From: Acidithiobacillus sp. HP-2
GTDB taxonomy: Bacteria > Pseudomonadota > Gammaproteobacteria > Acidithiobacillales > Acidithiobacillaceae
Direction: 5' to 3'
NCBI RefSeq assembly: GCF_015100155.1
Contig: NZ_JACKZA010000010.1
Coordinates: 26 to 49,651, forward strand
DNA: 49,626 nt
Position numbers and translations under genes: made by a program
Notes under the pieces: model-generated
What the model was told of the DNA's origin: nothing
Database searches by the model: none
What the model saw: the letters and a program-made list of their open reading frames with translations, nothing else
Shown here: positions 1 through 49,626 of the stretch, piece after piece
Layout: each line of letters begins with the position of its first letter
Numbering within the stretch: the stretch's first letter is position 1

Positions 1-399
1 CGTGCTGGCCCCCTGCTGGAAGCCTTCCATATCTGGCTCACGGAAACCCAGATGCAGGTGGCACCGAAAAGTGGCATCGCTAAAGCCATCGGCTATGCGC
101 TGAAGCGTTGGAAGGGGCTGACGCTGTACCTCGAAGAAGGTCAGCTCAGCATCGACAATAATCCGGTAGAGCGGGCGCTGCGGGGTGTGGCCATTGGTCG
201 CAAGAATTTCTTGTTCGTGGGCAATGACGCTGGTGGTGAACGGGCCGCGTCCTTCTACAGCATCATCGAAACGTGCAAGCTTAACGGTATCGAGCCCTTC
301 GCGTACCTCTGTGATGTCCTCGAAAAGCTCCCGACCTGGCCCAACAAAAAACTCCACGAACTCTTGCCGTGGAACTGGAAAAAATCTGCATTAGCCTGA
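1..399 (+). CDS. IS66 family transposase (TnpC), C-terminal part
   Basis: The frame is open from the first base of the window to a TGA at 397-399, giving about 132 residues. The segment LSIDNNPVERALRGVAIGRK followed by NFLFVGNDAGGERAASFYSI is the conserved C-terminal signature of IS66 transposases. It includes the catalytic-domain end around the NPVERALR motif, with a short C-terminal domain (KLPTWP, ELLPWNW) behind it. The N-terminal zinc-finger and most of the DDE domain are outside the window. Confidence 0.9.
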   Translation, partial: RAGPLLEAFHIWLTETQMQVAPKSGIAKAIGYALKRWKGLTLYLEEGQLSIDNNPVERALRGVAIGRKNFLFVGNDAGGERAASFYSIIETCKLNGIEPFAYLCDVLEKLPTWPNKKLHELLPWNWKKSALA

Positions 400-439
400 T
401 TGGCGCCAATCCGCAAGGGTGGGTTCGCTGAACGCTTAC
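1..439 (+). mobile_element. 3' part of an IS66-type insertion sequence
   Basis: The window opens inside an IS66-type element. Its transposase frame ends at 399, and the element appears to end about 40 bases later in an end sequence finishing GCTGAACGCTTAC near 439. Read on the other strand this end starts GTAAGCGTTCAGCGAACCC, which resembles the start of the second IS66-type element at 49266 (19 of the first 25 bases agree). The left part lies outside the window, so completeness cannot be judged. Confidence 0.75.
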
Positions 440-570
440 CAACAGACGGCTAATCAGGCAGATCGCGCAGCGAGCGGTACTCAGTAAGCTGGAATGGGGC
501 ATCATACTCGTTGAGTAAGATCCTGACGCCCTATCCGTTTCATGCTTACAGCAAACATAAGGAATGAACA

Positions 571-1029
571 ATGCGTATTCAATATCCAAACTATGGGAAA
601 CAATTCAGCTGGATGGTTGCAGCTCTCTGTGTAGGGGCGGTACTGCCTTTAAGTGGCTGCGTTGCTATTGCTGCAGCCGGTGCGGGAGCCGGTAGCGTCG
701 CTGCTGTCAATGCCGGAATTCTGTCCGACTATCATGCCTATTATCCAAGGCCACTCGGAACGGTTCAGGCTGCCGTTCTGCAAGTCTTTTCGGAAATGCA
801 TATTACCTATGTGGGTAATGTGAAGAAAAATCCAGACAAATGGATCATTGATGGAAAAACGGCAGCAGGCACGGCTGTCAACGTCATTTTGAAATCTACG
901 AGTCCAGGGGTTACCAAAGTGACGATGGGTGTTGGACTATTTGGCAATAAAACGCTCTCCAGACAGTTTTTCTCGTTATTGAACCAGAAGCTGGGTGTCC
1001 AGGCTACCGTCAAGGCTCCATCTATTTGA
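571..1029 (+). CDS. DUF3568-like exported lipoprotein
   Basis: A 152-residue protein with a hydrophobic N-terminal segment ending in a lipobox (LSGC, Cys at about 30), so it is probably lipidated and anchored in the envelope. An Ala/Gly-rich stretch follows (AAAGAGAGSVAAVNAG), and then a small alpha/beta domain with a conserved-looking TVQAAVLQVFSEM start and a C-terminal GLFGNKTLSRQFF segment. This layout matches the DUF3568 family, whose function is unknown. The ATG at 571 has AAGGAA six bases upstream. It is the first gene of a co-directional group that runs to the sulfur oxygenase reductase, with gaps of 28, 47 and 64 bases. No promoter could be assigned with confidence in 440-570. Confidence 0.75.
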   Translation: MRIQYPNYGKQFSWMVAALCVGAVLPLSGCVAIAAAGAGAGSVAAVNAGILSDYHAYYPRPLGTVQAAVLQVFSEMHITYVGNVKKNPDKWIIDGKTAAGTAVNVILKSTSPGVTKVTMGVGLFGNKTLSRQFFSLLNQKLGVQATVKAPSI

Positions 1030-1057
1030 TGGTAGTTAAATGATAAAGGAGAGGTGG

Positions 1058-1693
1058 ATGCAATTTTCAAAACTTACCGAAAACCAAAAGTTTTTGGGTG
1101 CTTGTATAGCGATTTTCATGTTGGGTACAGGAAGCGCTATTGCGTCAACAGGTAATGCGCCTGACAGCGTCGTGGCCAAGTTCAACATGGCGCTCATTCA
1201 CTCCATGAAAATGGGACCATCCAGTAGCTATGAGAGTCGTTTTCACGCATTGTATCCCGAAATGATCCAAGCCTATGATTTTCCAAAAATCGCGCACTAC
1301 AGCCTGGGGACCGCGTGGGATAAACTGTCTGCTCTGGAAAAGAAGCAGTTTGTGCAGGCACTGACCCATTATTCTGTGGCAAATTATGCCGCGCATTTCA
1401 CCCATTACGCCGGTCAAAAGTTTAGCAACCCCGTCTCCAAGAGCGTGCCTGGCCACCGAATGATGGTCAGCACTACGTTGAAGTCCGGCAATGGCGGTAA
1501 AAACAACACGTTTGATTATCTGCTCAGTCAAAACCATGGCCAATGGAAAATTGTCAATGTAATGACAGACGGCGTCAGCAACCTGGCGATGCAGAAAGCG
1601 GAATTTACGGGTGCTCTGAAAAAAGGCGGGATCCATGCGCTGATGAATGGCATCAATAAACGCTCGGAAATGTTGGCCCACGCAGCGCGATAA
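1058..1693 (+). CDS. MlaC/Ttg2D-like periplasmic protein
   Basis: The product is about 211 residues with a signal peptide (hydrophobic segment FLGACIAIFMLGTGSAIA). The mature part resembles the MlaC/Ttg2D (toluene tolerance, PF05494) family of periplasmic phospholipid carriers: an N-terminal helix with VVAKFNMALIHSM, a central YDFPKIAHYSLGTAWDKLSALEKKQF segment where the family has its xxLxxxQRxxF pattern, and a C-terminal WKIVNVMTDGVSNL strand. I chose the ATG at 1058 because AGGAG lies about seven bases upstream; an in-frame ATG at 1040 has no such signal. No MlaA, B, D, E or F partner is visible, so an orphan role, perhaps in membrane lipid maintenance in acid, is an inference. Confidence 0.7.
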   Translation: MQFSKLTENQKFLGACIAIFMLGTGSAIASTGNAPDSVVAKFNMALIHSMKMGPSSSYESRFHALYPEMIQAYDFPKIAHYSLGTAWDKLSALEKKQFVQALTHYSVANYAAHFTHYAGQKFSNPVSKSVPGHRMMVSTTLKSGNGGKNNTFDYLLSQNHGQWKIVNVMTDGVSNLAMQKAEFTGALKKGGIHALMNGINKRSEMLAHAAR

Positions 1694-1740
1694 TAGCTCC
1701 GTTCATTGGATGAATGGCGCTATCCATAAAGGAGATTATG

Positions 1741-1911
1741 ATGAATAAAACACAGGTGAAAGGTCGGGTAAAACAGGTCAAAGGTGCCGTCAAAGAAGTC
1801 GCCGGTAAAATTTCCGGAAACGCTCAGCAAGAGGCTGAAGGTAAAGTCACAAAGAAAGCAGGAGAATTACAGGAAAAATGGGGTAAATTCAAAAAGAAGC
1901 TATCCGATTAA
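1741..1911 (+). CDS. CsbD-like stress protein
   Basis: A 56-residue, very Lys-rich protein with the CsbD-family pattern: KGRVKQVKGAVKEVAGK, then a QQEAEGKVTKKAGELQEKWG repeat-like second half. CsbD proteins are small, abundant general-stress proteins of unknown mechanism. Two consecutive ATG codons are present at 1738 and 1741; GGAG at 1731-1734 fits the second better. The gene sits between the MlaC-like gene and the sulfur oxygenase reductase gene, all on the plus strand. That suggests co-transcription with a stress theme, but no promoter evidence separates the two possibilities. Confidence 0.8.
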   Translation: MNKTQVKGRVKQVKGAVKEVAGKISGNAQQEAEGKVTKKAGELQEKWGKFKKKLSD

Positions 1912-1975
1912 ATGTTTTCTCGTCCTCTCTTGGTTGAGAAAATTATTCCATGAGTAACTACTGGAGTTTAAGATT

Positions 1976-2911
1976 ATGAGTACCAATCCTATTATTGCCA
2001 TCAACCAGTCAAAAGTAACCAACCGGCCGGAAAGTTATGAAACCATGATGAAGGTTGGGCCCAAGGTTTGTATCACTACGGCCTCTCATCCCGGTTTTTT
2101 AGGTTTTGAACAATTGTTGCAGACGGGTATACATCCCATGGCTGGGCGCTATGGTGGTGGCGCTATTGATATGCATGAAACCCTGAATCCTATTTCCATG
2201 TTTCAGTACACCGCATGGAAAGACGTGAAGTCGCATGAAGAGATGCATCATGAAAACTTCAAGGAAATTTTTGAATTATGTGGAAGCTGCCTGGATATGG
2301 TCATAGAGGGGCCATGGGAACCCTACTATGAAGTCATTCGTTCCGATCTCCCCCTGATTATGGGTATGACCGATATCCCAGCAGTTTTAGGAAAGTCTTT
2401 CGCAGAGCAGAAGCCCGTGCCTAAAGTAGCATTATCGGCAAAGCGAAGTATTGCCATTGGTGACCATTGGGTGATGGACGGGCATGAGGAAGCTTTTGAA
2501 AAAGGGGCCATAGAGACGCTCACCTGGATGAAAGAAAATGTTCCGGGCATGATCGGCTGGATGGTCATGAAACAGTTTGGCGTTTCTGCCATTGGATCGC
2601 TTCAGCTCGATCCCAAAGGGATGCTGAAGGCCACACTGGGCGCCAACCCACCAGAGTACAACACCAACTATGGCAGCCAGGTGCCTGATAAGCCGCTGAT
2701 TCCGGGACAGAAGCCAACGCAGTACTTGGTGCATATGGAATGGGAGTCTCCTGAACATGCGCATATAGGCATAGCCCATGCGATGCTGGATTACGAGTTG
2801 CGTCAGATTCACAATGAGGGTGTACTTGCCCATTTGGATAAGGGGCCTTACTACATGCTTTTTGAGCCCATGATGGAACAGGGACAATGGCGTAAAAAAT
2901 TAGTAAGTTAA
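1976..2911 (+). CDS. sor: Sulfur oxygenase reductase (SOR)
   Basis: This 311-residue protein is a full-length cytoplasmic SOR, the oxygen-dependent, cofactor-free mononuclear iron enzyme that disproportionates elemental sulfur to sulfite, thiosulfate and sulfide. The key residues known from the Acidianus enzyme are all visible, shifted by one: Cys32 in VGPKVC, the iron ligands His87 and His91 in HEEMHHENF, the Cys102/Cys105 pair in LCGSC, and the third iron ligand Glu115 in EGPWEP. Family-specific segments HPGFLGFEQ, AGRYGGGAIDM and the C-terminal LRQIHNEG and FEPMMEQG also match. There is no signal peptide. The start has GGAG nine bases upstream. A hairpin with a T run follows at 2926-2961. 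SOR is found in archaea and in some Acidithiobacillus, so it points to a sulfur-oxidising acidophile. Confidence in the family is very high; gene transfer is only suggested by the IS66 end upstream. Confidence 0.96.
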   Translation: MSTNPIIAINQSKVTNRPESYETMMKVGPKVCITTASHPGFLGFEQLLQTGIHPMAGRYGGGAIDMHETLNPISMFQYTAWKDVKSHEEMHHENFKEIFELCGSCLDMVIEGPWEPYYEVIRSDLPLIMGMTDIPAVLGKSFAEQKPVPKVALSAKRSIAIGDHWVMDGHEEAFEKGAIETLTWMKENVPGMIGWMVMKQFGVSAIGSLQLDPKGMLKATLGANPPEYNTNYGSQVPDKPLIPGQKPTQYLVHMEWESPEHAHIGIAHAMLDYELRQIHNEGVLAHLDKGPYYMLFEPMMEQGQWRKKLVS

Positions 2912-2925
2912 TGGCAAGCTGGAAA

Positions 2926-2961
2926 AGATCTGTCATTTTCACTTACAGATCTGAACTTTTT
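2926..2961 (+). terminator. Candidate intrinsic terminator after sor
   Basis: AGATCTGT (2926-2933) can pair with ACAGATCT (2945-2952) around an 11-base loop, and GAAC plus five T residues follow. The stem is short and not GC-rich, so it is a moderate candidate. Its place 14 bases after the sor stop codon supports it. Confidence 0.5.
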
Positions 2962-3425
2962 AAAAACAGCCCTTGGGGAATTGCTTCGTAATGGGTAATG
3001 ATGGGGTTGTACATCATGGTCAACTTAATTAAACAACTAAATCAAAAAGTTATGACCGCAAATTGGTTTGATGCCGTTCACTACTAACTAAGGGGGCAGG
3101 GCTGTGTAATCGACTTTCCCACCGCTGGCTAAAGTCGGTGGCTTCAAGCCACGGCTGAAAGCCGGATTCGTCGGCACCAAGACCGGAAGTGGACAAGGAA
3201 AGGACAAATCGCTTAAGATTATTATTCATATAAAAATATATAAATTATCTATTATGTAGTACATATTAAAATTTCAGATGTGGATTGCTAAGCGTGCTCA
3301 ATCATTTTTTTACATTATGTCATTACCATACGTAATAACCTGCCCTCTTGATTAATTGAGATTTTTTAGAATCAAAAACCCTACGCCTTGGGTTTAACAT
3401 TCCACCTGACTTAAGGATCACTCAA
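2962..3425. other. Gene-free AT-rich stretch with a possible IS200/IS605-type end
   Basis: No convincing reading frame occurs between the sor terminator and the Crp/Fnr gene. At 3119-3141 CCACCG pairs with CGGTGG around an 11-base loop (GCTGGCTAAAGT type), and a second small hairpin follows (GGCT-gaa-AGCC near 3153-3163). Such hairpins with a CTAAAG loop are typical of ends of IS200/IS605-type elements, so this may be a relic. The rest (3220-3420) is AT-rich and should hold the promoter of the regulator gene downstream. Confidence 0.35.
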
Positions 3426-4151
3426 TTGAAGCTTTTTTCGCATGATCCGCGAGAGAATTATCTCCTTGCGGCGCTTCCCTCAAATACGGAGGCAGAATGG
3501 CTATTCCCTCAACTACAATTAGTGGAAATGCCCCTTGGCATGACTCTATACGAACCGGGTCGCCCGATCATGTATGCTTATTTTCCCACGACCACCATCG
3601 TCTCTCTGCTGTATCTTACAGAAGAAGGTGGATCGGCTGAGATCGCTATTATTGGTAATGAGGGCGTCGCTGGGGTTGATCTTTTTCTCGGTGGACAGTC
3701 GACGACCAGCCAAGCAGTTGTACAAAGAGCTGGTTATGGATATCGCTTGCGTGGTGAAGGACTCGTTACAGCCTTTACGCGGGGCGGCCCGATGCAACGC
3801 TTGCTGCTCAGATACACCCAAGCATTATTGACACAAATGGCGCAAACAGTTGTTTGTAACCGCCATCACTCTCTGGACCAACAATTCTGTCGCTGGTTGT
3901 TGCTGAGTTTGGACAGATTGCCGCGCAATCAACTACAAATGACGCAGCAACTGATTGCGAATATGCTGGGTGTCCGCCGCGAAGGTGTTTCCGTGGCCGC
4001 CAAGAAATTACAAGATGCGGGCCTCATCCGTTATCATAGAGGTAAAATCGTGATCCTGGATCGTCCCGGACTGGAAGCTCGTGTCTGTGAATGCTATTCC
4101 GTGGTAAAACAGGCGACAGAACATCTGATGAACGATTTATGCATTCCGTAA
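3426..4151 (+). CDS. Crp/Fnr family transcription regulator
   Basis: A 241-residue protein with the two-domain Crp/Fnr layout. Residues about 20-140 form a cyclic-nucleotide-binding-type beta roll (LYEPGRPIMYAYFPTTTIVSLL, then GNEGVAGVDLFLGG), and residues about 165-225 form a C-terminal winged helix (LQMTQQLIANMLGVRREGVSVAAKKLQDAGLI followed by YHRGKIVILDRPGLE). The Fnr cysteine cluster is absent, and the phosphate-binding cassette of true cAMP receptors is not evident, so the signal is unknown. The start is a TTG at 3426 with AAGGAT eight bases upstream. It lies downstream of sor on the same strand, separated by 514 bases, so a link to sulfur metabolism is only an inference. Confidence 0.85.
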   Translation: MKLFSHDPRENYLLAALPSNTEAEWLFPQLQLVEMPLGMTLYEPGRPIMYAYFPTTTIVSLLYLTEEGGSAEIAIIGNEGVAGVDLFLGGQSTTSQAVVQRAGYGYRLRGEGLVTAFTRGGPMQRLLLRYTQALLTQMAQTVVCNRHHSLDQQFCRWLLLSLDRLPRNQLQMTQQLIANMLGVRREGVSVAAKKLQDAGLIRYHRGKIVILDRPGLEARVCECYSVVKQATEHLMNDLCIP

Positions 4152-4188
4152 AGGCGCCTGGACACCCGCAATCAGCCTCCCTTTAAAA

Positions 4189-5856
4189 TCATGTAGCCGC
4201 AGTGGGTAATCGCTCACCGTTTCGTAATAACACCTCAAACTGTTCAGCGGCTAAGGGATGGGAGAAATAGTAGCCTTGACCTTGGTCGCAATGCAAACTA
4301 ACGAGTATTGCTTGTTGTTCGGCGGTTTCGATGCCTTCAGCAATCGTGCGTTTCTTCAGATTGATTCCCAAACTGACCACAGCACTTACGATCGCATAGC
4401 TATCCGGATGGTTAACCATTTTGCTGACAAAGGATTGATCAATCTTAAGGGCATAAATAGGGTACTGCTGAAGATAGCTGAGACTGGAATAACCTGTACC
4501 AAAATCATCAATGGCAAGCTTGACCCCCATATCTACCAGTGCAGACAAGACGATATGATTGGATTCCGCATTGGTCATGAGCACTGTTTCAGTAATTTCG
4601 AGCTCAAGCAATTTGGGATCCAAACCCGCTTCAGCCAGTGTTGTAGCCACATAGCCGACAAAATTCTTACTCTGGAACTCCAACCCGGAAGTATTGATAG
4701 CAATGGTCAGAGGTGGAAGCCCGCTATCGTTCCAATGCTGGCCCTGGATACAGGCCTCGCGCAAAACCCAGCGACCGATCGGCAAAATCAGTCCTGTCTC
4801 TTCGGCAATGGAGATAAAAACCTCAGGAAGCAGGAGTCCGCGCGTAGGATGCCGCCACCGCAAAAGTGCTTCAAACCCGATAATGTGACCCGTTGGAAGG
4901 CTTACAACCGGTTGGTAATAAAGGAGGAATTCCTGTCGTTCCAACGCAGCTCGAATATCTGCCTCGATCTGACGTCGTTCCAATGCGTTGGCTTGCATAT
5001 CCGGTTGAAAAAACCGGTAAGCCCCGCGCCCCTCACCTTTGGCGTGATACATCGCGGTATCCGCATTTCTGAGCAGCGTTTCTACATCCATTCCATCGAC
5101 GGGGTAAAGACTTATTCCGATACTGACACCAATATGTATTTCATGGCCGCCCAGCGAATGGGGTCGGGCCATCTCGGCAATAATTTTATCAGCAAATATT
5201 GAAACGTCTTCTAAACGCTCAATTTCGGGAAGCAGTACCACAAACTCATCACCACCTTGACGAGAGATCGTATCTGAGTGCCGCAGGCAGGATCTCAACC
5301 GGTCCGCGACGGATCGGAGTAGATCATCCCCCAGTCCATGCCCCAAAGAGTCATTTACATATTTAAAGTGGTCCAGATCAAGAAACATGGCCGCGAGCGG
5401 CTTGCCCTGCCGCCGTGCCACTTCGATGGCTTGAGATAAACGATCCTGCAGCAGCAAACGGTTGGGAAGAGCCGTGAGTGCGTCATGCTGTGCGGTATAG
5501 TCCAGCTGATCACGAGCCACCTTTAATTGATCGGCTAGTTCATGGGCTTCAATAGTTGCTATCACCAACCGTGCATTTGTTTGTCGTAAAAGCAAAATCT
5601 GCTCATCGGAGAGCGTCAGCCGCGTTGCAATCGCCTCTTGATGCTGCTCCCGGCCTAACACCTTATGTTCTCTGGTGCTCATCGCCTCTTCCCGATGATG
5701 GATAGCATCCTCACGAACCTCTGCGACAGATTCTCGCGCCTCCACAATATCTTCACGAACACCCAGCATGGCCTGCGCTTCGCTCTGGAGAGCATCCTCC
5801 TGGCGTTTGCCGATAAGTCCTTCGGCTGCTTCTGCATCTTGCAAGTGATCTTCCAT
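4189..5856 (-). CDS. GGDEF-EAL bifunctional c-di-GMP enzyme
   Basis: A 555-residue cytoplasmic protein that may both make and break c-di-GMP. Residues 1-about 120 are a charged coiled coil with a repeating VREDxxxARExxxxxREE-like pattern. Residues about 125-290 are a diguanylate cyclase domain with an intact GGDEF motif (RQGGDEFVVLLPE). Residues about 300-545 are an EAL domain with the catalytic set visible: EALLRW, the Asn in INTSG, LELEITE, DDFGTGYSS, the Lys in ALKIDQSF and AEGIE. No transmembrane segment or PAS domain is seen, so input probably comes through the coiled coil or from its operon partners. The start ATG has GGAG eight bases upstream, and the gene begins 13 bases after the KaiC-like gene ends, so the two are almost surely co-transcribed. 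Confidence 0.93.
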   Translation of the reverse strand: MEDHLQDAEAAEGLIGKRQEDALQSEAQAMLGVREDIVEARESVAEVREDAIHHREEAMSTREHKVLGREQHQEAIATRLTLSDEQILLLRQTNARLVIATIEAHELADQLKVARDQLDYTAQHDALTALPNRLLLQDRLSQAIEVARRQGKPLAAMFLDLDHFKYVNDSLGHGLGDDLLRSVADRLRSCLRHSDTISRQGGDEFVVLLPEIERLEDVSIFADKIIAEMARPHSLGGHEIHIGVSIGISLYPVDGMDVETLLRNADTAMYHAKGEGRGAYRFFQPDMQANALERRQIEADIRAALERQEFLLYYQPVVSLPTGHIIGFEALLRWRHPTRGLLLPEVFISIAEETGLILPIGRWVLREACIQGQHWNDSGLPPLTIAINTSGLEFQSKNFVGYVATTLAEAGLDPKLLELEITETVLMTNAESNHIVLSALVDMGVKLAIDDFGTGYSSLSYLQQYPIYALKIDQSFVSKMVNHPDSYAIVSAVVSLGINLKKRTIAEGIETAEQQAILVSLHCDQGQGYYFSHPLAAEQFEVLLRNGERLPTAAT

Positions 5857-5869
5857 GAGATGATCTCCA

Positions 5870-7360
5870 TCAGGCGGTTATATTTTCTGAGCCCGGTGGT
5901 TTTTGTTCCAGAACAAGGTGCCCTGATAAAATCCCCGAGTAATTGGTGAGCGGCAAACCGATCTCGATCCCGTCGCTGGTAATGTCAAAGAAACGGATTT
6001 CTTTGCTATGTGCGCTACCACGTACTTTGGCGACGGCCATCACTCGTGCCAGGCTACCGCCAACCTCGACATACCGCTGCATGATGATGGCATCCGCCAA
6101 AAAAGCGCTGCCAAAGGGGCTAAAACGCAACTCCGTGTAACAATCCGCAAGTTCTGAAGTCATCAAAACGGCAACCCCCATACCCGTTAGCACGGCCACC
6201 ATGCGATAGAGAGACCCGCGAAAGTCTTCATGGAATTCGGGTGCCAATATGAGTTCAAAGCCAGAAAGCGAATCAAGGACCACACGTTTTGCCTGCATCT
6301 GCAGAATTAACGCCACCAGATGGTGAAGTGTTTCATCAATCGATAAGCTCAGCGAATGGGCGTCAAAGAGGCCGACATGCCCCTTTTCAACCAAAGTGCA
6401 CAGGGTATTATTCAATAGCTGACTTGGACTTTTTTCAAAGGCTGCTATCACTCCTGGCTCACCTTGACGCGCACCTTCGGCAAGAAATTGCGTGGCAAGA
6501 ATCGTTTTCCCTGATCCTGATGGCCCCACTACCAGTAAGCCATAGCCCATTGGCAAGCCACCTCCGAGCATGGCATCCAGACCTGGCACACCCATCGGGA
6601 TACGTTGTTCTTCTTTAATGACACTACGATAAGCCGCCGCAGAATGCTGCAAGGTCACTTCTGCTCGTGGAAAAATCGCTAACCCGTCGCTTTGAATACG
6701 AAAAGAGTGCAATCCCGTTTGCTGACTTTGTCCACGCATTTTTAAAACTTGTATTTTGCGCACCATAGTATCGCGATATAGGCTCTGAGTAAGCCAAATA
6801 ATACCGTCAGCAACGGTAAATATGGGGCTGGAGTCCGCCTCAGGAACCGTATATTCCCCGATTAAAAAAGTGGTTGCCTGCCAACTTGTCATGGTAATCC
6901 CAAGCTGCTGTAAGAAACGCTGCATGGCACCAGGACTATTGGTGTTGTGGAGGCTTGAATCGGCTACAGAACGAAAGGAGTCTACGAAGACCAGACTCGG
7001 CGAAAAAGCTTGCACTTCCTCAGTAATCCGCTTCAATACCCGATCAAAATCACCTTGCAGGAGATCCTCTGCCAGGTTGACGTAACGGATCGAGGCATTC
7101 ACTTTGGCCGCATCAAAAAAACTGAATTGCTGCTGATATCGCAGCATTTTCAGAGACGGCTCACCCAGAACCGTAAAAAAAAGCGCACGATGATCCGGAT
7201 CAGCCTGACTGAACATGATCTGATGGGCCAGAGTAGTCTTTCCACCACCAGGTACCCCGGCAATCAAATTAAAAGAGAACTCAGGAAGTCCCCCTCCCAA
7301 TAAATCATCCAAACCGGGAACCCCGGTGGGCAACTGACGTATGATTACTTTAGAGTTCAT
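5870..7360 (-). CDS. KaiC-like double-domain RecA-type ATPase
   Basis: A 496-residue protein with two KaiC domains in tandem. Domain 1 (about 8-235) has TGVPGLDDLLGGGLP, Walker A GVPGGGKTT and Walker B SLVFVDSF. Domain 2 (about 250-480) has MGVPGLDAMLGGGLP, Walker A GPSGSGKTI, the segment FEKSPSQLL where KaiC carries its catalytic Glu pair, and Walker B RVVLDSL. Cyanobacterial KaiC is the clock kinase; relatives elsewhere without KaiA or KaiB act in signalling or stress by hydrolysing ATP and binding partners. No kaiA or kaiB is in this window. The gene lies between a small helical protein (2-base gap) and a GGDEF-EAL enzyme (13-base gap), which suggests that this ATPase gates c-di-GMP output. 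That link is inference. Confidence 0.9.
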   Translation of the reverse strand: MNSKVIIRQLPTGVPGLDDLLGGGLPEFSFNLIAGVPGGGKTTLAHQIMFSQADPDHRALFFTVLGEPSLKMLRYQQQFSFFDAAKVNASIRYVNLAEDLLQGDFDRVLKRITEEVQAFSPSLVFVDSFRSVADSSLHNTNSPGAMQRFLQQLGITMTSWQATTFLIGEYTVPEADSSPIFTVADGIIWLTQSLYRDTMVRKIQVLKMRGQSQQTGLHSFRIQSDGLAIFPRAEVTLQHSAAAYRSVIKEEQRIPMGVPGLDAMLGGGLPMGYGLLVVGPSGSGKTILATQFLAEGARQGEPGVIAAFEKSPSQLLNNTLCTLVEKGHVGLFDAHSLSLSIDETLHHLVALILQMQAKRVVLDSLSGFELILAPEFHEDFRGSLYRMVAVLTGMGVAVLMTSELADCYTELRFSPFGSAFLADAIIMQRYVEVGGSLARVMAVAKVRGSAHSKEIRFFDITSDGIEIGLPLTNYSGILSGHLVLEQKPPGSENITA

Positions 7361-7362
7361 GC

Positions 7363-7752
7363 TTAACCTTTAACCCGATGGTTCATGAGATTCTTCCAGG
7401 CAACTTCCAGAAGGCGCGTGGTCAATTGTTCGCCAATCAGCGTCGATAACAACTCTGTGAAAATAATCAGTAATTGTCTGTTTGTTTCGCGAAATTGCGA
7501 GGCGGTATTAGCGGATTCAGAGACCGCATCTGGCAATAGATTTTCAATCCCCAAAGCCCCCCCCTTCCTTGATTCTGTTGAAGACCTTTTTGCGAGAAAT
7601 TGAGCTCGTGCATAGAGCGCATCGTATCCGTCCTGTCCCACTATGGAAATAATTTCAACGGCAAGACATTTCCAGAGATCCTTGACGAAATCGGTTATCT
7701 CCTCATCAGGACAGGTGTCCAAAAGCCTATTAATAGATTGCTGAATGATCAA
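7363..7752 (-). CDS. Small helical protein, first gene of the KaiC-like operon
   Basis: A 129-residue soluble protein that I do not recognise by family. It is predicted mostly helical: an N-terminal half with ITDFVKDLWKCLAVEIISIV, a short conserved-looking GQDGYDALYARAQ segment, a Ser/Gly-rich linker, and a C-terminal helix pair (NRQLLIIFTELLSTLIG, TTRLLEVAWKNLMN). The start is probably TTG at 7752 with GGAG ten bases upstream. It ends two bases before the ATG of the KaiC-like ATPase, which indicates coupling. A role as input or adaptor subunit for that ATPase is a guess from context only. Confidence 0.65.
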   Translation of the reverse strand: MIIQQSINRLLDTCPDEEITDFVKDLWKCLAVEIISIVGQDGYDALYARAQFLAKRSSTESRKGGALGIENLLPDAVSESANTASQFRETNRQLLIIFTELLSTLIGEQLTTRLLEVAWKNLMNHRVKG

Positions 7753-8503
7753 AATGCCCGGTCTCCAATAACATTGAACATGGACGGCACACTGCTAAGC
7801 ATTGCTGACGGTTCAACTACCAATCTGTGGAAAAAGAATACGAACGTTTGAGAGACGAGGAAGGGCTCTGTTTTCAACTTGAGGTGTAGCTGTAATGGGT
7901 CGGTAATATGACGCCACCGAAGATCGTCTTAATGGCATCACTCCAAAGTGCCAAAATTGAGGACCCAAACAGATTAAAGAATGAACTTTTTTTGGTTGTT
8001 TCGCAACCGTTTTTTGGGGTTCCCTGGTGGGAGCCTGGCTTGCGCTGAAAAACTTGCAGATGACCAAGGCAACAGCCTTCGTGGGCGTTTATGTGAAACA
8101 TTCGGACAACGTTGCCAGTATTGTGACACCCCTCTTCCCGCAGGGCCAAATCATCCCTCGTATACCCGTCATGGGAGACTCCCAGACCAGCATCCAACAT
8201 CAATCGGAATTTGGGAAGGATTTCCGCCGGAATCCCATCACCGATTTGATGATACAGTAAACCAAAATGGTCGCAATTCTCGAAAACTGTTCTCAAAAGA
8301 CTTCTACGGTTTACGGCCACCGTGACGAGTTGCGAAAACAGGATGGGCAATCCACCGAATGACCGCTTCCGCTGCTGCAAAGCGACCCTTCGCAAGGATA
8401 AATGTAGTATTACCCAAACCCGCTTTTCAGCCTTGTCCAATATGAAATGAGTCTGAAGGATGGAACGTGTTTCCGTGCTTATCCGGTTAGCTCCCAAGGC
8501 TAC
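7753..8503. other. Gene-free stretch between the KaiC-like operon and the IS630-type element
   Basis: About 750 bases with no frame I would defend. The minus-strand frames here have poor, Arg/Ser/His-rich compositions and no family resemblance. It contains one copy of the interspersed repeat (8291-8380) and should contain the promoter of the minus-strand operon starting at 7752. The IS630-type element has inserted at its right edge. Confidence 0.5.
8291..8380 (+). repeat. Interspersed repeat, copy A
   Basis: A segment of about 85-90 bases with two relatives in this window (13844-13930 and 34231-34318). Shared landmarks in order are TCAAAAGACT, a TTTAC-GCCA-like piece, GACGAGTTxCGAxAAC, TGGxCAxTCC and the core GAATGACCGCTTCCGCTGC (8357-8375). 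It lies in gene-free sequence. No open frame is preserved between copies, so it is probably a non-coding repeat or the end of a lost element. Confidence 0.65.
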
Positions 8504-9543
8504 TAGTGTAGTGTTGCATTCTGTTTGCTGCTTAAGTGGCTGTTGGCGCGAATGACCTTTTGCAGGATGTCGCGTGCGGTTTTGGTCCAGATAAAGGGTT
8601 TGGGATGGGTGTTGTGGTGGTCGATGTACCCCTCAATGGCCTGGATGAGTTCAGGCACACTGGTGAACACCCCACGACGTAACCGCTGGGTCGTGATATC
8701 CCGAAAGAAACGCTCGACCATGTTGAGCCAGGATGCCGAAGTGGGCGTGAAGTGCATGTGAATACGCGGGTGCTTGTCGAGCCACGCCTGTACTACCGGG
8801 TGTTTATGGGTCGCATAGTTGTCGGCGATCAGATGCAGAGCCTTGTCCTTGGGCGTCTGCCGATCAATTTTCTTCAGGAACTTCAGCCATTCCACATGGG
8901 TATGGCGCTGTTGACACTGTCCGATGACCTGACCATCCAGCACGTTGAGTGCGGCAAACAAGGTCGTAGTGCCATTACGTTTGTAGTCGTGGGTCATCGT
9001 TTCTGCGCGGCCCTTTTTGAGGGGGAGTCCCGGTTGGGTCCGGTCCAGGGCCTGTACCTGACTTTTTTCATCCACGCAGAGCACCAAGGCATGCTCCGGG
9101 GGAGACATATACAACCCCACAATATCTTCCAGCTTTTCCACAAAATGCGGGTCTCGTGACACCTTGAAACCACGCAGCAGATGAGGCTTGAGGCCATGCT
9201 TGCGCCAATGCCGCGACACACTGGCGGCACTGACACCCAGTTCTGCCGCCATCCTGCGCGTACTCCAATGCGTCATCGCTTCCGGCTTACTCTGCGTGGT
9301 CAATTCTACCAGACGGGCCAAATCCATTTTCACCGGAGGGGCGCCGCGCGGTAAATCGCGTTCAATGCCCGACAAGCGGTGTTCCAGATAACGCTTGCGC
9401 CAACGTGCGACTTGCAGGCGATCCACCCCCAGGCGCTCCGCAATTTCTTTGTTCTGCAAGCCCTCTGCCGCCAGCAATATCATCCGTGCCCGTAATGACA
9501 AGCGGACACTGCTTAATCGGGAGGCGACGATACGCGACTCCAT
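8503..9543 (-). CDS. IS630 family transposase
   Basis: A 346-residue transposase. The N-terminus has a helix-turn-helix (LQNKEIAERLGVDRLQVARWRKRY) and a second DNA-binding segment (MAAELGVSAASVSRHWRKHG). The DDE catalytic domain shows Asp in LCVDEKSQ, Asp in LIADNYATHK and Glu in SWLNMVERFF, with a C-terminal IEGYIDHHNTHPKPFIW segment typical of the family. Its last codon is the final triplet of the element; the stop TAG is formed by the TA target duplication plus one flanking base (8503). The ATG start has GAGGG six bases upstream. There is no frameshift. Confidence 0.95.
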   Translation of the reverse strand: MESRIVASRLSSVRLSLRARMILLAAEGLQNKEIAERLGVDRLQVARWRKRYLEHRLSGIERDLPRGAPPVKMDLARLVELTTQSKPEAMTHWSTRRMAAELGVSAASVSRHWRKHGLKPHLLRGFKVSRDPHFVEKLEDIVGLYMSPPEHALVLCVDEKSQVQALDRTQPGLPLKKGRAETMTHDYKRNGTTTLFAALNVLDGQVIGQCQQRHTHVEWLKFLKKIDRQTPKDKALHLIADNYATHKHPVVQAWLDKHPRIHMHFTPTSASWLNMVERFFRDITTQRLRRGVFTSVPELIQAIEGYIDHHNTHPKPFIWTKTARDILQKVIRANSHLSSKQNATLH

Positions 9544-9612
9544 TCATACCCTCAACATGAAGCCATTTTATCATAATCAATTTTATGATTCAGCAAGAAT
9601 GTAACACTACAC
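8506..9612 (-). mobile_element. Intact IS630-type insertion sequence with TA duplication
   Basis: The element is 1107 bases long and flanked by TA on both sides (8504-8505 and 9613-9614), the target of the IS630/Tc1 group. The ends are inverted repeats: GTGTAGTGTTGCATTCTG at the left and GTGTAGTGTTACATTCTT read inward from the right, with two mismatches over the first 18 bases. It carries one uninterrupted transposase gene that fills nearly its whole length, so it may be active. Confidence 0.88.
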
Positions 9613-9666
9613 TATGTCTTTGTTTTACCTGTATCAAAGACGATATCTGACACCGAGCAAGTCGGA

Positions 9667-10536
9667 TTATTCCATAGAAGGAACCTGAACTGGTGTAGCT
9701 TCGGATTCTGCTATGGGCGGTGCAGCTTTCGGCGCAATCACGGGTGGAGTAGCTGTATTCTTCTCCATTAGTTCAAGAAAGGGCTTTACGAGATCAATTG
9801 GCATCGGGAAAATGACGGTTGAATTTTTTTCTGCGCCAATTTCAGTCAGCGTCTGCAAATAGCGAAGCTGCATCGCCGCTGGAATGCTTGACAAAATTTG
9901 CGCCGCGTTCACCAAGGTCTGGGATGCTTGAAACTCGGCTTCTGCGTGAATAATCTTGGCTCTACGATCACGTTCAGCTTCCGCCTGCTTGGCAATCGCA
10001 CGGATCATATCATCGGTCAACTCAATCGTTCTAATTTCGACATTACTGACTTTAATCCCCCAAGTATTGGTCTGTGTGTCCAGAATTTCTTGAAGATCAT
10101 CGCTGAGTTTTTTTCGGTCCGACAACATCTCGTCAAGGGTATGCTGCCCCAATACTGCACGTAGCGTAGTTTGGGCAAGCATCATGGTCGCAGGTACAAA
10201 TGATTCCACCTTGATAATCGCATGTTCAGGATCTATCACATTGAAATAGAGGATGGCATCAACCTTCATTGAGACATTGTCACGAGAAATAAGATCCTGA
10301 GCTGGAATTTCGACGACATGTATTCGTAAGTCTACCCGTACGATCTCCTGAACAAAAGGAATTATAAAAACTAACCCAGGTCCTTTTACGTACTGAAACC
10401 TACCAAAAGTGAAAATCACGGCTCGTTCATATTGGCGTAGAATTTTTACCGATGCCTTAATGAGAATAACTAGAATTACGAGTACAACTATGGGCGCAAT
10501 AAAGTTCGTGGCAACATCGTGCAGTATATCAGACAT
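9667..10536 (-). CDS. Slipin (SPFH/stomatin family membrane protein)
   Basis: A 289-residue protein with one N-terminal membrane segment (FIAPIVVLVILVILIKASVKIL) followed by the SPFH/band 7 domain: QYERAVIFTFGRFQYVKGPGLVFIIPF, VDLRIHVVEIPAQDLISRDNVSMKVDAILYF and the coiled EAERDRRAKIIHAEAEFQAS segment. Slipins form oligomeric microdomain scaffolds and often pair with an NfeD protein and membrane proteases. No NfeD gene is adjacent here. I chose the ATG at 10536 because AAGAGGT lies five bases upstream; an in-frame start at 10644 would add 36 residues with no good signal. The C-terminus is a Pro/Ala tail (ATPPVIAPKAAPP). Confidence 0.9.
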   Translation of the reverse strand: MSDILHDVATNFIAPIVVLVILVILIKASVKILRQYERAVIFTFGRFQYVKGPGLVFIIPFVQEIVRVDLRIHVVEIPAQDLISRDNVSMKVDAILYFNVIDPEHAIIKVESFVPATMMLAQTTLRAVLGQHTLDEMLSDRKKLSDDLQEILDTQTNTWGIKVSNVEIRTIELTDDMIRAIAKQAEAERDRRAKIIHAEAEFQASQTLVNAAQILSSIPAAMQLRYLQTLTEIGAEKNSTVIFPMPIDLVKPFLELMEKNTATPPVIAPKAAPPIAESEATPVQVPSME

Positions 10537-11199
10537 GTAGCACCTCTTAGATCCGTGAATGCAATGAAGGATAATTAAAATTATCAAATTAGGTGCAAAG
10601 AAAACCGCTTTCTTCACAATGGACCCATGAGTCAGGACTGTCAAACAGCGCTTTTGGTTGATCAGATTTCAGCATGGACCAGCGTTAAGATTTTTCTACT
10701 TTTTAATATAGCCAACATTCTGTAATTTAGTTAAGTTAATAAGTAAGTTATCGATAATATTTTCACGATATGGGATGGTAAAACTTGATATTGACGGCTA
10801 ACTAATGCTGCTGATTAACAGTCTGCTGGAGTGGCGTATGTGTCCTACCGTACAGACGACTCACTATAAACTGCATATGATAGATCAGTCAGTCGGCCTA
10901 AAACATTATTGGTCCTAACAGGTATAGAAAGGGATGATCTGGCGTTTAAACGCACCATACGTCAAATCTATTCCAAATACGGCAATACCAAGGATGCTGA
11001 GCAAGATGATAGAGGCCACTGAGTGTACAGCGCAAGGGTCTGAACACCGCTTCTTGGTTTCCACACCCACTTCTCTGACAAGCCAACATCGCATGGGCGG
11101 GAGTGTGCGGTTTTGAACCCGTTTTGCATGATAACCAGGTCTGTCATGATGGAGACGCTGATGACAAACCAGGCGGTGTTAGCATGCAAATAAAATGAT
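10537..11199. other. Gene-poor stretch upstream of the slipin gene
   Basis: About 660 bases without a supported gene. The first 200 bases are AT-rich and should hold the slipin promoter. From about 10930 to 11190 composition becomes more coding-like, but no frame of useful length is clean and none resembles a known family, so it is probably decayed sequence. Confidence 0.4.
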
Positions 11200-11330
11200 C
11201 TAGCAGCCTGTCGGACTTTCGGTTTTGAAGAAACGCAACACATTGATTACTAAACGGTTTAATAAATTTCCAGAAAACGGCAGGTGCAATATAATCAGTG
11301 GGTTACGCGAATAATCCGACAGGCTGCTAG
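11200..11330. mobile_element. MITE-like element with perfect 16-bp inverted ends
   Basis: CTAGCAGCCTGTCGGA at 11200-11215 is exactly repeated in inverted orientation as TCCGACAGGCTGCTAG at 11315-11330. The 99 bases between are AT-rich and have no reading frame. Ends of the form TAGCAGCCTGTCGGA occur on some bacterial insertion sequences (IS1182-like among them, from memory), so this looks like a non-autonomous, internally deleted derivative. If CTAG is the duplicated target, it is counted within the repeat as given. Confidence 0.7.
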
Positions 11331-11512
11331 GCAACAGAATATCTGTATCAACGGCCGGGAACTTCAGGGCTGCGGAAAAAAGTCAAAGTGATCGTCCCGA
11401 TGCTCTTCAGAAAGACGTCCAGAAAACTTTGCAACCGCTGGTTGAATATGTCTATGGATTGACACAAGTTCAGCAAATTAGCCAGCGAAAAACGCCCGAT
11501 GTCATAACCTGA
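11331..11512 (+). pseudogene. 3' remnant of a gene cut by the MITE-like element
   Basis: Directly to the right of the MITE-like element one frame stays open for about 60 codons to a TGA at 11510-11512, with a soluble, helical composition (EKSQSDRPDALQKDVQKTLQ, then PLVEYVYGLTQVQQI). No start codon with a signal is present, and the frame runs back into the element. The matching 5' part is not recognisable to the left. I do not know the family. Confidence 0.35.
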
Positions 11513-11564
11513 AAATCCATCTCACTAGATACGACCGCCGAACACTACCTGAGGAAGCACAATT

Positions 11565-11870
11565 ATGGAATCAACCTTCAGTCATCAGATGAATCCCAAT
11601 GAAGTCCCATCGACGACCCTTGCAGATTCTGTGCGCATTGATTTAGCCAATCACCAAGGCCACACACGGTATTTACAAATTCCACATTCGACCTTTGATC
11701 AACTGAGTCTATGGACCGGCAATGTGAACAAAGCCAAGCAATGGTGCATTGCGCACTATCACGATGTAGACAATCTGTCGGTCTCAGCGATTGAGAGCTA
11801 CCTGAGCCTGATGCTATGCGCATACCTACAACAGGAACGACAATTAACGGTCTGCCTCATGGAGCAATGA
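11565..11870 (+). CDS. Hypothetical protein of 101 residues
   Basis: The ATG at 11565 has GAGGAA about nine bases upstream. The protein is soluble with no signal peptide; the first half is probably beta-rich (VRIDLANHQGHTRYLQIPHS) and the second half helical (AIESYLSLMLCAYLQQERQL). It has no family that I recognise. It overlaps or nearly abuts a further small decayed frame starting at 11867-11874, so it may have been the first gene of a small operon. Confidence 0.5.
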   Translation: MESTFSHQMNPNEVPSTTLADSVRIDLANHQGHTRYLQIPHSTFDQLSLWTGNVNKAKQWCIAHYHDVDNLSVSAIESYLSLMLCAYLQQERQLTVCLMEQ

Positions 11871-11873
11871 AAA

Positions 11874-12102
11874 ATGACCGTCCCTTTAACACAGTTGTCC
11901 ATATGGCAGGATTTACAGGTCTACTGGGTGGCTACTTCGGCGAGAACCTGCCGGGATTGGATGCAAAGAAACCCTAGATCTTTGCCCTAATGATGCGCAA
12001 CATCTCTTTCTGGACTCAATTATCTCGGCACGACGAAAAACTCAGTATCCGCAGCATGCGGAGTGGGCGAACCAATTTGCAGCCACATATGCGCATTCTT
12101 AA
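11874..12102 (+). pseudogene. Decayed small frame, two parts in different frames
   Basis: An ATG at 11874 with GGAG nine bases upstream starts a 38-codon frame (MTVPLTQLSIWQDLQVYW...). The next frame then continues open with equally coding-like content (CPNDAQHLFLDSIISARRK, then QYPQHAEWANQFAATYAHS) to a TAA at 12100-12102. The simplest reading is one small gene of about 75 codons with a single-base shift near 11965. It overlaps the end of the convergent protease gene by four bases. No family is recognised. Confidence 0.3.
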
Positions 12103-12821
12103 TTGGCTGTCAGGGTCATCAGAATATCGGCGTACCAAGTGCAATTAAGGCCCAGCGATTCATCTACCTCGACATCTCTCCCTCCCATATCAATACGTGC
12201 TGAGTGCACCCCCAGCAGTTTCCACGGTAAATTCTGGTCCCTGTTCGCAGAGCGCAGGACCACTGGGGCGCCACTGCTGCCCCGATGTGTCCGGGCATCC
12301 GTTAGAAAATACCCCTGACCCTGAAAACGTAAACCGAAAGAAGAGGCAATAACGGCTTGCCGTACTACCGGTAAATGGTGCAGCGTATCATGGAACCCCA
12401 GCGGAAAGCCCACAACCAATAAAAAACTACCCACTTCAATTTCTTGGAACGCACTCTGCAAATGTGCGGGTGTAAAACACTGGATCACCACGGACTCCGG
12501 TAAGTCGTTACGATTGATTTCAATCACTGCTACATCAATTTCACCGCCGCTATCTTTACCCTGACGCCATAGACTCTTACCATCATGGTATAGATCAATA
12601 GATAATGCGGTTGCACAGGTCAAATTTTCAGCATCGGTATGCAGTTCAATCTCAATGCGGTTGGGGAAATGTTTGCTGGGCTTATCAGTCAATACATGCC
12701 GGCTGGTCACAAAAAAAAGGTGGTCGCCCCGGGCGAAAAAAAAACCACTGGCGCGCGTGAGTAGACGCGTATTGTCAAACGTCGACACGCGAACCGTGGT
12801 TAAGAGCAATGGTTCAATCAT
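12099..12821 (-). CDS. Trypsin-like serine protease
   Basis: A 240-residue protein with the chymotrypsin-fold catalytic triad: His in VTSRHVLTD, Asp in GEIDVAVIEIN and Ser in HRGSSGAPVVL. No signal peptide or PDZ domain is seen, so it is a minimal, probably cytoplasmic protease domain of the Do/trypsin-like peptidase group. The ATG has AAGGA seven bases upstream. It follows the transglutaminase-like gene by 8 bases on the same strand, so the two are probably co-expressed. The substrate is unknown. Confidence 0.85.
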   Translation of the reverse strand: MIEPLLLTTVRVSTFDNTRLLTRASGFFFARGDHLFFVTSRHVLTDKPSKHFPNRIEIELHTDAENLTCATALSIDLYHDGKSLWRQGKDSGGEIDVAVIEINRNDLPESVVIQCFTPAHLQSAFQEIEVGSFLLVVGFPLGFHDTLHHLPVVRQAVIASSFGLRFQGQGYFLTDARTHRGSSGAPVVLRSANRDQNLPWKLLGVHSARIDMGGRDVEVDESLGLNCTWYADILMTLTAN

Positions 12822-12829
12822 GGGAATCC

Positions 12830-13705
12830 TTAGTGCCAGTCATCCGTCGACAGGGCGGAGGGCACCCTCTGCGGCAAGACAAGAGAACCATTGGCATCGG
12901 CAATGGCCTCAATACTTATCCATGGTGGGGAAGATACCACCTCTCCAAAAATCGTCGCGAACGCTACATCAGCGGCATCACGGCCCGTACCCAATCGTAA
13001 CAGTCCCATAGGAATCGCGATGCCAGAAGGGTCGAATAAATACCAGCCTCCAACCAAGTAAACCTCTACATAAGCATGGAAGTCGAAAGTGTCATAGGTC
13101 AGATTTACGCCATAATTAATACCTGTCGCAAACCGTGCGGGAATATTGCTGGCACGGCAAAGCGCAATCATCAAATGCGCGAAGTCGCGACAAACCCCCG
13201 CCGTTTCTATAAGTGTGTCAATAGCAGAACTGTTGGAGTCGGAGGTGTTTTTTACATAGGTAATACGCCCCGCCACCCAGTCACAAATTGCCTGCACACG
13301 GCTATATCCTGTTTGACAGTGGCCGAATTCTCGCATGGCGAGCAGATAGAGACGATCTGATTGACAATATCTACTTGGGTATAAATACCTCAGCGACTGA
13401 AATGGCAATTGCGCCACTGGAATCTCGCCTACCTGTTCCGGTTCAGCTATGTGATGGCTTAGTTCGATAGACGCCGTGTACCTTACCTGCAGAAGTCCCG
13501 TTGCCGCGCTTAGGCGTAAAAAGCGGTTACCCGTTGAAGGATCGTCTTCGACGTTCCACGGTACATTCTGGTTGATGATTAAATATTCATGAACCACTTT
13601 CTGCCGCTTCGTTTGCGCGGCATGAATGTTGAAAATAAAATCGCTTCCGGGCGCATTCACTTCATAACTCAGCGCCAAGGATAGTTGCAGATGAATCATA
13701 GCCAA
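12830..13705 (-). CDS. Transglutaminase-like (cysteine protease fold) protein
   Basis: A 291-residue protein with an N-terminal beta domain (about 1-110, the region often found before bacterial transglutaminase-like domains) and a catalytic core at about 150-225: Cys in AGVCRDFAHLM, His in FHAYVEVYL and Asp in YLFDPSG. Bacterial members often act as proteases or amidases rather than cross-linkers, so the reaction is open. The start may be TTG at 13705 (GAGAG five bases upstream) or the ATG at 13699. No signal peptide is seen. It leads a two-gene operon with a trypsin-like protease. Confidence 0.85.
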   Translation of the reverse strand: MAMIHLQLSLALSYEVNAPGSDFIFNIHAAQTKRQKVVHEYLIINQNVPWNVEDDPSTGNRFLRLSAATGLLQVRYTASIELSHHIAEPEQVGEIPVAQLPFQSLRYLYPSRYCQSDRLYLLAMREFGHCQTGYSRVQAICDWVAGRITYVKNTSDSNSSAIDTLIETAGVCRDFAHLMIALCRASNIPARFATGINYGVNLTYDTFDFHAYVEVYLVGGWYLFDPSGIAIPMGLLRLGTGRDAADVAFATIFGEVVSSPPWISIEAIADANGSLVLPQRVPSALSTDDWH

Positions 13706-13843
13706 GGCATCTCTCTGCGCAATAACTGGGCGGCTCTGGTTTCAAGTCTGGCCCTATCGTATATCTCTTTGTCATGCTGAGCCAGCTTTGTTGCTGCAAC
13801 CAGTTGAAAAATATAATTTATATGATTGATTTGAAAGGGGCTT

Positions 13844-13930
13844 CTTCAAAATATGAGTCAACAGTCATAGTGACGGGTTTTGAGAACGTGATGGTCAGTC
13901 CACCGAACGACCGCTTCCGCTGCAAAATCG
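13844..13930 (+). repeat. Interspersed repeat, copy B
   Basis: This matches copies A and C through CAGTCATAGTGACGGGTTTTG, AGAAC, TGGTCAGTCCACCGAA and the core GACCGCTTCCGCTGC (13905-13923). It ends just before the stop of the DUF2442 gene and occupies the space between that gene and the transglutaminase operon. It contains no reading frame. Confidence 0.6.
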
Positions 13931-13946
13931 CCCATTATTCACCTTA

Positions 13947-14396
13947 TCAAGCTGCGTGGCGTTCAAGCACCTCATAACCGATACAGGCCAGCCAAACGGT
14001 CTTTGGTATCGGGCGAGAGCCATTTTTGTAGTAGGCCATCATGCGCCGAGTCATACCGATGGCTTCCGCCGCACGGCTTAAGCTGAGCTTGTTCCGCTCC
14101 ATCCAAAGGATGAAGTCCTCACGCGTTGGTAATCCGTTCTGTTTCCTCCCCAAGGCATAGAGACGGTCTGCGCCCAGATCCAGTCCGCCGGGCCAACTCA
14201 GGCCATCGCCCCAGTCATCTGCATGCCCCTGAGCAAAGAAAGCCAGATCATGAAGTGCACAAAAGGGATCTTCCTCCCGTGGCGGGCCAATAAGATCCTT
14301 AAGATCTGTGGTAAACACTTCGCCGGTGGACCAATGGATTTCTACCTGGAACAGGCCAGTAATCGTCGCCGTTTCAATTTTGGGTGCTTGATTCAT
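13947..14396 (-). CDS. DUF2442 / helix-turn-helix protein
   Basis: A 149-residue protein with a DUF2442-like N-terminal domain (about 8-80: ITGLFQVEIHWSTGEVFTTDL) and a C-terminal helix-turn-helix (about 100-140: LSLSRAAEAIGMTRRMMAYYKNG). DUF2442 proteins commonly sit next to DUF4160 proteins, in an arrangement like toxin-antitoxin pairs. Its ATG overlaps the stop of the DUF4160 gene by four bases (ATGA), which indicates translational coupling. A regulator or antitoxin role is inferred from the pairing and the HTH. Confidence 0.8.
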   Translation of the reverse strand: MNQAPKIETATITGLFQVEIHWSTGEVFTTDLKDLIGPPREEDPFCALHDLAFFAQGHADDWGDGLSWPGGLDLGADRLYALGRKQNGLPTREDFILWMERNKLSLSRAAEAIGMTRRMMAYYKNGSRPIPKTVWLACIGYEVLERHAA

Positions 14397-14656
14397 GGAT
14401 TCAACCTCCGATATTCCGTCAATAGGGCATCCCGATGCGTCTCAATCCAGGTCCGCACCGGTTCCAATCGCTTTCGGGGCGAGACATGGCCGACTAGAAG
14501 CGCGCCTGTTTCAATGGCCAGCGACACACGGGATCCGTCACGAAACTGCACATGGACGTGCGGAAGCGGATGCTGCTCCCGGCCATTGATGCGTACACGC
14601 CAGTCATCCCCTACGGAGTAGTTGGTCATGGCTTCATGATAGGGAAAACATTGCAC
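14393..14656 (-). CDS. DUF4160 protein
   Basis: A small protein of about 87 residues with the DUF4160 pattern: DDWRVRINGREQHPLPHVHV, then a second half LAIETGALLVGHVSPRKRLE and a C-terminal WIETHRDALLTEYRRL helix. The start is uncertain; GTG at 14656 has GAG five bases upstream, and ATG at 14629 is an alternative. It lies just after the recombinase gene (stop at 14682) on the same strand and overlaps the DUF2442 gene by four bases. The family is suspected to be a toxin-like partner of DUF2442, but no activity is established here. Confidence 0.75.
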   Translation of the reverse strand: MQCFPYHEAMTNYSVGDDWRVRINGREQHPLPHVHVQFRDGSRVSLAIETGALLVGHVSPRKRLEPVRTWIETHRDALLTEYRRLNP

Positions 14657-14681
14657 TATCTCAAGGCCAAAACCAATTCTG

Positions 14682-15311
14682 CTACACTTCCGTCTGTTCG
14701 GCCATTTCCAAAGCATCATCGACCTCAATGCCCAGATAACGGACGGTGCTCTCCAGCTTGGTGTGCCCCAGCAGAAGTTGCACGGCGCGGAGATTCTTGG
14801 TGCGCTTGTAAATCAATGTGGCCTTGGTTCGGCGCATGGTATGCGTGCCATAGGCGGACGGATCCAACCCTATGGAAATAACCCAACGCTCTACAACACG
14901 CGCATACTGACGGGTGGAAAGATGAGGTGAGGCGTGTTTCCTGCTGGGGAAGAGAAATTGGTCATCCTTGAGTTTGGCATGGGCGATCCATGTGGTCAGG
15001 GCCTCTCGGGTTTGCTCGGTGATCTCAAATTGGACGGGCCTCTGAGTTTTTTGTTGGAGCACGATGGCGCGGTGCATGACGGTGTGACCATGTGCGATAT
15101 CGGAAACATGCAGTCCCACGAGGTCGCAGCCCCGCAATTTGCTATCGATGGCGAGGTTGAAGAGGGCTAATTCACGGATCTGTTGGGCCAGTTGCAGGCG
15201 AATTCTAATGGCCCATACCTCCTGTAGTTTCAAGGGCCGTTTCTGACCTATAATTTTGTCTTTGTTCCAAGGGGTTTGAAGGTGTTGGTTTCCGTTGTGT
15301 TCTGTTGGCAT
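14682..15311 (-). CDS. Short tyrosine recombinase (phage-integrase family)
   Basis: A 209-residue protein that is nearly only the catalytic domain. The active-site set is complete: Arg in DSKLRGCDLVGL, Lys in LQQKTQRPVQFE, the HxxR box in HTMRRTKATLIY, His in LLLGHTKLEST and Tyr in TVRYLGIEV. The usual N-terminal core-binding domain is shortened to about 35 residues (PWNKDKIIGQKRPLKLQEVWAI). Such short integrases occur widely in proteobacteria beside mobile or accessory genes. It has ATG with GGAG nine bases upstream and sits between a DUF4160/DUF2442 pair and a divergent, AT-rich PIN-domain gene. No attachment site could be identified by eye. Confidence 0.9.
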   Translation of the reverse strand: MPTEHNGNQHLQTPWNKDKIIGQKRPLKLQEVWAIRIRLQLAQQIRELALFNLAIDSKLRGCDLVGLHVSDIAHGHTVMHRAIVLQQKTQRPVQFEITEQTREALTTWIAHAKLKDDQFLFPSRKHASPHLSTRQYARVVERWVISIGLDPSAYGTHTMRRTKATLIYKRTKNLRAVQLLLGHTKLESTVRYLGIEVDDALEMAEQTEV

Positions 15312-15603
15312 GACACGGTCTCCATGGTTGTGAGAAGAAGACCATTGTTTGCGAACTCAAAGGGCGGTGCCAGACTGGAAGCGGACGTCTGATTATGGGT
15401 CGCTTTTTAGAAGCATTGACGAACGCCAGGCCGTCAAGGTAGCATTTTTTGTTTCAAGATCTGACGACAAATGACGACGCATAATTTGTGCGATCTTCTT
15501 ATGTCCCAGTTTCGCGATTCAATATGGCCTCGCGTGCGACCCTAAGCTAAAAATAGGTAATACAAGTTCTATGTCGCATTAGAATTAAAGGGGGAAGATA
15601 ACA

Positions 15604-16833
15604 ATGGCGAACGATGTGCATATTTTTATAGACACCAATATTTTTCTTGGTTTTTTTGAAACAAAGCCAGATAGTTTAGCCGAATTAATAAAATTAATTG
15701 AAATGGCTAAAAATGGGAATGTAGTCCTGTGGCTTCCAGAGCAGACAAAACGCGAATTTTGGAGGAATAGAGAAAAGAGCATAAAAACACACTTAAAAGA
15801 ATTTGAGCAGAGGGATTCTCTTGGTGCGGCTCCGGTTTTAGTTAGAGAGCATGAAGAATTTGAAAAACTAGTTAAATTTTGCAGAGATGCAGACAATTTA
15901 AGAAGATCAATATCAAGCTCTATAAAAAATGAAATAGATAACCAGAACACATATGCCGACAGGATTATACGACAATTATTTGAAATATCACGACCGATAA
16001 ACACGGATGAAGATGAAATTTTTAGTGGGGCGCGAAAAAGAGCTTTATGCCATATCCCGCCGGGGAAAGAAGCCGATATTGGAGATAGACTGTGTTGGGT
16101 TGGTTTACTAAAATCTTTACCCGAAGATTCAACTTTCTATGTAGTGTCAGGCGACAATGATTATAAAAGTGAGGGCTTTTCTGAGAACATCAGGCCATAC
16201 CTTGAATATGAATGGAGAGAAAAAAATGGTGGCACCGTAAAATTGTTGAGCAGAATATCTCAGCTTGTCGCAGAATTATTTATTGACGCTGAAAAAACCA
16301 TAGAGGAAGAAAAAGACAGTTTGGCAAAGGAGTTAAAAGAAAGTAGTTCTTTTGCTGAGACGCATGCCATAGTTGCAAACCTTAAAAAGTATAATGGCTT
16401 TAGCGATAATCAATTGAGACAGATTATTGACGCAATCATAGATAATACTCAGGTTAGGTGGATAAGAAGCGATGAAGACGTTGCTGATTTTTACCTATCA
16501 ATCCTAGAGGAATATAAGGACAAAATCGGCTCTGATTATGTTGATGCGTTAAATGAGTTGCTAAAAGTCAGGGTAGGCATACTCGTTGACGAAATAGGAT
16601 GTGAAAAAAACAATATTGACATTGATAAATATATCGAGCATTTAACAAAGAGTTTATCTGAGCATTATGATGTTAGGATAACAAAAACGCAAGCGGTCTT
16701 TGGCGTAGATTATAGCAACACCTATCACTTAACATCAATTGTTGCAACTCCTCTTAAAGAAGAGCATCGTGCTGAAATAGAAAGGCGAGTGTACGACGAG
16801 GCGAAATCATTTTTTTTGATCCAAAAAAATTGA
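15604..16833 (+). CDS. PIN-domain protein (DUF4935-like), candidate defence RNase
   Basis: A 409-residue protein. Residues 1-about 200 form a PIN-type nuclease domain: HIFIDTNIFLGFF with Asp10 and Asn12, Glu in WLPEQTKREFW, and acidic residues in EADIGDRLCWVGLL and SGDNDYKSEGF. The rest is helical, acidic and Lys-rich (SLAKELKESSSFAETHA) with no second domain I recognise. The size and N-terminal PIN match DUF4935-type proteins. The base composition is clearly more AT-rich than its neighbours, which suggests recent acquisition. The start ATG has GGGGGAAG seven bases upstream. It stands alone, divergent from the recombinase gene. A role as an RNase in defence or abortive infection is an inference. 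Confidence 0.8.
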   Translation: MANDVHIFIDTNIFLGFFETKPDSLAELIKLIEMAKNGNVVLWLPEQTKREFWRNREKSIKTHLKEFEQRDSLGAAPVLVREHEEFEKLVKFCRDADNLRRSISSSIKNEIDNQNTYADRIIRQLFEISRPINTDEDEIFSGARKRALCHIPPGKEADIGDRLCWVGLLKSLPEDSTFYVVSGDNDYKSEGFSENIRPYLEYEWREKNGGTVKLLSRISQLVAELFIDAEKTIEEEKDSLAKELKESSSFAETHAIVANLKKYNGFSDNQLRQIIDAIIDNTQVRWIRSDEDVADFYLSILEEYKDKIGSDYVDALNELLKVRVGILVDEIGCEKNNIDIDKYIEHLTKSLSEHYDVRITKTQAVFGVDYSNTYHLTSIVATPLKEEHRAEIERRVYDEAKSFFLIQKN

Positions 16834-16942
16834 TCGTAAGAATGAAGCCTACATCTTCAATTCCGGCGTTAATTTTGCATATTATTCTGTGCGCTTTTCA
16901 GTTTGCCATAAATGAATGGGTAAGGGGGAACGTTGGGGTGAT

Positions 16943-17014
16943 CAATGACCGCTTCCGCTGCCCTGCCGCCGTTGAGTCCTGATGGTCGGCAGCAGACTGA
17001 TAACGGTCATTCGC
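16943..17014. repeat. Imperfect palindrome, copy D of the interspersed core
   Basis: The left arm starts CAATGACCGCTTCCGCTGCC and the right arm ends GACTGATAACGGTCATTCG, so the two arms of about 30 bases pair imperfectly with the GTTGAGTCC region as loop. The right arm overlaps the last codons and stop of the long minus-strand regulator gene (stop at 17007-17009). It may end transcripts from both sides, like REP-type palindromes. Confidence 0.6.
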
Positions 17015-20000
17015 TCACACGTCTGGCTGGTTTGTACCTCAGGCGTTTTTGGCATTTACTCAACGGGGTATCGCATCGCTCCTTATTCTGCATAGCGGCC
17101 AGGCGTTTGATTTCTGGTTTATGAACGTCGATGTTGTGCTGCCGGACCAGCCGCCTTGCCGCAAACTGCACACCACGGGTATGCTTGTGCCCGTTGCGGA
17201 CAGAAAGATCAAGCAGCACGAGATAAATGGAGCTTGCCCCAAATTTCCAGACGCGCCTTAACATGTTCAGGTTTCTACGGATGTGGTGAATGGCCCATGG
17301 TATGCTCTTATAACCCATTCGCGCTTCGGCCCAGGCCGCGAATGCGTCTGTCAGTGTCCTGGCGATGATGAGTGAATAACTGTCTCTTTGCCGTGCTTTC
17401 TGTGCGATATGCCAGGTGTCTTCCGGACTGTCTGCCCAATAACCCATGGCGATCTCCACTGCCCACAGAATAGCTTGTATGTTCCCGTATTTTGCATCCG
17501 GTAAGGTGTGTCGCACCTGTGCCAATCGTGCCCATCCTTCGGCAGAGCGATCCTGCAGAGCATCAATGATAGACAAATAAGCCATGGCATATTCTCGATA
17601 ACGGTCACCGATGGCGAGGAACAGGGGTTCTGCCCACGCTTCATGCCATCCGTCCACTGCCTGTTGCAGGTGGGCTTTTGCCTGTTCCAGATGCCCAAGC
17701 CATAAGTTATTCCACCCCAGTACATAATGCCCAACACCGGCCACCAGTTGCGGATCCACCTCTGGATCAAACCGGGTATTGGCCAGTTTTCGGGCCTGAT
17801 GCAGGCCGGCTAGGGCTCCCTTTGCGGCATTCTCGGCAATCCATCGCCCATATTGGGCCGCGAGTAAATGCCATCCCCGGTGATTTTGGCAGAGGCAGGT
17901 GTTTTCCAGATCATCGAGCGCTTGCGCCATTTCGGTGGAATGCCCTCGCTGCAAGCGTAACAAAAGAAAATAAGTGGTTTGCGCTCTCAGCAGATCCGGA
18001 TCTTGCGGTCGATCACGCAACAGAGCGCCTGCACGGCCATAATGAAGCGCGGCCACCTCGTAAAGACTGAAACGTAAAGCCTGCTGCCCCGCCAGGAGGT
18101 GATGTCGAGCAGCGATGTGGGGTTCTCCCCCTTTTTCAAAATGATCAGCCAGGACGCCATGGTCAAACGGCCCCTGATTTTCCAGCCATTGCGCCACCTT
18201 TTTGTGCAGCCATTGGCGTCGATCGCCGGGAATGCGGTCATATACCGCTTCTCTGAGCAGATCATGACGATAGACCCAGCCCCGGTCTGTGCTGACCCAC
18301 AAGCCATGGTCCACCAGACGGCCCGCCGTGTGGTCCAGTACCTCGGTCGTCCTATCCGGAAGCAACGACTGCAGATCACGCAAGCTCACTTCGATGCCCA
18401 GCGTGGCCGATATCTGCACCAGGTCCTGGGCAAAATCGGTCTGCGCAATGGTGAATTCCAGAATGCTCTGGATGTCCTGGGGGAGTTCGGAAGATGTGCC
18501 TCTAAAAATCGTTTGTCTGGCCAGACTATCGAGATACAAAGGAACACCGCAACCCTGGTGAATGAGGGAGTCTTCGGTAGGGAGGTCGGCTGTCCAGTGG
18601 GGAAGACTCCGCAAATAGCGGCGTGCGGTGTGCGTGTCCCACGGTGCAAGCGTCAATGTCGTTTCATGACGGGCGATTTTTTGCAAACTGGGTATGGGCC
18701 GCCGGGTGCTGACCAGCAGGAGTGCCGGGTGTTCGTGCAGATGCACCAGATAAGCTTGTATCCATTCCAAAGAGGCGGAGTCCGCCCAATGGATATCCTC
18801 AAGCATCAAAACGCGATCCATGGGGAAAAGGTGGCTCGTCAATGCCAGCATGAGGCTATCGAATAACAGTTTCTTGTAGTCCCGCAGGAGTCCCATTTCG
18901 GGGTGCTCGCCTTCCAGACCGAGCCAGGCGCACCAGACCGAATGCACCAAACCATCCTCTTCACCGATGGCCTGCAGGAACTTTTGAAGCGCGTCACGCG
19001 CCTTTTCGGGAGATAAGGCCGATAAATTCAACGCGTCTCGGATCACCACGCGGATAGGATGGAGCAGGCTGTGCTGATACATCGGCAGACAGGCATAACG
19101 CACCACCCGCATATTCTGGGACAAACGTTCGGCCATTTCCTCCATAAGCCGGGTTTTGCCGATTCCGGCTTGCCCTTCGATCCAAAGAATTCGGCCCTGC
19201 CGTTCCGTTAAAACCGTCGCCGCCAAGCGGAGAATGCGCAGGCACTCTGCATCACGCCCCATAAATGCAGCCCTTCCAGATTTTGGAAGGGATGACGGTT
19301 GCGTGGTGCTCAGCCAAAAGAGCGAGATGCCTCTGCCGGCGACATGAACAGGAGCGCGGGTCTGGGCAGCCCCCTCCATGGGAAAGGCATGCGCCAATGC
19401 TTCATGGGCGGCCCCGGTGAGGATGAGCCCCACATGTTCTGTGTTCGCCAGCGCGGCGGCACGTACCACCTGCAAGGGTAACCCTGTCAGGGTGTGATCA
19501 GGGGCCACCAGAAGGCGTCCACAATGCATGCCGATTCGGGGGAAGTGTCCAGGATCCGCGAGACGACGTAATTCAAAAGCAGCACGCAAGGCGTGACGCG
19601 GACTGTCTTCCAGTGCGTTCTCCAAACCAAAGCGCAATTCTATGACCCCATCGGGGGCACGGTGTGCAACGCCGCCACAGGCATGGCCCACCTGACTGGC
19701 CAGACTCCAGCATTGCAGCAAGTGCGCTTCCAGAAGATCCTCCGGGATCTCTTCCGTGTCCGCATCCACACAGATGGCCAGTAGGGTAATGAACCGATGG
19801 CGGGTCCCCTCAGCAGGAACGGTCATCGGCTCCGGCGTAAACGTGTGTATGTGCGTCAGCCGTAAATAGTCATGAAAAGCCTGTACCTCATTTCCCGGCT
19901 TTTTCCCCATCTGGGTGATCCGGCGCGCCTGGTAAGCCGAAAAAAGGGCTTCGGCCTCATTACTGCGCCCCCTGCGCACGAGTAATTGCATGGCCAGCAG

Positions 20001-20588
20001 ATGGGGTGCGTCGGACAACGGCTGTTGGTCCATCCAGCTTTCGGCCCAGTGCAGCGCCTGTTCAGCATCATACAGCGTTTCGGCCTGGCGAATCAGATAC
20101 GCATAAAAACGGGCAAGTTGCTTGTCGACCGCCTGGCGTCGATCTTGTACCCACTCGTCCCAGGCGCTGCGATTATTGTCGGTCTCCTCGTCGAGAAAGG
20201 GACCCCGGTGGTGATCCAGGCGGGAAGTATCCTCGACAACGTCAGCCATGCTGAGGTCCATAAAGTCGGCATAGTCACTGGTGATCGGGAAGTCCGGGTT
20301 CCGGGTCACGGAATCCCGGGTGGCTATCAGGGGTGACCCATAGCGTGCACCTATCCCTGACAGGCGGAACAAGGCCTGCCGTAATAAGGTTCGGGCGTTT
20401 TCCGCAGTGCGATACGGGTAGAGCAATTCTGCCAGAGACGGTCGGGCATAGGGCCCTTCCTCCAGGCAGAGATACACCAGCAGGCGTCGCGGTATGCGCT
20501 GCGGCAAGGGCACCAGTTTTCCGGCGAAAGTGATTTCCAATGGACCCAGAAGAGAGAGATGCAACGTGGGGGTTCTGCGCTGTGCCAT
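17007..20588 (-). CDS. Large SARP-type regulator: BTAD, cyclase-like, AAA and TPR domains
   Basis: A 1193-residue cytoplasmic protein. Residues about 8-95 form an OmpR/SARP winged helix (LHLSLLGPLEITFAG, RRLLVYLCLEEGPYARPSLAELLYP). Residues about 100-245 are a bacterial transcriptional activation domain rich in helices. Residues about 265-425 resemble a degenerate nucleotide-cyclase domain (FITLLAICVDADTEE, RIGMHCGRLLV). Residues about 440-760 are a STAND/AAA ATPase with Walker A EGQAGIGKTRL and Walker B RVLMLEDIHWADS. The remainder is TPR-like repeats. STAND regulators of this kind switch on genes after ligand binding. It is divergent from the autotransporter gene across a 223-base gap, which makes that gene the likely target. 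The degenerate cyclase region lacks obvious metal-binding Asp pairs. Confidence 0.88.
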   Translation of the reverse strand: MAQRRTPTLHLSLLGPLEITFAGKLVPLPQRIPRRLLVYLCLEEGPYARPSLAELLYPYRTAENARTLLRQALFRLSGIGARYGSPLIATRDSVTRNPDFPITSDYADFMDLSMADVVEDTSRLDHHRGPFLDEETDNNRSAWDEWVQDRRQAVDKQLARFYAYLIRQAETLYDAEQALHWAESWMDQQPLSDAPHLLAMQLLVRRGRSNEAEALFSAYQARRITQMGKKPGNEVQAFHDYLRLTHIHTFTPEPMTVPAEGTRHRFITLLAICVDADTEEIPEDLLEAHLLQCWSLASQVGHACGGVAHRAPDGVIELRFGLENALEDSPRHALRAAFELRRLADPGHFPRIGMHCGRLLVAPDHTLTGLPLQVVRAAALANTEHVGLILTGAAHEALAHAFPMEGAAQTRAPVHVAGRGISLFWLSTTQPSSLPKSGRAAFMGRDAECLRILRLAATVLTERQGRILWIEGQAGIGKTRLMEEMAERLSQNMRVVRYACLPMYQHSLLHPIRVVIRDALNLSALSPEKARDALQKFLQAIGEEDGLVHSVWCAWLGLEGEHPEMGLLRDYKKLLFDSLMLALTSHLFPMDRVLMLEDIHWADSASLEWIQAYLVHLHEHPALLLVSTRRPIPSLQKIARHETTLTLAPWDTHTARRYLRSLPHWTADLPTEDSLIHQGCGVPLYLDSLARQTIFRGTSSELPQDIQSILEFTIAQTDFAQDLVQISATLGIEVSLRDLQSLLPDRTTEVLDHTAGRLVDHGLWVSTDRGWVYRHDLLREAVYDRIPGDRRQWLHKKVAQWLENQGPFDHGVLADHFEKGGEPHIAARHHLLAGQQALRFSLYEVAALHYGRAGALLRDRPQDPDLLRAQTTYFLLLRLQRGHSTEMAQALDDLENTCLCQNHRGWHLLAAQYGRWIAENAAKGALAGLHQARKLANTRFDPEVDPQLVAGVGHYVLGWNNLWLGHLEQAKAHLQQAVDGWHEAWAEPLFLAIGDRYREYAMAYLSIIDALQDRSAEGWARLAQVRHTLPDAKYGNIQAILWAVEIAMGYWADSPEDTWHIAQKARQRDSYSLIIARTLTDAFAAWAEARMGYKSIPWAIHHIRRNLNMLRRVWKFGASSIYLVLLDLSVRNGHKHTRGVQFAARRLVRQHNIDVHKPEIKRLAAMQNKERCDTPLSKCQKRLRYKPARRVSE

Positions 20589-20811
20589 GGTTGCTGCATC
20601 CGCTCGTGACTTTTATCGCATTGAATAATAGATGAAAACGAGGAAACGGACAAACGATGTCAGGTTGTGCAAGAATATCAGCATAATACGACTTGTAAGC
20701 TAAAAGGTCTGCGGGTTTTGTGAATCGAATCTGCACACTTTATTTTCATCATCGTAACTGAAGCGCGCACAAGCCTAAACTGCCGTCATCGAAATACAGG
20801 AAGACATAACC
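20589..20811. promoter_or_regulatory. Divergent promoter region between the SARP-type regulator and the autotransporter
   Basis: 223 bases separate the two start codons. The sequence is moderately AT-rich (for example TTATTTTCATCATCG near 20740) and contains no reading frame. It must hold the promoters of both genes unless they are transcribed from further away. I could not identify clear -35 and -10 boxes or a direct repeat such as SARP proteins bind. Confidence 0.4.
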
Positions 20812-23800
20812 GTGAATAGAATTTATCGTCTCGTTTTTAATGTTGCGCATGACGAACCACAGGTGGCCTCAGAGCATGCCAAAGGGCGCGGTAAAGGCGG
20901 TCATAACTCGGACGGGGTATTAAAAACCCGTTTCTCGACACCCATACTTGGTGCTAAAAGGCGACGCTTGTCGCCTGTTTTTATCGCTATAGCAACGATG
21001 TTGCTGGCGACATCACCTGTATCGGCTTTTGCTGCTTGGAATGTCACCATTAAAACGGGCGGAACAACATCCTTTTCCAATCCGTTCAGTGCTACGAGCC
21101 AATCCACCATTAGCCCAACCAGCATTGATAGCGCACTGACGAATGGAAGGACTGTTGAGGTTTTTACCGGCTCAGGTGGGGTTCAGAACGGTGACATCAC
21201 TGTGGATAGTCCAATCACAGCCGATGGAAGTGGTTCGCTCTACTCGGAGGCAACGGGCAATATCCCTGTCAATGCCAATATCAGCAGTTCTAGCAGCACG
21301 TCTCCACTCAACCTGTACCTCTGGGCAGGTTATTCAGATCCATCAATAAGTCAAACATATACTGCGGGTGCTGACCCCACTGCTGCTGTCGATATTGGAC
21401 AGACAGCTAATGCGAAAATAAATACTGGCGGTGGTAATGTAGATATAAATACCGGTGATGCCACGCACGCCGGAGGCGCCGTCAACATTGGTATTGGCAG
21501 CATTGCAGGCAACATCAATACAGGTGGCGGCGCGCTGACGGTGAACGCGACTGGGATCACGCAGGGTACCGCGAGCGGTGATGCGCTGACGGTTGGGGGT
21601 ACATCTACGTTCAACGCCGGTGCGGGTGTGCTGGATTTGGGCAGTAGTGTCAATGATTTCACCGGAGCGGTAAGCCTCAACAACAGCGGTACGAACGGCG
21701 TCACGCTGAACAACGGCAGTCACGCCCTGGAATTGGGTACTTCCAGCGTGGGTAGCAGTCTGGATGTTACGGCAGGTAATATTTCGCTAACCAAAAATGT
21801 AACTGTCGGCAGCACGGTGGTTCTGGATTCGGGAGGCACCATTGATCAGACGGGCGGGATTCTAACGGCTGGGACGCTAACGGGCCGTTCGGCGGGAAGC
21901 ACGACGCTGGATGGTGCCAATCTGATCACCGATCTGGGAAGTTTTACGGCCGCCGGATTCAGCTTGAGCGATGCGAATACAAATGGATTGACGGTTAATG
22001 GGCCAGTTGATTCTGTCAATGGCACGACTCCCGAGGACGTCACATTATCGACGACGAAGCAGGATGGCGACCTCACGATTGACGGCACGGTGGATGGAGC
22101 GAAGACCACCCTGACCTCAGACGGGGATATTTCGGAAGGCGCAAACGGAGTAATTGACGCTTCTAACCTGACGGGCAGTTCGGTGGGAAGCACGACGCTG
22201 GACGGAGTCAATCTGATCACCGACCTGGGAAGTTTTAAAGCAGACGGATTCCGCCTGACCAACGCACAAAACCTGACGGTGTCCAGCGGTGCCACGGTGA
22301 ACGGTGGTAACAGTACAGATCTGACGACGACGAAGGGTGGCAACCTCACGATTGACGGCACGGTAGATGGAACGACGACCACCCTGACCTCGGCGGGTAC
22401 GATAGGAGAAGGCGCTGGCGGTGTGATCAGCGCCACCGATCTGACGGGCAGTTCGGTAGGAAGCACGACGCTGGATGGTGCCAATCTGATCACCGATCTG
22501 GGTATCTTCACGGCTGCCGGATTCAGTCTGACCAACGCACAGGCGCTGACGGTCAATGGTCCGCTGACGACGACTGGCAATACCGGGACGATTGATCTGA
22601 CCACAACCAAAGGTGAGTTAGACGTGAATACGGGCCTGACAGGTGGTGCGATTACTCTGAATTCGGCGGGAAATCTTCCCCTGACTCAAAACATCAGCGG
22701 CAGCACGGTGGTTCTGGATTCGGGAGGCACCATTGATCAGACGGGCGGGATTCTAACGGCTGGGACGCTAACGGGCCGTTCGGCGGGAAGCACGACGCTG
22801 GATGGTGCCAATCTGATCACCGACCTGGGAAGTTTTAAAGCAGACGGATTCAGTCTGACCAACGCACAAAGCCTGACGGTGTCCAGCGGTGCCACGGTGA
22901 ACGGTGGTAACAGTACAGATCTGACGACGACGAAGGGTGGCAACCTCACGATTGACGGCACGGTAGATGGAACGACGACCACCCTGACCTCAGACGGAGA
23001 TATTTCGGAAGGCGCAAACGGAGCCATTGTTGCTTCTAACCTGACGGGCAGTTCAGTAGGAGGCGCAACCCTGAACACTAGCAACAATAGCATTGCCAAC
23101 CTGGACACATTTACAAATACGGGTTCGGGTGGGCTTACGCTGACGGATAATCAAGCCCTCAATATCGTTGGTGCGATTAGTGCAAAGAGTTTCATCCTGA
23201 ACGACTCCAATGGCGTTACCCTAACCAGTTCCATTACCGCCGCTACTACTTTGGCTTCTGGAACAGAATTGCAAATTGGGAATGGAAGTACATCGGGTTC
23301 TATTACGGGCGCAATAACTGATAATGGAGCCTTAAATTTTGACCAACCTCAATCCGATGTTGCCACATTAAATAATATCATCAGCGGTAGTGGTAGTGTT
23401 ATTCAATCAGGCACAGGTTCTTTAACCCTCTCCGGTGTCAATACCTATAGCGGCGGCACCACTTTGAACAGTGGCACCACATCTATCGGATCTGCAGACA
23501 ATCTGGGTAGCGGGGCTATCACCTTCGATGGTGGCACTCTCGAAACCACCGCTGCGCTTACGGATGCCGCTGCCATCGACTTAAAGACGACAGGCACGCT
23601 GAACAACGGCGGCAATAACGACACGCTCTCTGGCATTATTTCTGGTTCGGGCAGCATAGCCCTTGCCGGCTCGGGAACTACCACCCTCTCCGGTGTCAAC
23701 ACCTACAGCGGCGGCACCACGATCAACGGTGGCACCCTGGCTCTCACTGGCACGGGCAGTATCGCCGACTCTTCCGGTGTTACCGACAACGCCAGCTTCG

Positions 23801-26247
23801 ACATCAGCGGAGTAACCAGCAAGGGCGGAGCCAGAATCGCCAGTCTCAAGGGTACGGGCACCACGACGCTGGGCAGCAACAACCTGACTCTGACCAACGC
23901 CAGTGGTACCGACAGCGGGTCGATCAGCGGCACAGGCGGACTGGTTCTGACCAAGGGCACGGAAACCCTCTCCGGCGCCAACACCTACAGTGGTGGCACT
24001 ACCGTTGATGCGGGCACTCTGAATGTCGCCAGTGGCGGAACGCTGGGTGACGGGGCATTGAACGTCGCCAGTGGCGCTACCACCAATCTGGATAATACGG
24101 CTCAGACCATTACGGATCTGAACGGTGCAGGCGTCCTCAATCTTAATGGCGACACTCTCACCACGACGGGCAGTGGCACGGACAGCTTCTCCGGTGTCAT
24201 CGGTGAAGCCTCAGGAACCACTGGTGCCCCCATCATGGACGGCACAGGTTCTTTGACCCTCTCCGGTGTCAATACCTATAGCGGCGGCACCACTTTGAAC
24301 AGTGGCACCACATCTATCGGATCTGCAGACAATCTGGGTAGCGGGGCTATCACCTTCGATGGTGGCACTCTCGAAACCACCGCTGCGCTTACGGATGCCG
24401 CTGCCATCGACTTAAAGACGACAGGCACGCTGAACAACGGCGGCAATAACGACACGCTCTCTGGCATTATTTCTGGTTCGGGCAGCATAGCCCTTGCCGG
24501 CTCGGGAACTACCACCCTCTCCGGTGTCAACACCTACAGCGGCGGCACCACCGTTGATGGTGGTGGCCTTCTTAGTGTTGATTCCGGGAACAGCGTGGGT
24601 ACCGGATCGATAACGCTCAACAGCGGTGCGCTTGGTAGTAGCGCGGGCGTGGCTTCCGTTGCGCTGAGTAACGTTATCAGTATCGGGGGCAATGGCGGCG
24701 CACTTATCGGCACAGATCAAACCAGCATAGACCCCACTACCAGCAATGCACTAACCCTCACCGGAAAACTATCCGGCACAGGAACCCTTCAGACCCAGGG
24801 CACTATTATCGATAATGGCACGGGGGGTACCAGTGGCGGGACCACGGTCGCCAACGGGTTACTGGAAGTTGGAGACATCAACCATGCTGCGGCCTCCCTC
24901 AGCGGACCTGTCACCGTCGATAGCGGCGCTTATCTACGCGGCCATGGCACCATCATCGGCAACGTCACCAACAGCGGCACCGTCTTTCCTGGCGGCACCA
25001 TCGGCATCCTGACGGTCAACGGTAATTATGTGCAGAATCCAGGCAGCACCCTGGACATCGAGGTAACGCCCAATGACAGCACTCCGGGTGTGGGCTACGA
25101 TCAGTTGAATGTTACGGGCACGGCAGCGCTCAATGGCAAACTCGCTGTGCAGGTAGGCTCTGGTACCTACACCGTCGGCGAACAGTATGACATTGTCCAT
25201 GCAGATGGTGGCGTCTCCGGGACCTTTTCGGGGGAGACCTACAACCCGCTTTTCGCCGGTTACCTCACACCGCAAATCAGCTATGGTGCTCAGGATGTCT
25301 ACCTGAAACTCACAGGCACCCCGCAATCCTACAACTCTGGTAGCGGCGTTGCAGATAATTTGTATGGTGTGAATGAAAGCCTGCAAAGTGCCATGGGAAG
25401 CGTGATGGATGGCTCCCAGGGTGTCGGTGGGTCTTCCCCAACATTCACAGCTACGCACGTCGGCAGCTGGGCCAAAGGTCTGGGTGGCTTCGGGCGCGCC
25501 AATGGGGCCGATGTCATGGATTATGGCGGGGTAGCCGGATACGGTAAGGCAATCACGCATCACCTGGTCCTCGGTGCCGCGTTCTCCGGCATGGGCACCC
25601 AGACCCGCACACAGCAACAGGCGGTCAGTGGTAAATCTTTTGGCCTCTACGGCTACGGGATATATGCCCATGGTGCTCTCAGGATTTCCGGCACACTCGG
25701 AACCGGCCTGTTGTCCGCCAGCTCCAACAGGAATCTAGATCCCACGGGCATGAGCGCATCGGGCTCCACCAGCGGCTGGTTCTTCGGTTCCGGCGTCCAG
25801 GCGCAGTATCTGGTGCCGCTGGGGCAGACCTTCCTCATGCCTTATGTGAGCGCTACCTACCTGCATGCGCATCTCAATCCTTTTGCGGAACAGGGTGCCG
25901 GACTACTGAATCTCTCCTATAGCGGTCAGACAGCCAACCTGGGCACCTTCACGGGTGGACTCCGGGCGGGCACAGATATAAAAGCGAGCGGCCTCACCTG
26001 GATACCCTGGGTGGAAGTAGGTGGCACTGGCACTGCGGGCAACCGGCATAACGCCAACATTGAGACGTTAGGACTTACCACCTCGACGGAAATCGGCCAG
26101 ATTGCGCCAGCAGATAGTCTTGATACGGGAGCAGGGCTGACCATTAAAGGCAAGGGGCCCTGGACGGCAAAAGTCGCCTACGTCGGTCAGTTCGCCGGAA
26201 ACACGCATTTCAATACATTTGATTTAACGGCGAATTATCGCTGGTAA
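20812..26247 (+). CDS. Giant autotransporter adhesin (type Va secretion)
   Basis: An 1811-residue surface protein. The N-terminus has an extended signal peptide (MNRIYRLVFN... then Lys/Arg-rich, with a hydrophobic core SPVFIAIATMLLATSPVSAFA near 55-77), typical of type V secretion. A passenger of about 1450 residues is low in charge and rich in Thr, Ser, Gly and Asn, and is made of beta-helix repeats. Autotransporter-associated strand repeats of the LSGVNTYSGGTT type recur from about residue 870. The C-terminal 270 residues are the beta barrel (SWAKGLGGFGRANGADVMDY start, ending FDLTANYRW with an aromatic last residue). The start is GTG at 20812 with AGGAAG eight bases upstream. Long near-identical internal repeats are described separately. 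An intrinsic terminator follows. Adhesion to mineral or sulfur surfaces is plausible but inferred. Confidence 0.93.
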   Translation: MNRIYRLVFNVAHDEPQVASEHAKGRGKGGHNSDGVLKTRFSTPILGAKRRRLSPVFIAIATMLLATSPVSAFAAWNVTIKTGGTTSFSNPFSATSQSTISPTSIDSALTNGRTVEVFTGSGGVQNGDITVDSPITADGSGSLYSEATGNIPVNANISSSSSTSPLNLYLWAGYSDPSISQTYTAGADPTAAVDIGQTANAKINTGGGNVDINTGDATHAGGAVNIGIGSIAGNINTGGGALTVNATGITQGTASGDALTVGGTSTFNAGAGVLDLGSSVNDFTGAVSLNNSGTNGVTLNNGSHALELGTSSVGSSLDVTAGNISLTKNVTVGSTVVLDSGGTIDQTGGILTAGTLTGRSAGSTTLDGANLITDLGSFTAAGFSLSDANTNGLTVNGPVDSVNGTTPEDVTLSTTKQDGDLTIDGTVDGAKTTLTSDGDISEGANGVIDASNLTGSSVGSTTLDGVNLITDLGSFKADGFRLTNAQNLTVSSGATVNGGNSTDLTTTKGGNLTIDGTVDGTTTTLTSAGTIGEGAGGVISATDLTGSSVGSTTLDGANLITDLGIFTAAGFSLTNAQALTVNGPLTTTGNTGTIDLTTTKGELDVNTGLTGGAITLNSAGNLPLTQNISGSTVVLDSGGTIDQTGGILTAGTLTGRSAGSTTLDGANLITDLGSFKADGFSLTNAQSLTVSSGATVNGGNSTDLTTTKGGNLTIDGTVDGTTTTLTSDGDISEGANGAIVASNLTGSSVGGATLNTSNNSIANLDTFTNTGSGGLTLTDNQALNIVGAISAKSFILNDSNGVTLTSSITAATTLASGTELQIGNGSTSGSITGAITDNGALNFDQPQSDVATLNNIISGSGSVIQSGTGSLTLSGVNTYSGGTTLNSGTTSIGSADNLGSGAITFDGGTLETTAALTDAAAIDLKTTGTLNNGGNNDTLSGIISGSGSIALAGSGTTTLSGVNTYSGGTTINGGTLALTGTGSIADSSGVTDNASFDISGVTSKGGARIASLKGTGTTTLGSNNLTLTNASGTDSGSISGTGGLVLTKGTETLSGANTYSGGTTVDAGTLNVASGGTLGDGALNVASGATTNLDNTAQTITDLNGAGVLNLNGDTLTTTGSGTDSFSGVIGEASGTTGAPIMDGTGSLTLSGVNTYSGGTTLNSGTTSIGSADNLGSGAITFDGGTLETTAALTDAAAIDLKTTGTLNNGGNNDTLSGIISGSGSIALAGSGTTTLSGVNTYSGGTTVDGGGLLSVDSGNSVGTGSITLNSGALGSSAGVASVALSNVISIGGNGGALIGTDQTSIDPTTSNALTLTGKLSGTGTLQTQGTIIDNGTGGTSGGTTVANGLLEVGDINHAAASLSGPVTVDSGAYLRGHGTIIGNVTNSGTVFPGGTIGILTVNGNYVQNPGSTLDIEVTPNDSTPGVGYDQLNVTGTAALNGKLAVQVGSGTYTVGEQYDIVHADGGVSGTFSGETYNPLFAGYLTPQISYGAQDVYLKLTGTPQSYNSGSGVADNLYGVNESLQSAMGSVMDGSQGVGGSSPTFTATHVGSWAKGLGGFGRANGADVMDYGGVAGYGKAITHHLVLGAAFSGMGTQTRTQQQAVSGKSFGLYGYGIYAHGALRISGTLGTGLLSASSNRNLDPTGMSASGSTSGWFFGSGVQAQYLVPLGQTFLMPYVSATYLHAHLNPFAEQGAGLLNLSYSGQTANLGTFTGGLRAGTDIKASGLTWIPWVEVGGTGTAGNRHNANIETLGLTTSTEIGQIAPADSLDTGAGLTIKGKGPWTAKVAYVGQFAGNTHFNTFDLTANYRW
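21808..21944 (+). repeat. Autotransporter internal repeat 1, first copy
   Basis: This copy of about 137 bases begins GGCAGCACGGTGGTTCTGG and is nearly identical to 22699-22835. The offset is 891 bases, or 297 codons, so recombination between copies keeps the frame. Confidence 0.8.
22211..22391 (+). repeat. Autotransporter internal repeat 2, first copy
   Basis: About 181 bases starting TCTGATCACCGACCTGGG, nearly identical to 22811-22991. The offset is exactly 600 bases (200 codons). A few differences occur (CCGC versus CAGT, AAAACC versus AAAGCC). Confidence 0.8.
22699..22835 (+). repeat. Autotransporter internal repeat 1, second copy
   Basis: Second copy of the repeat at 21808-21944; the copies differ at one position near the end (GATCTGG versus GACCTGG) before they diverge. 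Confidence 0.8.
22811..22991 (+). repeat. Autotransporter internal repeat 2, second copy
   Basis: Second copy of the repeat at 22211-22391. It overlaps the end of repeat 1, second copy, so the region looks like a mosaic of shuffled units. Confidence 0.8.
23410..23720 (+). repeat. Autotransporter internal repeat 3, first copy
   Basis: 311 bases starting GGCACAGGTTCTTTAACC and ending GGCGGCACCAC, matched at 24241-24551 with one difference seen by eye (TTTAACC versus TTTGACC). The unit encodes two LSGVNTYSGGTT strands and the segment between them. Confidence 0.88.
24241..24551 (+). repeat. Autotransporter internal repeat 3, second copy
   Basis: Second copy of 23410-23720, 831 bases (277 codons) downstream. 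Near identity over 311 bases including synonymous sites implies recent duplication or gene conversion. Confidence 0.88.
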
Positions 26248-26269
26248 AACGTCGGCAACAATACCATGC

Positions 26270-26301
26270 AAGGGCCGCCTTCGTGCGGCTTTTGTGTTTT
26301 T
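26270..26301 (+). terminator. Intrinsic terminator after the autotransporter
   Basis: GCCGC (26274-26278) pairs with GCGGC (26285-26289) around CTTCGT, followed by TTTTGTGTTTTT. It lies 26 bases after the stop codon. Confidence 0.8.
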
Positions 26302-26430
26302 AAGGAACGTTTAATCGACAACACTTCGCTTCTGGACACGTTTGGGTTCAGATTCTGTCCATCAACTTGTCGATTTATCTGTTTGTAGTAAACATCACCG
26401 GGCGATTTTGCTTGCTGCCCACTAATTTCT

Positions 26431-26497
26431 GGACGACTGCTTCCGCTGCCCTGCCGTCGTTGAGTCTTTTTGGACGACAGCAGGACAGCGGTCGTTC
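26431..26497. repeat. Imperfect palindrome, copy E of the interspersed core
   Basis: The left arm GGACGACTGCTTCCGCTGCC pairs with the right arm ending GACAGCGGTCGTTC across a GTTGAGTCTTTTT loop region. It resembles copy D in arm sequence and loop. It lies in the gap between the autotransporter and the convergent yghU gene. Confidence 0.6.
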
Positions 26498-26553
26498 AGC
26501 AGTGGAAGGGCTCTCAAAGGAACGAAGTCTGCTTCAGTATGTGAAGCCTTTGA

Positions 26554-27435
26554 TTACGGCTTGGCATTTACGAGCTTATCTTGCGTGCGTAGATCAAAGT
26601 CACGCGCATCATGGCGTTCATGCAACTGGCTGGAAAGTTCGCCAACGATGCGGTTCACTTTGATTCCGCGTTGCACCTCAGGACGGGCGTAGATATTGTC
26701 TGTCCAGCGCCGAACATTCGGGTAGTCCTCCACCGAAAGAAACTCCGCAGCATCGTACAGCCAGCCTTTAACCAAACCACCATACCAGGGCCAGATGGCC
26801 ATATCAGCAATCGTATATTCGCTACCTACGATATATTCATTTTCCGAGAGCCGTTTATCGAGCACGTCAAGTTGTCGCTTGGCTTCCATAGCAAACCGAT
26901 TGATTGCATATTCAATCTTTTCGGGGGCATAGGCGTAGAAATGACCGAATCCGCCACCCAGGTAAGGGGCGCTTCCCATCTGCCAGAATAGCCATGATAG
27001 GCACTCGGCGCGCCTACTTGGATCGGTAGGCAGGAACGCCGCAAATTTCTGGGCTAAATACAGCATGATCGCCCCAGACTCAAAAACCCGAATAGGCTGT
27101 GAACCGCTGTAGTCTACGAGAGCTGGGATCTTGGAGTTTGGATTCACCGCTACAAAACCACTTCCAAATTGATCCCCGTCACGGATACGGATTAGCCACG
27201 CGTCGTATTCTGCACCGACATGACCCTGTGCTAACAACTCTTCTAGCAGGATTGTCACTTTTTGGCCATTGGGCGTCGCCAGAGAGTACAGTTGCAATGG
27301 GTGATGACCGACGGGGAGTTTTTTATCGTGGGTTGCTCCTGAAACAGGACGGTTGAGAAGCGTGACAGCACTAGCTGCTTCAGTCTTGTTCCAGACCCAA
27401 ATCTTAGGGGGCACGTAGTCCGTTGAATTGGTCAT
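26554..27435 (-). CDS. yghU: YghU-type glutathione S-transferase family oxidoreductase
   Basis: A 293-residue protein closely similar to Escherichia coli YghU, a glutathione-dependent disulfide-bond reductase of the Nu-class GST group. The N-terminal thioredoxin-fold domain has NRPVSGATHDKKLPVGHHPL, LATPNGQKVTILLEELL, NPNSKIPALVD and the glutathione-binding VFESGAIMLYLA. The C-terminal helical domain has GGGFGHFYAYAPEKIEYAIN and TIADMAIWPWYGGLVKGW. The ATG at 27435 has AAGGAGA eight bases upstream; an upstream in-frame start at 27477 has none. It is divergent from the aldo/keto reductase, and both fit a thiol or oxidative stress role. Confidence 0.93.
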   Translation of the reverse strand: MTNSTDYVPPKIWVWNKTEAASAVTLLNRPVSGATHDKKLPVGHHPLQLYSLATPNGQKVTILLEELLAQGHVGAEYDAWLIRIRDGDQFGSGFVAVNPNSKIPALVDYSGSQPIRVFESGAIMLYLAQKFAAFLPTDPSRRAECLSWLFWQMGSAPYLGGGFGHFYAYAPEKIEYAINRFAMEAKRQLDVLDKRLSENEYIVGSEYTIADMAIWPWYGGLVKGWLYDAAEFLSVEDYPNVRRWTDNIYARPEVQRGIKVNRIVGELSSQLHERHDARDFDLRTQDKLVNAKP

Positions 27436-27746
27436 GAATGATTCTCCTTGGATTGAACCAGGTTGCAATTTAACCATACTCGGTCATCACAACAATCGCT
27501 TCAATGCAACCCATGCGCATCAAACGGACAGGTTGCCGCATCTCGCCTTTGACGTGCTCAAATTTGGCAACCATTCTACTCTAATCAAGCCCTTGTATAA
27601 ATTGAATTCAAGACGTTATCCACATCGTCAGGAGCTATGCGCGCCACGCAAAAGCAGGGATGTTGTGGTAAAATGAAGGGATTGATGGGGTACTATTCTC
27701 ACTGACAAGCCCAAAATTATCGGATTTTCATTCGCGAGGTGAATTG
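27436..27746. promoter_or_regulatory. Divergent intergenic region, yghU and aldo/keto reductase
   Basis: 311 bases between two divergent genes. No reading frame is supported. It should contain both promoters; no regulator site could be identified with confidence. Confidence 0.35.
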
Positions 27747-28757
27747 ATGGAATATCGTCAACTTGGTCGAACCGGTTTAAAGGTGTCTTCTCTTTGCTTA
27801 GGAACCATGACATTCGGCTCCACGTTTTACAATATCGCGACAGTTGGTCAGTCGGAAGCCGACGAGATGGTGCGTCATGCATGGGAGTCGGGAATTAATT
27901 TCTTCGATACGGCTGATGTTTATTCCCGTGGAGAGTCCGAAGAAATTCTTGGGATCGCCATGAAAAATAATGGGATACATCGGGACTCTACCGTTATAGC
28001 TACCAAAGTACGCGGCATCATGAGTGATGTAGACCCCAACGGATCTGGTCTTTCTCGCAAGCATATCATGACCGCTTGCCATGCCAGTCTGCGTCGCCTC
28101 GGAACAGACCATATCGATCTTTACCAAGTCCATGGCTGGGATAGCCACACACCCATGGACGAAACGCTGCGCGCCCTGGATGATTTGGTGCGTAGCGGCA
28201 AAGTGCTGTATGTGGGTTGTTCCAATTGGCCGGTTCGACACATCGCGCGTGCGCAAGCGTTAGCGGATGTCGGGCAGTGGACAGGTTTTTCTTCATTGCA
28301 AGCGTACTACTCTTTAGTTGGTCGGGATCTGGAACACGAACTGCTTCCTCTTTGTCGCGAGTTGGGTCTTGGAGTTCTTCCCTGGTCACCGCTATCCGGC
28401 GGCTTTCTCACGGGTAAATACCGTCGTGATGCCACCGCACCTGCCGAAGCAAGGCGGAAAGACTTTGATTTCCCGCCCATCGACCAGGTCCATGGCTATG
28501 ATGCTGTGGAGGCTGCTGAGGCTATCGCCAGAAATATTGGTGCAACCATCCCTCAGGTGTCCATTGCTTGGCTTCTTGCCCAGACTGGCGTCAGCTCCGT
28601 TATTATCGGTGCAAAAAGAATGGAGCAATTAAGGGACAACCTGGGCGCTATTCAGGTTGAGCTAAGCGAGGAAGACGTGAAAATTCTATCCGCATTGACT
28701 GCCCCTGCGCCTCTCTATCCGCAATGGATGGTAAGTAGACAAAATGGCGATGCGTAG
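27747..28757 (+). CDS. Aldo/keto reductase
   Basis: A 336-residue NADPH-dependent aldehyde or ketone reductase of the AKR superfamily (YajO/Tas-like size). The family opening EYRQLGRTGLKVSSLCLGTMTFG is present, and the catalytic tetrad is visible: Asp in NFFDTADVYSRG, Tyr in the same segment, Lys in VIATKVRG and His in LYQVHGWD. Cofactor-binding segments follow near the end (GVLPWSPLSGGFLTGKY, SVIIGAKRMEQLRDNLGA). I chose ATG at 27747, with GAGGTG about seven bases upstream, over the adjacent TTG at 27744. The substrate is unknown. Confidence 0.92.
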   Translation: MEYRQLGRTGLKVSSLCLGTMTFGSTFYNIATVGQSEADEMVRHAWESGINFFDTADVYSRGESEEILGIAMKNNGIHRDSTVIATKVRGIMSDVDPNGSGLSRKHIMTACHASLRRLGTDHIDLYQVHGWDSHTPMDETLRALDDLVRSGKVLYVGCSNWPVRHIARAQALADVGQWTGFSSLQAYYSLVGRDLEHELLPLCRELGLGVLPWSPLSGGFLTGKYRRDATAPAEARRKDFDFPPIDQVHGYDAVEAAEAIARNIGATIPQVSIAWLLAQTGVSSVIIGAKRMEQLRDNLGAIQVELSEEDVKILSALTAPAPLYPQWMVSRQNGDA

Positions 28758-28932
28758 AGTAAGTATCTCTCAGAAAAGCTGGGAAATATTACTAACGTGT
28801 GATGCACAAAGATGACATCTGAATGGTAGGATTTAGCTCGACCTGGTCGCCGTAACTGTCGAAAAAAAGCATCTAGAAAGTTATTTGTCTTATTCATTTT
28901 TTGAAACTATTAGACTTTATTAGGATAGGTTT

Positions 28933-29370
28933 ATGGCTGAAACCAGGGGATTATTAATCATCGATCTGCAATATGGGTTTTCACCAGATCCTGATTTGGT
29001 GGAGAGCGTCCGCGACGTGGCTACAAATTACCCCGTGGTGGTTGCGACACGTTTTGCTCCTCCTCCAGATCAAAACCCCGTCACTATCCAGGTCGCTGCA
29101 GATGGTGTCATTGATGTGGGGCATGACCTCATTATTGAAAGACCGGGCTATGGCCTCAATGCACCCGCTATTGATGCCCTTCAAAGCTTTTCTGAAATTA
29201 CAGAGTGGGATCTTGTCGGTAGCCGGACAGGCGTTTGTCTGCTGGCCTGCGCCTTTTCCCTATCGGACGCCAGCATTCCATTCCATATAGTCCGACCCTT
29301 TCGCATATTGGAACCGGAGCCAGTATGTGAAGCCGTGGACCAGATTTTACAGCAGCATTTTAACGTCTGA
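28933..29370 (+). CDS. Isochorismatase-like cysteine hydrolase
   Basis: A 145-residue protein, shorter than the usual 180-210 residues of the isochorismatase-like hydrolases. The catalytic Asp (LLIIDLQYGF) and Cys (SRTGVCLLACAFSLSD) are clear; the usual Lys may be replaced by Arg in IIERPGYGLNAP. Members hydrolyse amides such as nicotinamide or ureido compounds, or isochorismate. The substrate cannot be told from sequence. The start ATG has AGGATAGG close upstream. It is convergent with rpoS, 14 bases apart. Confidence 0.75.
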   Translation: MAETRGLLIIDLQYGFSPDPDLVESVRDVATNYPVVVATRFAPPPDQNPVTIQVAADGVIDVGHDLIIERPGYGLNAPAIDALQSFSEITEWDLVGSRTGVCLLACAFSLSDASIPFHIVRPFRILEPEPVCEAVDQILQQHFNV

Positions 29371-29384
29371 GGCGATCTTCGGGT

Positions 29385-30305
29385 TCAGGCGAATAGAGAT
29401 ACTGCGTCCAGTCCGACGGCTTCGATACACCCGCGCAATATTTCCAAGGCCTCTGCCTGGATTTGGCGGACACTTTCTCGGGATATCTCAAGGTAGCGGC
29501 CTATTTCTTCCAGAGTAGCCCCTTCCGAGCCATCCAGCCCGAATCTCCAGAAGAGTATCTGCCGATGGTTATCCGGCATCTTTCTCAGACAATGATGAAC
29601 CTGCCGCAAGCAGTCACGATCAGCGATATCCGCCTCTATGTTGCTGCCGGTATCGGCCATGCGCTCTACTAAAGCCTGGCCGTCCTCAGATCCATGCGCA
29701 TCGTCCAGGCTAGTCATCCGTATGGTTCTGTCAAAACATTTATAGATTTCCCCTACCGGTAGGTTCATGGCCCCAGCAATTTCTTCCGGCGTAGGCTCGC
29801 CTTGTAAAACCTGTCGCAGGTGGCGTGTAGTCCGTAAAAACGCACTGATTTGTTTGACAACATAAATGGGAACCCTGATTACTTCTGTCTGGTTCATCAG
29901 CGACCTTTCGATATTCTGTCGTATCCACCAGGTGGCATAGGTCGAAAAACGGAATCCTTTGTCCGGATCAAATTTTTCGACGGCATGAATCAGGCCCAGA
30001 TTCCCTTCTTCAATCAAATCGAGCAGGGGAAGCCCCCGGTGGAGATAGCGTCGGGCCAAATTGACTACCAGACGTAAATTGCTTTCAGTCATGGCGTTGC
30101 GCGCCGCCATATCCCCGGCTTTGACCCGGCGTCCAAGGGTGACTTCCTGTTCAGCAGTCAACAGCGGGGCACGTCCTATTTCCTGCAGATAAAGACGCAC
30201 GGCATCGCCATGGGCGGTTCCTTCTTCATCGTCTTTGCTCGCCGCTGGTCTATCTGCAGCGTTCACCGAAAAGCACTGGCTATCGCTTCTGATCGCGTTG
30301 TCCAT
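29385..30305 (-). CDS. rpoS: RpoS-type sigma factor
   Basis: A 306-residue primary-like sigma factor that lacks region 1.1 in the RpoD form, matching the stationary-phase/general-stress sigma RpoS. Region 1.2 is AVRLYLQEIGRAPLLTAEQEV. Regions 2.1-2.4 carry MTESNLRLVVNLARRY, LLDLIEEGNLGLIHAVEKFD and GFRFSTYATWWIRQNIERS. Region 3 has IRVPIYVVKQISAFLRT, and region 4.2 is ATLEEIGRYLEISRESVRQI. In 4.2 the widely conserved RERVRQ is RESVRQ here, with the main promoter contacts (Arg, Glu, Arg) kept. The N-terminal 30 residues are divergent. An RpoS would control stress genes in this organism; which genes in this window it controls is not visible. Confidence 0.9.
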   Translation of the reverse strand: MDNAIRSDSQCFSVNAADRPAASKDDEEGTAHGDAVRLYLQEIGRAPLLTAEQEVTLGRRVKAGDMAARNAMTESNLRLVVNLARRYLHRGLPLLDLIEEGNLGLIHAVEKFDPDKGFRFSTYATWWIRQNIERSLMNQTEVIRVPIYVVKQISAFLRTTRHLRQVLQGEPTPEEIAGAMNLPVGEIYKCFDRTIRMTSLDDAHGSEDGQALVERMADTGSNIEADIADRDCLRQVHHCLRKMPDNHRQILFWRFGLDGSEGATLEEIGRYLEISRESVRQIQAEALEILRGCIEAVGLDAVSLFA

Positions 30306-30360
30306 TTTTGATGTTCTCCAGAAGCCCGTTTGAAGCTTTCCGATGGTTCGGCAGAGGTCT

Positions 30361-30720
30361 CTAACCGAAAAAGTTTTCGATCATTACCCGCATATAAATG
30401 CCGCGTACCTCGGCACTTAACCCAGACACTTCATGCAGGCGTGATCTGACCCAGGCATTGGCCTTCGTCTCATTGCCTTTCGCTACAACCAGCCTTTTCC
30501 AGTTTTCTTTACTGATCCCAATATTAATGAGGGGAGGATTTTTATCCGGGGTAATCTCTATCAGAGTTTCTGCGTTATCCCTATGTTCCTGTCGGCCGTT
30601 CTGATTCATGTGTTTTGAATAGCCTCCAGTTGCTCGGTTCATGGATGAAACCGCATTTGCATAGAGGGTATGCTTTTTGTCGGGATAAGCATACCCAGAG
30701 TTATTGAGGGGGGTATTCAC
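30361..30720 (-). CDS. Hypothetical protein of about 119 residues upstream of rpoS
   Basis: The frame is open from a GTG at 30720 to a stop at 30361. The N-terminal half is polar and low in complexity, and the C-terminal half looks folded (LINIGISKENWKRLVVAKG, then VRSRLHEVSGLSAEVRGIY). I do not recognise a family. Start choice is weak: ATG codons at 30639 and 30609 are alternatives. It lies 55 bases upstream of rpoS on the same strand and could be co-transcribed with it. Confidence 0.5.
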   Translation of the reverse strand: MNTPLNNSGYAYPDKKHTLYANAVSSMNRATGGYSKHMNQNGRQEHRDNAETLIEITPDKNPPLINIGISKENWKRLVVAKGNETKANAWVRSRLHEVSGLSAEVRGIYMRVMIENFFG

Positions 30721-30758
30721 AGTACAGCGCTTCCATAAAACGCCGCATCCGTTTTTTT

Positions 30759-31640
30759 CTAACTTTTTACGATTTCCAGAAACTTGTCCAATGCTCTGGA
30801 GCGACGACTGGTCAGCGGCGTGGCCATAAAATTCAGACAGAGCATGTCATGACTTTCCAGCGTGGCTGCCGAAACCTGCCAGTCCGGACGGAGTTCAAGC
30901 ACTTTTCTGTTCATAAATCCTATACCCAGATCGGCATGGATCATGATCCCTACCGACTCAATGTCGGCCACCTCGATAAAATGTTTGGGTGCAATACCAC
31001 GGATCCGAAATTCTTTTTCAATGGCCGTGCGAACACCATTGCCTGGCTCTCTCCAGATGATCGGATAGTCATTGATTTCGTCAAACGAGACCTTCTTTTT
31101 TCCTGCCAGCGGATGATGTAAGGGCGTAACCAGGACAATTTCACTATCCCGCCAGAGGGTACTTTCAAAATAATCAGGTAACTCTGGCATCTCACCTTCC
31201 CCCTCAAAAAAGAATACATCCACTTCTCCGGCTGCGGCATGTTTCCAATACATTTCTCCACTTTTGATGTGCAGGTTTATTTGTGGATAGGCCTTTCGAT
31301 AGCGTGTGAGGTAGGGAGGAAGATAGTAATTGGCGATGAGACTGGTGGAAACAATGTTGAGCTCTCCTTCCACCAGATTTTTCCGGCGGGCAATGACACT
31401 ATCGATATCGCGTAACACCCTGCGTAAACGTTCGATGTCAGGAATCAGTGCCTGGCCAGCCGAGGTAAGCTTTACCCCGTTGACCTCGCGAGAGTATACG
31501 GGCTCGCCGACTAACTCCGTGAGCTTCCTCAATCGTTCCGAAATGGCTGACTGACTACGGTTCAGATGCTCTGCGGCGGCACTGATGCTGCCGTATTCCG
31601 CGATAGCCAATAGGGAAAGTAACTGCTCTTCATCTGCCAT
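30759..31640 (-). CDS. LysR family transcription regulator
   Basis: A 293-residue LysR-type regulator. Residues 1-60 form the winged helix (LLSLLAIAEYGSISAAAEHL, NRSQSAISERLRKLTELVG), and residues about 90-290 the periplasmic-binding-protein-like effector domain (ELNIVSTSLIANYYLPPYL, DVFFFEGEGEMPELP, LVTPLHHPLAGKKKVSF). The effector is unknown; the domain resembles the CysB/Cbl-like wider group only in layout. I chose ATG at 31640 (GGAGA upstream) over a longer frame. It is divergent from the broken MpaB-like gene, so that gene may have been its target. Confidence 0.9.
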   Translation of the reverse strand: MADEEQLLSLLAIAEYGSISAAAEHLNRSQSAISERLRKLTELVGEPVYSREVNGVKLTSAGQALIPDIERLRRVLRDIDSVIARRKNLVEGELNIVSTSLIANYYLPPYLTRYRKAYPQINLHIKSGEMYWKHAAAGEVDVFFFEGEGEMPELPDYFESTLWRDSEIVLVTPLHHPLAGKKKVSFDEINDYPIIWREPGNGVRTAIEKEFRIRGIAPKHFIEVADIESVGIMIHADLGIGFMNRKVLELRPDWQVSAATLESHDMLCLNFMATPLTSRRSRALDKFLEIVKS

Positions 31641-32024
31641 GAAAGAATTCTCCGGTTGTAGGGTTGTTGACTTTGATGCTGCATTTACAAGTTGATTTTT
31701 TGGAGCGGATGAGTAGTGGTTAATAACTGCGTCATGGACCCGTCCGGCCATCCGAACGCTCATTTTAGAATATTTTTGGGGGGGAGACATGCAGGCTTGT
31801 TTGTTGGGTAAGTATCTCTAACGTTGGGCTTCACTTCGCAACGTCCAGTCAAAAGGGAGGGCTTTGGAGCAAAATCCAGGATTAGTGATTTCTTCATCGT
31901 GCGGTACCCGTCTCCTGCCATGGTAGAATAATGTGGTTTCACAGATTTTTTCTCTACAAGACATGAAGCGCTCATAAGGCGCGCATAGGAAACCGATGCC
32001 TTCCAAGCTTTTTGTGAATTATCC
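31641..32024. promoter_or_regulatory. Gene-free region between the LysR gene and the MpaB-like pseudogene
   Basis: 384 bases without a supported frame. A LysR operator would be expected here, but I could not identify a convincing T-N11-A palindrome by eye. Confidence 0.35.
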
Positions 32025-32255
32025 ATGATTACGGCGTATGACCGTGAAATTCTCCAGTTAGATCCGGTCAAGGATCACTGCCGAATCACCTTTCTGATGG
32101 CAACTTGTGCGTATCCTTTTGATATACCGCGTGCGCTTGAACTAGCCCTGTTTCGTACGTATGCGGTACCCCGCATTTCTGGTCTCCTTCGCCACACAGG
32201 AGAACTCACTGAACGCACCCGCAAACGTTACGATGATACCGACCTGCTCCTCAGT
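32025..32255 (+). pseudogene. MpaB-like (DUF2236) gene, 5' fragment, split by an ISAzo13-type element
   Basis: 77 codons that match the start of the oxygenase MpaB-like (DUF2236) family: DPVKDHCRITFLMATCAYPF, DIPRALELALFRTYAVPRIS, GLLRHTGELTERTRKRYDDT. The frame is cut after DLLLS at 32255, where the insertion sequence begins. Joining it to 33543 restores one frame without any change (LLLS-ELIEHGYDS). The intact gene would encode about 285 residues, the normal size. Family members have a heme-associated fold; their reactions are mostly unknown. Confidence 0.8.
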
Positions 32256-33535
32256 ATTCATAAATAAATAACTTGTACTCACTATATAGCGGGTATAGTC
32301 TTGCGGCATGGAAGCAGACGCACTGATAGCCGCTCGACACCAAGCGCTCGAAGGGATACTGGATGAGCGGCAGAGACGGCTATATGCGGCAGTAGAAGCG
32401 AAGGTGCTGGGTCATGGCGGTGTCAAGCGGGTGAGTGAGGCTACCGGAGTCGCGCGGGGGTCCATCATGGCGGGTCTCAAAGAGCTCAAGGATCCGGAGA
32501 ACAGGCTCCCGCAAGGCAGAGTTCGTCGATCGGGTGGCGGGAGAAAAAGGCTGGTGGATCGCGATCCGGACTTGCTGGTGGCCTTGGAGGGTTTGGTAGA
32601 TCCTGCGGCACGCGGTGATCCCCAGTCACCGCTGCGCTGGACTTGCAAGAGCCTCAAGCAATTGGCACGGGAACTGGGCGAACAGGGGCACCGCATCAGC
32701 CATGTTTCTGTGGGCATTCTGCTCAAGGAATTAGGGTACAGCTTGCAAGGCAATCGCAAGACCTTGGAAGGCACTGATCACCCAGACCGAGATGCCCAAT
32801 TCCGGTATATACAGGAGAAGACGCAGCAGGCACTGGACGCAGTGCAGCCCGTCATTTCGGTGGACACCAAGAAAAAAGAATTGGTTGGCAACTACAAAAA
32901 TGCGGGTCAGGAGTGGCGGCCGCAGGGCGAACCGGAAGTCGTCCAGGTGCATGATTTTGTGGATAAGGAACTGGGGCGGGCCAACCCCTATGGGGTTTAC
33001 GATCTCGCCCAAAACGCGGGGTGGGTGAGCGTGGGCACAGATCATGATACCGCCAGCTTTGCGGTGGCCACTATCCGGCGCTGGTGGTTAGGCATGGGTC
33101 ACCCCCTTTATCCCGACGCCAAGGAGTTGATGATCACGGCCGATGGGGGCGGGAGCAATGGTTCTCGGGTGCGCCTCTGGAAGCTGGAATTACAAGGGCT
33201 TGCCGATGAACTCAATCTGCCGATTCGGGTGTGCCACTTTCCTCCGGGCACCAGCAAATGGAACAAAATCGAGCACCGTCTGTTTTCCTATATCAGCATG
33301 AATTGGCGGGGGCGACCTTTGGTGAGTCACGAAGTCATTGTCAATTTGATCGCGGCTACAACCACCAGCAAAGGCTTGAAAGTGTACGCCGCCATTGATC
33401 CTACACCCTACCCCAAGGGTATCAAAGTCACTGACGCTGAATTCGCTACCATCCAAATTGATCGCGATAACTTCCATGGGGAATGGAATTACGTCATCTC
33501 ACCAAACAAAAAGTCCATGTAGTTTATTTATGATT
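32256..33535 (+). mobile_element. ISAzo13-type insertion sequence with 7-bp target duplication
   Basis: 1280 bases flanked by CCTCAGT on both sides (32249-32255 and 33536-33542). The ends are inverted repeats: ATTCATAAATAAATAACTTG at the left and AATCATAAATAAACTACATG read inward from the right. It contains one complete transposase gene. The exact target duplication argues for a recent insertion. Confidence 0.88.
32308..33522 (+). CDS. ISAzo13 family transposase
   Basis: A 404-residue transposase of the ISAzo13 family. An N-terminal HTH region (HGGVKRVSEATGVARGSIMA) and an Arg-rich linker precede the second helical block (PLRWTCKSLKQLARELGEQG, HRISHVSVGILLKELGYSLQ). The DDE residues are visible as Asp in VISVDTKKKELVGNY, Asp in MITADGGGSNG and Glu in SKWNKIEHRLFSYIS. 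The C-terminus (SKGLKVYAAIDPTPYPKGIK) is characteristic. The frame is undamaged. It lies within the element that cuts the MpaB-like gene. Confidence 0.95.
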   Translation: MEADALIAARHQALEGILDERQRRLYAAVEAKVLGHGGVKRVSEATGVARGSIMAGLKELKDPENRLPQGRVRRSGGGRKRLVDRDPDLLVALEGLVDPAARGDPQSPLRWTCKSLKQLARELGEQGHRISHVSVGILLKELGYSLQGNRKTLEGTDHPDRDAQFRYIQEKTQQALDAVQPVISVDTKKKELVGNYKNAGQEWRPQGEPEVVQVHDFVDKELGRANPYGVYDLAQNAGWVSVGTDHDTASFAVATIRRWWLGMGHPLYPDAKELMITADGGGSNGSRVRLWKLELQGLADELNLPIRVCHFPPGTSKWNKIEHRLFSYISMNWRGRPLVSHEVIVNLIAATTTSKGLKVYAAIDPTPYPKGIKVTDAEFATIQIDRDNFHGEWNYVISPNKKSM

Positions 33536-33542
33536 CCTCAGT

Positions 33543-34169
33543 GAATTGATTGAACACGGCTACGATAGTCCACGAGGGCAGGCTGCCATTGAAAACATCA
33601 ACCGCCAGCACGCCAGATATACGATTCGCAATGAGGACTATCTATATGTATTGTCTACGTTTATTTTTGAACCGATACGATGGATAGCGCGTTTCGGGCA
33701 CCGCCCCCTGTCAGAAAAAGAACGCTTGGCCTGGTTCCACTTCTGGCGGGCCATAGGCATGCGCATGAACATTCAGGATATTCATGATGAATATGCTCAA
33801 CTGGAGCAGTTTAATCGTTCCTATGAGGCAGAGCGTTTTCATTATTCCAATTCAAACCGGTATGTTGCAGACAAAACGATAGACTTGCTGCTGGGCTTTT
33901 ATATGCCGCCCGTACTGTTTCGACTGGGACGGCCTGCCGTTTATGCGCTACTGGATCGCCCCTTACTCAATGCCTTGGGCTTATCTGGACAATCAATCTG
34001 GTTGAGCCGGGTGCTCACCCGTGCATTACTTTTGCGAGGACGAATAGCCAGTGCGCTACCGCTCAGAAACAAACCCGTGATGCGTACGCAATTGCACCGG
34101 CCAACCTACCCAGATGGCTATCGCATTGACGATCTTGGTCCAGAAAAACCTATGCAGAAGCGGGATTGA
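33543..34169 (+). pseudogene. MpaB-like (DUF2236) gene, 3' fragment
   Basis: About 208 codons in frame with the 5' fragment after removal of one copy of the target duplication. Family segments are plain: AIENINRQHARYTIRNEDYL, YVLSTFIFEPIRWIARFGHR, LSEKERLAWFHFWRAIGMRM, NIQDIHDEYAQLEQFNRSYE and the end PDGYRIDDLGP. No other damage is seen, so the gene was probably functional until the insertion. This fragment has no start signal of its own. Confidence 0.85.
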
Positions 34170-34230
34170 AGGTCCACCAAAGGCATGCTCTAGCCTTTTT
34201 CAGCCACCACCATGATTTTCTAAATTCAAG

Positions 34231-34318
34231 CTCAAAAGACTGCCACGATTTACAGTCATATAGACGAGTTTCGAGAACATGCTGGTCAGTCCGCCGAATG
34301 ACCGCTTCCGCTGCAATA
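34231..34318 (+). repeat. Interspersed repeat, copy C
   Basis: This is related to copies A and B with TCAAAAGACTGCCACGATTT, ACAGTCATATAGACGAGTTTC, GAGAACATGCTGGTCAGTCC and the core at 34296-34314. It lies between the MpaB-like fragment and the HigA-type gene, in non-coding sequence. Confidence 0.62.
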
Positions 34319-34392
34319 TAGCCTTTCAGCCCACCTGCCACAGAGTGTGGCAAACTCAACCTGCCGAAGTCGTTACCAGCGGATTCTGGTCG

Positions 34393-34752
34393 TTACGCCG
34401 CATGCACGTCGTATCGTTGAATCTTATTGAGAACTGCCTGCATCGCGTGGCGCGTCACGGCGAGATCGTAATCGGTTTGCAGGCCCACCCAGAAACCGTC
34501 GCTCATCCCGAAAAACCGGGACAGCCGCAGCCCGGTATCCGGGGTAACGGCCCGCTTTCCCATCACGATCTCCCCGATACGGCGCTGCGGGACGCCGATT
34601 TCCTTGGCTAGACGATACTGGGTGATGCCCATCGGCTTCAGAAAGTCTTCCAGCAAGATCTCGCCGGGGTGAATGGGGGCAGACCGACCTTCGCGCAGAT
34701 TCGCCACATCGGAAAAATCCATCTTTTCGATCTCGTCCACACGAATGCTCAC
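34393..34752 (-). CDS. higA: HigA-type antitoxin
   Basis: A 119-residue helix-turn-helix protein of the HigA group: IHPGEILLEDFLKPMGITQY, RLAKEIGVPQRRIGEIVMGK, RAVTPDTGLRLSRFFGMSDG, FWVGLQTDYDLAVTRHAM. It binds and neutralises the HigB toxin and represses the pair's promoter, as known for the family. The start is GTG at 34752 with a strong GGAGG ending six bases upstream. The toxin gene precedes it by 16 bases, the usual higBA order. Confidence 0.92.
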   Translation of the reverse strand: MSIRVDEIEKMDFSDVANLREGRSAPIHPGEILLEDFLKPMGITQYRLAKEIGVPQRRIGEIVMGKRAVTPDTGLRLSRFFGMSDGFWVGLQTDYDLAVTRHAMQAVLNKIQRYDVHAA

Positions 34753-34768
34753 GATATACCTCCATCCA

Positions 34769-35050
34769 TCAGTGATAATCCACGATCTCCACGTCCCAGG
34801 CGTTGCTGTCGCGCCATACGAAGCAAATCCGCCACTGGTCATTGATGCGCATGCTCCATTGGCCGCTCCGATCGCCGGAGAGCTTCTCCAGGCGGTTGCC
34901 TGGCGGTACAGCCAGATCTTCGATCCGGCCGGCGCGATGCAACTGTGCCAGTTTCCGCTGCGCCATCCTCAATAATTCCGCTCCAAAGCGGCGCACTTTC
35001 AGGCCAGCGAAGACTGCGGCGGTTTGCTTGTCCGCAAAACTCATGATCAT
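34769..35050 (-). CDS. higB: HigB-type toxin (RelE superfamily mRNA interferase)
   Basis: A 93-residue protein of the HigB/RelE fold: MSFADKQTAAVFAGLKVRRF, LAQLHRAGRIEDLAVPPGNR, LEKLSGDRSGQWSMRINDQW and RICFVWRDSNAWDVEIVDYH. HigB toxins cut mRNA on the ribosome. The C-terminal strand with RIND-QWRICF and the final VDYH are the family signature. Two ATG codons (35050 and 35044) are near each other, without a strong ribosome-binding site. It is first in a two-gene operon with the HigA-type gene. Confidence 0.92.
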   Translation of the reverse strand: MIMSFADKQTAAVFAGLKVRRFGAELLRMAQRKLAQLHRAGRIEDLAVPPGNRLEKLSGDRSGQWSMRINDQWRICFVWRDSNAWDVEIVDYH

Positions 35051-35164
35051 CGGTGAATACTAACGCGATCCGATAGTAGCGTCAAATAACGGTGTCTGTT
35101 AGTCCCGCACTTCTCAGTTTCCATACTGGATCGCAGGAAACAGCGCCGTCTGATGGCTGGCGCA

Positions 35165-35182
35165 GACTGAAAGCGGTCATTC
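35165..35182 (-). repeat. Core motif copy F, inverted
   Basis: Read on the minus strand this is GAATGACCGCTTTCAGTC, one arm of the same palindrome family as copies D and E. It lies between the HigBA-type pair and the proline-rich protein cluster. Confidence 0.45.
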
Positions 35183-35250
35183 ATTATCCATGACCACTTG
35201 CAGAATTTGGTTTTGTTTCATGGCGAATCGCATCTCATATTCTTGATCTA

Positions 35251-35634
35251 TCAGTGATGCCAATTTCCATGGTGCCAGGGTCCGTGGTGCCAATTGCCAT
35301 GTTGCCAAGGCCCTGGCCTTCCATGCCCTGCCCATGGTGGCGGCCCCCGCCGAAGCCAAGGTCTGGGTCCATAGGCAACGACAGGAGGTGGCACGGGATA
35401 ATATCTGACCACTGGTGGCGGCGTGTAATAAGCGACGGGGGGCGGCGCATAATACACCGGCGGTGGCGCGTAGTAGACGGGAGGCGTACCCAATTGCACG
35501 CTCAGTCCGGGAACCGCCAATCCTAAAGAAACGGCTGCCATGGCCGATGAACTGGTTAAACTCAACATCGCTGCTGCAAGGACGCAAGCAAAAATTGTCG
35601 TGCGTTTTATCGTGCGGGATTGTGGATTATTCAT
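35251..35634 (-). CDS. Exported Pro/Tyr-rich protein with His/Trp-rich tail
   Basis: A 127-residue protein with a signal peptide (TTIFACVLAAAMLSLTSSSAMA). The mature part starts AVSLGLAVPGLSVQLG, continues with repeated PPVYYAPPPV units, and ends in a tail rich in His, Trp, Gly and Pro (PWQHGNWHHGPWHHGNWHH). The opening SLGLAVPGLSV is shared with the protein at 36885-37289, so the two are paralogues with different tails. The His-rich tail could bind metal; this is inference. The start ATG has AGAGA upstream. No enzymatic domain is seen. Confidence 0.7.
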   Translation of the reverse strand: MNNPQSRTIKRTTIFACVLAAAMLSLTSSSAMAAVSLGLAVPGLSVQLGTPPVYYAPPPVYYAPPPVAYYTPPPVVRYYPVPPPVVAYGPRPWLRRGPPPWAGHGRPGPWQHGNWHHGPWHHGNWHH

Positions 35635-35763
35635 AAATATCTCTCGAAAAATCTCAATGGGCCGGATGGGTAATGTGCTTTCATGCATAGATTGTTATTG
35701 ATAACCCGCATGCAAGCTCTCTGGAAATAAGCCTGGTGCCCTAACACTCAGTGCAGTAACAGG

Positions 35764-36039
35764 TCAATTACCGTTCAGGCTGTTTTCTATTTGGGGGAGA
35801 GCAGCACCTACACCCGCACCCACCGCACCACCTACCGCAGCACCGACGGCAGGATTGCCCGCAGCGACTGTTCCCAAAACCGCACCGCCAGCAGCGCCGA
35901 TAGCTCCGCCACTCAGAGCACGCTGGCCCGTTGGGCTCATGTTGGCACAACCGGCTAATGCCATCACTGTTGTCAAAAGTAAGGCTGCCCGGACCCACGA
36001 AGCAGCAGGATTTGCACTTTTTATATCCGTTCCAGACAT
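35764..36039 (-). CDS. Glycine-zipper lipoprotein (minus-strand paralogue)
   Basis: A 91-residue lipoprotein: hydrophobic segment, lipobox LAGC (Cys about 31), then MSPTGQRALSGGAIGAAGGA and a second glycine-zipper stretch (GAAVGGAVGAGVGAALP). Glycine-zipper proteins of this kind insert in or span outer membranes (the YMGG/SlyB-like group). The mature part is nearly the same as in the protein at 37751-37999. The start has AGGAGG about five to six bases upstream. The gene lies directly upstream of the proline-rich gene on the same strand. Confidence 0.8.
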   Translation of the reverse strand: MSGTDIKSANPAASWVRAALLLTTVMALAGCANMSPTGQRALSGGAIGAAGGAVLGTVAAGNPAVGAAVGGAVGAGVGAALPQIENSLNGN

Positions 36040-36416
36040 TGTAACCTCCTGTTCAGGTATTTCTCTATCAGACAATAGTCCGTAGAAATCTGCTCACACT
36101 ACATTATAGCCAACATCTGAGACTTTCATCTGGCTATGATTCTCGTAGATCCAGGCTGTAAAAACCAAAGAGGATGCGGACTGGCAGGCCATAAGGCGTC
36201 AACTGTACGGTCTGCCGTGATCACTGCCATGTGTTGATATTTCATTTTTTGTTCCTATTTTTCAATGTGCTGAACGGGTATCGTTCTCCACTGTTCTTTC
36301 TTAGAACTGATAATGCAAGTACTGTGGTTTGATTTTCCAGGCACCATGTGGAATATCTAATGCAGAATGCGTGCCCCAAATTTACAGCCAAAGCTACCCC
36401 CACGAAGGATCGAATC
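36040..36416. other. Gene-free stretch between divergent envelope genes
   Basis: About 377 bases with no supported frame. It probably carries the promoters of the minus-strand lipoprotein gene (start 36039) and of the small plus-strand gene at 36417. I see no strong inverted repeat. Confidence 0.35.
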
Positions 36417-36611
36417 ATGACGCAAAAAACACGGCCAGACGATCACTGGACGTTAGAGAAACTGCGAAGCCTGCTGGGTTTTATCCTACGTATATTGATC
36501 GCTTGCGGCACCGCCATGATGATCAGTGGCTGCTTGCCGTTAATGGCGGCAAGCGCTGCAGGCAGTGTCATTTACTATAACATGCCGCATTCCAATAAAA
36601 ATGCTGATTAA
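36417..36611 (+). CDS. Small lipoprotein-like membrane protein
   Basis: A 64-residue protein with a hydrophobic segment (LLGFILRILIACGTAMMISGC) ending in a lipobox-like ISGC and followed by LPLMAASAAGSVIYYN. The post-Cys region is like the start of the DUF3568-type protein at 571-1029 (Cys, small residues, then Ala/Gly), so it may be a short relative. The start ATG at 36417 has AAGGA eight bases upstream. Function is unknown. Confidence 0.55.
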   Translation: MTQKTRPDDHWTLEKLRSLLGFILRILIACGTAMMISGCLPLMAASAAGSVIYYNMPHSNKNAD

Positions 36612-36884
36612 GCGTATTGTCTGACGCCCGTCCCCTGTTGCCCTGCTGTGCGCTACATGTGGCCAATGATCGCCTGACGGCGGCTATTATTCCGGGGAGA
36701 TTCTCAACCTGACTGAAGAGCGACAACACAAATACTTAAAAATTAACCAGATGGAATAAGTCAGCGTCCCACTGTAGTGGACTGACTACAGTACAGTAGG
36801 GCTCGACCGAATGAAAACTGGCTGAAATCTTGTAGGAATGCTTTTTGCTGGTACGCCTTTGGTCTTTTTTATGGGAGCATCATT

Positions 36885-37289
36885 ATGAAATCCATTCCCT
36901 CCCCCTCAACAGCTCGACGAAAATCGATGCTATGGGCGGTGGCTACCACCCTCGTCCTTTCATCGGCCGTTGGGATCGCTCCAGCACTCGCCGATGATCT
37001 TTCATTAGGCCTGGCCGTTCCGGGTCTGAGTGTTTCAGTAGGCGGAGCACCGGCCTATTATCCCGTATCCCCACCAGTAGTTTATGTGCCACCCCCACAA
37101 CCCGTGTATTATTATGCGGCTCCGCCACCCCCGCCACCTCCTCCGCCGCCGGGACCTCCTCCACCAGGCCCGCCTCCACCGGGACCCGGGCCTTGGGGAG
37201 GGCCGCCACCACCGCCCCCACCTGGGCCTCCATCCGGCTATTACGCGGCTCCTACGCCTGTAGTGGGTTATGTATCCACTCCCTGGTAG
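36885..37289 (+). CDS. Exported Pro-rich protein (paralogue)
   Basis: A 134-residue protein with a signal peptide (MLWAVATTLVLSSAVGIAPALA). The mature part opens DDLSLGLAVPGLSVSVGG and then becomes a long proline tract with Gly spacers (PPPPPPPPPPGPPPPGPPPP type), ending YYAAPTPVVGYVSTPW. The shared SLGLAVPGLSV block links it to the minus-strand protein at 35251-35634. The ATG has GGGAG about seven bases upstream. It starts a plus-strand run of three small envelope genes. The proline tract suggests an extended, periplasm-spanning or cell-wall-facing segment. Confidence 0.7.
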   Translation: MKSIPSPSTARRKSMLWAVATTLVLSSAVGIAPALADDLSLGLAVPGLSVSVGGAPAYYPVSPPVVYVPPPQPVYYYAAPPPPPPPPPPGPPPPGPPPPGPGPWGGPPPPPPPGPPSGYYAAPTPVVGYVSTPW

Positions 37290-37298
37290 GAATGTTGC

Positions 37299-37736
37299 GT
37301 GTATTCGCAAAACAGGATAAGAGAAAGGCCGTATTATTGGCTGATTGCGGGCACTTTATTGTTGAGCGGCTGCACCTCAACGATAGCGGCCCCACCTCCA
37401 ACACCCACGTCGACGCACTATCGGCCTGAACAGATCTTACCTTATCCACCCGCCTCAACCATCTTGGCACCCACGCATCCAATCCAGAGAACATCAGGAC
37501 TACAGCGCGATTGCCAGCAATACCAGGCGCAGGTGCGTCTATTGCAACAAAAGCTGACAAAACGACCGCACGCAGAAGGTCAAAGGGACGACCTTGACCA
37601 AATTAAGGCGGTCGTACAGCCGTTATGCACCAAACCGCTTTCTGGAACGTCCTATCGGATTGCCCGACAAGAAATTCTTCAGGCAACCCGGGATGTGGAA
37701 CAACTATCCGGATCCCCTTCCACTACTACACCATAA
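37299..37736 (+). CDS. Hypothetical lipoprotein of 145 residues
   Basis: A GTG start at 37299 (AGGA about eight bases upstream) gives a protein with a hydrophobic segment and lipobox (LIAGTLLLSGC, Cys about 25), a Pro/Thr-rich linker, and a helical C-terminal part (RDCQQYQAQVRLLQQKLTKR, QEILQATRDVEQLSG). It lies 9 bases after the Pro-rich gene and 14 bases before the glycine-zipper gene, so the three are one transcription unit. I do not recognise the family. Confidence 0.65.
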   Translation: MYSQNRIRERPYYWLIAGTLLLSGCTSTIAAPPPTPTSTHYRPEQILPYPPASTILAPTHPIQRTSGLQRDCQQYQAQVRLLQQKLTKRPHAEGQRDDLDQIKAVVQPLCTKPLSGTSYRIARQEILQATRDVEQLSGSPSTTTP

Positions 37737-37750
37737 GGAGCCTAATCCCC

Positions 37751-37999
37751 ATGCAATATCCCCTTCGATTAAAATTCGGTCATCACCGGTACGGGTTAAA
37801 AGTTCTGGCGTTGGGTTTTTGTCTGATCGCCATGACTGGCTGCGCCAATATGAGCCCCACAGGACAACGCGCACTGAGTGGTGGGGCTATCGGTGCTGCG
37901 GGCGGTGCAGTGCTGGGTGCTGTTGTGGGTGGCAATCCGGCCGTAGGGGCCGCAGTGGGCGGTGCAGCAGGAGCAGCAACCGGCGCTTTGATGCACTGA
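37751..37999 (+). CDS. Glycine-zipper lipoprotein (plus-strand paralogue)
   Basis: An 82-residue lipoprotein with LKVLALGFCLIAMTGC (lipobox MTGC), then ANMSPTGQRALSGGAIGAAG and GNPAVGAAVGGAAGAATGA. From ANMSP on it is nearly the same as the minus-strand protein at 35764-36039, while the signal peptides differ and the DNA differs at many synonymous sites, so this is an older duplication. AAGGAG lies about ten bases before the ATG. A strong terminator follows. Confidence 0.82.
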   Translation: MQYPLRLKFGHHRYGLKVLALGFCLIAMTGCANMSPTGQRALSGGAIGAAGGAVLGAVVGGNPAVGAAVGGAAGAATGALMH

Positions 38000-38025
38000 A
38001 ATCCTGATTCATGACCGGAGGAAAC

Positions 38026-38055
38026 GCCCCATTTCAGAAAAATGGGGCTTTTTTT
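38026..38055 (+). terminator. Intrinsic terminator after the plus-strand envelope operon
   Basis: GCCCCAT (38026-38032) pairs with ATGGGGC (38042-38048) around a nine-base loop, directly followed by seven T residues. Confidence 0.92.
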
Positions 38056-38092
38056 AGTGACTTTTACAGGGCATACGCGCCCATAAAATCCT

Positions 38093-38338
38093 TCACGGAG
38101 GGGGTGGCGGGGGCGGCGGCCCGGGTTGCTGGTAATACGCCCCGGGACCCGCTGGCCCTCCGGGCGGTGGTGGTGGGGGCGGTGCAGGATGCGCATAATA
38201 TCCGCCAGGGCCTGGAGGCGGTCCAGGGGGGTACGCATAACATCCCGCCAACGCCATCAAGGTGCCGAACAAGGTCGCTACACGTAAAGCTGGTTGCCAG
38301 ATGTTACGGCGCTTCAGTGACTCCATTTCATGGAACAT
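38093..38338 (-). CDS. Pro/Gly-rich lipoprotein
   Basis: An 81-residue protein with a hydrophobic segment and lipobox (LMALAGC), then a mature part composed almost only of Pro, Gly, Tyr and Ala (YPPGPPPGPGGYYAHPAPPP). It ends in a run of eight prolines just before the TGA at 38093. The ATG has AGGAG seven bases upstream. It is convergent with the plus-strand operon. The low complexity makes family assignment impossible; its lipobox and location are clear. Confidence 0.7.
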   Translation of the reverse strand: MFHEMESLKRRNIWQPALRVATLFGTLMALAGCYAYPPGPPPGPGGYYAHPAPPPPPPPGGPAGPGAYYQQPGPPPPPPPP

Positions 38339-38876
38339 ACGGTTCTCCTGTAGGAAGATCGGTTTTTTATCTTTCCCCGAACAAATAGCTCAGGGGTTAC
38401 GGTATAAAAAATGTGCATACCTCCTTTCCGCTTTGCGGTCACGCTTTTCGGACTTGTGTAGCGCTTTCCGATAATTGAGAAAGCAATAAGCGTTCCAGCA
38501 CAGCGGAAGGATCTTGCGACAGAAGCGACATACTGAGCCGTGCCCGATTCCAGAAGAGAAGGGATCCGTTTTTATGGTAAGGGCATACAACAGGGACGCT
38601 ATAGCCCCATATTGTCGCTAAAGTACAACAGATCTGCTGAAGAAAGGGTCATGTAGTCGCACCCTTTCTTCAGCAGACGGCGCAGACCACTGATTACATG
38701 AAAAATCTATCCCACGGGAACCTTTGGCATAAATTCTGCTGTCTTAGTCTCTGGACTCGACAGGGAGATTGTCTGCTTCTTGTCTATCCCGAGTGGCTTG
38801 ATCGTAACGGGGTGACTTAGAAAGTCCTGCCATCACTTTCCGGCTGTTTTTTGACTCAACCAACAGGAGTGTTCCG
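38339..38876. other. Gene-free stretch upstream of the outer-membrane protein gene
   Basis: About 540 bases without a supported gene. It contains a strong hairpin at 38633-38678 and must contain the promoters for the genes starting at 38338 (minus) and 38877 (plus). Confidence 0.4.
38633..38678. repeat. Long hairpin, 17-bp stem with one bulge
   Basis: TCTGCTGAAAGAAAGGGT (38633-38650) pairs with ACCCTTTCTTCAGCAGA (38662-38678) around an 11-base loop, with one unpaired A. No T run follows on either side beyond those within the stem, so it is not a typical terminator. It could be a processed RNA structure, an element end or a bidirectional terminator. Confidence 0.7.
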
Positions 38877-39548
38877 ATGATTCAGAAAAAAATATGGCTT
38901 ACCGCATTGACCCTCGCACTGGCATTACCCCTGGGCGCAGAAGCGTCCGTATATGGCGTCATGAATCAGGTCGGGGTTTCCGGCAATGTACAAGGGGCCA
39001 CCAATCGGTATGGGAACACCAACGGTGGACTCGGTCTACGGGCCAGCCTTTACAATGGTGGCTTGTTCGGCACGGCGAAATACCGCCATGAGTTCGGGGC
39101 TACCTACCAGGGTTACACCGGTGGCAATACCAACACCATTGGGCTCAAGCTCGGATATCTTTTCAACGCCAGCAATATCCTGGCTGTCGGGCCTTATGTC
39201 GGGTATGAGTATAACCGCTTTGCGCAGTCCAATGGCTATTATGGTTACCACTCTTCGCTGAGCACCAACGGTCTGGGTGGTGGTCTTTATGCGGCAGCAT
39301 CTCTGCCAGGTGTCAATTTCACCGGATATGTCGGATACCTTGGCGGTATTTCGGAAACCCAGCATCTCTCTGGATTCGCACCAACCACGTTCAATCGTAC
39401 TTCAGACCTTCTACAAATGGGGGTGAACGCCTATTATCCCCTAATGGCCAATGTCTCCCTGTACGTCGGATTACATGATGATGATTTTACACAGCGAGGC
39501 GCGCCGAATATTCTTCGCGGCGATGTGGGCTTGGGTATGCAGTTTTAA
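38877..39548 (+). CDS. YfaZ-like outer-membrane beta-barrel protein
   Basis: A 223-residue protein with a signal peptide (LTALTLALALPLGAEAS) and a mature part of alternating hydrophobic strands rich in Tyr and Gly (LGLRASLYNGGLFGTAKYRH, IGLKLGYLFNASNILAVGPY, GLGGGLYAAASLPGVNFTGY), ending in Phe as outer-membrane proteins do. The size and pattern are like the YfaZ family, with moderate certainty. The start ATG has AGGAG about nine bases upstream. A 13-bp hairpin follows at 39581. It stands alone. Confidence 0.75.
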   Translation: MIQKKIWLTALTLALALPLGAEASVYGVMNQVGVSGNVQGATNRYGNTNGGLGLRASLYNGGLFGTAKYRHEFGATYQGYTGGNTNTIGLKLGYLFNASNILAVGPYVGYEYNRFAQSNGYYGYHSSLSTNGLGGGLYAAASLPGVNFTGYVGYLGGISETQHLSGFAPTTFNRTSDLLQMGVNAYYPLMANVSLYVGLHDDDFTQRGAPNILRGDVGLGMQF

Positions 39549-39580
39549 GGCACCATGCGGGCAGGATGGTCTGAAGCATA

Positions 39581-39619
39581 CATCAACCCAGAGACAGCGA
39601 ACCGTGCTCTGGGTTGATG
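39581..39619 (+). terminator. Perfect 13-bp hairpin after the outer-membrane protein gene
   Basis: CATCAACCCAGAG (39581-39593) pairs perfectly with CTCTGGGTTGATG (39607-39619) around a 13-base loop, 33 bases after the stop. No T run follows, so a Rho-independent role is uncertain. Confidence 0.5.
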
Positions 39620-39810
39620 CCCTTATGATTCATTGATTTTACTGAAAAGTAACGAAGCGTCTTTTAATTTCAGAAAATGCCCATGCACCGTAATAGACCA
39701 TGACTCTCAAGTCATACATATATGAAAAGACCAAACCACAATGAATTTCAGGACTATATCTCGGCGGAAATCAATACCTACTTGAAAAGTCGAGCAAAAG
39801 GAGTGCCTAT

Positions 39811-40212
39811 TTGAGCAGAGGTATAAGTAAGGCGTGCTTGTTGATTGCTTGTATGGTCTGGATATTTGCGGGCATTCCGGCCGAGGCTTACGGGAGTTAT
39901 TTTCGACCTGGGCCGAAAGGAAAGGACGTCACCATTTCGAACGGCAGCCTTTCGATAACTTTGAATATTCCTTGGGACGGAGTGGTGGTTTCGGTGTCGA
40001 ATCGACACGTAGCCCATGGGCTGAACATTGTCGACACCCATGATCCGGGGCGTGAATTACAGGTGGATCAGTTTTTATTTTTATCGGATGGAACGTCATC
40101 TGTTCTGCTTTTCATTGGAAATCATCACTGGACAGCTTCAGCGCGGAATGTCTTTTGTAGGATCCTCCCTGCGTCATGGGCACATCCATCAGCATTAGGA
40201 TCTACAAATTGA
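39811..40212 (+). pseudogene. Exported protein, probably truncated at its 3' end
   Basis: A TTG start with AAGGAG seven bases upstream gives a signal peptide (CLLIACMVWIFAGIPAEA) and a domain with VTISNGSLSITLNIPWDGVV, VSVSNRHVAHGLNIVDTHDP and GRELQVDQFLF. The NIVDTHDPGRELQV segment is like a carbohydrate-related beta domain seen at the start of larger proteins, from general recall. After about residue 100 the composition changes, and the last 88 bases overlap the 3' end of the convergent glycoside hydrolase gene. This suggests that the original gene was cut and replaced by the hydrolase segment near 40120. It may still be translated as a 133-residue product. Confidence 0.5.
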
Positions 40213-41387
40213 TACGTGGCCGTATTTCCGGGGTAGTTGTAGCTGTTGACAATATAACCAGGCGCTTGAACAGGGGCATCCCATCCGTAAACGGTTATCC
40301 CAATAGCATGCGCTGGGAGATATCGCTGAATAAAGTATCGGGTGATGGTCTGATTCGGATCATTCGGACAATGTTTGAGGCCCTCGTCCCATTCTGTAGC
40401 GATGACGGCGTGACCGCTGGCTGCCAGATTTCCAAACCGTGTATTCCATAAGTGGATACTGTCGGTTAGATTTCCGCGCACCACATATTGATAGGGATGC
40501 ACGCTGTAGGCTGAGTTAGGCGGCATTCCATGCGGCACAGTGAAGCCGGAGAAGCCAAAATCCACACCGTCACCCATGAAAAGAAGGACATTTTCTGGAG
40601 CTTGCTGACGTAGCCATCTCCCCACCGTGAGCATGCCCTGATCGGGCTCTCTGCCACAGCCATGCGCCCAGGATTTCCAGTCAGGATGCCTGAAGGTACC
40701 GTCAGCGCATGCGCGAGTCGTTGAAGGCTCGTTAAAGACTTCCAGTATCACCTCCTTATCATGCGTCAACCGCGAATCCAGGAGTTGTTTCCAGGCTTGT
40801 TCGGTCCGGAGATCTGGCAGCTTCTGGAGTCCTCCATCCTCATAAGGCGTACAACTGTATCGCTCGGTTTGCATGCACAAGATAACAATAAGGCCGGCGC
40901 TTCGCGCCTGTTCAATCACGTTACGCACCATGTCAGTGTAGGCAGAAAGCCCATGGGTATATTCGTACTGGAGTGCTCCCTGGCTGAGGTTGAAGCGTAC
41001 CGTATTGGCGTGCCAGTCCTTTACCATTGCTTGCAGGGACGCGTTATAACCGAAACCAGGCATTGCTGTTGCCGTCATGGCGGCCTGCGCTTCCTGAAGA
41101 TTGGCTGCTGCGGGAGAGGCACGAAAATGGCTGCTACATAAAGAGGCAGCGTACTGCGTGGGATAGGCCAAGGAAACCGAGGTGAATCCTCGCGGTATAA
41201 ATAATTGATTGGTTCCAGCCACGACTAACCGTCCGTCCACGACGGCCACTCCTGAAGTCGCAGCAGATGGAGCGGGGGTTTGCGCAGGCGTGGTATTGGC
41301 CAGAGCCTGATTGCTCACGCACGCGATACACGCAAGAACTAGCGCCGGGAGTGCAGCAGCAAGGGCGATACGCAGGGATTGTTTCAT
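40125..41387 (-). CDS. Glycoside hydrolase family 5 (cellulase-like), exported
   Basis: A 420-residue protein with a signal peptide (LRIALAAALPALVLACIACV, cleavage perhaps after ALA) and a TIM-barrel catalytic domain of family GH5. The acid/base Glu is in VILEVFNEPSTT, the nucleophile Glu in AVIATEWDEGLKH, with the supporting Arg-Asn region NTVRFNLSQGALQ and His-Tyr in SVHPYQYVV. The enzyme would cut beta-1,4 glucans or similar polymers outside the cell. This is unusual for a chemolithoautotroph; matrix or biofilm polysaccharide is a possible substrate (inference). GGAGG lies 13 bases upstream of the ATG. A decayed IS630-type relic lies right upstream. Confidence 0.88.
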   Translation of the reverse strand: MKQSLRIALAAALPALVLACIACVSNQALANTTPAQTPAPSAATSGVAVVDGRLVVAGTNQLFIPRGFTSVSLAYPTQYAASLCSSHFRASPAAANLQEAQAAMTATAMPGFGYNASLQAMVKDWHANTVRFNLSQGALQYEYTHGLSAYTDMVRNVIEQARSAGLIVILCMQTERYSCTPYEDGGLQKLPDLRTEQAWKQLLDSRLTHDKEVILEVFNEPSTTRACADGTFRHPDWKSWAHGCGREPDQGMLTVGRWLRQQAPENVLLFMGDGVDFGFSGFTVPHGMPPNSAYSVHPYQYVVRGNLTDSIHLWNTRFGNLAASGHAVIATEWDEGLKHCPNDPNQTITRYFIQRYLPAHAIGITVYGWDAPVQAPGYIVNSYNYPGNTATYQFVDPNADGCAHDAGRILQKTFRAEAVQ

Positions 41388-41469
41388 TTGAGTTCAGTTG
41401 CCTCCGACATGGGTACATATGCGAGAGTGTCGTCTCTCGTCCCCGCATTTTTGCTAAAGAGTTTTTGTA

Positions 41470-42397
41470 CGTACTGACTGCACCTGTGCGCAGAGCAGTT
41501 TTGAAATCCCGATTCAGGTATTCGTCGGGGTTGGATTCTGGCGCGTAGGGCGGCAGAAAGGCCAGTTCAATGCGGTCTTTTTTATCTGCCAGCCAAGCCG
41601 TTACCACTTTGGCATGATGCACCCGCAGATTATCGACGACCAGATAGATTTTCTGGGGCGCGTCCTGAATCAAGGCGGTGAGAAAAGTGATGAAACGCTC
41701 CGCATCAATGCTGCCTTCGACAATCTGGAAAGCGACTTTGCCCTGCGGAGAAATCGCCGAGATCATGGAGAGCGTGGTCCATCGGGCGGGAACCGCCAAT
41801 ACCGGCGTTTGTCCCCGAGGCGCATACCCGCGCACCCAATGGGCATCTTCCTTGACGGCCGTCTCGTCCCCCCAATAAATCACCGCTCCCTCTTGGGCCG
41901 CTTGCGCGCGCAGGCGGGAATAATCCTGCTCCAACCACTGACGGACTGCTCCTGGATTCTGCTCCAATGCCCTTTTGACAGGGCGTTGCGGAGTGAAGCC
42001 CCAACGTTTGAGATACTTACCCACCAGACGCTCCTGTAGATCCACCCCAAAATGGTCTCGAATCAGCGCGCGTATCGCCGGTCGCGTCCAGAGCGCAAAA
42101 AGCAACTTTATTTGCTGAGGGTTACCCTTGACGATCTGATCGCGTATCCAGGCCTCGGCGGCCAGGGTCAGTTTGCGACAGGCAACTACCCGCCGACCTC
42201 GGCGCTTCTCTCCCAGCCCTTTTTCTCCTTCTATACGGCGCCCGCGCCAACCAGCCTTTAATGGTCGTAGGATGTGCGCCAGATAGCTTGGACAACTCTT
42301 TCACGCTCATCCCGGATTGCTTGCGCAGACGAACCACCAACTGGCGAAGCATCCGCCTCCCTTCCATCGTCAAGCTGCGCACGTCGATCCATTCCAT
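41470..42397 (-). pseudogene. IS630-type transposase relic, frameshifted and truncated
   Basis: The N-terminal HTH part starts at 42397 (MEWIDVRSLTMEGRRMLRQL, SGMSVKELSKLSGAHPTTIK). The frame then changes by one base near 42250, just after TTIKGW, and continues in another frame through a DDE domain: Asp in VIYWGDETAVKED, Asp in IYLVVDNLRVHH, Glu in PPYAPESNPDEYLN. After about 41490 the family C-terminus is lost and unrelated sequence follows. Both the shift and the truncation make it non-functional unless frameshifting is programmed. It belongs to a different IS630 branch from the intact element at 8506. Confidence 0.85.
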
Positions 42398-42478
42398 GAT
42401 CTATATATTATCACAGGATGGTCGGGTATTTAAGTGCCGTATTAATAGAAGGATTAGGAATAAAGCTCATAATCACCA

Positions 42479-43600
42479 TTACTTCCGCTTTATAATAGCC
42501 GCGCAAGTACCTCCCCCAGAAGGTCCTTGATGCTCTGCACCACCAGAAACATAAAGTGTTGTTTTACCTGTTAATGCCGCCAAAACCCCGCCCACAGCCG
42601 CACGAGCGTGGCGGGTTGAAGTGACATCGGAATCAGTAAGCATAGTGTGCCGTTCACCACGTATCAAACCATCAGGACTAGCTTCTGCCTTAACAAAAAT
42701 ATTTACCAAGCGGTCAGAAATAACTGAATAACTCTTCAACAAATCAAGTCCAAAGTCATTGGAAAACATTTCAAGTACGCTTTTAATATCGATTGAATCA
42801 TGCATGATAGTATGCGAAATAAAATATGGTGATGAAGATCCAACTAAGTTGCCAAATACAATTACAACGTTATTATCAACCTCAATGCCTGCTGAAATAG
42901 ATGCACAGCCACTGTATTTATTAAAATCGGAAAGAATCGTTGAATTGTCTATTTCATTTTGCCTTGCATCACCAAGCGCAATAGCGACACCCAATGCAGA
43001 AGCAGCACGAGAGTAAGCCATCGATTTATATGTATCCTGTGTTACAGCCATTGCACCTCTAATTAATAAGTTATTTATTTTTTCATTGGTAAGTAAGGGA
43101 CATTTAACCTGAACCAGATGAATATCATCAGAATTATTTAAACCAGCATCTTGCATAGCTAATTTGACAGCCTTTGCTGTCTCTAGAACTTGAGCCATAG
43201 TACCAATTTCTTCTGGAAGGAATTTTTTAGTATGAGAAATGCCTATTACAAGACCTTTTTCAGAAGATGATAAGAAGGGAATAAATGATCTAGTGAAAAC
43301 TGTAAAATGTGGTGACAGTACCCCTTCTGTTCCACCAGACATAACTAAAGCAACCCGCTCTAAAACAGATTCAGGACTACAATTAAAATATGCACAAAGA
43401 AATGTGCACCAACTTTTAACAGCTAAATCACGCGCAAAATCATTTACTCCACCATTACCTTCAGTTTTTCCCATTACAGCAACTATTTCATTGGGATTCA
43501 ATTCATTCTTATCGACTAACATTCGCACACCATTTAAATCAGCGGGACCGCTACAGGCTATAACATAAACTTTAACTTGCTGGCTTAATTTTTCATTCAT
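42479..43600 (-). CDS. Ring-opening amidohydrolase (cyanuric acid hydrolase / barbiturase family)
   Basis: A 373-residue cytoplasmic enzyme closely resembling AtzD and barbiturase, which open nitrogen heterocycles by hydrolysing a ring amide. The three structural repeats each bring a Lys and a Ser: Lys45 (VMGKTEGNG) and Ser88 (VMSGGTEGV); Lys166 (VQVKCPLL) and Ser234 or Ser236 (CASISAGIE); Lys304 (VKAEASPDG) and Ser352 (YVSGGAEHQGPSGGG). The full set is intact. Substrate preference (cyanuric acid, barbituric acid or another) cannot be told by eye. The start ATG has GGAGAG about six bases upstream, one base after the stop of the monooxygenase gene. It is the last gene of an AT-rich minus-strand block with an ABC importer. 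Confidence 0.93.
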   Translation of the reverse strand: MNEKLSQQVKVYVIACSGPADLNGVRMLVDKNELNPNEIVAVMGKTEGNGGVNDFARDLAVKSWCTFLCAYFNCSPESVLERVALVMSGGTEGVLSPHFTVFTRSFIPFLSSSEKGLVIGISHTKKFLPEEIGTMAQVLETAKAVKLAMQDAGLNNSDDIHLVQVKCPLLTNEKINNLLIRGAMAVTQDTYKSMAYSRAASALGVAIALGDARQNEIDNSTILSDFNKYSGCASISAGIEVDNNVVIVFGNLVGSSSPYFISHTIMHDSIDIKSVLEMFSNDFGLDLLKSYSVISDRLVNIFVKAEASPDGLIRGERHTMLTDSDVTSTRHARAAVGGVLAALTGKTTLYVSGGAEHQGPSGGGTCAAIIKRK

Positions 43601-43601
43601 A

Positions 43602-45023
43602 TTATCTCTCCATAAATTCGATGCTATCAAACGATAAAAGATCATTATAAAAAGAATTAGAATCTTCTAAAAATAACTCTTTAGTTATACCATAACAAAG
43701 CCGATCAATCCCAAACTTTAAAACTGTAATACTGGAATTGCTAGCAAGGCTCATCATTGCTCCATAATTATAACAATATATACGGCGAAGAAATGGTGCA
43801 GAACCAGGTAACTTTTCGGTAAACTGAAATGAACTTGAAAGATATGGATACCTTTCAAGACCAAATTTAGTGGGATCGGTTGATTCTTTAAATTTATCAC
43901 CCCATGTTGCTATTACATCATGAAAGTTTCTGAGTTCAGGTCTAGAGCTTAAATCCACAATAAAACCAGTAGCAATAATTAAATAGTCAAATTCTTTTTC
44001 CCATGCTTCTGCGGTCAATTTAATCAAGTTATTTTTATACGATACATCCTGAATATTGCAGCCTGTTTGATAATAAAAATTATTATAGGCTATACACCGA
44101 TTGTAGCTGTCTTGAGTCGGCGGTTGACTTCGCTCAAAGATTAAATTCATAAACTTCCATTTTATTTCATCATCAAGATCTGAATAATGGCGTAAAAAAC
44201 CAGAAAATTCCATCCATTTATTTGGGTTAACTTTAGGAATGGTTTTTCTGCGAATAAATAGTTCAACCTTACTAGCTCCATGATCTAATGCTACAGCTGC
44301 ATTATCAAATGCAGATGCACCTCCGCCTATAATCGCAACCCTCTTTCCTGTTAGAGCGTTAAAATTTATTGATTCTGACGAATGAGAATAGCTATATGCT
44401 GGTAGGTTATCATGAAATATCTTGGGTGAGTACCAGGTTCCACATCCCTCTATGCCGTTTGCAAACACGACATTTCTGGCTAAAATAACATCTTTTGAAT
44501 CTATTGTGTCTAAGTTAACACTTAGTATTGATTCTGAAATTGGATTAATATTTGTAACCTTTAAGCCATTTAAAACCTCAACACCAGTTGTCTTTTTAAA
44601 CCATTGTAAATACTCATGCCAATCAACTTTCGGAATTTTGTCTAATTTAAACCATGATTTTACACCATGAATAGCCTCCCACCAGTATCTAAAAGAAAGA
44701 CTTGGAAAACCATATTCAGGCCCGCATATATATTTAGGTGATCTCAAGGTTTTCATCCGTGCAAATTCAGTCCATGGACCTTCCCTAAATTTGGGCTCCT
44801 GATCTATAACTTTAATGTTATTGACACCTTCGCGCATCAACCTAAATGCCAAAGATATACCATTCTGTCCACCACCAATGATTAATACGTCAACAATCTT
44901 AGTACCATTAAATAATTTTTTTTTAACCCAATTACTTTTTGGATATAATAGGTACTCAAGCTCTTTTTTGACTTGTGTTTCTAACTTTTCTAATCGCATA
45001 GATCGGGATTTAAGTTTTTTCAC
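43602..45023 (-). CDS. Flavin-dependent monooxygenase (FAD/NAD(P)-binding)
   Basis: A 473-residue protein with two Rossmann motifs: FAD-binding VLIIGGGQNGISLAFRL near residue 50 and NAD(P)-binding VAIIGGGASAFDNAAVAL near residue 230. Between them is a region like flavin monooxygenases and ornithine hydroxylases (REGPWTEFARMKTLRSPKYI), and an ATG motif occurs near the end (YLIIATGFIVDLSSRPEL). It probably uses NAD(P)H and oxygen to hydroxylate a small substrate. The N-terminus is Lys-rich and helical. The start is GTG at 45023 with AGAGG upstream. It is coupled to the ring-opening amidohydrolase gene (one-base gap), so the two probably act on one compound in turn. The substrate is unknown. Confidence 0.85.
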   Translation of the reverse strand: MKKLKSRSMRLEKLETQVKKELEYLLYPKSNWVKKKLFNGTKIVDVLIIGGGQNGISLAFRLMREGVNNIKVIDQEPKFREGPWTEFARMKTLRSPKYICGPEYGFPSLSFRYWWEAIHGVKSWFKLDKIPKVDWHEYLQWFKKTTGVEVLNGLKVTNINPISESILSVNLDTIDSKDVILARNVVFANGIEGCGTWYSPKIFHDNLPAYSYSHSSESINFNALTGKRVAIIGGGASAFDNAAVALDHGASKVELFIRRKTIPKVNPNKWMEFSGFLRHYSDLDDEIKWKFMNLIFERSQPPTQDSYNRCIAYNNFYYQTGCNIQDVSYKNNLIKLTAEAWEKEFDYLIIATGFIVDLSSRPELRNFHDVIATWGDKFKESTDPTKFGLERYPYLSSSFQFTEKLPGSAPFLRRIYCYNYGAMMSLASNSSITVLKFGIDRLCYGITKELFLEDSNSFYNDLLSFDSIEFMER

Positions 45024-45474
45024 CTTAACCTCTCAATACTTTTTAAATCTAAAGCTCAATCGCTATGGGTTTAGCCAGATGACTCATTTTACAATCTTTT
45101 AGCTTGAAAGAAAACTTAATCTCCCTTGATTATTCGGTGAAGCGTTAGACAAATTTAAACTGGAGTATCAACAATAACTGCCGGTAACTAAAGGAAAGTG
45201 TCTATGACACTGAATTGGAATTAATTTCCGATCTTCAATACTAAATAGCACAGATGGAGATTTCCTTTGTTAACAAAACTCATTTTTGATCCAGAAGCTG
45301 GGATATTATAAAATGATTTATCACCTGAAATGCATCGTGCAGAACAAGCAAGTAAAACCGAAGCGGTAATTTAGGTTTCGATTTGCTGCGGAACGTAACT
45401 TCCACAGAATCCGGTGAGCAGTAACACAGAATACTGTTCGCAGAAAGCGAAACCTGATCCGATCGTACAAAACG
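45024..45474. other. Gene-free AT-rich gap inside the heterocycle block
   Basis: About 450 bases between the VOC gene and the monooxygenase gene with no supported frame. A lost gene or a separate promoter for the last two genes is possible. The segment near 45360-45460 is less AT-rich than its surroundings, perhaps a relic of another source. Confidence 0.4.
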
Positions 45475-45972
45475 TTAAAAAGATTCCCCCGCAATATATT
45501 TTTTTTCAAGATAGTTTCTTTCACTTAATCTCTCCCTACTACTCAGAAATGTTAACTCCAAGAGCACACCATTGGGGTCATAACAAAATACTTGGTATAA
45601 ATCCGTATTAGGAACTCTGAATTCGCGCCAATCAATATGATTACTTGTCAATCTGGATAATAGCTCTGTGAAACCTTCACACATAATCGATACATGGTCT
45701 ATAGAACCTGTGTCTGTAAATGGATTGCCATTACTAGCAAGACCTTGTCTTCCACCATAAAGATGAATAATTGGATTTTTTTCATGATTAGCTAACCAAG
45801 CACCCGGATATCCGAATGGAGGTCTTTCAATGGGAATCAAACCTAAAACTACACAATAAAATTTAATTGTTTTACTTAGGTTTGAGCACTTAATGGCTAT
45901 GTGAGATATATTCTTTAAGTTAAATACATTTTTCGCATCGGTAGTAGGTAGCTCTTTATCAATCATTGTCAT
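45475..45972 (-). CDS. VOC-fold (glyoxalase/dioxygenase superfamily) protein
   Basis: A 165-residue metal-dependent protein of the vicinal oxygen chelate superfamily. Metal ligands fit His in LKNISHIAIKCSNLSKT, His in GSIDHVSIMCEGF and Glu in GVLLELTFLSS, with YPGAWLANHEKNPIIHLYGG between. Such proteins act as glyoxalases, ring-cleaving dioxygenases or antibiotic-binding proteins. The context (importer upstream, monooxygenase and ring-opening hydrolase downstream) suggests a step on the same compound, but the reaction is unknown. The start may be the ATG at 45972 or 45966. Confidence 0.85.
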   Translation of the reverse strand: MTMIDKELPTTDAKNVFNLKNISHIAIKCSNLSKTIKFYCVVLGLIPIERPPFGYPGAWLANHEKNPIIHLYGGRQGLASNGNPFTDTGSIDHVSIMCEGFTELLSRLTSNHIDWREFRVPNTDLYQVFCYDPNGVLLELTFLSSRERLSERNYLEKKYIAGESF

Positions 45973-45994
45973 GCCTATCGGGTAAAAAATCTTT

Positions 45995-46759
45995 TCATCT
46001 TTCTGACAAGTAATATCTATCTAAATGCACTAGAGCTGCAACACTATTAACTAATACATAAAAAATCAAACCAATTACAGCTGAAAACAAAATGGCGGCA
46101 AATAAAAGGGGTGTATTCATCTCATAAGATGCTTGTATAATTACGTATCCCAGACCAGCATCTGCTGTTACCAATTCGCCAACTATGGCGCCAACAACTG
46201 ATAATGCCACTCCAAACTTTAAGGCTGACATTATTCCCGGAAGAGCAAGTGGCAGTGTCACAGAGAAAAAAGTTCTAATTTTACCAATGCCAAAAACTTT
46301 AAAAAGATCTATTCTTCCTCCATCTTCTACTGAAAAAGATTGTGCTATTGTTATTGTCATTGGAACAAGCGTAACTGCAAACGATGAACATATTCTAGAT
46401 TCTATACCTTCTCCAAACCAAAGGACAAACAATGGAGCTATTGCAACAATTGGAGTTGTTTGCACTACTATTAAATAGGGCATTATCATTTTGTGTATAA
46501 CAGTCACTCTTCCAACAAGCGGTGCAATTACCATGCTTGCAATAAAAGCAAAGACCAAACCAAAAAAACTTTCCTTAAACGTCATCATAAAAGCTGGCAT
46601 CAAAATAGTATAATTGTTATTTATTGCATTAATTATTTGTATAGGTGTAGGAATGACATAACTCTTTATTCCCATAATGGTAATGCCTACCTGCCACGCA
46701 CAAGCGAACAGTACACCAAAAATTAATGAAGGATAGATTTTTCTTAAATTTCTTGTCAT
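45995..46759 (-). CDS. ABC importer permease (SsuC/TauC/ThiX-like)
   Basis: A 254-residue membrane protein with about six transmembrane segments (IYPSLIFGVLFACAWQVGIT, FFGLVFAFIASMVIAPLVG, LLFAAILFSAVIGLIFYVLV). The conserved cytoplasmic coupling loop with LPLALPGIMSALKFGVALS is the binding-protein-dependent transport signature. It belongs to the group that imports nitrate, sulfonates, taurine and pyrimidine precursors. I chose ATG at 46759; a TTG at 46777 is possible. The ATPase gene ends 39 bases before this ATG (21 bases before the TTG). Confidence 0.9.
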   Translation of the reverse strand: MTRNLRKIYPSLIFGVLFACAWQVGITIMGIKSYVIPTPIQIINAINNNYTILMPAFMMTFKESFFGLVFAFIASMVIAPLVGRVTVIHKMIMPYLIVVQTTPIVAIAPLFVLWFGEGIESRICSSFAVTLVPMTITIAQSFSVEDGGRIDLFKVFGIGKIRTFFSVTLPLALPGIMSALKFGVALSVVGAIVGELVTADAGLGYVIIQASYEMNTPLLFAAILFSAVIGLIFYVLVNSVAALVHLDRYYLSER

Positions 46760-46798
46760 TTCTATAATTTTTCCCAATCATTCAAACGCATGATATAA

Positions 46799-47545
46799 TT
46801 AGTTTGCCATACCCGCTTTTTTAATTGCATTTGTAACCTCCAGTTTGGTTTTAAAATATTCAGAAACATGTTTGTTTTGTGCATCTAGCTCGAACTTCTG
46901 CAAAATACTTCTACCATCTTTTTTTGCTAAAATTATTATCTCTGAAGAAACTTTAATTGCTTCTTCAATAGAGTGTGTGTTTAATATAATCGTCAATTTT
47001 TTATCTTTAGCTAAAGTTGCAACTAAATCGGTTAAGGTTTCTCTAAGGTGATTATCTAGTGCTGAAAATGGTTCATCCATTAAAATAATTTCGGGATTGG
47101 CAGCTAAAGCTCTTGCAATTGCAACTCGTTGTTGCATTCCTCCTGATAGCTCTTTAGGGAATTTCATCTCTGCGCCCGATAAACCAACTGCTTTAATTTT
47201 CTCATTTGCTTCATGCATCCTTGTCTCCATATTTATTTTAGAGGCCTGAGAGCCAACAAGGACATTTCTTAATACATTCCTCCATGGCAGCAATGTTGGA
47301 TTCTGTGGTACAAATGAAGTTTTTAACGTTATTTCTTTTCCCTTTTTAACCTCCTTATATATGTATCCTTGTGTAATATTTTCTAATCCTGCAAGTGTTC
47401 TTAGTAAGGTTGTTTTACCAACACCGCTTGGTCCCATTATACTGATAAATTCTCCCCTTTTTATATCAAACGAAATGTCTGTAAGAACTTTCTCATCGCC
47501 ATATTCAACATATATGCCATCAATTTTCATAAGGTAGTTATCCAT
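46799..47545 (-). CDS. ABC importer ATP-binding protein
   Basis: A 248-residue ATPase with Walker A GPSGVGKTT (residues 38-46), a Q loop in SFVPQNPTLLPW, signature LSGGMQQR, Walker B EIILMDEPFSALD and the switch His in LNTHSIEEA. The set is complete, so the importer is energised. The start ATG lies one base before the stop of the binding-protein gene (TGA at 47547-47549, read on the minus strand), which implies coupled translation. It belongs to the nitrate/sulfonate/pyrimidine-precursor class by layout. Confidence 0.93.
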   Translation of the reverse strand: MDNYLMKIDGIYVEYGDEKVLTDISFDIKRGEFISIMGPSGVGKTTLLRTLAGLENITQGYIYKEVKKGKEITLKTSFVPQNPTLLPWRNVLRNVLVGSQASKINMETRMHEANEKIKAVGLSGAEMKFPKELSGGMQQRVAIARALAANPEIILMDEPFSALDNHLRETLTDLVATLAKDKKLTIILNTHSIEEAIKVSSEIIILAKKDGRSILQKFELDAQNKHVSEYFKTKLEVTNAIKKAGMAN

Positions 47546-47546
47546 T

Positions 47547-48539
47547 TCACTTATTGCACCTAAGAAAATCGTTAGTATAAAAGATGTTAGGGGATGGAAT
47601 CTTTGATTCTTTCCATCCTCCAAATTTTATCATTGCATTTTCCATGCTATACACCCTTTTATTTGACATCCTTCCAAAGCAATCTTGTCCTGCCATTTTT
47701 GATGTAAATAATGGTATAACAGCGCTAGCTTCCTGTTCTAATTGCTTACGCGTTTTTTGAGGATTATCTTTTAATATTATATTTATAGTCTTTTGAGGGT
47801 GTTTTATTGAAAACAACCAACCTTTTTGTGAAGCTTCTACAAACTTCTTCACTGTGTTGGGATGATTTTTTATATAGCTAGAAGTGCTGAATAAGGTATC
47901 ACCATACCAATTAGGTGCATACTTAGCAAGCTTAAACTCTCTTACAGGTACTCCTGCATCCATTGATTCAAATGGTTCATTTCCAACATAACCATTCCAT
48001 ATCGGAATTCTACCAGAAAGAAATGGTGCTAAACTTAAAGTTTTTCTAACCGTCCTAACCTCATCAGGTTTTACTCCATTTTTCTCTAATATATATGGTA
48101 AAAGGAGTTGTGACATACCACCAATATTTATCCCGATTGTTTTTCCTTTGAAATCCTCTATTGATTTAATACTTGAATTTTTTTTCACCATAAACTCTTC
48201 ATATGGTTTTTGGAAATCAGTCATCAGCATTTTCAACTTTAAACCGTGTTCATAAGCATAAAATATTGGTTCTGGGGTTTGAATGCCAAACTGAGCCGCT
48301 CCGTCAGCAACCTCCTGTACAGTATTAATATCGGGCCCACCTGAAATAATTTTTACATTCAAACCCATTTTTTTGTAATAACCGTTTGCTTTTGCGACTA
48401 AATATCCTGCAAATTGATACTGTGGAACCCATTTTAGATACAAAGAAATATTTGTATCGCCAGCATTTGCGTTCGAACTCATGAATCCAACCAGTGAGAT
48501 TCCAATAAAAGCATTTCTTAACATCATTTTTCTGTTCAT
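47547..48539 (-). CDS. NMT1/THI5-type substrate-binding protein
   Basis: A 330-residue protein with a signal peptide (MMLRNAFIGISLVGFMSSNANA) and the NMT1/THI5 fold: LYLKWVPQYQFAGYLVAKAN, GYYKKMGLNVKIISGGPDIN, DGAAQFGIQTPEPIFYAYEH, and EDFKGKTIGINIGGMSQLLL. This group binds pyrimidine precursors of thiamine, riboflavin-type compounds and related molecules. Aromatic residues around the predicted pocket (Trp, Tyr, Phe) would suit a planar heterocycle. The ATG has GGAG eight bases upstream. It is the first gene of the block. The exact ligand is unknown; the catabolic genes downstream suggest a ring compound that is used as a nitrogen source. Confidence 0.9.
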   Translation of the reverse strand: MNRKMMLRNAFIGISLVGFMSSNANAGDTNISLYLKWVPQYQFAGYLVAKANGYYKKMGLNVKIISGGPDINTVQEVADGAAQFGIQTPEPIFYAYEHGLKLKMLMTDFQKPYEEFMVKKNSSIKSIEDFKGKTIGINIGGMSQLLLPYILEKNGVKPDEVRTVRKTLSLAPFLSGRIPIWNGYVGNEPFESMDAGVPVREFKLAKYAPNWYGDTLFSTSSYIKNHPNTVKKFVEASQKGWLFSIKHPQKTINIILKDNPQKTRKQLEQEASAVIPLFTSKMAGQDCFGRMSNKRVYSMENAMIKFGGWKESKIPSPNIFYTNDFLRCNK

Positions 48540-48790
48540 ATCAATAACTCCAATTTAAATATTTGACCATTGTCATCATCTGCGATATGTATTCACTCTA
48601 AGCACTATTTTTTTCTAAAAACATTATCAGCTTGGTAGACCGTCTTTACAATTGCCTTTTTCGCAGATATATAAGGATAAAAATGCAACACCACTTTTCT
48701 TGTCGCCCAACAGAGTAGGACACCTCAAAAAACTTAATATCATTTGTATATGATATAATATAACTAATTGAAATAAATGAGATATGGCTG
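48540..48790. promoter_or_regulatory. Upstream region of the heterocycle block
   Basis: About 250 bases, AT-rich, between the binding-protein gene and the IS5-type relic. It must hold the promoter for the minus-strand block. No regulator gene is adjacent and no clear operator could be identified. Confidence 0.35.
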
Positions 48791-49265
48791 ATGAAGTCCA
48801 GAAAGACCGCGATCAAAATAGATCTGTTTGCCGCAGACCTGCACCATCAGAAACTGGATCAGTTGGGAGATCCGCTTCTACTCATTGGCGCCGGTATCGA
48901 CTTTACGGCACTGGCAGCACAGGTGGATGGATGCAGCGCCTCGACCGGTTAGTCCCCAGGGTGGCCCGCCCGCCTTATCCCACTGAAGTCATGGTGCGAA
49001 TTCTGGCCTTGAAACGCCTGTATAATTTTTCGGATGAACAGATGGCATTCCAGCTTGTGGATCGCCACAGCTATCAACGCTTCTGCGGCCTACTGGATGC
49101 CCGCGCGCCTGACTGACCGCACGACCATCTGGCATTTTGAGAACCGCATCGGAGTAGGCGGTGCTGAAGCCCTGTTTGCAGCGGTGGAGCAACAAATTCT
49201 ACAGCACGGTTATCTGGCGCGAAGGGGTATGATCATTGATGCCACCCTGGTTCCTGCACTCAAGC
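48791..49265 (+). pseudogene. IS5-type transposase relic with frameshifts
   Basis: Three frames in succession carry one transposase: 48791 onward (MKSRKTAIKIDLFAADLHHQ, GAGIDFTALAAQVDGCSAST, then a stop), a second with RPPYPTEVMVRILALKRLYN, FSDEQMAFQLVDRHSYQRFC, and a third with DRTTIWHFENRIGVGGAEAL, MIIDATLVPALK. The order and motifs are those of IS5-family transposases. The C-terminal half is cut where the IS66-type element begins at 49266. It is inactive. Confidence 0.85.
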
Positions 49266-49626
49266 GTAAGCGTCTAAGCAACCCACCTTTCCAAATTTTC
49301 TGGACTGAGCAATCGTGATCTGCATTCAGCACGGAGGGATGGGGATGAAGAAAGCAGAGAAAGTCGCTTATTGGCGGCAACAAGTGGATGCCTTTCAGGC
49401 GAGCGGCCTTACGGTTAAGCATTATTGTGCGCAGACGGGGATCGCCGTTGCCACGCTGCATTACTGGCGCAAACGCTTTGCTGATTCTGAGAGTACGCCG
49501 TTGCTGGCCGCCGTGCCTGAAGGGTTTTTGCCGGTAACTCTGGCTGCACCGGTCAGGACGCCTGCTTCACCGGTAGAAATCTACCTGTTATCCGGTCGCA
49601 GCCTGAAGCTTGCAGCATCGGTAGAT
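49266..49626 (+). mobile_element. 5' part of an IS66-type insertion sequence
   Basis: The end starts GTAAGCGTCTAAGCAACCCA and resembles the inverted right end of the IS66-type element at 1-439 (GTAAGCGTTCAGCGAACCCA). It interrupts the IS5-type relic. The first gene of the element follows at 49339 and runs out of the window. Confidence 0.75.
49339..49626 (+). CDS. tnpA: IS66 family accessory protein TnpA, N-terminal part
   Basis: The frame opens with ATG at 49339 (a second ATG at 49345; GGAGG directly upstream favours 49345) and stays open to the window end, 96 codons. An HTH-type region (VAYWRQQVDAFQASGLTVKH, YCAQTGIAVATLHYWRKRFA) is typical of IS66 TnpA, the accessory protein that precedes TnpB and TnpC. 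The rest is outside the window. Confidence 0.85.
   Translation, partial: MGMKKAEKVAYWRQQVDAFQASGLTVKHYCAQTGIAVATLHYWRKRFADSESTPLLAAVPEGFLPVTLAAPVRTPASPVEIYLLSGRSLKLAASVD

Follow-up and report, generated by a model that had tools for sequence, protein, structure and literature searches.

Most work on cyanuric acid hydrolases has concerned herbicide and disinfectant residues. The closest described system is that of plasmid pADP-1 of Pseudomonas sp. ADP (atzDGEHF/atzRSTUVW), in which an ABC importer is encoded near the hydrolase, and genes for a BMP-type binding protein, a LysR regulator, AtzG, AtzE, HpxZ and AtzF lie beside it. A set of amidases has also been reported in association with a monooxygenase, in clusters that PMC6219798, as far as its account of them goes, describes without a ring hydrolase, an NMT1 importer or a VOC protein. 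We compared with these systems a block of six intact ORFs, all on the minus strand, at positions 42479-48539 of the window, by which we mean the whole stretch of 49,626 nucleotides from Acidithiobacillus sp. HP-2 that was analysed. The hydrolase encoded there has the same catalytic and specificity residues as that of pADP-1, and both loci encode an ABC importer near the hydrolase. However, the window lacks the BMP-type binding protein, the LysR regulator, AtzG, AtzE, HpxZ and AtzF, and has its own set, in which a VOC protein and a flavoprotein accompany an importer of the NMT1 type; with none of atzG, atzE, atzH and atzF beside the hydrolase, the island is not an Atz operon. We consider it probable, at about 0.6, that this is a laterally acquired island by which the cell takes up and hydrolyses cyanuric acid or a closely related compound, and to which the flavoprotein and the VOC protein would contribute a related heterocycle.

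The six genes, each with a Pfam match, encode an NMT1/THI5-type substrate-binding protein of an ABC importer (47547..48539; PF09084, 177 bits), the importer ATPase (46799..47545; PF00005, 112 bits; ATG read as start), the permease (45995..46777; PF00528, 81 bits), a VOC/glyoxalase-fold protein (45475..45972; PF00903, 34 bits), an FMO-like FAD/NAD(P) flavoprotein that is a candidate monooxygenase (43602..45023; PF13738, 53 bits; PF13434, 40 bits) and an AtzD-type cyanuric acid hydrolase (42479..43600; PF09663, 458 bits). The initial annotation of this locus had spoken of five functions, and the gene count is six; its description of intact same-strand genes of shared AT-rich composition holds, the GC content being 0.34-0.38 in the six 1-kb segments of 43001-49000 versus 0.39-0.59 in the other 1-kb segments listed. 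The one-base gaps that it placed at 43601 and 47546 hold as well with ATG starts, since the flavoprotein stop ends at 43602 and the hydrolase ATG is at 43600, and the binding-protein stop ends at 47547 and the ATPase ATG is at 47545. The block is split in two, between the VOC and flavoprotein genes, by a gene-free gap of 451 bp (45024..45474, minus strand), which contains a modest hairpin and is single-copy in the genome; this gap speaks against a single operon. Transposase remnants flank the six genes on both sides: on the left an IS630-family remnant in two broken ORFs (41134..42397, minus strand; NF033545, 163 bits versus 100), with HTH_23 in 42122-42397, and on the right a DUF772 remnant (48784..49116, plus strand; PF05598, 50 bits). 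Both the gap and the remnants are absent from the initial annotation. An Rfam search of 41000-49626 at E up to 0.5 returned no match, promoter- and terminator-like sites were no commoner than in shuffled sequence, and scans of viral contigs found no relative of the flavoprotein or the hydrolase. As an AtzD-type hydrolase copy occurs in only one of the 17 genomes of the genus, the AT-rich composition and the transposase remnants together with this distribution suggest that this bacterium acquired the transposase-flanked island laterally, in which case a probable acidophile would have gained a nitrogen pathway on mobile DNA.

To judge by its sequence, the hydrolase (373 aa) appears to be a typical cyanuric acid hydrolase of the AtzD type. 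It scores 481 bits against the equivalog model NF052395 (cut-off 360), is 48.8% identical to AtzD of Pseudomonas sp. ADP over 95%, and in the tree, a placement that had been proposed earlier, groups with AtzD in a 10-row clade with support 100/98. All three of the Lys-Ser pairs noted before are kept (K45/S88, K166/S236 and K304/S352), as is E240, the glutamate that partners the nucleophile pair, where the roles of the pairs and of the Glu in AtzD-type enzymes follow PMC4051656. Its residues R198, T329, R333, G353 and G354 correspond to, and match, all five AtzD specificity residues given in PMC3758960 (Arg195, Thr321, Arg325, Gly345 and Gly346). The enzyme would thus be expected to open cyanuric acid or a ring imide that closely resembles it.

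The importer is represented by genes for a PF09084 binding protein, an ATPase and a permease, and would bring in the ring compound or its precursor. In sequence searches the binding protein matches thiamine-precursor binders (3ix1, THI5) and a sulfonate binder (3uif), and its nearest relatives are found in hydrolase operons, namely L182 of genome G572 (39%) and L077 of genome G565 (33%). Both are compact binding protein-ATPase-permease-hydrolase operons with the importer-hydrolase gene order of the window, but a LysR gene adjoins each of them and the island has none. More generally, 67 of 139 hydrolase-family loci have an NMT1-type binding protein in their flanks; the set includes two overlapping pairs (L076/L180 and L113/L143) and several stretches ending at contig ends, and six hydrolase places were omitted from it because they were fragmentary at a contig end or lay as a second copy within another stretch. 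In 20 control genomes, NMT1 is near the hydrolase in 17 of 28 loci (L143, which overlaps L113, being omitted), whereas 7.7% is predicted from NMT1 density; the control was searched by Pfam profile, the loci by tblastn with cluster-derived queries, and, as the loci are related, the p value of 1e-12 overstates this association.

A flavin monooxygenase of the PF01494 family directly follows the hydrolase gene on the same strand in five genomes, G480 (L184), G467 (L180), G489 (L183), G706 (L113) and G691 (L144), with NMT1 importer genes next in four of the five and a VOC homologue between in two; four further PF01494 matches at 30-31% identity (L104, L158, L173 and L181) were set aside as distant. 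These clusters resemble the window in combining a ring hydrolase with a flavin monooxygenase, but the flavoprotein of the window belongs to another family, and a homologue of its own type, 34% identical, is found in the flanks of just one of the 139 loci. A VOC homologue occurs with the hydrolase in four of the 139 loci, from three genomes, and 11 of 15 VOC-bearing genomes are hydrolase-positive versus 57 of 233 others, a VOC-bearing genome being one with a match of at least 130 bits (46 of the 61 genomes with a VOC match fall below this and were not counted). Hence the neighbourhood comparison, which the initial annotation had called for, supports its single linked pathway as far as the importer-hydrolase pair and the recurrent clusters of monooxygenase, hydrolase, NMT1 and sometimes VOC are concerned, but the link to this type of flavoprotein only weakly. 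That a hydrolase-family enzyme recurs together with importer, flavin monooxygenase and VOC genes hints at an oxidation step within the pathway, and offers a gene set for seeking the natural substrate. The hydrolases beside PF01494 enzymes have Gln at the position of AtzD Thr321, where AtzD and the window enzyme have Thr, and those of the L050/L069/L076 clade have Glu; as this position is changed, both kinds of cluster may handle another ring.

Considerably less likely than the reading that we prefer, though it is the strongest of its competitors, is that the importer and the hydrolase form the functional unit, with no tie to the flavoprotein and the VOC protein, which would be passengers picked up by the same mobile AT-rich patch. 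Such passengers would account for the gap between the VOC and flavoprotein genes, for the single hydrolase locus with a homologue of the flavoprotein, and for the occurrence of flavoprotein relatives in unrelated clusters; furthermore, no flavoprotein or VOC homologue was found in the flanks of L182 and L077. The same is true of L041, the closest relative of the hydrolase, whose cluster contains AtzF, BiuH, HpxZ and BMP homologues, and whose flanks likewise yielded no NMT1 binding protein. However, the genomes in which a flavin monooxygenase stands beside the hydrolase and the importer, the VOC homologues at hydrolase loci and the frequency of the hydrolase in VOC-bearing genomes count against unrelated passengers.

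If the island is an uptake and hydrolysis system with all six genes taking part, the flavoprotein and the VOC protein may act upstream and perhaps convert a related N-heterocycle into the hydrolase substrate. In an alignment of six homologues, H24, H70, H93 and E139 of the VOC protein are invariant and are candidate metal ligands. Its profile matches E. coli glyoxalase I (E 8e-8), and the single sequence has no structure match at E 0.001; against the glyoxalase I/YaeR-type equivalog NF050075 it scores 31.5 bits (cut-off 140), which leaves it in the general family PF00903. The flavoprotein keeps both nucleotide-binding glycine motifs in its own alignment; phmmer found no solved relative at E 1e-5, structure matches of its profile cover parts of the protein only, and its NCBIfam matches are all below cut-off. 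Its closest relatives (45-50%) adjoin deaminase-type amidohydrolases and amidases, one of the amidohydrolases exceeding the 8-oxoguanine deaminase cut-off of 532 with 600 bits, and a relative in Priestia is near uraD, uraH and a nucleobase symporter.

These neighbours suggest another reading, which we consider improbable, that the flavoprotein is a hydroxylase of the oxopurine or pterin type and that the island is for rings derived from purines or pteridines, cyanuric acid or a close relative being formed by their oxidation. Elsewhere in the genome, contig 23 encodes an NMT1 binding protein that groups with that of the window and has as neighbours a deaminase-type amidohydrolase and a 2OG oxygenase. 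This is in line with such a reading, and AtzT of the classic cyanuric acid cluster is reported to bind guanine at 0.11 uM, as against 340 uM for cyanuric acid (PMC6834077). However, these genes on contig 23 have no linkage to the window, their amidohydrolase reaches 389 bits, below the 8-oxoguanine deaminase cut-off of 532, and the PF01494 proteins score only 58 (L184), 74 (L183) and 90 bits (L144) against the model of the HpxO urate hydroxylase (NF033623, cut-off 500). The uric acid oxidation relevant here is chemical, and we know of no enzyme that makes cyanuric acid from a purine, both of which count against this reading.

Equally doubtful, in our estimation, is a scattered route, undescribed in the open-licence PMC literature, in which interchangeable flavin monooxygenases and a dedicated VOC enzyme would start from a heterocycle resembling an oxopurine or a pteridine and make cyanuric acid, or a ring imide close to it, for ring opening by the AtzD family. 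HpxO and HpyO, unrelated FAD/NAD(P)H enzymes that are described as catalysing one reaction, urate hydroxylation (PMC4562309), parallel the two monooxygenase types beside hydrolases here. Oxidative DNA damage is reported to form cyanuric acid occasionally (PMC3758960); an oxidative heterocycle route, if true, would mean that cyanuric acid has a biological source, and would explain an AtzD-type enzyme family predating the s-triazine herbicides.

It is very improbable that the hydrolase acts as a barbiturase or has a specificity new among ring hydrolases, for although its family includes barbiturases, with a barbiturase-like signature in 29 of 146 aligned hydrolase-family rows, and barbiturase 5hwe matches it at E 1.5e-78, it has R, T, R, G and G, as in AtzD, in place of the barbiturase signature (Asn195, His321, Lys325, Val345 and Ser/Ala346), by which we rejected a barbiturase identity, and scores above the AtzD-type equivalog cut-off.

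The initial annotation had further supposed that the product and the end of the pathway would be new. This is not supported, given the AtzD signature and the downstream enzymes in the same genome; because of the latter we rejected a pathway with an unknown end. Contig 23 encodes a biuret hydrolase (390 bits, cut-off 370) and an allophanate hydrolase (780 bits versus 511), so that the ring product, once opened to carboxybiuret, could pass via biuret and allophanate to ammonia through enzymes encoded outside the island. Homologues of AtzE (702 bits versus 461) and of HpxZ/AtzH (199 bits versus 135) are encoded on contig 16.

The block at 42479-48539 contains six intact genes, all on the minus strand, transcribed in the order binding protein, ATPase, permease, VOC protein, flavoprotein and hydrolase (42479-43600), with a 451-bp gap setting the VOC and flavoprotein genes apart. 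The initial annotation's observation of this block is sound; both the motifs and the one-base gaps between genes were borne out on re-examination. The sequence of the 451-bp gap occurs only once in the genome, an assembly of 3.2 Mb on 48 contigs, and folds slightly better than shuffled sequences (z -2.1). GC content from 43001 to 49000 is 0.34-0.38, and transposase remnants lie on either side of the island. A cellulase-family (GH5, PF00150) protein is encoded next to it at 40125-41387, and 20812-26247 encodes an 1811-aa autotransporter-like protein with an ESPR signal and PATR repeats.

By sequence, the hydrolase of the window is canonical, and it is probably a true cyanuric acid hydrolase. 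It scores 481 bits on the cyanuric acid amidohydrolase model (cut-off 360) and matches five distinct cyanuric acid amidohydrolase chains of solved structure over nearly full length (E 4e-83 or better); the E-value for the barbiturase structure is 1.5e-78. At all five positions that discriminate cyanuric acid hydrolases from barbiturases, as given in PMC3758960, it carries the AtzD residue. In a tree of 49 rows, its closest partner is L041, a locus of genome G207 (100/99), which is surrounded by homologues of AtzF, HpxZ, BMP, BiuH and AtzE; AtzD of pADP-1 joins next, though not strongly (91/66), and all three fall within a 10-row clade (100/98). The genome harbors a second PF09663 gene, L039 (contig 16, 2815-13293 region), whose neighbors encode xanthine dehydrogenase, XdhC-like, ureidoglycolate lyase-like, AtzE, HpxZ and gamma-glutamyltransferase proteins; the Acidithiobacillus caldus megaplasmid bears a cluster of this kind, which makes Acidithiobacillus the probable genus. 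Its specificity signature, Arg-Met-Arg-Thr-Arg, is that of Group IV in PMC3758960, and Leu replaces a Glu conserved in the family. Hydrolase-family matches were found in 11 of the 17 Acidithiobacillus genomes searched (this one and 10 of the 16 others); since those 10 match at just 39-41% identity, the AtzD-type copy was seen in only one of the 17.

The product and end of the pathway had been proposed to be new, since no downstream enzyme was noticed in the window. The idea of a new end does not hold, because the known route to ammonia is encoded elsewhere in the genome: contig 23 carries a biuret hydrolase (390 bits, cut-off 370) and an allophanate hydrolase (780 bits, cut-off 511), and contig 16 carries homologues of AtzE (702 bits, cut-off 461) and HpxZ/AtzH (199 bits, cut-off 135). 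The biuret hydrolase is 62% identical to the isochorismatase-family protein adjoining atzD on plasmid pRL10, and its match to 6xjm, a biuret hydrolase of solved structure, has an E-value of 2e-98. A cytosine-permease-family transporter adjoins it in an AT-rich patch (15694-17720 of L218, the contig 23 stretch).

The partnership of importer and hydrolase is well supported. We surveyed the flanks of 139 hydrolase-family loci, drawn from a genome-contig scan (4), plasmids (2), the second copy (1), a phylum sample (13), and one family plus one order (119). Importer and hydrolase recur together: an NMT1-type binding protein lies in the flanks of 67 loci, in 61 a binding protein and permease are on the hydrolase strand, and at loci L182 and L077 the binding protein, ATPase, permease and hydrolase genes form a compact operon adjoining a LysR gene. 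The window binding protein clusters with those of L182 and L077 and with another NMT1 binding protein of the genome, encoded on contig 23 (SH-aLRT 90, long branches). As a control, 20 hydrolase-bearing genomes contain 543 NMT1 genes (E 1e-10), or 4.5 per Mb, so that 7.7% of loci are expected to have one within 18-kb flanks, against 17 of 28 observed; because the loci are related and the two methods differ, the nominal p (1e-12) overstates the contrast.

The proposed linkage of a monooxygenase with importer and hydrolase recurs in other genomes, but mostly with a different enzyme family. Only one of the 139 loci has a homologue of the window flavoprotein in its flanks, at 34% identity: L050 of genome G289, where it lies about 5.7 kb away from the hydrolase gene and comes immediately after genes for an NMT1 binding protein, an ATPase and a permease. 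In five genomes (L144, L180, L183, L184, L113) the gene immediately after the hydrolase, and on its strand, encodes a PF01494 flavin monooxygenase, and in four of these importer genes then follow on that strand. The linkage claimed for the VOC protein likewise stands in part: a VOC gene separates the PF01494 monooxygenase from the importer genes in L180 and L184, yet only 4 of the 139 loci, belonging to three genomes, have a VOC homologue. The L184 and L069 homologues share 44% and 41% identity with the window protein, and H24, H70, H93 and E139 are invariant across six aligned sequences. Among 248 genomes of one family, and with shared ancestry ignored throughout, the hydrolase is present in 26 of 54 genomes with a window-type flavoprotein (E 1e-40) versus 42 of 194 others (p 1.8e-4), in four of the six with the best flavoprotein relatives (p 0.05), and in 11 of 15 with a VOC protein (130 bits or more) versus 57 of 233 others (p 1.8e-4); only 3 of the 15 VOC genes have a hydrolase gene within 9 kb. 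The position of AtzD Thr321 is Gln in all six aligned rows (5 genes) of hydrolases adjoining a PF01494 enzyme and Glu in nine rows (8 genes), including L050, L069 and L076; therefore, the ring handled by those clusters may differ, which counts against simply equating the PF01494 and L050-type clusters with the window. A monooxygenase and VOC step would be a credible extension with parallels in other genomes. Two hydrolase-family genes share one cluster in genome G467 (L180/L076, contig 17), the Gln-type adjoining the flavin monooxygenase and the Glu-type an amidase; the two types also occur in genome G706 (L113).

The closest flavoprotein relatives found, in Rhizobium sp. ACO-34A (50%), G503 (46%) and G565 (45%), are encoded in clusters alongside deaminase-type amidohydrolases, an amidase, a polysaccharide-deacetylase-family protein and HpaB-like oxygenases; one of the amidohydrolases reaches 600 bits on the 8-oxoguanine deaminase model (cut-off 532). 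A Priestia relative adjoins uraD, uraH and a nucleobase symporter. Since other relatives sit in unrelated clusters, this context only suggests a substrate. Another AT-rich patch of contig 23 (222-3827) encodes an NMT1 binding protein, a 2OG oxygenase and a deaminase-type amidohydrolase. Among solved structures the amidohydrolase matches 2paj best, a protein named putative cytosine/guanine deaminase that is probably an isoxanthopterin deaminase. The contig 23 patches may share a donor with the island. For AtzT of the classic cyanuric acid cluster, PMC6834077 gives binding at 0.11 uM for guanine and at 340 uM for cyanuric acid. The flavoprotein contexts, the contig 23 genes and AtzT binding together motivate the idea of a purine- or pterin-linked pathway. 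A literature search of open-licence PMC papers returned no prior description of this cluster type.

Other branches of the family were also seen. A clade of 29 aligned rows (e.g. L155, L166, L173) has Asn-His-Lys-Val-Asp at the specificity positions, barbiturase-like except for the last Asp, often with an NMT1 importer alongside. L109, L110 and L146 are diverged members with Phe instead of the nucleophile Ser226; L109 has two in one stretch, and both L109 and L110 have an NMT1-type importer close by, its ATPase sharing 40-43% identity with that of the window. L037, L038 and L195 are PF09663 hydrolases on enterobacterial plasmids (Citrobacter, Klebsiella), and in L038 and L195 FdrA, DUF1116 and carbamate kinase genes lie close to the hydrolase, which suggests that the pathway there ends in phosphorolysis.
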